Source of the DNA: Candidatus Moraniibacteriota bacterium
GTDB taxonomy: Bacteria; Patescibacteriota; Minisyncoccia; Moranbacterales; UBA1568
Direction: 5' to 3'
Length of the DNA: 32,939 nt
NCBI GenBank assembly: GCA_013334575.1
Contig: JAAXXG010000010.1
Span: 1 to 32,939 of the forward strand
Below are positions 1 through 32,939 of the stretch, one piece after another; the first letter of the stretch is position 1; the number at the start of each line of letters is the position of its first letter. Under the pieces are notes generated by a model, which made no database searches, had not been told where the DNA came from, and saw only the letters and a list, made by a program, of their open reading frames with translations. Made by a program: the position numbers and the translations under genes.

Positions 1-414
1 GACGATTGCCGAAAGAATGAGCGCTATTCCCAGTAATTTTCCGAAAGAACCCGATTCGGAGAAAAAGACTATCCCGAGCGATGTCGAAACGACGACGGAA
101 AACGAGGTGAAAATGGTCGATATGCTGATATTCTTCACCTTGAAACTCCGAAGATAGAACACCATCGCGAACGAGGCGATAAGTGTCGCGGAAAACGCCT
201 TCGGAAAAACCGAAGGAGTGAAGACCGAAAAAAGCTGATCGGCGATCCCGGACAGAAGAATGATCGGGAGCACGAATATCGATTGGAATAGGAACGTCAG
301 AACGGCGCTCGTCCGTTCGGTAAAGGCGTTCTTCACGTTCAACAGATGTTGCTGCGTCAGTTCGGCTGCCGCCAGCGCAAGAACCGACAAAAGACCGAGA
401 ACGAACCAGGTCAT
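1..414 (-). CDS. EamA/DMT-family membrane transporter, N-terminal part (cut by window start)
   Basis: The minus strand from 414 down to base 1 is open for 138 codons with no stop, so the C-terminal part lies outside the window. The protein starts MTWFVLGLLSVLALAAAEL and shows four or five hydrophobic helices separated by short polar loops, including AVLTFLFQSIFVLPIILL, a helix with AMVFYLRSFKVKNIS, and a helix with TSLGIVFFSES. The tryptophan/leucine-rich first helix, the 'F-Y-x-x-A/S-L-K' like FYLRSFKV segment and the 'S-x-x-T-S-L-G-I-x-x-F-x-E' like segment resemble the 10-helix drug/metabolite transporter (EamA) superfamily. The substrate cannot be told. The ATG at 414-412 was chosen because it opens the first helix; the frame continues upstream but only with non-ATG candidates. 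A -10 element lies about 40 nt upstream. It is divergent from the gene at 563. Confidence 0.7.
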   Translation of the reverse strand, partial: MTWFVLGLLSVLALAAAELTQQHLLNVKNAFTERTSAVLTFLFQSIFVLPIILLSGIADQLFSVFTPSVFPKAFSATLIASFAMVFYLRSFKVKNISISTIFTSFSVVVSTSLGIVFFSESGSFGKLLGIALILSAIV

Positions 415-454
415 ATATTTCGCAAGCGTGCGCAACCTTCTTGTCCGCGAATAC

Positions 455-463
455 AGTATACCA
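455..463 (-). promoter_or_regulatory. Extended -10 promoter for the EamA-type gene
   Basis: On the minus strand the sequence reads TGGTATACT, that is a TGN extension followed by a near-consensus -10 hexamer, about 40 nt before the ATG at 414. No good -35 is visible 16-18 nt upstream, which fits an extended -10 promoter. Confidence 0.5.
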
Positions 464-523
464 GGAAGAAATGCCTCTTGCCGCTTCAGCAGATCCCCCC
501 GCTTCGACGTCGGGCCGGATTCC

Positions 524-532
524 TGCTACAAT
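524..532 (+). promoter_or_regulatory. Extended -10 promoter for the coiled-coil gene at 563
   Basis: TGCTACAAT gives a TGN extension plus a 5/6 match to TATAAT, 30 nt before the ATG at 563. The -35 position carries only a weak match. It is back to back with the EamA promoter. Confidence 0.5.
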
Positions 533-562
533 GAGCCAATGTGTAACCCCTAGGACGAACCC

Positions 563-916
563 ATGAAGGACATGCAGGAGGTCTTCGACCAGATACAGGA
601 ACTCAAGCAGACCAAGAAGGAAATCGCCCGCGAGTACCGGGATATCCTCGCCCAGGACCAGGAATTTCAGGAGCTCAAGGAGGAGCTCGCGACCCTGCGC
701 GACAAGAAGAAGGTCCGCGAACAGAACGCGCAGATCGGCATGGGTCGCCGCTGGGAAGAGTACGAACGCGCCGTTTCCGAAATCGCCGAGCTCGACCAGA
801 TGCTCACCGATATCGCGATGACCAACCTCATGGACGGCAAAAGCCTCAACCTCAAGGACAAGCACGACACCGAATACGAGCCGTCGTACAAGATCGTCTT
901 CAAGAAGATCGACTAG
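563..916 (+). CDS. Small charged coiled-coil protein, function unknown
   Basis: This 117-residue cytoplasmic protein has no signal peptide or membrane segment. Residues 1-80 are dominated by E, K, Q, R and D with leucine or isoleucine spaced in heptads (for example QELKQTKKEIAREY and ELKEELATLRDKKK), which predicts one or two antiparallel coiled-coil helices. The C-terminal part (about 95-117) is lysine and tyrosine rich and ends FKKID. I do not recognise a family. The ATG at 563 is preceded by AGGA about 8 nt upstream, a plausible ribosome binding site; a second ATG three codons in is possible. It is a monocistronic unit, with an extended -10 promoter upstream and a strong hairpin terminator immediately after the stop. 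Coding bias is strong (C or G at third positions), which suggests a well-expressed gene. Confidence 0.8.
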   Translation: MKDMQEVFDQIQELKQTKKEIAREYRDILAQDQEFQELKEELATLRDKKKVREQNAQIGMGRRWEEYERAVSEIAELDQMLTDIAMTNLMDGKSLNLKDKHDTEYEPSYKIVFKKID

Positions 917-932
917 GACCTACCGCCCGTCG

Positions 933-960
933 ACCGGGCCCCGATCCGGGGTCCGGTTTT
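933..960 (+). terminator. Rho-independent terminator after the coiled-coil gene
   Basis: ACCGGGCCCCG (933-943) pairs with CGGGGTCCGGT (947-957) around a three-base ATC loop, an 11-bp stem with one G-T pair, followed by a short T run. It begins 16 nt after the stop codon. Confidence 0.85.
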
Positions 961-968
961 CCGTTCGG

Positions 969-997
969 TTGACAATCCGGCTTCCGGACGGCAGAAT
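969..997 (+). promoter_or_regulatory. Sigma-70-like promoter for the exported protein at 1040
   Basis: A perfect TTGACA -35 (969-974), a 17-nt spacer and CAGAAT (992-997) as -10. The predicted transcription start is near 1004, giving a leader of about 35 nt. Confidence 0.7.
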
Positions 998-1039
998 GAA
1001 GGTTCCCCCGCACATTTCCAACACCGTAATACAGAAACG

Positions 1040-1390
1040 ATGAAAAAACTTCTCGCGATTCTCATTCTCATTTCCGTGTCGAAACCGGCACACGCCGAAA
1101 GCGAAACATGGACCAGACAGGTCTCCGCGGTCTATACGCGCCCCGGCTACACGGTCATCGCCTATCCGGACGGCCGGGTCGAGGCCTTCGCGACCGATAC
1201 GCGATCAGGCCGGCACGTAATCGAGACATTCGAATACGACCCCGGACAAACGAACCCGCCAGATCCGAAACATCGTCTCGGCCCAGCCGTTACAATCACC
1301 TCGGATTCACCGGGACTCCTCCGGGAAATTCCCCTCGACGGACTCCCTGAGAACGTTCAGGACGTCCTCGGCGGAAACGCAAGGAAGTAA
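1040..1390 (+). CDS. Small exported protein, function unknown
   Basis: The 116-residue product starts with a clear signal peptide: MKK, a hydrophobic core LLAILILISVS, and an A-H-A motif before ES at residues 18-21, which fits signal peptidase I cleavage. There is no lipobox cysteine, so the mature protein of about 95 residues is probably secreted or periplasm-like. The mature part has a beta-rich YTVIAYPDGRVEAFATDT segment and a proline-rich middle (TNPPDPKHRLGP). No cysteines and no recognisable catalytic motif are seen. The gene stands alone between its own promoter and a hairpin terminator. The start is supported by the signal peptide; a Shine-Dalgarno sequence is weak. No family is recognised. 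Confidence 0.8.
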   Translation: MKKLLAILILISVSKPAHAESETWTRQVSAVYTRPGYTVIAYPDGRVEAFATDTRSGRHVIETFEYDPGQTNPPDPKHRLGPAVTITSDSPGLLREIPLDGLPENVQDVLGGNARK

Positions 1391-1412
1391 GCGAAACGAA
1401 CGTAACGAAAAT

Positions 1413-1445
1413 GGCACCGATCCCCCAAGCATCGGTGCCTTTCGC
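1413..1445. terminator. Bidirectional terminator between convergent genes
   Basis: GGCACCGAT (1413-1421) pairs perfectly with ATCGGTGCC (1431-1439) around a 9-nt loop. It is followed by TTTCGCTTTC on the plus strand and by ATTTTCGTT on the minus strand, so it can end both the exported-protein gene and tsaC. Confidence 0.8.
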
Positions 1446-1468
1446 TTTCTATGAGGGATGACTCGTCC

Positions 1469-2047
1469 TCAATCGACGTGAATGGCGCCCTGTCGCAAGA
1501 CCGTCCATCGACCGCCTTCGAGCCGGGCAATCGTCGAAGGTGCGTTCCGAAGCGTCCCGCCGTCGACCAGAAAATCGATATCTTCGCCGAAGTACGCCTC
1601 CGCCTCGTCGGCAGTCGTCGCGGGCGGCAGTCCGGAGGGATTGGCCGACGGCGCGATGATCGGCCCGGCCGAAACGAGAAAGTCGTGCAATGCCGGATCC
1701 TCCGGCACCCGGAACGCGATCGTTCCCGTTCCGCGGTGAAGGTGTTTCCACCGTGAATCGGAACACGGCAGGATGACACTGACGGCTCCCGGCCACGCCT
1801 CGGCAAGTCTGGACCGCGACATGTCATCGGGATCGATGCCGAAACGTCCGAGGTCGGTCGTGTCGGAGAGAAGCACGATGCAGGGCTTCCCCTCGTCGCG
1901 ACCGCGCACGCGATACACCCGCTCGACCGCATCCCGGTCGAGCGCCGAAGCGACGATCCCGTACAGCGTATCCGTCGGAACGACGCCGACTTCTCCTCTT
2001 CGGATGCGTTCGGCCGCCTCACGGAAGGATATCCGTTCCATAATCAT
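1469..2047 (-). CDS. tsaC: L-threonylcarbamoyladenylate synthase (TsaC/YrdC/Sua5 family)
   Basis: The 192-residue protein carries the YrdC fold signature. VVPTDTLYGIVASALD (about 22-37) is the hallmark N-terminal motif, YRVRGRDEGKPCIVLLS (about 44-60) is the basic ATP/threonine-binding loop, and APSANPSGLPPAT (about 131-143) is the conserved SxN motif. The enzyme condenses threonine, bicarbonate and ATP into threonylcarbamoyl-AMP, the first step of t6A formation at position 37 of ANN-decoding tRNAs. The length equals the single-domain TsaC/YrdC form, with no Sua5 C-terminal domain. The start ATG at 2047 overlaps the TGA of the upstream acylphosphatase gene by 4 nt, indicating translational coupling; MERIS two codons further in is an alternative. 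It is the last gene of the xth-acyP-tsaC operon. The KxR loop is slightly unusual (GRDEGKP), but the family assignment is firm. Confidence 0.93.
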   Translation of the reverse strand: MIMERISFREAAERIRRGEVGVVPTDTLYGIVASALDRDAVERVYRVRGRDEGKPCIVLLSDTTDLGRFGIDPDDMSRSRLAEAWPGAVSVILPCSDSRWKHLHRGTGTIAFRVPEDPALHDFLVSAGPIIAPSANPSGLPPATTADEAEAYFGEDIDFLVDGGTLRNAPSTIARLEGGRWTVLRQGAIHVD

Positions 2048-2328
2048 CCGACATGGAAATCATGACCGCCGACCGGAGAAATCGGCACCGAACCGATATG
2101 CGCCACCTCGGCACGGGACGGACCCGCTTCCGCCCATCGACGGAACGCCGACACGTCCTCCTCCCTGCCCTCGACCTCGATCGACACGCTCCCGTCGGAC
2201 TCGTTGCGCGCGAAACCGGACAACCCGAACCGATCCGCTTCCCGTTTCGCCGAAGCGCGGAAATTCACCCCCTGGACCCGCCCCTGGACCCGGATCCGCA
2301 TCCTGACGATATCCGAGCGATCGCTCAT
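2044..2328 (-). CDS. acyP: Acylphosphatase
   Basis: This is a 94-residue protein of the usual acylphosphatase length. It shows the family motif VQGRVQGVNFR (about 14-24), whose arginine R24 binds the phosphate, and GFARNESDGSVSIEVEG (about 38-54), whose asparagine N42 positions the catalytic water. The family hydrolyses carboxyl-phosphate bonds in acyl phosphates. The family consensus GVxFR is kept except that the x is asparagine. The start at 2328 gives MSDRSDIVRMRIRVQGRV and its ATG overlaps the TGA of xth by 4 nt; the internal ATG at codon 10 is less likely. The stop likewise overlaps the tsaC start by 4 nt, so three genes are chained by ATGA junctions. No functional link among the three is obvious. 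Confidence 0.93.
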   Translation of the reverse strand: MSDRSDIVRMRIRVQGRVQGVNFRASAKREADRFGLSGFARNESDGSVSIEVEGREEDVSAFRRWAEAGPSRAEVAHIGSVPISPVGGHDFHVG

Positions 2329-3113
2329 ACGGAAAGCGTCACGCCGACCGGACAATGATCGGACCCTTCGATATCGGGAAGGACGAACGCCTCCCTCACC
2401 GACGGAAGCAGCGCGCCGTTCGTGAAACAGTAATCGAGTCGCCATCCGACATTGCGCGTCCGGGCATACGTCTTCATATCCCACCAGGTATAGGCGACCT
2501 CGTCCGGATGAAGCGTCCGGAACGTATCATGGAACCCTGCGGGAGTAAGCTTATCCATCCAGTCCCGCTCGATGCGGAGAAACCCCGTATTTCCCTCGTT
2601 CTCCTTCGGCCGCGCGAGGTCGATCTCGTCGTGCGCGGTATTCACGTCCCCGACGAAGAGCACCCTCTTTCCGGATGCGGAGAGTCCTTTCACGTACTCC
2701 AGGAACTCGTCGTAGAACCGGAGTTTGTACCGGAGACGGTCTTCGCCCGCTCCGCCATTCGGGAAGTAGATATTGAGCAGCGTGAACTCGGGAAACTCCG
2801 CCTCGATGACGCGCCCTTCCCGCGACAGGAGCGAATCGTCACCGAAATGGGTCCGGATGACCCGAGGCTCGCGTTTCGTATAGATCGCCGTCCCGCTGTA
2901 CCCCTTCCGCTCCGTCGCGCAGTGGAAGTACCCGAAATACCCGTCCGGACCCTGGAGCTCGTCCGGGAGCTGATCGACGCTCTGAAGCTTGGTCTCCTGG
3001 ATGCAGACGACATCGTGTTTCCCTGCTCCGATCCACTCCGAAAATCCCTTCCGCCCGGCGGCGCGAAGCCCGTTGACATTCCAAGAGACGACGGAAATTC
3101 CGTGTTTTCCCAT
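2325..3113 (-). CDS. xth: Exodeoxyribonuclease III / AP endonuclease
   Basis: The 262-residue protein has every landmark of the ExoIII branch of the endonuclease/exonuclease/phosphatase fold. These are SWNVNGLRA (N12), CIQETKLQ (metal-binding E40), NIYFPNG (Y116), GDVNTAHDEIDL (D156, N158), GWRLDYCF (D227) and the C-terminal SDHCPVGV (D252-H253). ExoIII enzymes cut DNA 5' of abasic sites and have 3'-5' exonuclease and 3'-phosphatase activity in base excision repair. The start at 3113 (MGKHGISVVSWN) was preferred because homologues begin just before the SWN strand; the frame runs upstream to 3251, but that stretch crosses promoter-like sequence. It is the first gene of an ATGA-overlapped operon with acyP and tsaC. 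The family usually has GDFNTAH; a valine replaces the phenylalanine here, which should not affect metal binding. Confidence 0.95.
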   Translation of the reverse strand: MGKHGISVVSWNVNGLRAAGRKGFSEWIGAGKHDVVCIQETKLQSVDQLPDELQGPDGYFGYFHCATERKGYSGTAIYTKREPRVIRTHFGDDSLLSREGRVIEAEFPEFTLLNIYFPNGGAGEDRLRYKLRFYDEFLEYVKGLSASGKRVLFVGDVNTAHDEIDLARPKENEGNTGFLRIERDWMDKLTPAGFHDTFRTLHPDEVAYTWWDMKTYARTRNVGWRLDYCFTNGALLPSVREAFVLPDIEGSDHCPVGVTLSV

Positions 3114-3121
3114 ATACCGAC

Positions 3122-3150
3122 ATCCTAGCCCTTCCCTGAAAAAATGAAAA
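3122..3150 (-). promoter_or_regulatory. Possible promoter for xth operon, close to the ATG
   Basis: On the minus strand TTTTCA (3150-3145), a 17-nt spacer and TAGGAT (3127-3122) lie 8 nt before the ATG, the same geometry as the leaderless candidates in this window. The AGGA within TAGGAT could instead be a ribosome binding site, with transcription from a TATAAT at 3183-3178. Confidence 0.4.
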
Positions 3151-3156
3151 GAAGCC

Positions 3157-3185
3157 TTTACACATGGAGCGAATCGGATTATACT
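3157..3185 (+). promoter_or_regulatory. Promoter for the 58-residue gene at 3234
   Basis: TTTACA (3157-3162), a 17-nt spacer and TATACT (3180-3185). The predicted start is near 3192, leaving a leader of about 42 nt. It overlaps a minus-strand TATAAT (3183-3178), so the divergent promoters may interfere. Confidence 0.6.
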
Positions 3186-3233
3186 TGGAGCCTGTTCTTT
3201 CGAGGATTCCATTAACAAACAAACGAAACGCAT

Positions 3234-3410
3234 ATGCCGGACAAAAAACACCCGCTAAAAAGGGTACCGGAAGATGACCCCCGCGACAATCAGCCGACCG
3301 GCGGAGACGATCCGGGACATCCCGGATACCCTCCGTTGGAAACGGAACCATTCTACTGGAATGATACCTCTCCCACGCACACACGCGTAGGCGACTCACA
3401 CCCGGAATGA
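3234..3410 (+). CDS. Small acidic, proline-rich 58-residue protein, function unknown
   Basis: An ATG at 3234 opens 58 codons ending in TGA at 3408-3410. The product starts MPDKKHPLKRVPEDDPRD, contains a GGDDPGHPGYPP segment and ends VGDSHPE. It is rich in P, D, G and H, has no hydrophobic helix and is probably disordered. Support for it being a gene comes from context rather than homology. It has a -35/-10 promoter with a 17-nt spacer at 3157-3185 and a hairpin terminator 25 nt after the stop, and no other gene uses either on this strand. The Shine-Dalgarno sequence is poor. The alternative is a small RNA transcribed from about 3192 to 3468. Confidence 0.55.
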   Translation: MPDKKHPLKRVPEDDPRDNQPTGGDDPGHPGYPPLETEPFYWNDTSPTHTRVGDSHPE

Positions 3411-3434
3411 CCGTCGCAAACGGCGAACCCGACG

Positions 3435-3468
3435 AAAAAGGCCCCCTCTCGGAGGCCTTTTCTTTTTT
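3435..3468. terminator. Bidirectional terminator between convergent genes
   Basis: AAAAGGCC (3436-3443) pairs with GGCCTTTT (3454-3461), extended by C-G pairs around a TCTC loop. TTTTCTTTTTT follows on the plus strand and an A/T run lies on the other side for the minus strand. It serves the 58-residue gene and the ferritin-like gene. Confidence 0.85.
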
Positions 3469-3486
3469 CCACGCTACGATTCCGGA

Positions 3487-3909
3487 CTATCGACCAAGCG
3501 AGCTCATGATATCGCGACGATGCTCCTCCTCCTGCATGAGGATGTCCTCGAGCAGCCGGCGGACGCCATATTCGCCGAGCGACTCGGCCTGCGCGATGCG
3601 CTCCTTGTATCCGGCGATGGCGGCTTCCTCGCCGCGGAGATCCTGTTCGAGCATCTCGCGGGACTCGGCGGAAACATGCCGTTCGGACACGTCGACCGTC
3701 GGGACGCCGCCGAGATCGCAGATCATGTTCGAGAGCGAGACCGCGTGCATCATCTCCTCGTTCGAGTGGATAATGAGCTCCTTGCCGATCGCGTCATATT
3801 CCGGACCCGTCATCATCGCGGCGTGCTGGACATACTGTACCGCGGCGCCGAACTCGTCCGCGAGATCGCGGTTGAGATTCGCGATGAACTCCTCTTTCGT
3901 GATCGTCAT
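3487..3909 (-). CDS. Ferritin-like di-iron protein (bacterioferritin/Dps-like)
   Basis: The 140-residue protein is a four-helix ferritin-like bundle with a complete set of di-iron ligands at expected spacing. These are E19 in ADEFGAAVQY, E52 and H55 in SNEEMMHA (ExxH), E94 in RGEEAAIAGY, and E127 and H130 in MQEEEHRRDI (ExxH). It likely oxidises and handles ferrous iron or peroxide in the cytoplasm; there is no signal peptide. It is shorter than bacterioferritin (about 155) and lacks an obvious heme-binding methionine, so 'ferritin-like domain protein' is the safest name. It sits on its own between a terminator and an extended -10 promoter. It is near a second ferritin-like protein (DUF2202) at 4395, which suggests a small iron or oxidative-stress cluster. 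Confidence 0.88.
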   Translation of the reverse strand: MTITKEEFIANLNRDLADEFGAAVQYVQHAAMMTGPEYDAIGKELIIHSNEEMMHAVSLSNMICDLGGVPTVDVSERHVSAESREMLEQDLRGEEAAIAGYKERIAQAESLGEYGVRRLLEDILMQEEEHRRDIMSSLGR

Positions 3910-3936
3910 AAACGTTCGATTACGGTTTACGCGACC

Positions 3937-3965
3937 AGTATACCACTCCGATCCAGCATTGGGAA
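3937..3965 (-). promoter_or_regulatory. Promoter for the ferritin-like gene
   Basis: On the minus strand TTCCCA (-35, 4/6), a 17-nt spacer and TATACT (-10), the latter preceded by TGG as an extended -10. It lies 27 nt before the ATG at 3909. Confidence 0.6.
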
Positions 3966-3978
3966 CGCTCCGGAAAAC

Positions 3979-4010
3979 AAAAAAGCGGGAAGGCGCTGTA
4001 CCTCCCCGCT
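3979..4010 (-). terminator. Terminator after the 80-residue exported-protein gene
   Basis: On the minus strand AGCGGGGAGG pairs with CCTTCCCGCT (10 bp, one G-T pair) around a 7-nt loop and is followed by a run of six T. It starts 5 nt after the stop codon. Confidence 0.85.
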
Positions 4011-4014
4011 CACA

Positions 4015-4257
4015 TTACTTCATGGATACGTCCAACCGAATCTGTTTTACAGCGGTCGTATCAGCCGAGACTGCCGACCCGCCGCTTTGATTCGCGGCGA
4101 TCGCCTCCTTTATGAATTGGAGGAATTTCGGATCCACCGTTACCCTCACGGCAGATGCCCCACTGACCGTCTCGGCGGACACACAAGAAGGAGCGGGAGC
4201 CTGAAAACCTAGCAGGGTCGCAAAAAGCGCCCAAGCGAAACGGTCACCTTTTTTCAT
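4015..4257 (-). CDS. Small exported 80-residue protein, function unknown
   Basis: The product begins MKKGDRFAWALFATLLGF, a basic start plus hydrophobic core, and continues through APAPSCVSAETV. Cleavage after VSA (about residue 28) by signal peptidase I is likely, leaving a mature chain of about 52 residues. A cysteine lies at residue 25, just before the cleavage site, but the surroundings do not form a good lipobox. The mature part contains a short helix-like KFLQFIKEAIAANQ segment and a beta-like KQIRLDVSMK end. No family is recognised. It has the strongest promoter in the window (perfect -35 and -10, 17-nt spacing) and its own terminator, so high expression is expected. It lies between two ferritin-like genes. 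Confidence 0.75.
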   Translation of the reverse strand: MKKGDRFAWALFATLLGFQAPAPSCVSAETVSGASAVRVTVDPKFLQFIKEAIAANQSGGSAVSADTTAVKQIRLDVSMK

Positions 4258-4302
4258 CTTGGTATGAATTTTTTTAACAAGACTCCATATCTCTTGTTTT
4301 CT

Positions 4303-4331
4303 ATTATACTACATTATTAAAATATTGTCAA
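4303..4331 (-). promoter_or_regulatory. Perfect consensus sigma-70 promoter
   Basis: On the minus strand TTGACA (4331-4326), a 17-nt A/T-rich spacer and TATAAT (4308-4303) match the housekeeping consensus at all 12 positions. The surrounding bases (about 4262-4340) are strikingly AT-rich compared with the rest of the window. The predicted leader is about 40 nt with little Shine-Dalgarno signal. Confidence 0.9.
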
Positions 4332-4341
4332 TAATTTAGAG

Positions 4342-4364
4342 AAAAACCCCGCCAAAAGGCGAGG
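4342..4364 (-). terminator. Terminator after the DUF2202 gene
   Basis: On the minus strand CCTCGCC pairs with GGCGGGG (one T-G pair) around a TTTT loop and is followed by five T. It lies 30 nt after the DUF2202 stop and just upstream of the next gene's -35. Confidence 0.85.
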
Positions 4365-4394
4365 TTATCTCATCCGAAAAATGCCGAAGGATTA

Positions 4395-5144
4395 TTATTT
4401 ACACCGCTCGAACGCGGGCAAATGACGATCCTGCGAGGCGTTCATGAGGTTCGTGAAGACGCCGACGATATCGGGATAGCCGGATATCTTCAGCAGAAGC
4501 GAATCGCGATAGAGCGAGGCGTTTCCAACCTCGGCATCATACCCGGCCTGACAGGCGGACTGAAGCGTATCGGGCGCTGCAATCTTGCCGAGATACGGAT
4601 TCTCCGGCACGGCGACCCCGTATTTTTCGAGCACCGCCTTAAGCGAGGCGATATGCTGTTCCTCGGCTCCGGCGATCATCGAAAACGGACGCACCCGGCC
4701 GAGCTTCGCCATCACCGCCTCGTAGGTCGAGAACGCCTTGTACTCGTCGTCGATGGCAGAAAGCACCGCCGACTTTGCCTCATCGGAAAGCGAGCCTACG
4801 GGATACTCGAGTCCGTCCACCGAGAGACACTCGTCCGCGAGACAACTCTCCCGATTCGAGTCCATCCCCATTCCAGGACCGCCCTGCGCCCGCCCCGAAG
4901 ACGGATCCGTCGCGAGTCCGGATCCGCGACCCGATCCGTCGCCCCATCCCCGCGCTTCCCGCTTCGGATCGCCTTGATCGCGACCGAAACCATCGGGACG
5001 GTTTTCCCGCATCATTCCGCGACCGTCACCCCACCCGTATCCCGTTCCCGGGGCCCGACCGATCCAATACCCCGCTCCCATACCGACCGCCAGAATTCCG
5101 ACACCGGCGATAATCGCCTTCTGCGCCATGGAAAGCGCGCCCAT
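4395..5144 (-). CDS. Membrane-anchored DUF2202 ferritin-like protein
   Basis: The 249-residue protein has three parts. Residues 8-28 (AIIAGVGILAVGMGAGYWIG) form a single N-terminal membrane anchor. Residues about 30-95 are a low-complexity linker rich in G, R, D, M and S. Residues about 105-249 match the DUF2202 ferritin-like domain: IDDEYKAFSTYEAVMAKLG, VRPFSMIAGAEEQHI, KYGVAVPENPY, a helix with AEVGNASLYRD, and the diagnostic ending NASQDRHLPAFERC. Potential metal ligands are the glutamates in DDEYKAF and GAEEQH, the latter with its following histidine, the E in DAEVGN and the histidine in DRHLPAF. DUF2202 proteins are of unknown function; a role in metal or redox handling at the cell surface is inferred. 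The ATG at 5144 was chosen; MAQKAII six codons in is an alternative. It is transcribed alone and terminated at 4342-4364. Confidence 0.88.
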   Translation of the reverse strand: MGALSMAQKAIIAGVGILAVGMGAGYWIGRAPGTGYGWGDGRGMMRENRPDGFGRDQGDPKREARGWGDGSGRGSGLATDPSSGRAQGGPGMGMDSNRESCLADECLSVDGLEYPVGSLSDEAKSAVLSAIDDEYKAFSTYEAVMAKLGRVRPFSMIAGAEEQHIASLKAVLEKYGVAVPENPYLGKIAAPDTLQSACQAGYDAEVGNASLYRDSLLLKISGYPDIVGVFTNLMNASQDRHLPAFERCK

Positions 5145-5172
5145 ACACGTTCGGTTATCCGATTACACGACT

Positions 5173-5178
5173 ATTATA
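5173..5178 (-). promoter_or_regulatory. -10 element for the DUF2202 gene
   Basis: A perfect TATAAT on the minus strand, 28 nt before the ATG at 5144. No good -35 is visible at 16-18 nt. Confidence 0.5.
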
Positions 5179-5212
5179 CGCCGATACGACCGGTTTTCTT
5201 TCAGGGGTCCGG

Positions 5213-6370
5213 TCAATGTCCGTGCAACAGGTGTTCCCTTCCCGACAACGTGAGTACGAGAGCGTCGAGTTCATGGAACCGACGGCGTTTCTCCTCATCC
5301 GGTACGTCGTCCTTCATCCGGGAAGAGGCGGTTCCGGGACGCGGCGAATACCTGGCGATAAACGCCTTGTGAAAGACGACCCGCCGCGCGACATCCATGG
5401 TCTCCTCGAAATCCTCTGCCGTCTCGCCGGGGAATCCGACGATGATATCGGTCGTCAGCCGGACATCGGGAACGACTGCCCGGATCCGGTCGACGAGCGA
5501 AAGATATTCGTCCTTCGTGTACCAGCGGTTCATGGCCCGCAGGACCGAGTCGCTCCCCGCCTGCACCGGCAGGTGAAGCGTCCGGTCGATGTTCCCGCAT
5601 CTTCCGATGACTCCGATGAGCTCGTCCGAAAAATCCCACGGATTCGAGGAGAGAAAGGAGACCTTCGAGACGCCGGGAACCGTCGCGACCGCCTCCAGAA
5701 GATACGGGAACAGGGTCGGAATGCGTTTCCGTCCGAGGTGCGCGACCATGACCGGCTCGACCTCGCGGCCGTCCGGAAGGACGTACGGACCGCCCTCGCG
5801 GTCGCGATCGCGAAGCATATCCGATCCGTACGAATTCACGTTCTGTCCCAGAAGCAGGATCTCATCCTTCCCGCTCTCCACCGCCGCCCGAACCTCTTCG
5901 AGGATATCCGAAAACGGTCGCGAAATCTCCTTGCCGCGGGAGAACGGGACGATACAGTACGAGCAGTAATTGCCACACCCGTTCCCGATGACGACCGAGG
6001 CGAGTCTGCCTCCGGAACGTTTCGGCTGATGTTCGAATCCGACCTCCTCGACCGGCAGGAGGGTGACATCCGGAAGGCGGGCCGAGACCTTCCTTCTCAT
6101 CGTCCCGGAGGGCTCGCGAAGCGCCGCCCCGACCAGGCAGCCCGTCACGACGATATCGACCTCCGGATTCCGTTTACGGAGATTCCGGACGAGTCCGTAG
6201 ATCCGCTCCTCTGCCTGATCACGGACCATACAGGTATTGATGACTACGAGGTCGGCCTCCTCGATCCGGTCCGCCGCCACGAACCCGCGCGCCTCGTAGT
6301 ACGAGGCCGCGCGCTCGGAATCGGCGGTATTCTGCTGGCACCCGAAGGTACGGATAAAATATCTCCTCAT
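5213..6370 (-). CDS. miaB: MiaB-like tRNA methylthiotransferase lacking the TRAM domain
   Basis: The 385-residue protein shows the two-cluster architecture of methylthiotransferases. The N-terminal UPF0004 domain has three cysteines (C11 in TFGCQQNTADSE, C47 in NTCMVRDQAEERIYG, C78 in TGCLVG), and the radical-SAM domain has C132, C136 and C139 in the CxxxCxxC motif. NTC-x-VRxxAExR and LLGQNVNSYG are MiaB features; MiaB converts i6A37 to ms2i6A37 in tRNA. Other matches are FLSSNPWDFSDELI, HLPVQAGSDSVLRAMNRWYT and TDIIVGFPGETAEDFEET. Typical MiaB is about 440-470 residues and ends in a TRAM RNA-binding domain. This protein stops about 20 residues after the ARYSPRPGTASSRM segment, and the 68 bases downstream to the next gene cannot encode TRAM. 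The start overlaps the rlmN stop by 4 nt (ATGA). Confidence 0.93.
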   Translation of the reverse strand: MRRYFIRTFGCQQNTADSERAASYYEARGFVAADRIEEADLVVINTCMVRDQAEERIYGLVRNLRKRNPEVDIVVTGCLVGAALREPSGTMRRKVSARLPDVTLLPVEEVGFEHQPKRSGGRLASVVIGNGCGNYCSYCIVPFSRGKEISRPFSDILEEVRAAVESGKDEILLLGQNVNSYGSDMLRDRDREGGPYVLPDGREVEPVMVAHLGRKRIPTLFPYLLEAVATVPGVSKVSFLSSNPWDFSDELIGVIGRCGNIDRTLHLPVQAGSDSVLRAMNRWYTKDEYLSLVDRIRAVVPDVRLTTDIIVGFPGETAEDFEETMDVARRVVFHKAFIARYSPRPGTASSRMKDDVPDEEKRRRFHELDALVLTLSGREHLLHGH

Positions 6371-7419
6371 GATTCCTCTTCTTTCCGGACGGTCTTCCCG
6401 GCGAGCTGTCCGCAGGCGGCGGCGATGTCTCCGCCGAGCGACTTCCTGACCGTCACGGTGACGCCTTCACGCGCGAGTCCGTCCCGGAAACGGGATATCG
6501 TCTCGAACGGACTCCCGACGAATCCGCTTCCCGTGGCATTGTACGGGATAAGATTCACCCTGACACGCCCCATGCGCCGGGCGAGCTTCGCCAGATTCCG
6601 CAGATCGCGATCGGTATCGTTGACCCCGGAAAGCATCACGTATTCGAGCGTCAGATGACGTCGCTTCTCCGGAAACGCCTTCGTATACGCATCCGACCAC
6701 CGTGCGAGTTCGTCGAGGAATCCGGGTGCGGTCGACGGCATCATCTTCCGACGACGTTCCTCGTCGGCGCAGTGAAGCGAGATCGCGAGCCGCACCGGCG
6801 GCCATTCCGGATCATCGAGCAGCCGCCCGAGACCGGGCAGGATTCCGACCGTCGAGACCGTTATCCTCGTCGGACCGACGCTCATAGGTCCGACGAGGAC
6901 GAGAAGCGCCTCCCGGACCTCCTCGTAGTTCGCAAGCGGTTCGCCCATCCCCATCAGGACGACATTCGTCACCTCGCCGTCGAGCGAGTTATCGGTCACG
7001 TATTCGCGGAAGAACCGCACCTGGTCGACGATCTCATCCGCAGCAAGGTTCCGGGTCATACCGAGTCTTCCGGTCGCACAGAATGCGCACCCCATGGCAC
7101 AGCCGACCTGGGTCGAGACACAGACCGTGAACTGACCCCGACTGTTCCGCATGAGCACCGCCTCGATCCGAGCGCCGTCCTCCGCCTGAAGCAGAGCCTT
7201 CCACGTATCGCGACGGGCGTTCCCGAGAACGGAGACCGGAACGAACCGATTCCACGGAATCGCGTCGGTCAACCGTTCCCGGAGGGACTTCGGGAGTGAC
7301 GATACGTCATCCCAGGAACGGAAAACGGGCGAGAAGAGCGCTTCTTGCGCCTGTCTCGCCCGGAAGGAAGGCTCGCCTGAAAACAGTATCTCGATCTGTC
7401 GATTCCTTGTCGTTCCCAT
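6367..7419 (-). CDS. rlmN: Dual-specificity RNA methyltransferase RlmN
   Basis: The 350-residue radical-SAM enzyme carries CxxxCxxC at C107, C111 and C114 (QVGCAMGCAFCATG) and the conserved C-terminal mechanistic cysteine C336 in GGDIAAACGQLAGK. C100 in FTVCVSTQ is close to the cluster motif. Other landmarks are NVVLMGMGEPLANYEEV, ITVSTVGILPGLGRL, LAISLHCADEERRRKMMP, EYVMLSGVNDTDRD and VNLIPYNATG. RlmN methylates C2 of A2503 in 23S rRNA and of A37 in some tRNAs, using a methyl-cysteine intermediate. Length is normal. The gene is followed by miaB with a 4-nt overlap, pairing two radical-SAM modifiers that both act near tRNA position 37. A good promoter lies only 8 nt before the ATG, which implies a leaderless transcript. 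Confidence 0.96.
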   Translation of the reverse strand: MGTTRNRQIEILFSGEPSFRARQAQEALFSPVFRSWDDVSSLPKSLRERLTDAIPWNRFVPVSVLGNARRDTWKALLQAEDGARIEAVLMRNSRGQFTVCVSTQVGCAMGCAFCATGRLGMTRNLAADEIVDQVRFFREYVTDNSLDGEVTNVVLMGMGEPLANYEEVREALLVLVGPMSVGPTRITVSTVGILPGLGRLLDDPEWPPVRLAISLHCADEERRRKMMPSTAPGFLDELARWSDAYTKAFPEKRRHLTLEYVMLSGVNDTDRDLRNLAKLARRMGRVRVNLIPYNATGSGFVGSPFETISRFRDGLAREGVTVTVRKSLGGDIAAACGQLAGKTVRKEEES

Positions 7420-7427
7420 ACCGGATC

Positions 7428-7456
7428 AGGATACGGCAGGAATTTCCGGTCGTCAA
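7428..7456 (-). promoter_or_regulatory. Promoter for rlmN-miaB, predicted leaderless
   Basis: On the minus strand TTGACG (7456-7451), a 17-nt spacer and TATCCT (7433-7428). Only 8 nt separate the -10 from the ATG at 7419, so transcription should start at or within a base or two of the start codon. The -35 begins 6 nt past the stop codon of the pilus operon. Confidence 0.65.
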
Positions 7457-7462
7457 TCGGCG

Positions 7463-7795
7463 TCAACGATCCTGACGTTCCGAACCGGGTAAAACCTGGA
7501 ACAGATCCCTCTGCGCATCCGCTTCACGTTCGTGCGAAGCTGCCATATCCCGGATCGACAGGACCGCATCGTCGAACGCCTGCTCGCGAAATTCGGTTTC
7601 CCGAAAGGCCGTCTCCGCATATCGGAGTTTCTCCTCCTCGGACCAATCGCCTTTGCAGACGTTCCGATACCACTCCCAGACGCCGAAGAGGGCGGCGACT
7701 ATGAATAGGACGATGAACAACCACCTGGAATTCCGGGCGAGGAAGGGAAGAATGTCTTCCGGGTCCGTTTTTGGCATCTTCAGTTCGAGTTTCAT
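7463..7795 (-). CDS. Small single-pass membrane protein at the end of the pilus operon
   Basis: The 110-residue protein has a cytoplasmic N-terminus (MKLELKMPKTDPEDILPFLA), one membrane helix at about 24-43 (SRWLFIVLFIVAALFGVWEW) and a charged, mostly helical tail of about 65 residues rich in E, R, D and A. I recognise no family. It follows pilO by 4 nt and is therefore very likely cotranscribed with pilMNO. In classical loci this position holds pilP, a periplasmic lipoprotein, but there is no lipobox here and the topology differs. It may be a small alignment-complex partner of PilN/PilO; that is inference from position and topology. A second ATG at codon 7 is possible. Confidence 0.8.
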   Translation of the reverse strand: MKLELKMPKTDPEDILPFLARNSRWLFIVLFIVAALFGVWEWYRNVCKGDWSEEEKLRYAETAFRETEFREQAFDDAVLSIRDMAASHEREADAQRDLFQVLPGSERQDR

Positions 7796-7799
7796 GACG

Positions 7800-8483
7800 T
7801 TATCCGAGATAAACGACTATTTCGAAGACCGCACGCACGCCGGCGACGGATCCCGAACGGACAACGGGTCCGGATGACTGATCCGAAGCGCTGAACATAT
7901 CCGTTCTGACCGGTTCATCCGACGGTTCCGACGGTCGGATATCGATCGAGAGGACATCGAGGAAATACGGCATCGTCTCGACCTTGTGCAAAAATTCGAC
8001 CGCTGCCGTATACGTTCCGGAAAAAGTCACCGTCAATCCGAGTGTCTTCCCCTCCGGCATGGTCTTGAAAAGGCCTGATCCAGGAATTTCGGATTGGTCC
8101 TTCGTCGCCCCCGAAACCGGCTTCGCGAGATCGCCGAGTCCGCTCCCTTTCGATATCGTGACTTTCCCACCGACCTGCCTCGAAACCCCTTCCACATCCT
8201 TGATGAGGTCGACGACCTTCTCCTCCGGAAGCAGAAGCCTGAGCAGGGAAGCATTATCGGCGATAACAGCCGATTGTTCCTGAAATTCCGGCAGTCTCGA
8301 CACCTTCCGCTGGTCGTTTTCCGACTTAGCATGCGATTTCTGTATTTCCACGTTCTCGGACACGATACGATCGCGAAGCGGGCTTGCGACAAGGATGAAC
8401 GCCGTTATCGCGGCTACCGAAAGAAGGACGGCCATCAGAAGAAGCGGCCTGCTCAACGTGAAAGATGTCGTCTTCTGATTCAT
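7800..8483 (-). CDS. pilO: Type IV pilus inner-membrane platform protein PilO-like
   Basis: The 227-residue protein starts MNQKTTSFTLSRP, has one membrane helix at about 12-34 (LLLMAVLLSVAAITAFILVA) and then a charged coiled coil (about 40-75). A domain at about 85-190 follows, with VVDLIKDVEGVSRQVGGKVTISKG and TLGLTVTFSGTYTAAVEFLHKVETMPYFLDV. The motif 'L-x-V-x-F-x-G-x-Y-x-A-x-x-x-F-L-x-x-x-E-x-x-x-x-x-x-x-V' is the ferredoxin-like core of PilO/GspM-type proteins. PilO pairs with PilN to connect cytoplasmic PilM to the pilus assembly machinery. The ATG at 8483 overlaps the pilN TGA by 4 nt, which fixes the start; the longer frame to 8594 lies inside pilN. Together with pilM and pilN it forms the conserved MNO module. 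Confidence 0.85.
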   Translation of the reverse strand: MNQKTTSFTLSRPLLLMAVLLSVAAITAFILVASPLRDRIVSENVEIQKSHAKSENDQRKVSRLPEFQEQSAVIADNASLLRLLLPEEKVVDLIKDVEGVSRQVGGKVTISKGSGLGDLAKPVSGATKDQSEIPGSGLFKTMPEGKTLGLTVTFSGTYTAAVEFLHKVETMPYFLDVLSIDIRPSEPSDEPVRTDMFSASDQSSGPVVRSGSVAGVRAVFEIVVYLG

Positions 8484-9046
8484 AGTGTTCGGCTTCCCTG
8501 GAGACATGTGTCCTTGACGGTGAAATCGACCTGAAATTCGACGTTTTTCTCGGAAAACAGGTTCGAAACCGGAATCTCGAAGTCGGAAAAGCATGACTCC
8601 GACTTGAGCGCGGACTCGAATGCCAGAAAATCGTCACGTGTCGCGGCGACTCCGGAAAGAAAAATACGATATTCTTTCGTCGTGATCGAATCGAAGGAGA
8701 TGTGGTTCGGGGTCGACCGTTCGAGACGCGCCAGGAAACCGGCCCAATCCGGACGAGTCTTTTGGAAACGGGCCGCCTGCGCCGCCAAGGCGTTCGCCTC
8801 CCTGAATTCCGACGTATACCGTGAGACTTCCCGTATTCCGGCGTCGTTTCCGGAATACTCGCGTTCGATCGACTCCACCAGGAAACGGTTCTCACGCACG
8901 ATCAGAAACACTCCTCCGAGAAGAGCAAGATAAAACCCGACGACTCCGAGCAGGTACAGGGACTGCCGAAAAAGAAAGCGGTCCAATATCCGCCGTCGCA
9001 AGAGGGCTTTCTTTTCCTCCGGAAGGAGATTAAGCGATACCTTCAT
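8480..9046 (-). CDS. pilN: Type IV pilus platform protein PilN-like
   Basis: The 188-residue protein begins MKVSLNLLPEEKK; the 'NLLP' motif near the N-terminus is the segment that docks into the PilM groove. One membrane helix at about 29-51 (SLYLLGVVGFYLALLGGVFLIV) is followed by a coiled-coil stretch. A PilN/GspL-like ferredoxin domain comes next, with WAGFLARLERSTPNHISFDSI, EYRIFLSGVAATRDDFLAFESALK and a final beta segment VEFQVDFTV. The start at 9046 was chosen for the N-terminal NLLP motif; it overlaps the end of pilM by 17 nt. The stop overlaps pilO by 4 nt. The order pilM-pilN-pilO is the canonical one. Confidence 0.88.
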   Translation of the reverse strand: MKVSLNLLPEEKKALLRRRILDRFLFRQSLYLLGVVGFYLALLGGVFLIVRENRFLVESIEREYSGNDAGIREVSRYTSEFREANALAAQAARFQKTRPDWAGFLARLERSTPNHISFDSITTKEYRIFLSGVAATRDDFLAFESALKSESCFSDFEIPVSNLFSEKNVEFQVDFTVKDTCLQGSRTL

Positions 9047-10124
9047 ATTCGTCGAGGCCGCGCAAGGCGAGCCCGATAACGGTAGAATACTGGACGGACC
9101 GGTTCCGATCGATCGGCGGAACCGTCTTTCCAAGACTGACGTTCACCCACGGATCCCCGAATACCACGTTCTGTCTGAGTCGGCGCGAGAAATACGGCAG
9201 AAGCCCCTGGGTATTGGCCCCGCCGCCACAGAACATGACCGCTTCGAGTTTTTTGGAATACCGGAGGGAAGAGAAATAGAAATCGAGAGAACGCTCTATT
9301 TCGCTCGCGAGACTGTCAAGAATAGGTTTCACCGCGGCAAGCTGAGGACTCGGCATCGACAGGGAACCGAGACCGGAATGGATCTTGAGCTTTTCGGCCT
9401 CGGCGAACGATAATCCCATCTTCTTCGAGATGGCATCGGTCATCATCTGTGATGATAGTGGGACGCTCGACGTGAAGACCGGAACGTTACCGATGGCCAT
9501 GACGAAACTCGTGCGCCGATCGCCGATATCGACGATGAGGACCGTCTCGTCACCGCGCTCCTCCGAAAGAAGGCTCCGAACTTGCGCGATCGATTCCGTC
9601 TCGAGTCCGACGGGCTCGAGGCCGGCGCGTTCGAGAACGGCATAAAACTGTTCCGCCGCCGATCTCGCGACGGCAACGACGAGGACGCTCATCTTCCCTT
9701 TCTCGGCACAGAAGGTTTCCGGCAGAATCTGCCAATCATAATAGACCTGATCGAGCGAGAGCGGTATGTTCGCCTCGATCTCCCACTTCACCGCCTCCCG
9801 AGCCTCGGCTTTCCCCATCCGCGGCAACGCGATAATCCGGAGAAACGCCTTGGTCTCCGGAAGCGAACAGATAACCCGACGGGTACCGATCCGTTTCGGT
9901 CCCGAAGCGCGGACAAGATCGCGGATACACCCGATAACCACGTCCTCGTCCAGTATCTCGCCGTCGACGATGGCGCCCTGCGGGACGGGAACCGAACCGA
10001 AACTCGCCACATGATCACAGTCCCCGTCCCGCGCAAGCCACAATAATTTGAGCGAGAGGTCGCTCACGTCGAGCCCGAATGGCGGCGGAGTGGTATCGAA
10101 AATCTTACGCTGCAGAAAGCTCAT
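9030..10124 (-). CDS. pilM: Type IV pilus assembly ATPase-like protein PilM
   Basis: The protein is 364 residues from the chosen ATG (MSFLQRKIFDTT). It is an actin/FtsA-like fold: FGLDVSDLSLKLLWL (phosphate 1, about 16-30), ICSLPETKAFLRIIALP and EAREAVKWEIEANIPLSLDQVYYDWQIL (typical PilM), ETVLIVDIGDRRTSFVM (phosphate 2), an EIERSLDFYFSS segment, and VMFCGGGANTQGLLPYFSRRL (adenosine motif). PilM binds nucleotide and the N-terminal NLLP peptide of PilN on the cytoplasmic face. The frame is also open to a GTG at 10193 that overlaps the upstream stop as GTGA. The extra 23 residues contain rare codons and lie on a promoter-like sequence, so I prefer 10124, but the GTG is a genuine alternative. 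Confidence 0.93.
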   Translation of the reverse strand: MSFLQRKIFDTTPPPFGLDVSDLSLKLLWLARDGDCDHVASFGSVPVPQGAIVDGEILDEDVVIGCIRDLVRASGPKRIGTRRVICSLPETKAFLRIIALPRMGKAEAREAVKWEIEANIPLSLDQVYYDWQILPETFCAEKGKMSVLVVAVARSAAEQFYAVLERAGLEPVGLETESIAQVRSLLSEERGDETVLIVDIGDRRTSFVMAIGNVPVFTSSVPLSSQMMTDAISKKMGLSFAEAEKLKIHSGLGSLSMPSPQLAAVKPILDSLASEIERSLDFYFSSLRYSKKLEAVMFCGGGANTQGLLPYFSRRLRQNVVFGDPWVNVSLGKTVPPIDRNRSVQYSTVIGLALRGLDEYEGIA

Positions 10125-10165
10125 ACGTATCCGTGTCGGTTTCGGTGTTTTCCTCCTCGGAACAT

Positions 10166-10195
10166 ATGATACCACGCGGCCGGCTCCTGTCACAA
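10166..10195 (-). promoter_or_regulatory. Possible internal promoter ahead of pilM
   Basis: On the minus strand TTGTGA (10195-10190), an 18-nt spacer and TATCAT (10171-10166), followed by a GAGGAGG stretch about 30 nt before the chosen pilM ATG. It would allow pilMNO to be expressed apart from the prepilins. Both hexamers are imperfect. Confidence 0.3.
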
Positions 10196-11656
10196 TTCTT
10201 CCCAGAGATCGAGTCGGTACTGCGTACCGGTCGGGAAGTACGGCGGCGGATAATAAAGCAGGTTGTTGTCATAAAAGAGATTTCGATTCTCGTATCCGGT
10301 ACCATTGGTCCAGGCGAATCCGTATCGGTCGTTCGTCGCGATCGCACCGAACACCGTTATAGTGTCCCTGTGCACTCCGTAGTTTTCCATGCCGACGCGC
10401 CCCTGCTGCGCAAGCAAAGCCCCGTCGATACGAAGCGTGTTCGCGGCATTCGACGGAATCTCGACATCCCGCTGACCGATGATGCCGATGACATCCGTCC
10501 CGTCGTAGTTCGTATATCGGACATTGTTCGGAATGAAGACCGAAGGGGCGAAAGAGCCGCCTGAAAGGTTCGCCGCCGTCACGGTGATCCGCTTTCCGCT
10601 GACCTGCCCTTCGAGCCAGACATTGTCCTCGACGAAGATCACGCCGTTCTGCACGATCGGATAATTCGAGAGACACTGCCCCGAACAACTGCCGCAGGTC
10701 CCGGATCCGCTGTTTTTCAGGTAGTTTATGATGACGTTCGTGGAGGAATTATAGTCATTGACGGTGCAGACATCGTACGTCCCGTTCGTCTTAAGTATGA
10801 TACGGCGCCCGGAACCGGACGAATTGAAGTACCGTCCGCGCCCCGCCTGCGCCTCGCTCCTCATATAACCGAGATCGCCGAGCACGCCGTTGAAGTCCGT
10901 CGAAGTCACCGGAAATTCCCGGCCCGCCATGAATACGTCCTGGCGACTCCTGACCGTCTGAGTCGCGAGCTCCGAGGAAAGCGGCGTGCTGCTGACCCCG
11001 CTTGAGGGCGGAATCCTGACATGCGTATGCACCCCGTGTTCGTTCCCTCCGGAGTGGTCCTCGTCATCGGCCGATACGGCCGCGCTTGTCACCACGTTGT
11101 GCGCGAGTCCGTCGAAACGGACGCCGCCGTTGGACATGATCATGCCGTACACCTCGGTTCCTTCGCCGAACCGCATGAAATCGTTCGCGAGTACCGTATG
11201 TTCGCTCCACGACGGACGGCGGAACCTGACCCTTATGGTCCGGGTCTTCCCGGGATACCTCGACATTTCCCCGGTAGACTCGACCCAGACCACGGTTGAA
11301 CCGGACTGAGGCGGCGTCACCCGGAGACGGTACGTTCCCATGACGCCGCCAGACGGATCCGACACATCCGCGACATAGTCCGACCCGACGCCGAAGGCCG
11401 TCCCCGAATCCCAGAACGCCTGGATCTGCTGTGCCGTCCGTCCGTCGGTCTGATGCGCGAGATACCACTTGTAAAACTGGATACCCTGCTCGGCGACCTG
11501 GAACGCCTGCTCGCGGGAGACCGCATACTGCGCGTTCCTGATCTGTGAGGACACGTACTGCAGAATCGAAACAAGCAGGATGGAAACGACCATCATGATC
11601 ACGAGCACGTAGGTAAGGATGGAGCCCGGTAGGGTCGCTTTCGCGTCAGCGGACAT
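10190..11656 (-). CDS. PilX-like pilus assembly protein / large atypical minor pilin
   Basis: From the chosen ATG at 11656 the protein has 488 residues: MSADAKATLPGSILTYVLVIMMVVSILLVSILQYVSSQIRNA. A hydrophobic pilin-like N-terminal helix (about 10-34) is followed by QYAVSREQAFQVAEQGIQFYKWYL, the 'EQAFQVAEQGI' pattern of PilX N-terminal domains. The exported part contains RLRVTPPQSGSTVVWVESTG, a large beta-rich region, repeated FxGEGTEVYGMIMSNGG / DNVWLEGQVSG / RIDGALLAQQG strands resembling a right-handed beta fold, and a CGSCSGQC cysteine cluster near residues 360-367. It overlaps the preceding prepilin gene by 11 nt. Such proteins are minor pilins or pilin-associated factors with a non-canonical leader. 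The frame also opens 13 codons upstream at 11695, inside the previous gene. Confidence 0.75.
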   Translation of the reverse strand: MSADAKATLPGSILTYVLVIMMVVSILLVSILQYVSSQIRNAQYAVSREQAFQVAEQGIQFYKWYLAHQTDGRTAQQIQAFWDSGTAFGVGSDYVADVSDPSGGVMGTYRLRVTPPQSGSTVVWVESTGEMSRYPGKTRTIRVRFRRPSWSEHTVLANDFMRFGEGTEVYGMIMSNGGVRFDGLAHNVVTSAAVSADDEDHSGGNEHGVHTHVRIPPSSGVSSTPLSSELATQTVRSRQDVFMAGREFPVTSTDFNGVLGDLGYMRSEAQAGRGRYFNSSGSGRRIILKTNGTYDVCTVNDYNSSTNVIINYLKNSGSGTCGSCSGQCLSNYPIVQNGVIFVEDNVWLEGQVSGKRITVTAANLSGGSFAPSVFIPNNVRYTNYDGTDVIGIIGQRDVEIPSNAANTLRIDGALLAQQGRVGMENYGVHRDTITVFGAIATNDRYGFAWTNGTGYENRNLFYDNNLLYYPPPYFPTGTQYRLDLWEEL

Positions 11657-12311
11657 ACTCGTTGAGATTCCTGAATTCAGCGATCGATTCGACATTCGTC
11701 TCCTCCGGAGCCCGGTTCGGATTGATGTTGATGATCAGTCTGACACGGACAAGCCTCGCCTCCTCGACGGCGATCGGGGTCGCGAGCGGATTGTTGACCG
11801 TATCCCCGGGATAGTCGTCGTTGTAATAGGAAAATACCGGCTCATCGGTCGCGTTCGCGACGTTCGATGCGACGGTCGTCACGACCTGGTCGGACGACGG
11901 ATACGTGACCGGCTGCGTCGCGGACGGTTCCGTCACGCCCTGCCTGAGCGCGCCGTTCTGAAGATAATAGTGCACACGCTCCGTCTTGCCGTCGTCGTCG
12001 ATGTCGAGAAACACCTTCAGGTCGGAACCGCTCCCGGACACGATCGGATAGCTCCCGTCGTCACCCTGCCGGATCTTTCGAAGGTTCGAGATGAGCCGAT
12101 CGACGCCGCGCGATGCCGCCGCGGAAGCTGCTCCCGTCTCGAGGATGAACGCGTTCGACCGGTACGCGCGGACGAACAGGAGCGAGAATCCCGCCATGGC
12201 AACGGTCATGACGGAAATCGCCACGAGCGCCTCGACCAGCGTCATACCCGGAAGAGTCCGCTGCACCGACGCGCCGTCCTTTCCACCCGAATTGGTTTCG
12301 CCTCCGCGCAT
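11646..12311 (-). CDS. Type IV prepilin-like protein (PilW/PilJ-type minor pilin)
   Basis: The 221-residue protein has a long basic/polar leader and a perfect class III signal at about residues 22-27: PG | MTLVEALVAISVMTVAM, with glycine at -1 and glutamate at +5. The leader peptidase PilD would cut before the methionine, leaving a hydrophobic helix that packs in the pilus core. Residues about 70-200 include RGVDRLISNLRKIRQGDDGSYPIVSGSGSDLKVFLDIDDDGKTERVHYYLQNGALRQG, a pattern frequent in PilW/PilJ-like minor pilins. It lies 8 nt after the large prepilin and overlaps the PilX-like gene, so it belongs to the pilus operon. The ATG at 12311 is used; there is no better internal start before the leader. 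Confidence 0.85.
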   Translation of the reverse strand: MRGGETNSGGKDGASVQRTLPGMTLVEALVAISVMTVAMAGFSLLFVRAYRSNAFILETGAASAAASRGVDRLISNLRKIRQGDDGSYPIVSGSGSDLKVFLDIDDDGKTERVHYYLQNGALRQGVTEPSATQPVTYPSSDQVVTTVASNVANATDEPVFSYYNDDYPGDTVNNPLATPIAVEEARLVRVRLIININPNRAPEETNVESIAEFRNLNEYVR

Positions 12312-12319
12312 AGGAATCC

Positions 12320-13768
12320 TTATGATGCGTTCACGGTCACCGCCTTGCGGACCAGTCCGCTCCCGTCGATATCGACAGATCCCGTCTCCGTCCCGTACCC
12401 GTCGCCCGAGACCTCGTATTCGTACGTTCCCTCCGCAAGCGGATCGGACGATGTCGGGAAATACGCATGACCGGCGCCGTCCGTCGCCACGGTCGAGTCG
12501 TATCCGAGCGTCGCGCTCCGCAGCCGGACCGACAGCCCGGAAACCGGAACGTCGTTCGGCGTCCCGCTCGACGAATCCGTCATCGTCACCGTGAACAGGA
12601 CCGAATCAAGCGACAAGTCCGCGAAACGGAGTCGGACCGTCGCATCAGTTCCGGCATCGAGATTGAACGCCTGCGAACCGGCGGAGGCAACCGGGTCGAT
12701 ACCGACGAACTCCATACCCGGGACGGATCCGACGGACGAGAACTCGTACGATCCCGGGCACCGGTCGGCATACTCCTTTTCGCCGGATGATCCGGTATCG
12801 GACGAGGACGTGAAATCGTAGACTGGGACGGGTACCGTAGAAGGCGCAGGCGGCGCGGGAGGCGGCTCCGTTCCGAGTTGAAGCCCCCCGGAAAGCGTGA
12901 ATGCCACGTCGGGAATGGCGTTTCCGGCCATATTCTCGCTTCGGATCGTCAAGTCGGCCGTCCGGCCGATGGAAAACGACTTCTGGTTGACCGATCCGGC
13001 GATAACGGCGATATCCGAATCAAGCGGGTCGAATGCCGATTCCGGATACGGAGGATATGTCCGCACACCGCAGTACCCCGACTTCGACACCGCTATCGAA
13101 TATCCCTCGCCAGGAGGTGTCCCGGGCCAGGCCTGATTCCCGAACGCGTCCGTTTCAGCGGAAAGATTCACGCCCGTCGACGCGTTTACGATGTGGACGA
13201 CCGCCCCCTCGACCGGGTCCGCGGCCGGATCGAGGACATTGACGGACAGCACGCCCGTATTCGATGGCTGTTCGACTCCGTCCGGCGAGAACGAGGCCCA
13301 CGCGACGACCCGCTGTCCGGCTTCCGCGTCCGCCCAACTCACCTCGACACGGACGCGCTTGTAATCGGTCGGAATGACATCTGTCGGCGATCCCGAGGAC
13401 GTGCCGTCGAACGGATCGTCGACATACTGCGCGACGGTATGTACCGTAAACGACGAACCGCTCCGCTCGACGGTCTCCGTCTCCAGGATATCGCCCGGCG
13501 GGATGCCGTACATGAATCCGCCCGACCCGTCGGGCTGCTTGGTTCCGATGACATCGTACGGAAGACTCCGGATCATCTCCATCCGTTCCGCGGCGAGCGC
13601 GGTTGCGCCGAGTTTGCGACGCGAATCGAGGATACGCTTGGAACCGAGCGCGAACAGCTGGTAGAACGTGAGCACGATGACCGAAAACAGGAAGAGCACC
13701 AGCGCGGCTTCGATAAGCAGGAAGCCGTGTCTCCGCCCGCATCGCGCGTTTCGGATCGTTCCGTTCAT
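12320..13768 (-). CDS. Large type IV prepilin fused to Cna-B/carboxypeptidase-regulatory-like beta domains
   Basis: The 482-residue protein has a type IV prepilin signal near its N-terminus: RRHG | FLLIEAALVLFLFSVIV, with glycine at -1 and glutamate at +5, and a normal pilin helix through about residue 45. ALAAERMEMIRSLPYDVIGT follows, a common minor-pilin helix end. The exported part is far larger than a normal pilin. At about 170-230, TGVLSVNVLDPAADPVEGAVVHI with a DAFGNQAWPG turn looks like a Cna-B or carboxypeptidase-regulatory-like domain. At about 410-470 a second such unit appears (VPVSGLSVRLRS, VATDGAGHAYFPT, EGTYEYEVSGDGYG). A proline-rich segment (TEPPPAPPAPSTVPVPV) lies between. 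These domains are typical stalks of Gram-positive adhesins, so a tip or adhesive pilin is inferred. It starts 7 nt after pilC. Confidence 0.82.
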   Translation of the reverse strand: MNGTIRNARCGRRHGFLLIEAALVLFLFSVIVLTFYQLFALGSKRILDSRRKLGATALAAERMEMIRSLPYDVIGTKQPDGSGGFMYGIPPGDILETETVERSGSSFTVHTVAQYVDDPFDGTSSGSPTDVIPTDYKRVRVEVSWADAEAGQRVVAWASFSPDGVEQPSNTGVLSVNVLDPAADPVEGAVVHIVNASTGVNLSAETDAFGNQAWPGTPPGEGYSIAVSKSGYCGVRTYPPYPESAFDPLDSDIAVIAGSVNQKSFSIGRTADLTIRSENMAGNAIPDVAFTLSGGLQLGTEPPPAPPAPSTVPVPVYDFTSSSDTGSSGEKEYADRCPGSYEFSSVGSVPGMEFVGIDPVASAGSQAFNLDAGTDATVRLRFADLSLDSVLFTVTMTDSSSGTPNDVPVSGLSVRLRSATLGYDSTVATDGAGHAYFPTSSDPLAEGTYEYEVSGDGYGTETGSVDIDGSGLVRKAVTVNAS

Positions 13769-13775
13769 GACCGTG

Positions 13776-14996
13776 TCACTGTATGTTCTGGAGGACGCTG
13801 TACATCGGGGTAAGCATCGCCACCGCGAAGAAGCCCACCGCTCCCCCGATGACGAGCATGAGCAACGGCTCGATGATCGAAGAAAGGTTCGCGGTTATCT
13901 GGGAAACCTCCCCCTCGTAGAACTCCGCAAGCCGTTCGAGGACGACCTCGGTCTTTCCGGTTTCCTCGCCGACCTCGAGGATCTGCGACACGAGCAGCGG
14001 AAAGAGCTCCTCGTGGGCGGCCACGACGGAGCTCAGTTCCTTCCCCTTTTGGACCGATTCGATCGCCTCGGAAAGCGCCGCCTTATAGTAGACGTTCGAG
14101 AGCGTCTTCGAGACGATTGCCAGCCCGTCCACCACCGAGACGCCGCTCCGAAGCAGCGAGCTGTAGATCCGCGAAAACCGAGCGCAGTTCACCTTGACCG
14201 CGATAGGACCGAAAATCGGCATGCGGACGGTCAGGAAATGAAAGAAACGCTTCCCGGGATCGGTCGCCCCGAACAGGAAAGAGCCGACGACGGCACCGAC
14301 GATGATAAGAAGCGAAAGGATCATGTGTTCACGAAGGAAATCGCTCATGTTCATGACGAACACCGTCATCGGAGGGAGCTCCGCTCCCAAATCCTTGAAG
14401 ACGCCGGTGATACTCGGAAGGATATAGGTGAGCATGACGAACCCGATGCCGATCATGGCTACAAGCACGACGGACGGATACATGAGCGCCCCGCGGACCT
14501 TGCTCTTGAGATCGTGTTCCTTCTCGAGCTGCAGCGCGAGAATGCCGAGTACCATCTCGAGATTCCCGGACACCTCACCGACATAGACCATGCTCGTGAA
14601 CAGCTCGCTGAAGACGGATGGGTACTTCGCCAAACCTTCCGAGAGTGACTTCCCGGCCTGAATATCTTCATATACCGCCGAAAGCAACTGCCGGAACGTC
14701 TTGTTCCTCGTCTGAAGCGAAAGACTCTTGATAGCACGGGAAACCACGAGCCCGGACGAGATCATCACCGCGAGATTCCGGGCGAAAACCATCTTCTCCT
14801 TGAGCGGTACCGTCTTGAACCGGTCGAGAAACTTCGCCCGCACGCCGGTCTCCTCGCGGATCTCCTTCGCCGAAGTTAGCAGGAATCCCTGCGAGCGAAG
14901 TTCAGCGGCAAGCGATCGTTCGTCGGCCGCGACCGACTCGCCGGACTTCGATTCGCCGGTGGTCGCATGCTTGGCGGTATACAGGTATCGTGACAT
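13776..14996 (-). CDS. pilC: Type IV pilus inner-membrane platform protein PilC (GspF family)
   Basis: The 406-residue protein has two GspF domains of the type II secretion/pilus platform family. The N-terminal MSRYLYTAKHATTGESKSGESVAADE is the usual small first domain. FARNLAVMISSGLVVSRAIKSL and SVYEDIQ-AGKSLSEGLAKYPSVFSELFTSMVYVGEVSGNLEMVL open repeat 1. The second repeat has CARFSRIYSSLLRSGVSVVDGLAIVSKTLSN and EELFPLLVSQILEVGEETGKTEVVLERLAEFYEGEVSQITANLSSIIEPLLMLVIGGAVGFFAVAMLTPMYSVLQNI. Three membrane helices are seen (about 165-190, 220-245, 370-395). PilC links the assembly ATPase to the growing pilus. The ATPases (PilB/PilT) and the peptidase PilD are not in this window. It is the first gene of the operon; its ATG is 28 nt after an extended -10. 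Confidence 0.95.
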   Translation of the reverse strand: MSRYLYTAKHATTGESKSGESVAADERSLAAELRSQGFLLTSAKEIREETGVRAKFLDRFKTVPLKEKMVFARNLAVMISSGLVVSRAIKSLSLQTRNKTFRQLLSAVYEDIQAGKSLSEGLAKYPSVFSELFTSMVYVGEVSGNLEMVLGILALQLEKEHDLKSKVRGALMYPSVVLVAMIGIGFVMLTYILPSITGVFKDLGAELPPMTVFVMNMSDFLREHMILSLLIIVGAVVGSFLFGATDPGKRFFHFLTVRMPIFGPIAVKVNCARFSRIYSSLLRSGVSVVDGLAIVSKTLSNVYYKAALSEAIESVQKGKELSSVVAAHEELFPLLVSQILEVGEETGKTEVVLERLAEFYEGEVSQITANLSSIIEPLLMLVIGGAVGFFAVAMLTPMYSVLQNIQ

Positions 14997-15024
14997 AATA
15001 CAGTTTTCGTGTCCGTTTTCCGAC

Positions 15025-15033
15025 AGTATAGCA
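15025..15033 (-). promoter_or_regulatory. Extended -10 promoter for the pilus operon
   Basis: TGCTATACT on the minus strand (TGN plus a 5/6 -10), 28 nt before the pilC ATG. No convincing -35 is seen. Confidence 0.55.
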
Positions 15034-15055
15034 TGCCGACGGCATCCGAAAGCCG

Positions 15056-15082
15056 AAAAGACTCCCGGCGATGCGGGTCGTC
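15056..15082 (-). terminator. Weak terminator overlapping the stop of the PsbP-like gene
   Basis: On the minus strand GAC..CCCG pairs with CGGG..GTC around a short loop (internal mismatches) and is followed by TTTT. The stem starts inside the stop codon. Stability is modest. Confidence 0.35.
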
Positions 15083-15734
15083 ATTCGAATCGGAACGTCC
15101 GGACGACCTCCTCGAACGCAGCCTTCATCGCCTCCGAATCGTTGGCCCCGGAATCCGACGGATATCGTCCGACATAGTACGAATACGATTTCCCCGCCAC
15201 GGAATAACCCCGATCATCGTACCGGATGCCGTTCAGACCTCCCACGGAGGCGGGAACGGCCGACCGATGGTCCATACCGCTCGGAGCGGCAGTCCCGTGA
15301 TCCAGCGGGTAGACGTCTACCGAAAAAAGCACGCCGTATTTCGACATCATGGTACTTCCGGAAGGTGTCGGGACCGATATGGAAGGAAGCGCGGGATGCT
15401 CTACCAGCACGCTGAAGACGGGAGAAGGGAAGCCGTCGCCCGTTTCCGGTATCGTCATCTCCTCGTACCAATATTCCTTCGGCATGAGAAAGGAGAATCC
15501 GTAGACCGGATTCGCATACCGTTTCGCGTTCTGTATCGAAAGCGGTGCAGCCGTCTCGGTCGCGGACGGAGTCCGCGATTCCGCAGGCGTCACGGCCTCT
15601 CCGGCCGGCTGACCGACGGCCGACGGCTTCGCCTTGGTCGAAGCGCGGGGAGTCAGCATGAAATAGGAGACCGACGACGCGACGAACGCCGCCGCCGAAA
15701 CGGAGAGGACGAGGACTATGGTCCGGTTCTTCAT
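15081..15734 (-). CDS. Exported, membrane-anchored PsbP-like protein, function unknown
   Basis: From the chosen ATG at 15734 the protein has 217 residues. MKNR plus a hydrophobic stretch (TIVLVLSVSAAAFVASSVSYFML, about 5-27) form a signal anchor without a lipobox. A low-complexity A/P/T/S/E linker covers about 30-65. The globular domain has YANPVYGFSFLMPKEYWYEE at its start and AMKAAFEEVVRTFRFE at the extreme C-terminus. 'Y-x-N-x-x-Y-G-F-S-F-x-x-P' plus a terminal 'F-x-x-x-x-x-T-F-x-F' is the pattern of PsbP-like extracytoplasmic domains found in many bacterial surface proteins, where the function is unknown. The frame is open 12 codons upstream to 15770, but that methionine lies on the -10 element. 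The gene follows the nucleotidyltransferase gene and precedes the pilus promoter. Confidence 0.75.
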   Translation of the reverse strand: MKNRTIVLVLSVSAAAFVASSVSYFMLTPRASTKAKPSAVGQPAGEAVTPAESRTPSATETAAPLSIQNAKRYANPVYGFSFLMPKEYWYEEMTIPETGDGFPSPVFSVLVEHPALPSISVPTPSGSTMMSKYGVLFSVDVYPLDHGTAAPSGMDHRSAVPASVGGLNGIRYDDRGYSVAGKSYSYYVGRYPSDSGANDSEAMKAAFEEVVRTFRFE

Positions 15735-15765
15735 ATGAAAATCGTTCTGTATGACGGACGACTCC

Positions 15766-15771
15766 ATCATA
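15766..15771 (-). promoter_or_regulatory. -10 element for the PsbP-like gene
   Basis: TATGAT on the minus strand, 31 nt before the chosen ATG at 15734. The -35 region is weak. Confidence 0.35.
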
Positions 15772-15787
15772 ACACGAACGGACGTCT

Positions 15788-16705
15788 CTATCGTAACCGG
15801 ACCTCGGACAGACGTCGTCGGAACCGCTCATAGACTGAAGGGCCGTGCGGATGCGGAAGGAAGACGAGCGCCCTATCCGTCGCTTCGATACGCCCCCCTT
15901 CGATAGCGGTGTTCGGATTCCTCATGATCTTCCGCCGCTGCCAAGAGCGAAGCCACGACTCCGCCGCATCGACATCGATGACCCGCTCGAAGAAGCGTCG
16001 TACCGACAGGAGGCGGCATGACTCCGGAACCGACCACAGGGGCAGAACCTCGGTCGGCAGCCTGTTCGGAAGCCGTTTCGCGATCCAGCGGTTTTTCAGC
16101 TCGAATCGTCGGAATGTCTCTCTCCCGAACAGCGGGATAAGGAACGAGTATTCGTTTGCCGAGAACAGATCCTCGGTCGGGATCTCGAGACCGTCTTCCG
16201 TAACGAAATAGTTCAGACAGGCTCGGTCCTTCGATCTGGCTCCGTGTCGGCGTTTCCCGATCGCCTGTAGAAATCCGGTCAGACACGTCCGACCGCTGAA
16301 GATACGCCCCGTCCGGATCACCACGAAAAGGTCCCAATCGCTTTCGGCATCACCGCGACGCATCGCGAGACTTCCCGTGACACCGATCATCCTGACGAAC
16401 GGAACGATGCGGAGCGCCTTCGCAAGCCGACGGATCCGGTGAAGTTTCGCGGTCGCCGTCTTCTCGGAACGTATTCGCCGAAGCGCGAGTTCCTCCCGTC
16501 CGCAGAGCGTATAAAAACCGTCGACCTCCGCGATGCGCCCGGCAAGGTCACGGCCCGATAATGCCGTGACCGTCTCACCGAGCGACGACCTCTCCCCCTC
16601 CCCGCTGTCGTCGATCAGGTATTTCCAGACCTCAAACGACGTCAACGCCCGATCGAGCGAGTCGTGATATGCGAGCGTTGCAAGGATGTTGCCGGAGAGG
16701 GACAT
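15788..16705 (-). CDS. Nucleotidyltransferase-domain protein
   Basis: The 305-residue protein starts MSLSGNILATLAYHDSLDRALTSFEVWKYL, a winged-helix-like segment that often precedes a nucleotidyltransferase domain in CPR genomes. The catalytic strand-turn is at about 135-155: VRMIGVTGSLAMRRGDAESDWDLFVV, the GS-x(9)-D-x-D motif of polymerase-beta-type nucleotidyltransferases; both acidic residues of SDWD are present. ACLNYFVTEDGLEI resembles the third-carboxylate region of the family. The substrate is unknown. The longer frame to 16867 overlaps uvrA and was not used. It is 73 nt downstream of uvrA and could be cotranscribed. The arginine-rich C-terminus has no recognisable domain. Confidence 0.78.
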   Translation of the reverse strand: MSLSGNILATLAYHDSLDRALTSFEVWKYLIDDSGEGERSSLGETVTALSGRDLAGRIAEVDGFYTLCGREELALRRIRSEKTATAKLHRIRRLAKALRIVPFVRMIGVTGSLAMRRGDAESDWDLFVVIRTGRIFSGRTCLTGFLQAIGKRRHGARSKDRACLNYFVTEDGLEIPTEDLFSANEYSFLIPLFGRETFRRFELKNRWIAKRLPNRLPTEVLPLWSVPESCRLLSVRRFFERVIDVDAAESWLRSWQRRKIMRNPNTAIEGGRIEATDRALVFLPHPHGPSVYERFRRRLSEVRLR

Positions 16706-16728
16706 GGCTCGGAATAAAATAGAGGTAA

Positions 16729-16747
16729 GACCGAGCGCTCTCCGGTC
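16729..16747 (-). terminator. Weak hairpin after uvrA
   Basis: On the minus strand GACCGGAG pairs with CTCGGTC (one bulged G) around AGCG, followed by TTACCTCTATTTT, a poor T tract. It may attenuate transcription between uvrA and the nucleotidyltransferase gene. Confidence 0.3.
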
Positions 16748-16778
16748 GCGCCTTCCCAGATCCGCTCCTCGGTTGCCG

Positions 16779-19571
16779 CTAGAGGTATTTTGCCGTAGGA
16801 CTCTTCTTGCATCGACGCAGATCCTTCGGCGTTCCGGCAAAGACGAGTTCGCCTCCGCCGTCCCCACCGTCCGGGCCGAGTTCGATCACCCAGTCCGCAT
16901 GATTGATGACGTCGGTGCTGTGTTCGACGACGAGCACGGTATTCCCCTTCTCGACGAGCGCATCAAGGACATCGAGCAGCTTGCGGACGTCCTCGAAATG
17001 GAGTCCCGTCGTCGGTTCGTCGAGGATATAAAGCGTGTTCCCGCTCGATTTGCGGGCAAGCTCGGTCGCCAGTTTGACCCGCTGCGCCTCGCCTCCGGAA
17101 AGGGTCGGTGCCGACTGTCCCAGAACGAGATAATCGAGCCCGACCTCCTCGAGCGTCCGGAGTTTCTCCTCGATCTGAGGCTGATCGAGGAAGAACGTTC
17201 TGGCCTCCGAGACGGTCATATCGAGCACCTGCGCGATATTCATCCCGCGATAGGTCACAGCGAGCGTCTTCTGATTGTACCGCGTCCCGCCGCAGATCTC
17301 GCACGGGACGTACATGTCCGGCAGGAGGTACATCTCGATCTTCTTCATCCCGCCGCCCTGGCACGCCTCGCAGCGCCCCCCTTTCATGTTGAAACTGAAA
17401 TGGCTCGCGTCGAACCGCTCGCGCTCCGCTTCCGGAGTCGCGGCGAACAGGTCGCGGACGTGATTGAAGATGCCCGTATATGTCGCGGCGTTCGAGCGTG
17501 GCGTCCGACCGATAGGATCCTGGTTCACGGTGATCACCTTATCGATATGCTCGAGCCCGTCGATCCGGTCATGCGCGCCCGGTTCGGCCTTCGCGTCGTA
17601 GAACTTCCGCGCGAGGGCGCGGGACAGGATATCGTCGACAAGCGAGGACTTTCCCGATCCGGAGACGCCCGAAACCGCGACGAAGGTCCCGAGAGGAATC
17701 CTGACATCGACGTTCCGCAGGTTGTGCTCCCTCGCACCGACGATCTCGATGTATTTCGCGTTTCCCTTCCGGACGCCCTCCTTGTTCGAGACGTTCCGCT
17801 TCCCGGAAAGATACTCGCCCGTGGCGGACTTCGACGAGAACAGCTTCTCCGGCGTCCCGGAAAAGATGATTTCCCCGCCGAGTCGGCCCGCACCGGGACC
17901 GAAGTCGATGATATGGTCCGCCCGTTTCATGATGGCCCGGTCGTGTTCGACTACCACAAGTGAATTCCCGCCCTCGCGAAGCTCGAGTATCGCGTCGATA
18001 AGCCGGTCCGTATCGCGGCTGTGAAGCCCGACAGACGGCTCGTCGAGGACGTAGAGGATGCCGGAAAGACCTGCCCGCATCTGAGTCGAAAGACGCAGAC
18101 GCTGCGCCTCGCCGCCAGAAATGGTATCCGCCCCGCGCGACAGCGCGAGGTATCCGAGCCCCACCTTCTCGATCGCGGCGAGCCTCGCCTCCATCTCGCG
18201 GAAAATAAGGTCGGTCACACGCTTCTCCCGGCTCTGATGCGTCGACGCAAGCCCCTTGAGCAACACCCGGAGGTCGGCCACTCCCTTCGATGACAGGTCG
18301 TCTATGTTCGCACCGTCGATGAGGACCGAGAGCGGTTCGGGACGGAGCCGCCTCGCGCCGCATTCCGGACACGGCTTCTTCTGCATGCACTCCTCGAGTT
18401 CGGCGCGAAAGTGATCACTGCGCGCGTCACGGTACTTCTGTTCCAGGACCGCGATGATACCCGGAAACCCTTCGCGGTCCTTTTCACCGAAGAGCACGAC
18501 ATCCATCTGACGCTTGGTCAGCTTCTTCACGGGAACGTTCAGGGGAATCTTGTTCCGTCGGGCGGTATCCTCGATAACGCGCAGGGGGCCGTTACCGCTG
18601 CCACGCTCGCCGCCGGTCTTCGCCAGCGGGCGGATAGCTCCTTCAAGCAAAGACAGCTCCCGGTTCGGAATGACGAGATCCGGGTCGAATTCGAGCGTCA
18701 CCCCGAGACCCGCGCACCGTGGACATGCGCCGTCGGGATTGTTGAATGAAAAATGACTCGGCGTGAAATCGGGTAGCGCCACCCCGCATTCCTCACAGAG
18801 AAAGAGGTTGAGATACCGTCGCTCCTCGTCGCCGAGGACTACCGTCGCGGCACCCTGCCCTGCCCGGAACGCGGTCTCGAGCGAATCAAGGATGCGTTCC
18901 TTATCGGGACGGGCCGTGTCGAGCAGTAACCGGTCGATGACCACCTCGATCCGGTCGGGATACGTTCCTCCCGGAAAACCGTCCCGTCGCACGTCGGCAA
19001 GCAAGACCACCTCGCCGTCGATGCGCACGCGAACATATCCCTGCTCCGCGGCAAGCTCGAGAATCCGGTCCGGATCCTTGTCGACGAATGCGGCCGGCTC
19101 CGCAAGGAAGACCGCCGAAGTCCCGTCGGGCGCCGACAGTATCTCGCTCAGGATCTCCCTTGGAGTACGTTTCGAGAGAGGCTTGCCGCACGTGGGACAA
19201 TGAGGCACGCCCTCCTTCGCGAACAGGAGCCGGAGATAGTCGTATACCTCGGTCATGGTGCCGACCGTGGAACGTGGACTGCGCGACACGCTCTTCTGAT
19301 CTATGGAGATAGACGGGATGAGATTGCGGATCGCGTCCACGTCCGGCTTGTCGAACGCCTCCATGAAGTTCCGCGCATACGACGAAAGCGATTCCATGTA
19401 CCGCCGATTCGCCTCGGCGTAGATCGTATCGAAAACGAACGAGGACTTTCCCGATCCGGAAAGTCCCGTCACCACCACGAACGAATCCCGCGGCACGTCC
19501 GCGTTCACGTCCTTCAGGTTGTTCACCCGGGCGCCCCGAACCTCGATGACCGGCTTCTTCGTCGTCGGCAT
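16779..19571 (-). CDS. uvrA: Excinuclease ABC subunit A
   Basis: The 930-residue protein is a full-length UvrA (family about 940). ATP site I has Walker [10 protein letters not shown] (about 36-44) and the signature with [19 protein letters not shown], then [16 protein letters not shown] site II has Walker [20 protein letters not shown], a signature [17 protein letters not shown] and [18 protein letters not shown]. Zinc-binding cysteines appear in [19 protein letters not shown]...[16 protein letters not shown], and CEACQGGG with [34 protein letters not shown] and [12 protein letters not shown]-like [18 protein letters not shown] are diagnostic. UvrA finds bulky lesions with UvrB and loads the nucleotide-excision repair complex. 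It lies 81 nt after uvrC with its own promoter. uvrB is not in the window. Confidence 0.98.
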
Positions 19572-19601
19572 AGTCGAAACGTCAGGTGAGAGTCGTTTCC
19601 C

Positions 19602-19630
19602 ATCGTACCGCCGTTTACGATACCTGTAAA
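19602..19630 (-). promoter_or_regulatory. Promoter for uvrA
   Basis: On the minus strand TTTACA (19630-19625), a 17-nt spacer and TACGAT (19607-19602), 30 nt before the uvrA ATG. It lies in the uvrC-uvrA gap, so uvrA can be transcribed without uvrC. No SOS-like operator is evident. Confidence 0.6.
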
Positions 19631-19652
19631 GGGAGGTCCCGAATCCTCCGAT

Positions 19653-20954
19653 TCAACGGAGAAACGCCTTCCCCCGCCGCTTGCGGTGATAGGTGATGGC
19701 GAAACGGTGCGCCTCGGCGTTGGCAAGGAGGATCTGTCGCCGATACTCGGACACGGCCGTCCGATCGCCGATGATCCTCTCCGGCTGGTGCCTGGCATTC
19801 TTCACGACGCCGACAATGCGCACACCGGTGAATGCGTCGCCCGTTTCGGCCAGCACCCGCTCCGCGACCCCCTTCTGTAGCAGGCTCCCGTCGACGACGA
19901 CGATATCCGGTGCAGGCCAGTCGGCATGCTTCACGCGCCGCCGCAGGATTTCCTCCAGCGCGGCAAGATCGTTTCCCGCGTGTTTTCCGCGAAGCAGGAA
20001 TTTCCGGTACGAGTCCTTGTCCGGAGCGCTTTCCGAAACGACGGTCATCACCCCGACGGACGATTCCCCTCCGAGGTGGGCAACGTCGAACGCTTCGATA
20101 CGGATACCGTTTCCGGCTCCTCCGTCCTCCTCCCCGTTCCCGGATGCCAGAAGCGAGACGTCATGGATGTGTCCGAGCGCGAAAATCGTCCGCTTGACCT
20201 CGTCGGCACGTTCGAACTCGAGCTTGTCCGCGGCCGCTTTCATATCGCGCGTAAGCGAACGAACGATATCCTTCTTTTCCCCGCGAAAAAACCGTTCGAT
20301 GTTGCGCACCGTCTTCCCGTATTCCTTCGCGGTCACCTCCCCCGTACAGACCCCGGGGCACAGTCCGATCTGCCGATTGAAGCAAGGCTTCCCGCTCCCT
20401 TCTTCGGCATGATTCCTTCTTCCTGATTCCGTATTCCTGAAAGGCGCGCACGTATCCCGATACGGGAACAGCCGCCGGACGATCTTCATCGCCTCTTTGA
20501 GCTGGCCGCCGTGGGGGAACGGACCGAAGAGCGAGCGGATCGGCGCGGTGAACTTCCCCTCCGCGAGATCGCGTCCGCGCACGAGAAGTATCCGAGGAAA
20601 TTCCTCGTCCGTCACGACGACGTGGTTATAGCTCTTGTCGTCCTTCTCGAAGGTGTTATACGGCGGCTGATGATCCTTGATGAGCCGCGACTCGAGGATA
20701 AGCGCTTCGAGCACGGAGTCGCTTTTCTTCCACGCGACATTCCGCGCAAGCCCCATCATCCGCACGAGCTTCGGCCCGCGGGTGTCCATCAGGTCCGAAG
20801 CGAAGTAGCTCCGCACCCGGTCGCGCAGCGATGTCGCCTTGCCGATATAGAGGATTCCGCCGTCTCCGCCCAGGAAGAAATATACCCCCGGCGTTTCCGG
20901 CAGCGTCTTCAGTTCCTCCAAACCGGCCTTTCCGTCGAACGTCGGCTGTTTCAT
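19653..20954 (-). CDS. uvrC: UvrC-like excinuclease subunit lacking the C-terminal (HhH)2 domain
   Basis: The 433-residue protein carries four UvrC elements. The N-terminal GIY-YIG nuclease is at about 20-100: PGVYFFLGGDGGILYIGKATSLRDRVRSYF. A four-cysteine segment (C..C..C..C from TCAPFRN to CPGVCTG, about 176-212) matches the reported Fe-S site of UvrC. A UvrB-contact UVR helix pair follows (MKAAADKLEFERADEVKRTIFAL). The RNase-H-like second nuclease comes next, with FDVAHLGGESSVG, IVVVDGSLLQKG and the histidine of NAEAHRFAITYHRKRR. Full-length UvrC is about 600 residues and continues after this point with tandem helix-hairpin-helix motifs. Here the protein ends 6 residues later, and only 81 nt separate it from uvrA. 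The promoter lies 9 nt before the ATG. Confidence 0.93.
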   Translation of the reverse strand: MKQPTFDGKAGLEELKTLPETPGVYFFLGGDGGILYIGKATSLRDRVRSYFASDLMDTRGPKLVRMMGLARNVAWKKSDSVLEALILESRLIKDHQPPYNTFEKDDKSYNHVVVTDEEFPRILLVRGRDLAEGKFTAPIRSLFGPFPHGGQLKEAMKIVRRLFPYRDTCAPFRNTESGRRNHAEEGSGKPCFNRQIGLCPGVCTGEVTAKEYGKTVRNIERFFRGEKKDIVRSLTRDMKAAADKLEFERADEVKRTIFALGHIHDVSLLASGNGEEDGGAGNGIRIEAFDVAHLGGESSVGVMTVVSESAPDKDSYRKFLLRGKHAGNDLAALEEILRRRVKHADWPAPDIVVVDGSLLQKGVAERVLAETGDAFTGVRIVGVVKNARHQPERIIGDRTAVSEYRRQILLANAEAHRFAITYHRKRRGKAFLR

Positions 20955-20963
20955 GACGCGGAC

Positions 20964-20992
20964 AGTGTACGCCCGAACGAACGCGGAATCAA
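20964..20992 (-). promoter_or_regulatory. Promoter for uvrC, predicted leaderless
   Basis: On the minus strand TTGATT (20992-20987), a 17-nt spacer and TACACT (20969-20964). Only 9 nt separate the -10 from the ATG at 20954, so the transcript should start about 2-3 nt before the start codon. Confidence 0.7.
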
Positions 20993-21004
20993 GGGATGAC
21001 GCGG

Positions 21005-21034
21005 AAAAAAATCCGGCTCCTCTCGAAGCCGGAT
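21005..21034 (-). terminator. Terminator after the acidic hypothetical gene
   Basis: On the minus strand ATCCGGCT pairs with AGCCGGAT (8 bp) around an 8-nt loop and is followed by a run of at least six T. It lies between the hypothetical gene at 21067 and the uvrC promoter. Confidence 0.88.
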
Positions 21035-21066
21035 AAAGACGAACTCACGTTTGAAGGAGGCGCCCC

Positions 21067-21642
21067 CTACTCCGCATCCGGGGGCTGCGGCCCGCCCTTC
21101 TTCAATTCCTGACGTTTCCGGTGATATTCCAGTACGTCCTTCGCTCGATCGAATACGGTTTCCAGTACGGCAAGCGGAAACGCCTCCGCGATTTTTTGCA
21201 TGTCGTCCACTTCATCGCGCCTCGATGATTCACCTTCGCCGGTCTTGCGCATCCAGGTCAGCCGAACGTCACCGGTCTTGTCCCAACCGATCTTCAAAGC
21301 GGCTTCATCCGCCTGAAGCGTATTGAAGACCTCATCCGAAGGAAGATCTTCGATACTCCGCGCCAGTTCCGCGAGATCGTCACGCCACGCCGATAAGAAA
21401 CCGACCTTTTCTTCCAAAGAATATTCCGGTCCGCCTTCCGAGCTGATAATACCGTCATCCCGAACCGGATCGGATGCGACCGGCCTTTCCGCCGGATACG
21501 TCTCCGGTTCGCCACCGACGATGATCCCGGCTTCCCGAGGGTCCGGGGCAGCCTCGCTCGTCGGCTGCAGAGCCTCCCGATTCGGAGCTCCCGATTCAGA
21601 AACGGATCCCTTTCGCTTCGGCCACGGTATTTCGAACAGCAT
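21067..21642 (-). CDS. Acidic hypothetical protein
   Basis: The 191-residue protein has a disordered, proline- and glutamate-rich N-terminal half (about 1-72, with a GIIVGGEPETYPAERP type composition). The C-terminal half is helical, with YSLEEKVGFLSAWRDDLAELARSIEDLP, an EVFNTLQADEAALKIGWDKTGDVRLTWMRK segment and a basic tail VLEYHRKRQELKKGG. No signal peptide or membrane segment is present, and I recognise no family. The ATG at 21642 follows an extended -10 by 31 nt, and a strong terminator ends the unit. It is monocistronic and lies upstream of uvrC without any visible functional link. Confidence 0.75.
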   Translation of the reverse strand: MLFEIPWPKRKGSVSESGAPNREALQPTSEAAPDPREAGIIVGGEPETYPAERPVASDPVRDDGIISSEGGPEYSLEEKVGFLSAWRDDLAELARSIEDLPSDEVFNTLQADEAALKIGWDKTGDVRLTWMRKTGEGESSRRDEVDDMQKIAEAFPLAVLETVFDRAKDVLEYHRKRQELKKGGPQPPDAE

Positions 21643-21673
21643 ATCTCACGCGATTCACTGATTATCACGACCA

Positions 21674-21682
21674 AGCATAGCA
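21674..21682 (-). promoter_or_regulatory. Extended -10 promoter for the gene at 21067-21642
   Basis: TGCTATGCT on the minus strand, TGN plus a 4/6 -10, 31 nt before the ATG. The -35 is weak. Confidence 0.45.
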
Positions 21683-21711
21683 TATCGGAAGCCCGAAGGC
21701 ACGAAAAATCA

Positions 21712-22164
21712 TCAGAACTCCTCGTTGACCTCGAGCCGGTCGACCCCGTGCTCGTCGAACTCCTTGCGGTACTTGCGGTAGTACCACTCGACCCGGTCCG
21801 GTAGCTTTCCGGATTTCTCGGCCTCGTCGATCTCGCGGTCGTTCCCATAGAGATAGAAGTCCCGCTCTCCGAGCCGGCTTTCGAGTTCGAACCAGAAGGT
21901 CTCATCATCATACAGCGCGACCGCCTCGTCCGTCGCGTCGAGGATCCCCTTCGAGACGACCGGCTTCCCGTCCCGCTCCGAAGCGATTCCGTCGACCCCC
22001 TCGGCTTCGGCGGCGGCAAGGAGCGGTTCCATCACGCTTTTCCATAGCCGGTCCAGTTCCTCATCTGGAACATCCGACGTCCGCTCACGGACGAACCGCC
22101 CGATCTCGACCAGGAATACGAGGTCCATGAGTTGTTCTTCCGAGAGTTTCAGTTCCATAGACAT
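21712..22164 (-). CDS. Hypothetical acidic protein, last gene of the HAD-aminotransferase operon
   Basis: The 150-residue protein is strongly acidic and helical, with LSEEQLMDLVFLVEIGRFVRERTSDVPDEELDRLW, an ESRLGERDFYLYGNDREID segment and a basic patch WYYRKYRKEF before LEVNEEF. There are no cysteines, signal peptide or membrane segments, and I recognise no family. GGAAG lies 3 nt before the ATG at 22164 and 9 nt before the next in-frame ATG at 22158, so MELKLSEE may be the real start. It follows the HD-domain gene by 18 nt on the same strand and is probably cotranscribed. Confidence 0.78.
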   Translation of the reverse strand: MSMELKLSEEQLMDLVFLVEIGRFVRERTSDVPDEELDRLWKSVMEPLLAAAEAEGVDGIASERDGKPVVSKGILDATDEAVALYDDETFWFELESRLGERDFYLYGNDREIDEAEKSGKLPDRVEWYYRKYRKEFDEHGVDRLEVNEEF

Positions 22165-22182
22165 GCTCTTCCGAACAGCTAC

Positions 22183-22752
22183 TTATCGATCCAACAGTAT
22201 CCGAACGGCCTCGTATTTCGGCCCGATCATCTCCTTTGACTTCTCGAACCGCAACTGGTTCCACTTATTCGTCATCTTCTTCAAGACCGATTTCCGCGCC
22301 TCGTCTTCAGTCTTCTTTTCATTTACGAGTGCGGCCCGAAATATCCCGGTGATATTATCAAAACAACTTATTGAATCGGCCTCGATGATTATTTGTTCTT
22401 CCAAAGTTTCAGACTCCATCTTTTGTGACCCCCGGTGATGCAAAATGCAATTGGCAACCGAAGCGATCCTCTCTTCCGGATAGCCAAGCTCGCCGAGTTT
22501 TTTTCTCGCTATTTCAGCCCCGGTAACATGATGGTCTTCTCTTCCGACAATAATCGACCCAATATCGTGAAGCCATCCCGCGATTTCCACGATTTCCACA
22601 TCGGCGCCCATTTCCAAGGCCAATTTCTTGGCATATTTCACCATCGGCACGAAATGTGAATCGTAAGGTCCGAACCCATATTTGCTCGTCGGCTTCCGAC
22701 ATTCGTCCTCCACGAATTGTCGTATTTCCTCGACGATTTCCGTACGCTTCAT
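22183..22752 (-). CDS. HD-domain metal-dependent phosphohydrolase
   Basis: The 189-residue protein has a complete HD signature. H33 is in YDSHFVPMVKYAKKLA, H62-D63 in GWLHDIGSIIVG, H74-H75 in REDHHVTGAEIA, H105-H106 in NCILHHRG and D126 in IIEADSISCFDNITG. HD proteins of this size usually hydrolyse nucleotides or phosphoesters using one or two divalent metals; the substrate is not predictable. Codon use differs from the neighbours: AAA, TTT, ATT and AAT are common, and the region 22200-22780 is visibly poorer in GC. That suggests recent acquisition. It sits between the YgjP-like peptidase gene and the 150-residue gene in the same orientation, with short gaps. Confidence 0.88.
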   Translation of the reverse strand: MKRTEIVEEIRQFVEDECRKPTSKYGFGPYDSHFVPMVKYAKKLALEMGADVEIVEIAGWLHDIGSIIVGREDHHVTGAEIARKKLGELGYPEERIASVANCILHHRGSQKMESETLEEQIIIEADSISCFDNITGIFRAALVNEKKTEDEARKSVLKKMTNKWNQLRFEKSKEMIGPKYEAVRILLDR

Positions 22753-22794
22753 AGACTTTTTTGTTACGACCTGTAACTTCCGGCTCCGGTTATC

Positions 22795-23367
22795 CTATCC
22801 TCTCCGGAGGGCCCTGGCAATATCGCGGTACTCCGGAATCTCCCGCGCCACGAGCGTCCAAAACCGGGAGGAATGGTTGAATTCCACCAAATGACAGAGC
22901 TCGTGCACCACCACGTAGTCGGCATATCGCTCCGGCAGGAGGAGCAGTCTCCAACTGAAGGACAGTCGCCCCTTCGACGAACAGCTCCCCCATCGCGAGG
23001 TCTGGTCGCGGACCGTCACTCCCGCATGCCGAAGCCCGTAGACGCCGCTCCAATGTTTCACCTTCTCCCGGATATAGACCCCCGCCTCCGCCCGACGCCG
23101 ACGATAGTTATCCGCTTCCGCATGCGGAACGGCGGTCAGCTGGGACGAAAAGCGCTCCGCTTCGCGCAGCGCCCACTCGGCATGCCGGCACAGGAACGCC
23201 TCGCCGGCACGTATGGAACCGCGCTTCGGTACGGTAAGAAGTATCCTCCCCGTACCGTCACGACCCGGACGGATGCTTATCCGCATCCGCCTCGCCCGAG
23301 GATGTCGCAGGAGATCGTACGGGAACTCCCGGCTGCCTATTCTCATGATTCTCGGTTCTCCCGCCAT
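22795..23367 (-). CDS. YgjP-like (DUF45) zinc metallopeptidase
   Basis: The 190-residue protein has the YgjP/DUF45 pattern. An N-terminal beta region with RHPRARRMRISIRPG and ILLTVPKRGS is followed by RDQTSRWGSCSSKGRLSFSWRLLLLPERYADYVVVHELCHLVEFNHSSRFW. HELCH (H155, E156, H159) is the zinc-binding HExxH motif and H165 in NHSSRFW the third ligand. SRWGSC-S-S-x-G is the family hallmark. The biological substrate is unknown. The family is related to WLM/SprT-type proteases. The ATG at 23367 is used; the ATG at 23346 (MRIGSREF) is a real alternative. It follows the aminotransferase gene by 18 nt. Confidence 0.92.
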   Translation of the reverse strand: MAGEPRIMRIGSREFPYDLLRHPRARRMRISIRPGRDGTGRILLTVPKRGSIRAGEAFLCRHAEWALREAERFSSQLTAVPHAEADNYRRRRAEAGVYIREKVKHWSGVYGLRHAGVTVRDQTSRWGSCSSKGRLSFSWRLLLLPERYADYVVVHELCHLVEFNHSSRFWTLVAREIPEYRDIARALRRG

Positions 23368-23385
23368 ATCTCTCCGTTTTCCGGA

Positions 23386-24699
23386 TCATTCCCCATCCCC
23401 GCTCCCCGCATAGGCCCGTATCGCGTCCGCGATCCTTCCGACGATATCCCGGAACCGCATCTCGTCGGGTTCGAGAAGCGTCATCCGGAATCCCGGCAGA
23501 TCTGTATTGAAGCCCGAGAGGGGTACGACGCAGATTCCGGTCGATGCCATCAGATAGTACGCGAAGCGCTTGTCGGCCGGCGCACCGGATACCTCTTTCT
23601 CGATGAACTGCCGTGCTTCGGGACTTCCGATCGGCAACCGACCGCCTGACGGAAGAGCACTCTCGTCGAAAACGACGGAATAGTAGAACGCGCCGTCGGG
23701 CCGCGGCGCCAAGACACCTGGAATCCCAGAAAACGCCTCGTGCGCGATATCGGCCCGCCGACGATAGTCGTCGTTGCGTTTCCGGAGAAGTCCGCCATAC
23801 CGCCCGTCGCCAAGGATACTCGGCAACGCCCTCTGTGGCAGAGTCGTGGAACAGACCTCGAGCATCTTCGCATCGACAAGGGTCCTGACGTACCGGGCGA
23901 ACGCCGCGTCACGGTCCTTGTTGTAGACCTCGATCCAACCGCACCGGCTTCCAGGCCACGGAACCTCCTTGGAAAGTCCCCGCATCGCGATCGCCGGAAC
24001 GTCGTCCCCGACCATCTCGGCAATCGGAACGAACGGCTCAGTGCCGTAAGTCAGTTTGGCATACGTCTCGTCCGATACGACGAATACGCCGTACTCGCGC
24101 GCGATCGAGACGATCTCCGCAAGAACCGCCTTCGGATAGACCATGCCGGTCGGATTGTCGGGATTGATGATGAGTATCCCGGCGATGTTCGGATTGTACC
24201 TCACCTTGTTCCGGATATCGTCGACATCCGGAAGCCATCCGTTTCCCGGATCAAGCGCGTAGGTGATATGCGGCGAGCCCGCATGTGCGGCTTCGGCGGA
24301 CGAATGCGTCGGATAGGCGGGCGAGGGACCGATAACCCGGGCGGAACGGCGAAGGTAAGTATAGACGTTCGAGATCGCGTCCCCGAGGCCGTTGAAGAAG
24401 AGGATGTCTTCCGCATCGAGACGGACGCCGGTCTCGGCGCTTCGATGCTCGGCGATGAACGCCCGCGTTTCCGGAAGACCCTTGGTCGGCGAGTATCCGA
24501 ACGACCGGTCGTCCCGGATGACATCGGAGACGATCTCCTTGATCCATCCGGCGATCCCCTCCCCCTTCGCGACCGGATCGCCGATATTCTCCCAGGAAAT
24601 ATCGACGCCGAAGTCGCGAAGCCGCTCCGCGATCCGGACGATGCCGCGGATCTCGTAGGACAGCTCGTCCGCACCCTCGTGAACGATGTTCGTACGCAT
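23386..24699 (-). CDS. PLP-dependent class I/II aminotransferase
   Basis: The 437-residue fold-type I aminotransferase starts MRTNIVHEGADELSYEIRGIV. Motifs are IGDPVAKGE (about 39-47), FGYSPTKGLPETRAFIAEH, FFNGLGDAIS, INPDNPTGMVYP (N182), VVSDETYAKLTYG (D210, Y213), GLSKEVPWPGSRCGW (Schiff-base lysine K244, phosphate-binding R252) and GAFYYSVVF. It is closest in appearance to the alanine/aspartate aminotransferase group (AlaA/AspC-like). The donor and acceptor cannot be fixed from sequence alone. The ATG at 24699 lies 11 nt after the HAD stop; the frame upstream of it is open but lies inside the HAD gene. It is the second gene of the HAD operon. Confidence 0.92.
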   Translation of the reverse strand: MRTNIVHEGADELSYEIRGIVRIAERLRDFGVDISWENIGDPVAKGEGIAGWIKEIVSDVIRDDRSFGYSPTKGLPETRAFIAEHRSAETGVRLDAEDILFFNGLGDAISNVYTYLRRSARVIGPSPAYPTHSSAEAAHAGSPHITYALDPGNGWLPDVDDIRNKVRYNPNIAGILIINPDNPTGMVYPKAVLAEIVSIAREYGVFVVSDETYAKLTYGTEPFVPIAEMVGDDVPAIAMRGLSKEVPWPGSRCGWIEVYNKDRDAAFARYVRTLVDAKMLEVCSTTLPQRALPSILGDGRYGGLLRKRNDDYRRRADIAHEAFSGIPGVLAPRPDGAFYYSVVFDESALPSGGRLPIGSPEARQFIEKEVSGAPADKRFAYYLMASTGICVVPLSGFNTDLPGFRMTLLEPDEMRFRDIVGRIADAIRAYAGSGDGE

Positions 24700-24710
24700 A
24701 GACGGAATGT

Positions 24711-25394
24711 TCAGGACGGCATCAATTCGGCGAAGCTTCCGACAATCAGGTCGGCACCGGCATCCCGAAGTCGTTCCGCGGGAAGTGTCGTCGAAAGTCC
24801 GACGGTCACACACCCGGCAGCCTTCGCCGAACGGATTCCGGCGATCGCGTCCTCTATTACGACGCACGCGTCAGCCGGGAAACCGAGCCAGGAAACGGTA
24901 ACCAGATACGGCTCCGGGTCCGGTTTCCCGTAACGCATCCCGTCTCCTGTCACGATGACATCGAAATATTCCCGGATTCCGAAGCGCTCGAGCAGAGGCA
25001 TCTGCACATCCGCCTTTCCGGATGTCGTCACGGCCAATTTCTCGAAACGACCCCGGCACGCATCGAGATACTCGCGAACTCCGTCGATCAGATTCAGCCC
25101 CTCCGCCGAGAGTCCGAGATACAGTTCACGCTTCTCTCTCGCCAGCACGGACGGATCCTGTGATCCGTCCCCGTACCGCTCCAGGATCATGGCGAGACCG
25201 CTCTCCGACTTCATACCGAAGATATCGACCCATGCTTCCTCCGGAACCTCCATGCCATGTCGAAGGAATGTCTCCGCATCCGCCAGCATATGGAGTCGCT
25301 CCGAATCGATAATCACTCCGTCCATATCGAAGATGATCGCCCGCGTATTCGGACCGAAGACATCCCCCGGGAATCTGGAATCAGATCGAAGCAT
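24711..25394 (-). CDS. HAD-superfamily phosphatase/phosphoglucomutase-like protein
   Basis: The 227-residue subclass I HAD protein has motif I IIFDMDGVIIDSE (D23 nucleophile, D25 acid-base), a helical cap about 35-100, motif II TTSGKAD, a motif III lysine in MRYGKPDPEPY and motif IV VIEDAIAGIRSAKAAG. This arrangement is shared by beta-phosphoglucomutase, phosphoglycolate phosphatase and related sugar phosphatases; DGVIIDSE plus KPDPEPY leans towards the beta-PGM-like group. The ATG at 25394 lies 9 nt after an extended -10, so the mRNA is probably leaderless. An upstream ATG at 25424 would place the promoter inside the coding sequence and was rejected. It heads an operon with the aminotransferase and three more genes. 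Confidence 0.9.
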   Translation of the reverse strand: MLRSDSRFPGDVFGPNTRAIIFDMDGVIIDSERLHMLADAETFLRHGMEVPEEAWVDIFGMKSESGLAMILERYGDGSQDPSVLAREKRELYLGLSAEGLNLIDGVREYLDACRGRFEKLAVTTSGKADVQMPLLERFGIREYFDVIVTGDGMRYGKPDPEPYLVTVSWLGFPADACVVIEDAIAGIRSAKAAGCVTVGLSTTLPAERLRDAGADLIVGSFAELMPS

Positions 25395-25403
25395 ACACCG
25401 AAC

Positions 25404-25412
25404 AGTATAGCA
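25404..25412 (-). promoter_or_regulatory. Extended -10 promoter for the HAD operon, predicted leaderless
   Basis: TGCTATACT on the minus strand, 9 nt before the ATG at 25394. No -35 is seen because GC-rich terminator sequence occupies that position. The predicted start is about 3 nt before the ATG. Confidence 0.65.
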
Positions 25413-25423
25413 AAATATCTTCA

Positions 25424-25445
25424 AAACGGCCCTTTCGGGCCGTTT
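25424..25445 (-). terminator. Terminator after the lipoprotein operon
   Basis: On the minus strand AAACGGCCC pairs perfectly with GGGCCGTTT around a GAAA tetraloop, followed by TGAAGATATTTT. The T tract is short but the stem supplies three further T. Confidence 0.8.
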
Positions 25446-25475
25446 CCGGAAAACTCAGTCTCGGGAATCCTTCAT

Positions 25476-25790
25476 TCAGGATTCCGCGATATACTCCAAG
25501 GCGGTATCCCGGACGGATCTTGCCCGAGGACTTATGAGCGACTCGCTTTCGAGTACGTCCGCGACCTCCTTCGCGAGACGGACCGTCTCCCTTTTCCCAT
25601 GAAGCCGCTCGAACTCGTCGAACACGTCCCTGACATACTGCGGGATGGACGGGAACGAACCGTCTCCGGACCGATAGTCCGGCGTATCCGCCAGACCGAG
25701 TGCGATATCGCAAAGCCCCGACAACTCGGCACCGAACGGATCGTCATGATGTTCGACGGGATCGGAAGCACGTTCGAAGTCGAATCCCAT
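25476..25790 (-). CDS. Small hypothetical protein downstream of a lipoprotein gene
   Basis: The 104-residue acidic protein lacks a signal peptide and membrane segments. The N-terminal part (MGFDFERASDPVEHHDDPFG) is loop-like. The rest is helical, with ELSGLCDIALGLADTPDYR, YVRDVFDEFERLHGKRETVRLAKEVADVLESE and ARSVRDTALEYIAES. No family is recognised. It starts 3 nt after the stop of the lipoprotein gene, so the two are cotranscribed and perhaps translationally coupled, and it ends before a strong hairpin. Confidence 0.72.
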   Translation of the reverse strand: MGFDFERASDPVEHHDDPFGAELSGLCDIALGLADTPDYRSGDGSFPSIPQYVRDVFDEFERLHGKRETVRLAKEVADVLESESLISPRARSVRDTALEYIAES

Positions 25791-25793
25791 ACG

Positions 25794-26444
25794 CTACCGC
25801 TGTCCTCCCATCATTCCCTTCACGGAATCCGGAATCTGCCCCTGAAGCGCTCCCGCCTGTCCCTGCAAGGTTTTCGCCTTATCGAGCATACCCTTCATCA
25901 TCTCGCACTGGTCGGCAAAGGTCACATCCGACGGGACGGAGAAATCGATGCTGTCCGCCGTCACCGAACAGGCGATGTTCGGAATGTTCTCAAGCGCCTC
26001 CTGCGGCGATTCATACCCTCCGGACGTAGGCTCCTGCCGTTCCTCCCCCTTCGGAACTTCCTCGCCGAGCCGCTTCATGCACTCGATATCCATCTTCATC
26101 CCCTGCTTTCCGCCCTTCGTCCAACTGTACATCGCCTTGCCGTCGAAAAGGGAAATCATATCTCCCGCCGGAGTTCCGACCTCCGTACGGTACCGGTCCC
26201 GCTCCATGTACATGACCGTCTTTGTCGCCTTATCGCCGTCACCGAAAGAGTACTCGCAACGCATCCGTTTTCCGGACGCGAGCCCCGCGACCCACTCGGC
26301 GACGCCTGATTTATCCTGATCCCGAACCTGGTCCTGCGCCTGCGAATGGTCCTGATCCTGCGAACCGCTACCGGGACTCGAACACCCCGCGAGCGCCACC
26401 GCTCCCGCTACGATCGCTCCGATTCCGACAAGTCGCCTGTCCAT
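25794..26444 (-). CDS. Putative lipoprotein, function unknown
   Basis: The 216-residue protein has a clear lipoprotein signal: basic MDRR, a hydrophobic core VGIGAIVAGAVAL and the lipobox LAGC with cysteine at residue 21. A linker rich in D, Q and S (about 23-46) precedes the globular part. That contains RMRCEYSFGDGDKATKTVMYMERDRYRTEVGTP, GDMISLFDGKAMYSWTKGGKQGMKMDIECMKRL and an ending rich in M, Q and K. 'Y-x-x-x-D-G-K-x-M-Y-x-W' resembles extracytoplasmic LolA-like or outer-surface beta folds that read a mobile cargo, but I do not claim the family. Three cysteines in the mature part (CEYSF, DIECMK, IACSV) plus DQCEMM could form disulfides. It is divergent from the gene at 26546. Confidence 0.82.
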   Translation of the reverse strand: MDRRLVGIGAIVAGAVALAGCSSPGSGSQDQDHSQAQDQVRDQDKSGVAEWVAGLASGKRMRCEYSFGDGDKATKTVMYMERDRYRTEVGTPAGDMISLFDGKAMYSWTKGGKQGMKMDIECMKRLGEEVPKGEERQEPTSGGYESPQEALENIPNIACSVTADSIDFSVPSDVTFADQCEMMKGMLDKAKTLQGQAGALQGQIPDSVKGMMGGQR

Positions 26445-26470
26445 AACCGTTTCCTTACGGATTCACGACC

Positions 26471-26476
26471 ATTGTA
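26471..26476 (-). promoter_or_regulatory. -10 element for the lipoprotein gene
   Basis: TACAAT on the minus strand, 26 nt before the ATG at 26444. The -35 match is poor. It is back to back with the plus-strand promoter at 26513. Confidence 0.45.
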
Positions 26477-26512
26477 CCTCCGGCCGACGCTTTCCGGAAG
26501 ACGCCGATGGTA

Positions 26513-26518
26513 TATACT
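26513..26518 (+). promoter_or_regulatory. -10 element for the gene at 26546
   Basis: TATACT, with an overlapping TGGTATATA alternative, 27 nt before the chosen ATG at 26546. An ATG at 26507 precedes this element and cannot be the start if it is used. Confidence 0.45.
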
Positions 26519-26545
26519 GGACTGGAAGCCGAAACGGACACCTGT

Positions 26546-27307
26546 ATGATGGAATTCCCTCCGAAGCGAGATCCGCGACCCGAGTGCGAACCGAAAGACG
26601 AACTTACCCTGGCATGGGATGATGCGCGGGAGTTTCTCGAACGGACGAAGCCGCTTATTCTCGACCGCATAATCACCTACGTCGGAGTCATTCCAAAAAA
26701 CGAGCCGGTTCCCGTCTTCATGCTGCGGGCCATGGCTGCGGCCATCGAAATCGGCCTCGTGCCGCCGCATACGAGAGACTACCTCGCAGAGACCGTATCC
26801 AAAACCGGATCCTCCGACTCGGACGAGACATTCACCGGAAGCGGGCACCCCTTATCGAAGTTCGAGATATCCGAAGACCGACGGATCATCGCCGGACAGA
26901 CGAGCCTTCCGACGGAAGGAACGACGGGAAACCCTTCGGAGCGGATGACGGATACGGAACTCGCCTCATTCGCGGATATGATCATCGAAGAAATTGACGC
27001 CGAGAACGATTACGGCGGCATGCATGACATTGCCACCCTGATACGGTCCCGACTCCTTCAAAGGATAGACTCGAAGCGGCGATATGCGCTTCTCCAGGAA
27101 GCATCGCGGCATCTTCCGGAATTCGTCCGTCACGGAAGAAGCATGCTTGAACGGGAACTCAACGTGACGACGACCCCCGATCGGGAAAGCAACCCCTCGG
27201 ACTGGATCGCGCCGCACGCCCTGTACGGCCTCTACGAGCTCTCCGACGCGAAACTCGTCACGGACCTGATCCGTACCACCGGTCCGGACACCGAAACGAA
27301 ACCGTAA
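26546..27307 (+). CDS. Hypothetical cytoplasmic protein
   Basis: The 253-residue protein has no signal peptide or membrane segment. It starts MMEFPPKRDPRPECEPKDEL. Helical stretches are LTLAWDDAREFLERTKPLILDRIITYVGVIP, VPVFMLRAMAAAIEIGLVP, MTDTELASFADMIIEEIDAEND, IATLIRSRLLQRIDSKRRYALLQEASRHLPEFV and an end with ALYGLYELSDAKLVTDLIRTT. A serine- and threonine-rich linker lies at about 90-130. I recognise no family. The ATG at 26546 was preferred to 26507 because the latter sits upstream of the -10. The next gene starts 9 nt after the stop, so it is cotranscribed with the DUF1003-like gene. Confidence 0.75.
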   Translation: MMEFPPKRDPRPECEPKDELTLAWDDAREFLERTKPLILDRIITYVGVIPKNEPVPVFMLRAMAAAIEIGLVPPHTRDYLAETVSKTGSSDSDETFTGSGHPLSKFEISEDRRIIAGQTSLPTEGTTGNPSERMTDTELASFADMIIEEIDAENDYGGMHDIATLIRSRLLQRIDSKRRYALLQEASRHLPEFVRHGRSMLERELNVTTTPDRESNPSDWIAPHALYGLYELSDAKLVTDLIRTTGPDTETKP

Positions 27308-27316
27308 GACGCACAT

Positions 27317-27886
27317 ATGCGAAGCCAGAACAAACGAACCGATACTCCGGTCACGAGACCGTCCCGTCTGGAAGAATTCGCCTTCGGGGCGATCCGATCG
27401 GTCGGATCCATCCCCTCTCTGGTCGTCCACACCGTCCTCTTCATAGGCATATTCACACTGCAGCTCCTCGGTTTCTCGTTCGACCAGATCATGCTCATCC
27501 TCACGACGATCGTCTCGCTCGAGGCGATCTATCTCTCGATCTTCATCCAGATGTCGGTAAACCGACAGTCCGTACGGATCGACGAGGTCCACGAGGACGT
27601 CGAGGAGATTTCGGAGGATATCGACGACATTTCGGAAGACGTCGAGGAACTCTCCAAGGATATCGACACCATCCAGGAAGAGGTCAAGGAAATCGGCGAG
27701 GACGTCGAGGAGATTTCGGAGGATATCGAGGAAATCTCGGAAGACGTCGAAAAGGTCGGGGAAGAGATAGAGAAGGACGATCACGAGGACAGCGTCGAGC
27801 GGACCGAGGACCTCGCCCGCCTTGCGAAGATCGAGTCGACCCTCGAGGTGCTGCTCAAGCAGATCCGCGATCTGGATCGTCGTTAG
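27317..27886 (+). CDS. DUF1003-like two-helix membrane protein with a nine-heptad coiled coil
   Basis: The 189-residue protein has two membrane helices at about 35-55 and 57-80 (SLVVHTVLFIGIFTLQLLGF and MLILTTIVSLEAIYLSIFI). The pattern FDQIMLILTTIVSLEAIYLSIFIQMSVNRQS matches the hallmark of DUF1003: S-L-E-A followed by a helix and an N-R-Q motif. The cytoplasmic part (about 93-155) is nine near-perfect heptads of the form EDVEEIS, with I/V at positions 3 and 6. It ends in an acidic EEIEKDD and a conserved-looking C-terminal LARLAKIESTLEVLLKQIRDLDRR. DUF1003 function is unknown. The helix pair plus coil suggests an oligomeric membrane scaffold. It is last in its operon and is followed by a strong convergent terminator. 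Confidence 0.82.
   Translation: MRSQNKRTDTPVTRPSRLEEFAFGAIRSVGSIPSLVVHTVLFIGIFTLQLLGFSFDQIMLILTTIVSLEAIYLSIFIQMSVNRQSVRIDEVHEDVEEISEDIDDISEDVEELSKDIDTIQEEVKEIGEDVEEISEDIEEISEDVEKVGEEIEKDDHEDSVERTEDLARLAKIESTLEVLLKQIRDLDRR
27593..27781 (+). repeat. 21-nt tandem repeat (nine units) encoding heptads
   Basis: Nine consecutive 21-nt units encode heptads EDVEEIS, EDIDDIS, EDVEELS, KDIDTIQ, EEVKEIG, EDVEEIS, EDIEEIS, EDVEKVG and EEIEKDD. A 33-base segment is repeated exactly at 27592-27624 and 27697-27729. The pattern fits expansion by slippage or unequal recombination. Confidence 0.9.
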
Positions 27887-27906
27887 TTTCCTTTCGTTTC
27901 GAACAG

Positions 27907-27939
27907 AAAGACGTTCTCCCGGAACGGGAGAACGTCTTT
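27907..27939. terminator. Strong bidirectional terminator between convergent genes
   Basis: AAAGACGTTCTCCC (27907-27920) pairs perfectly with GGGAGAACGTCTTT (27926-27939) around a 5-nt loop, a 14-bp stem with A and T runs on both flanks. It ends the DUF1003-like operon and the giant surface protein gene. Confidence 0.92.
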
Positions 27940-27979
27940 CTTATCGGCCTAGACAGGTGTCAAAACCGCATCATCCTCC

Positions 27980-30900
27980 TCAGGAGGCCTCGCCGGATCG
28001 CTTCCGTCTTCGGTAGAGGAAAGCTGCAAGGATGGCTGCACCGATTACCGCGATTACCGCGACGGGAACGGTTGCGGAATTCTCTTTCGGCGCACCGGCA
28101 TCCTTTTCCGTGAGTTCGAAGGCGAACGACCGGCTTGGGAAGCTCTTCAGGCCGCGCTCGGAGTCGAGCGCGACAACGTATGCCTCGTGCTGCCCAGGCT
28201 TCAGATACAGGTCTTCCTGACGATGATCATACCGCCAGTTCCCGTCCGTATCGACGCGGAGCCGCTTCACGATCCGGGCTTCGGAATGAACGAACAAGAC
28301 GACGTCAGAATCGGGAGTCCCCGTCCCCGAGAACCGGACGACGCCCTCCTCGGGAAGGAATAGGATCTCCGAAATTTCCGGCACTTTCATATCACCCGTC
28401 TCGGTCGCCTCGTCGAGACTCCGAAGCGCCTCGTGATCGACCGAACCGTCCATATCGGATTCCGTCGAGTCACTTCCGGAATTCAAGTCCGTTTCGCCAT
28501 CGTCGGACCGCCCGGACAGCGCTTCGCGGATCGATTCCACGATCGGACGATGCCGATGGCGTTTGCTATTGTCATCATCATCGTCATCGCCATCATCGGA
28601 CCCCGACCCTCCTTCGGAACAGGAAAGGAGGACACTGCCCGGATACCTGAGAGGATTCGTATCGTCGCAATCATCATCGGCCGACGAATACCCATCCGGC
28701 GCAACGCATGCCGTTCCGATCGCCGCACCCGAACCGTACCCGTCCCGATCGGCATCAGCATAGTACGGCGTATCCGTGGCATATGTGTCACCGTTCGACG
28801 GAGCGCAGTCCCCTCCCTTCGAGGCATACCCGGACGGGGGATCCTCCGGAAGCCGGCAGGCCGTGATCGTGTCGCTGAAGGTCCCGTAGCCGTCCCCGTC
28901 CACATCCGGATAAAAGGTCCGTTCGGCATGCACGGAAGCGTCGCCATCGTTACAGTCGTCCGACGCGACATATCCGTCCGAGTCCGCGTCCGTACAGCTG
29001 TCGGAGCCGTCGCAATCGAAGGAGAACGTGTACAGATAGACGGTCCCCGGAGCCATTCCGCCCGATTCGCCGCCGGTCCGCTCGTCGACCACGAAGTCCG
29101 CGGAATAATTCGAGAGGTCGATATCCCGCGATACGATGGCGATGTTCTCCTCGGTACGATTGCTGTCACGGGGATCCGCCGGCGTGCCGTCCGGACGGGC
29201 AAGCTTGTGCAGCGTCACCTTCGACGGCACCTTGTCGCCGAACGGCAGATGAAGCGTGACCGGCGTGAACCCGTCTCCGAACGTGACGTCGTCATGCGTG
29301 CCGTCGAGCTTCCGGGAAAGGACGAAAACCGAGTAGTCCCCGCGCGAATCCCGCATCGCATACGAGCTCACGAGCGGGATTTCGGTCCCGTTCCGCAGAT
29401 ATGTCGGTGCCGAATTTACAGTCGCCGAGACCATCGTTTCACCGGAAGCGTACCGGTTCCGCATGGTAAGCGCGAGCCAGCCGGGATGCGGACGGAATCC
29501 GCCCTGTTCCGGCATCGTATGGGACGTCCACCAGTTTCCGCTCTGGAAACCGAGATAGTTCTGATACGTGTATCCGTGCAGACTGGAGTAGAGCCAGGCA
29601 TCGAGCGCCGCGACGCCCATCGCGAGAGACTTGCCGTACTGCTCGTCGACTTCCGTTCCGGCGCCGGACCAGTATCCGCTCGGGCCGCCCTCGTACGCGG
29701 TAAGGGAATAATCCGCCGAATCGGACGCCTTCAACGTATCACGTGCGGCAGCCGCATTCCGGATCAGCATCTGCACGGTCGAACTCGTTACCGGACCGAC
29801 CAGCGTTTCCTGTATCCCGTGGTCGTTGAAGCTTTTTGATCCCGTATCGCCCGTTTCCCACTTCGGTCCGACATAGTTCGCGTGGCCAAGGTACGTCGCC
29901 GCGGTCGTCTGCTGCATCGCCTGCTCGCCGTACGCGGTCAAGCCGGTCGTCCCGGTGATGTAGTTCGCCCCGAGAGCGAACTTGATCTTGTCTCCAAGAC
30001 CGTATCGCTTCCATTCGTCCGAACCCTGTACCTGCTCCCCGAGCATGTACTGCGCGAACAATCCGTATTCCCTCCCGCCATAGTTGATGGTTCCCGGCTC
30101 ACTGAATCCGTTCCATCCGTACCCGCCGGCTCCTTGATGCCAGGTCTCGTTCCCGTACTCGATCACGATTTCCCGGAATTCGGCGGTCCACGGCGTCCCG
30201 TCGTGATCTCGCTGGATGTACCGCTTGTACGCGTACGGCTTCGAGACTTCCGTATCCGTCGACGGATCATACGGAACGCCCAGATATTCGACGACCGCGT
30301 TCAGGTCGTTCTCGGTGTACTCCTCGGGAACCGTGATCCACGGAACGACTCTCGTCGCGGCCGAATCGCCGGTTTCGTACGCCCACCCGATACTCTGGGC
30401 GATCGTACCGTTATTCCCCGTCCCGATATCGCCGGTCGTCGAGTTGAAATCGCTGTCGGCATAATTGCCGAGGATCGCGCCTACCTCCGAATTATTGTAC
30501 TGGAGAGGATAGAATCGCACCGCCGGCTTCGTTCCGGTCGCGGGAAACGCATCGAGCATCGGATCGATCGAATTCACATGAGGACCGAACGGCCTATACC
30601 CGCTCCGCGCGTCGTATTCGTAGATAAGCCAATTGTCGACATAAAGGGTTCCCGGGCCGGTGAAATTCATCGTGTGCGCGATATACCCCGGCTCGGAAGG
30701 ATATTCCGGCGCGACGAAATCGTAGGTGAATTTCTTCCACTCGCCGGTCACCGTCCACGGATCGCGCTGATTCGCCTCCGCATAATGGGAATCCCCCGTC
30801 CCTTCGAACGCGAACCTCACGTGTCCGTCGTCTCCGAGTCCGTCCTGACGCATCCAGGCCTCGACCCGGTACGTGGTACCCGGATGCAACTGCGAGTACC

Positions 30901-32939
30901 AGAGATCGGTATCATTGCTTCCCTCATAGACATACTGACCGAACTTCTTCGTACCCGAGGTGGTCGCCTCGAGCCGCAGACAGGTATCACCCGGATCCTC
31001 ATCCCTAAACTCCTGAGGAACCGTTCCGGGATGCTCGACGAGTCGGCCTGTCGTCCCGTCGGCCCAGAACAGGTTCAGGCTGCCGGGATGATTCACGTCG
31101 CGATATTTCTCGAGACGCGAGCTCATCTTCTCGGCGGGCATATACGGCGACTTCATGCTGACGAAGACGTAGTCGCCATAGGCGAGCGTGATGGGCTGGT
31201 CGATATACATCCGTTTCTCGCCACCGTCGGCGGTATCGATGACGAATCCGCCGTTCGGAAGCGCCTCGTTCGGTTCGGGAATATGCGCCTCACCGAGAAA
31301 GACGACATGGTCCGCTCCGGAGGGATCGTGCATGCTGCTCGAATAGGAAAGCGGGTTTCCGTTCTCGTCGACCAGACGGTAGAACCGGACGGTCGCCCCG
31401 TTCCAGAACCCCGTCGCCCTGGTATCCCATCCGTTCATGCCACCGTTGTAATCCCACTCGATCCAACGATATCCGTTCTTGACGCCCGTCCGCTGGATGC
31501 GCTGAAGATCACGGAAGAAGGCGGGCTCGAAACCGCTCGAATGGACGAAGTTATTGATCGCGAAGTTCGTGCCGCCGGCGACCGACGTCAGGTTCGCCCC
31601 GATGGCTTCGACCCCGGACGTGACGACATCCGTCCCGATCGTGATATCCGCGGTCGCACCAGGATTGTCAGAAGCGTCGGCATCGTCGGCATCCCCGCCG
31701 AGCAACACGTACCCGTCCGGAGCGGTACCCTCACAGACTCCGACCGCACTGGCAGCCAATCCCCATCCATCGCCGTCGACATCCTGATAATACTGTCTCG
31801 GGTATTTCGAAGAGTCCGTATCGTTACAATCACCGGATTCGGCCGCGTAACCGTCGGGAGATTCCGTCGTCACGCTGCCGCAAACCTGCGTCGTAGAATC
31901 GGACAACCCGTACCCGTCACCATCACCGTCCAGGAAGAACGTCCGATAAAAAACCTTCTTATCCGTCGGATTGCAGTCGTCCGCGTTCGAGACGTATCCT
32001 GAGGGAGCTCCGCACGACTGTTTTGTCGAAGCTGGATCCCCATACCCGTCGCCGTCGGTATCGGCATAATACGTCGTCACCTCGAAGGCGTCCGCATCCT
32101 GATCGTTGCAGTCCTCGGAGAAGTCGACGCCGTCCCCGTCCTGGTCGGCCTCGCCCGTGAAGACGGTGAGGACGGGATGAGTGGCCATCTTCCAAAGATT
32201 GCGGATGCCGGTATCGTCGTTCTCTCCCCCGATGAAGTCCCAGGCCGAGGAGAGTCCTTCGGAGACGAGGCTCGTGAAGGTCGCGACGAGGCCGAGTTCG
32301 GTATCGGACTTGGCGGTGATTTCCTGACCGGAACAGCCGCCGAAACCGGCCTCGGAAGTCGAGGGGCAGGCGCCGATCGAGGAGGTGAGGGAATCCTCGT
32401 TGTAGAAGGAATTCGTGATCGTACCATCATTATAGGCGAGGAAGGCGCCGATGCGGGAGGTATTGCCGATCACGTCGCCGTCGACGTAGGAGTCGGAGAT
32501 GTCGCCGCCGTGGTTCTCGACGACAAAGCCGGCGGCTTTCCAGTTCGCGGTCGACGTGACCACGACGTCGGTATAGCTGTTCGCGATATCGGACCAGTTG
32601 GTGCTCGCCAAACCTCCGGGTCGACCGCCGGTCACGGCTCCCGTGACGGATATGTTCTCTATAGTCGAAGAGGAACACACGAGATTCCCTGCCAGACCGC
32701 CGGTATACGTCCCGCCGGTGACATCGACACCGGAAAGACCGATATTCCTGACATACTTCACGTTGAAGTCCATGTATCCGAACAGTCCGACATAATCCGT
32801 CTTCGGACGATCGATATACAACCCCGATACCGTATGCCCCTTCCCGTCGAATCCGCCCTGGAACGGCTGCGTCCGACTCGGTCCGATCGGCTCGAACCCG
32901 GCACCCGAATTCCAGGTCGACGTATCGGACGCGTCGATG
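27980..32939 (-). CDS. Giant cell-surface protein: GLUG, MopE repeats, glycosidase-like module, Ig-like domain, C-terminal anchor (N-terminus outside window)
   Basis: The frame is open to the window edge, so 1652 residues are visible and the N-terminus is missing. Residues about 20-250 are GLUG-type adhesin repeats (GGFDGKGHTVSGLYIDR, YVGLFGY, TYTGGLAGN). Residues about 262-425 hold MopE-type metal-binding repeats (ADTDGDGYGD, DVDGDGWG, DCN-D motifs). Residues about 440-1305 look like a glycosidase of the clan-A type. It includes an inserted carbohydrate-binding-like sandwich (about 670-770, HPGTTYRVEAWMRQDGL), EYGNETWH with candidate acid/base E931, and LTAYEGGPSGY with candidate nucleophile E1083. 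MopE repeats recur at about 1309-1450, followed by an aspartate tract. An Ig-like domain (about 1517-1610) and a membrane anchor with tail LYRRRKRSGEAS close the protein. Substrate and GH family are not assigned. TTG at 32821 is only an internal codon. Confidence 0.85.
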   Translation of the reverse strand, partial: IDASDTSTWNSGAGFEPIGPSRTQPFQGGFDGKGHTVSGLYIDRPKTDYVGLFGYMDFNVKYVRNIGLSGVDVTGGTYTGGLAGNLVCSSSTIENISVTGAVTGGRPGGLASTNWSDIANSYTDVVVTSTANWKAAGFVVENHGGDISDSYVDGDVIGNTSRIGAFLAYNDGTITNSFYNEDSLTSSIGACPSTSEAGFGGCSGQEITAKSDTELGLVATFTSLVSEGLSSAWDFIGGENDDTGIRNLWKMATHPVLTVFTGEADQDGDGVDFSEDCNDQDADAFEVTTYYADTDGDGYGDPASTKQSCGAPSGYVSNADDCNPTDKKVFYRTFFLDGDGDGYGLSDSTTQVCGSVTTESPDGYAAESGDCNDTDSSKYPRQYYQDVDGDGWGLAASAVGVCEGTAPDGYVLLGGDADDADASDNPGATADITIGTDVVTSGVEAIGANLTSVAGGTNFAINNFVHSSGFEPAFFRDLQRIQRTGVKNGYRWIEWDYNGGMNGWDTRATGFWNGATVRFYRLVDENGNPLSYSSSMHDPSGADHVVFLGEAHIPEPNEALPNGGFVIDTADGGEKRMYIDQPITLAYGDYVFVSMKSPYMPAEKMSSRLEKYRDVNHPGSLNLFWADGTTGRLVEHPGTVPQEFRDEDPGDTCLRLEATTSGTKKFGQYVYEGSNDTDLWYSQLHPGTTYRVEAWMRQDGLGDDGHVRFAFEGTGDSHYAEANQRDPWTVTGEWKKFTYDFVAPEYPSEPGYIAHTMNFTGPGTLYVDNWLIYEYDARSGYRPFGPHVNSIDPMLDAFPATGTKPAVRFYPLQYNNSEVGAILGNYADSDFNSTTGDIGTGNNGTIAQSIGWAYETGDSAATRVVPWITVPEEYTENDLNAVVEYLGVPYDPSTDTEVSKPYAYKRYIQRDHDGTPWTAEFREIVIEYGNETWHQGAGGYGWNGFSEPGTINYGGREYGLFAQYMLGEQVQGSDEWKRYGLGDKIKFALGANYITGTTGLTAYGEQAMQQTTAATYLGHANYVGPKWETGDTGSKSFNDHGIQETLVGPVTSSTVQMLIRNAAAARDTLKASDSADYSLTAYEGGPSGYWSGAGTEVDEQYGKSLAMGVAALDAWLYSSLHGYTYQNYLGFQSGNWWTSHTMPEQGGFRPHPGWLALTMRNRYASGETMVSATVNSAPTYLRNGTEIPLVSSYAMRDSRGDYSVFVLSRKLDGTHDDVTFGDGFTPVTLHLPFGDKVPSKVTLHKLARPDGTPADPRDSNRTEENIAIVSRDIDLSNYSADFVVDERTGGESGGMAPGTVYLYTFSFDCDGSDSCTDADSDGYVASDDCNDGDASVHAERTFYPDVDGDGYGTFSDTITACRLPEDPPSGYASKGGDCAPSNGDTYATDTPYYADADRDGYGSGAAIGTACVAPDGYSSADDDCDDTNPLRYPGSVLLSCSEGGSGSDDGDDDDDDNSKRHRHRPIVESIREALSGRSDDGETDLNSGSDSTESDMDGSVDHEALRSLDEATETGDMKVPEISEILFLPEEGVVRFSGTGTPDSDVVLFVHSEARIVKRLRVDTDGNWRYDHRQEDLYLKPGQHEAYVVALDSERGLKSFPSRSFAFELTEKDAGAPKENSATVPVAVIAVIGAAILAAFLYRRRKRSGEAS
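28600..29020 (-). repeat. C-terminal MopE-type repeat block in the giant surface protein
   Basis: Three or four units of the form D-x-D-G-D-G-Y-G then about 20 residues with a cysteine, then D-C-N/D-D. Seen are DADSDGYVASDDCNDGD, DVDGDGYGTF with GGDCAPSNGD, and DADRDGYGSG with DDDCDDTNP. This is the putative metal-binding motif of MopE-like surface proteins. Confidence 0.85.
31650..32160 (-). repeat. N-terminal MopE-type repeat block in the giant surface protein
   Basis: Four units again pair an Asp/Gly calcium-like loop with DCN/DCND. These are DQDGDGVDFSEDCNDQD, DTDGDGYGD with ADDCNPTD, DGDGDGYGL with GDCNDTD, and DVDGDGWGL with GGDADDAD, the last lacking its cysteine. Confidence 0.85.

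Follow-up and report, generated by a model that had tools for sequence, protein, structure and literature searches.

A Moranbacterium gene predicted to encode a surface-tethered, multi-domain glycosidase with a GH51-related clan GH-A module

The window analysed here, a stretch of 32,939 nucleotides, ends in a large gene that forms a single unbroken open frame, truncated at its 5' side (Table 1). Because the contig stops at position 32939, the start codon, the signal peptide and the true length of the protein are not visible. In the encoded protein, an 882-aa module lies between two blocks of DxDGDGYG repeats; GLUG repeats precede the first block, and the second is followed by an acidic linker, an Ig-like domain and a single transmembrane anchor. 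The other genes of the window are ordinary, encoding a MiaB-type radical SAM protein, pilM, pilO-like, pilX-like, T2SSF, uvrA and uvrC. CarboxypepD_reg and SdrD_B-like domains are found in a 482-aa protein encoded amid the pilus-type genes (12320-13768, minus strand). The gene at 27317-27886 (plus strand), which converges on the large one, encodes a membrane protein of 189 aa that contains a long repeat, acidic and heptad-like (ISEDVEELSKDI...). The host genome (1.13 Mb, 22 contigs) is 99% complete. The original prediction supposed a CPR host and was right in this, as both the source of the DNA and its genus mate G001 are Moranbacteria; the lifestyle of this Moranbacterium is probably symbiotic.

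The whole arrangement recurs at 65% identity in the genus mate (G001, locus L001) and, from residue 274 onward, in a further CPR assembly (L002), and is therefore not a matter of chance. In all three CPR assemblies the large gene lies at a contig end, namely position 32939 of the window, the start of L001 and the start of L002. All three break within the N-terminal part of the gene; the version in L001 extends to at least 1877 aa and has a duplicated repeat block. When the own genome was searched with the L001 N terminus, the missing 5' end was not found elsewhere.

Table 1. Parts of the large gene, with coordinates in the window and the basis of each assignment
Feature	Residues	Coordinates	Strand	Basis or remark
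Whole open frame	1652 aa	27980..32938	-	5' end absent at contig end
GLUG-repeat region	about 27-260	32159..32860	-	PF07581, three stretches, E 1.5e-5
First DxDGDGYG / DCNDxD repeat block	262-425	31664..32155	-	loops at 293, 337, 386
Predicted glycosidase module, unit common to other phyla	427-1308 (882 aa)	29015..31660	-	homology
First barrel segment (GANL...GFEP)	440-475	31514..31621	-	alignment, far homologs, GH51 sequences
Inserted CBM4/9-like carbohydrate-binding module	about 650-770	30629..30991	-	PF02018, profile, fold
(beta/alpha)8 barrel, strands 2-8	about 805-1160	29459..30526	-	AlphaFold, Foldseek, HMM matches to GH51
Codon of E931, predicted acid/base (EYGNETWH)	931	30146..30148	-	invariant, n=23; aligned with GH51 GNE
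Codon of E1083, predicted nucleophile (AYEGGPSG)	1083	29690..29692	-	invariant, n=23; last residue of strand 7
C-terminal beta-sandwich of module, GH51-like position	about 1165-1306	29021..29446	-	pLDDT about 75-90 mostly
Second DxDGDGYG / DCNDxD repeat block	1308-1445	28604..29017	-	loop at 1345, repeats in sequence
Ig-like domain	1518-1600	28139..28387	-	homologous to C-termini in seven relatives and own genome
Single transmembrane anchor and basic tail	1620-1644	28007..28081	-	hydropathy up to 2.57

The N-terminal repeats had been called GLUG-like, and PF07581 indeed scores 25.5 bits against a cut-off of 20.5 when the segment is scanned alone; GLUG repeats are also found in L001 (PF07581, E 3.7e-7). 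Two MopE-type metal-binding blocks had been proposed to flank the module. DxDGDGYG loops do flank it, and exact copies of the loop occur four times in the protein, whereas 500 shuffled sequences averaged 0.01, but the MopE label holds only in part, as PF11617 scores 11.3 bits where its cut-off is 27. With MopE-type repeat proteins the blocks share DxDGDGYG loops and the first half of the motif, GDCNDxD, whereas the match here covers 13 of the 30 model positions (1-13 only). tblastn finds relatives of the first block in Flavobacteriales and Deltaproteobacteria, and the second block matches first-block repeats of L001. The first block, of the DxDGDGYG / DCNDxD type, probably binds calcium or another metal. 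The Ig-like domain is weak in Pfam (Big_13, E 0.026) and homologous (E 3e-7) to the C terminus of another protein of the own genome in which Big_13 exceeds its cut-off. Both this domain and the C-terminal membrane anchor, a sole hydrophobic segment at about 1619-1644 followed by YRRRKR, are as predicted. Big_13 is present in L041. Varied surface-type proteins of the same group of Patescibacteria (L033-L039, L041) have a common C-terminal Ig domain and membrane anchor, often together with TSP3-like repeats.

Residues 427-1308 recur as a unit well beyond the Moranbacteria. Two other Moranbacteria have the module at 71% and 55% identity, a Planctomycete and a Schekmanbacterium at 53% each and a Fimbriimonadacean at 40%, and relatives at 20-30% identity occur in further Planctomycetota and in exopolysaccharide clusters of Thioclava. 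The Planctomycete homolog (L003) is a stand-alone form of the module with a signal-peptide-like start. On Thioclava plasmids, copies of 27% identity lie within exopolysaccharide clusters, between a gene for a calcium-binding (RTX) protein and an oligosaccharide flippase gene. Profile searches add matches in Planctomycetota (14 of 343 genomes) and Armatimonadota (27 of 201), many weak matches covering the carbohydrate-binding part alone. In Patescibacteria the module is rare: it is found in two of the six genomes of the genus and in L002, and 380 Patescibacteria sampled across the group gave no further full-length match. A search of phages and viral contigs gave no homologs. In the tree, the three CPR rows, L003 and L004 form one fully supported set of five, within which the CPR rows may group as one clade (support 72/80). 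The module is a discrete family common to several phyla. Lateral acquisition fits this distribution, its direction being what we infer; most likely the module was gained laterally by a few Moranbacteria and then fused to their own surface anchor. The Ig domain and membrane helix are common to other proteins of related genomes, and therefore the lineage appears to have joined its own anchor to a cross-phylum enzyme.

What does the module do? The original prediction pointed to two motifs, EYGNETWH (from residue 927) and LTAYEGGPSGY (from residue 1079), with glutamates E931 and E1083 lying 152 residues apart, as they do, and read them as the acid/base and nucleophile of a clan-A glycosidase. Both glutamates, as well as N930, R808 and Y1022, are invariant among 23 aligned sequences with identities as low as 17%; the latter three are positions typical of clan GH-A. 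Compared with known structures, the profile of these 23 sequences matches the GH51 arabinofuranosidases 3s2c, 4atw and 3ug3 at E 4e-6, over the region of strands 2-4 and as far as their GNE. By hhalign, the module aligns with four GH51-type sequences from Planctomycetota at 96.0% (score 79), compared with scores of 12-22 (at most 0.4%) for 20 column shuffles and 17.5 for the reversed profile. The sequence homology to GH51 is significant over strands 2-4, and the alignment fits the acid/base region well while leaving the nucleophile column unfixed. Since the barrel was poorly formed in an AlphaFold model of all 882 residues of the module (mean pLDDT 58, pTM 0.34), a second model was made of residues 776-1308 (pTM 0.63, mean pLDDT 62), its confidence being moderate because the alignment had only 6 sequences. 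In this model strands 3-8 alternate with helices and strand 2 is poorly formed. E931 lies 3 residues past strand 4 (923-928) and E1083 is the final residue of strand 7 (1078-1083), in keeping with the expectation that the two would mark the ends of these strands. The fold search that had been suggested, run with this model against the PDB by Foldseek, returns clan GH-A glycosidases: the best matches are all GH51 (E 5e-12, TM 0.56-0.61), followed by GH79 heparanase, GH30 and GH39 PslG, with a probability of 1.00 for GH51, GH79, GH30 and GH39. Profile, profile-profile, model and invariance tests agree and are largely independent of each other, and they support the proposed roles of the motif pair.

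The barrel is interrupted by a further domain. An inserted sandwich had been suspected to be a carbohydrate-binding module, and it is of the CBM4/9 type: PF02018 (CBM_4_9) scores 27.1 bits against a cut-off of 25.9, and CBM4-2 of the Rhodothermus marinus xylanase (1k42) matches the domain by profile (E 1e-6) and by fold (E 9e-7). It is placed after the GANL...GFEP segment and ahead of the remaining barrel. Compared by eye, the GANL...GFEP segment seems to resemble GGLYAExxxNRDF of GH51. The beta-glucanase EngU of GH148 likewise has a CBM4 within its clan GH-A barrel, inserted there after strand 4, between the catalytic glutamates (PMC5725463). In the window protein, by contrast, the domain (about 650-770) precedes both glutamates (931 and 1083), and because of this difference membership in GH148 was rejected.

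The closest solved family, by both profile and fold, is that of the GH51 alpha-L-arabinofuranosidases (3ug3, 4atw, 3s2c, 6d25, 2c7f, 6zta), which share with the module strands 2-4 with the GNE acid/base and a C-terminal beta-sandwich. The module differs from them in its nucleophile motif, in a large extra N-terminal region and in its carbohydrate-binding domain, and identity in the fold match is about 11-14%. At E up to 10, the C-terminal GH51 model PF06964 does not match the window protein, and its match to homolog L055 is weak (E 0.016). GH79 heparanase and GH39 PslG have the same clan fold, and PslG is tied to an exopolysaccharide cluster as are the Thioclava homologs, but their fold scores are lower and they lack a sequence match. 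No enzyme model of Pfam or NCBIfam recognises the module, a PDB sequence search with the single protein gave nothing but chance terminase matches, and a literature search found no described family of such a kind. The module is GH51-like and belongs to clan GH-A, GH51 membership itself lying beyond what the evidence supports; most likely it is a retaining glycosidase of a family unnamed in Pfam and NCBIfam.

We therefore favour, at a probability of roughly 0.78, a surface-tethered, multi-domain glycosidase of the Moranbacterium whose GH51-related clan GH-A module cuts extracellular polysaccharide. In such a protein the module would form a (beta/alpha)8 barrel with a CBM4/9-type insert after its first segment and a C-terminal beta-sandwich, and E931 as acid/base and E1083 as nucleophile would carry out retaining hydrolysis. 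The GLUG and calcium-type repeats would serve as stalk and adhesin, and the Ig domain with its one membrane helix would tie the protein to the cell. Outside the cell, the carbohydrate-binding domain would hold on to a polysaccharide chain while the barrel cuts it, and we guess that this either frees sugars or opens a path through the exopolysaccharide of a neighbour or a biofilm. The polysaccharide may be that of a host cell, of a biofilm or of plant debris. The genomic context agrees with a glycosidase: GH116 and GH65-like genes are neighbours of homologs, the Fimbriimonadaceae homolog (L005) adjoins a GH148-like gene, and the Thioclava copies belong to exopolysaccharide clusters.

It is conceivable, if unlikely, that the module is simply a divergent member of the GH51 arabinofuranosidases and removes arabinose from plant-type hemicellulose as an exo-enzyme. 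GH51 is, after all, the nearest solved family, and the GH51-type sequences L090 and L091, read by eye, have a GG...F segment like that of the module and after it, at a comparable position, an inserted sandwich. Against this speak the absence of any GH51 match in Pfam up to E 10 for the window protein, a nucleophile motif, YEGGPSG, unlike the DEWN or GEYA type of L090 and L091, and the location of the Thioclava homologs in exopolysaccharide clusters. Less probable still is that the barrel is an inactive relative, a dead glycosidase fold in an adhesin that binds polysaccharide through its carbohydrate-binding domain. Such a role would suit a module that shares its protein with adhesin-type repeats and an anchor, and catalytic activity is a prediction; yet in all 23 sequences, stand-alone homologs included, both glutamates are unchanged and so are the N, R and Y of the clan, and decay of catalysis would not preserve them.

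The fusion itself might be an artefact of assembly or binning, in which a Planctomycete gene was joined onto a CPR contig. The nearest relatives outside the CPR, at 53% identity, are from Planctomycetota and Schekmanbacteria, and the contig-end position of the gene in every CPR assembly could point the same way. However, module and Moranbacteria anchor share one frame in three assemblies, the window and L001 are collinear in the downstream flank, and the G+C content of the gene (60.2%) is close to that of the rest of the window (59.2%), which makes such an origin very improbable.

CPR genomes are reported to encode few or no secreted glycosidases (PMC9868632, PMC7143001). Joined to an anchor of the lineage itself and carried by two of six genomes of one genus, the predicted tethered glycosidase is a concrete enzyme candidate that touches on the question of how CPR cells obtain sugars or reach the surface of a host, and its catalytic module marks an unannotated enzyme family that is present in exopolysaccharide clusters as well. 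We suggest tentatively, and with rather less than even confidence, that the module founds a clan GH-A family absent from CAZy, with members in Planctomycetota, Armatimonadota and Schekmanbacteria as well as in alphaproteobacterial exopolysaccharide clusters, and that a few CPR cells have made it into a tethered cutter of the polysaccharide coat of a host or biofilm. Novelty is judged here against Pfam and NCBIfam, and a CAZy family covering the module may already exist. The GH148-like gene beside the Fimbriimonadaceae homolog (L005:9250-11823) has a Cellulase/GH42-like region, CBM_4_9 at 293-410 and the motifs IELNNEN and AVTEFD. In Planctomycetota, a branch of 790-930 aa proteins (L059-L065) with the motifs E[WFY]GNE[LSG]W and YE[ILV]N[FY]H, without a Pfam enzyme family, is homologous to the module (hhalign 100%).
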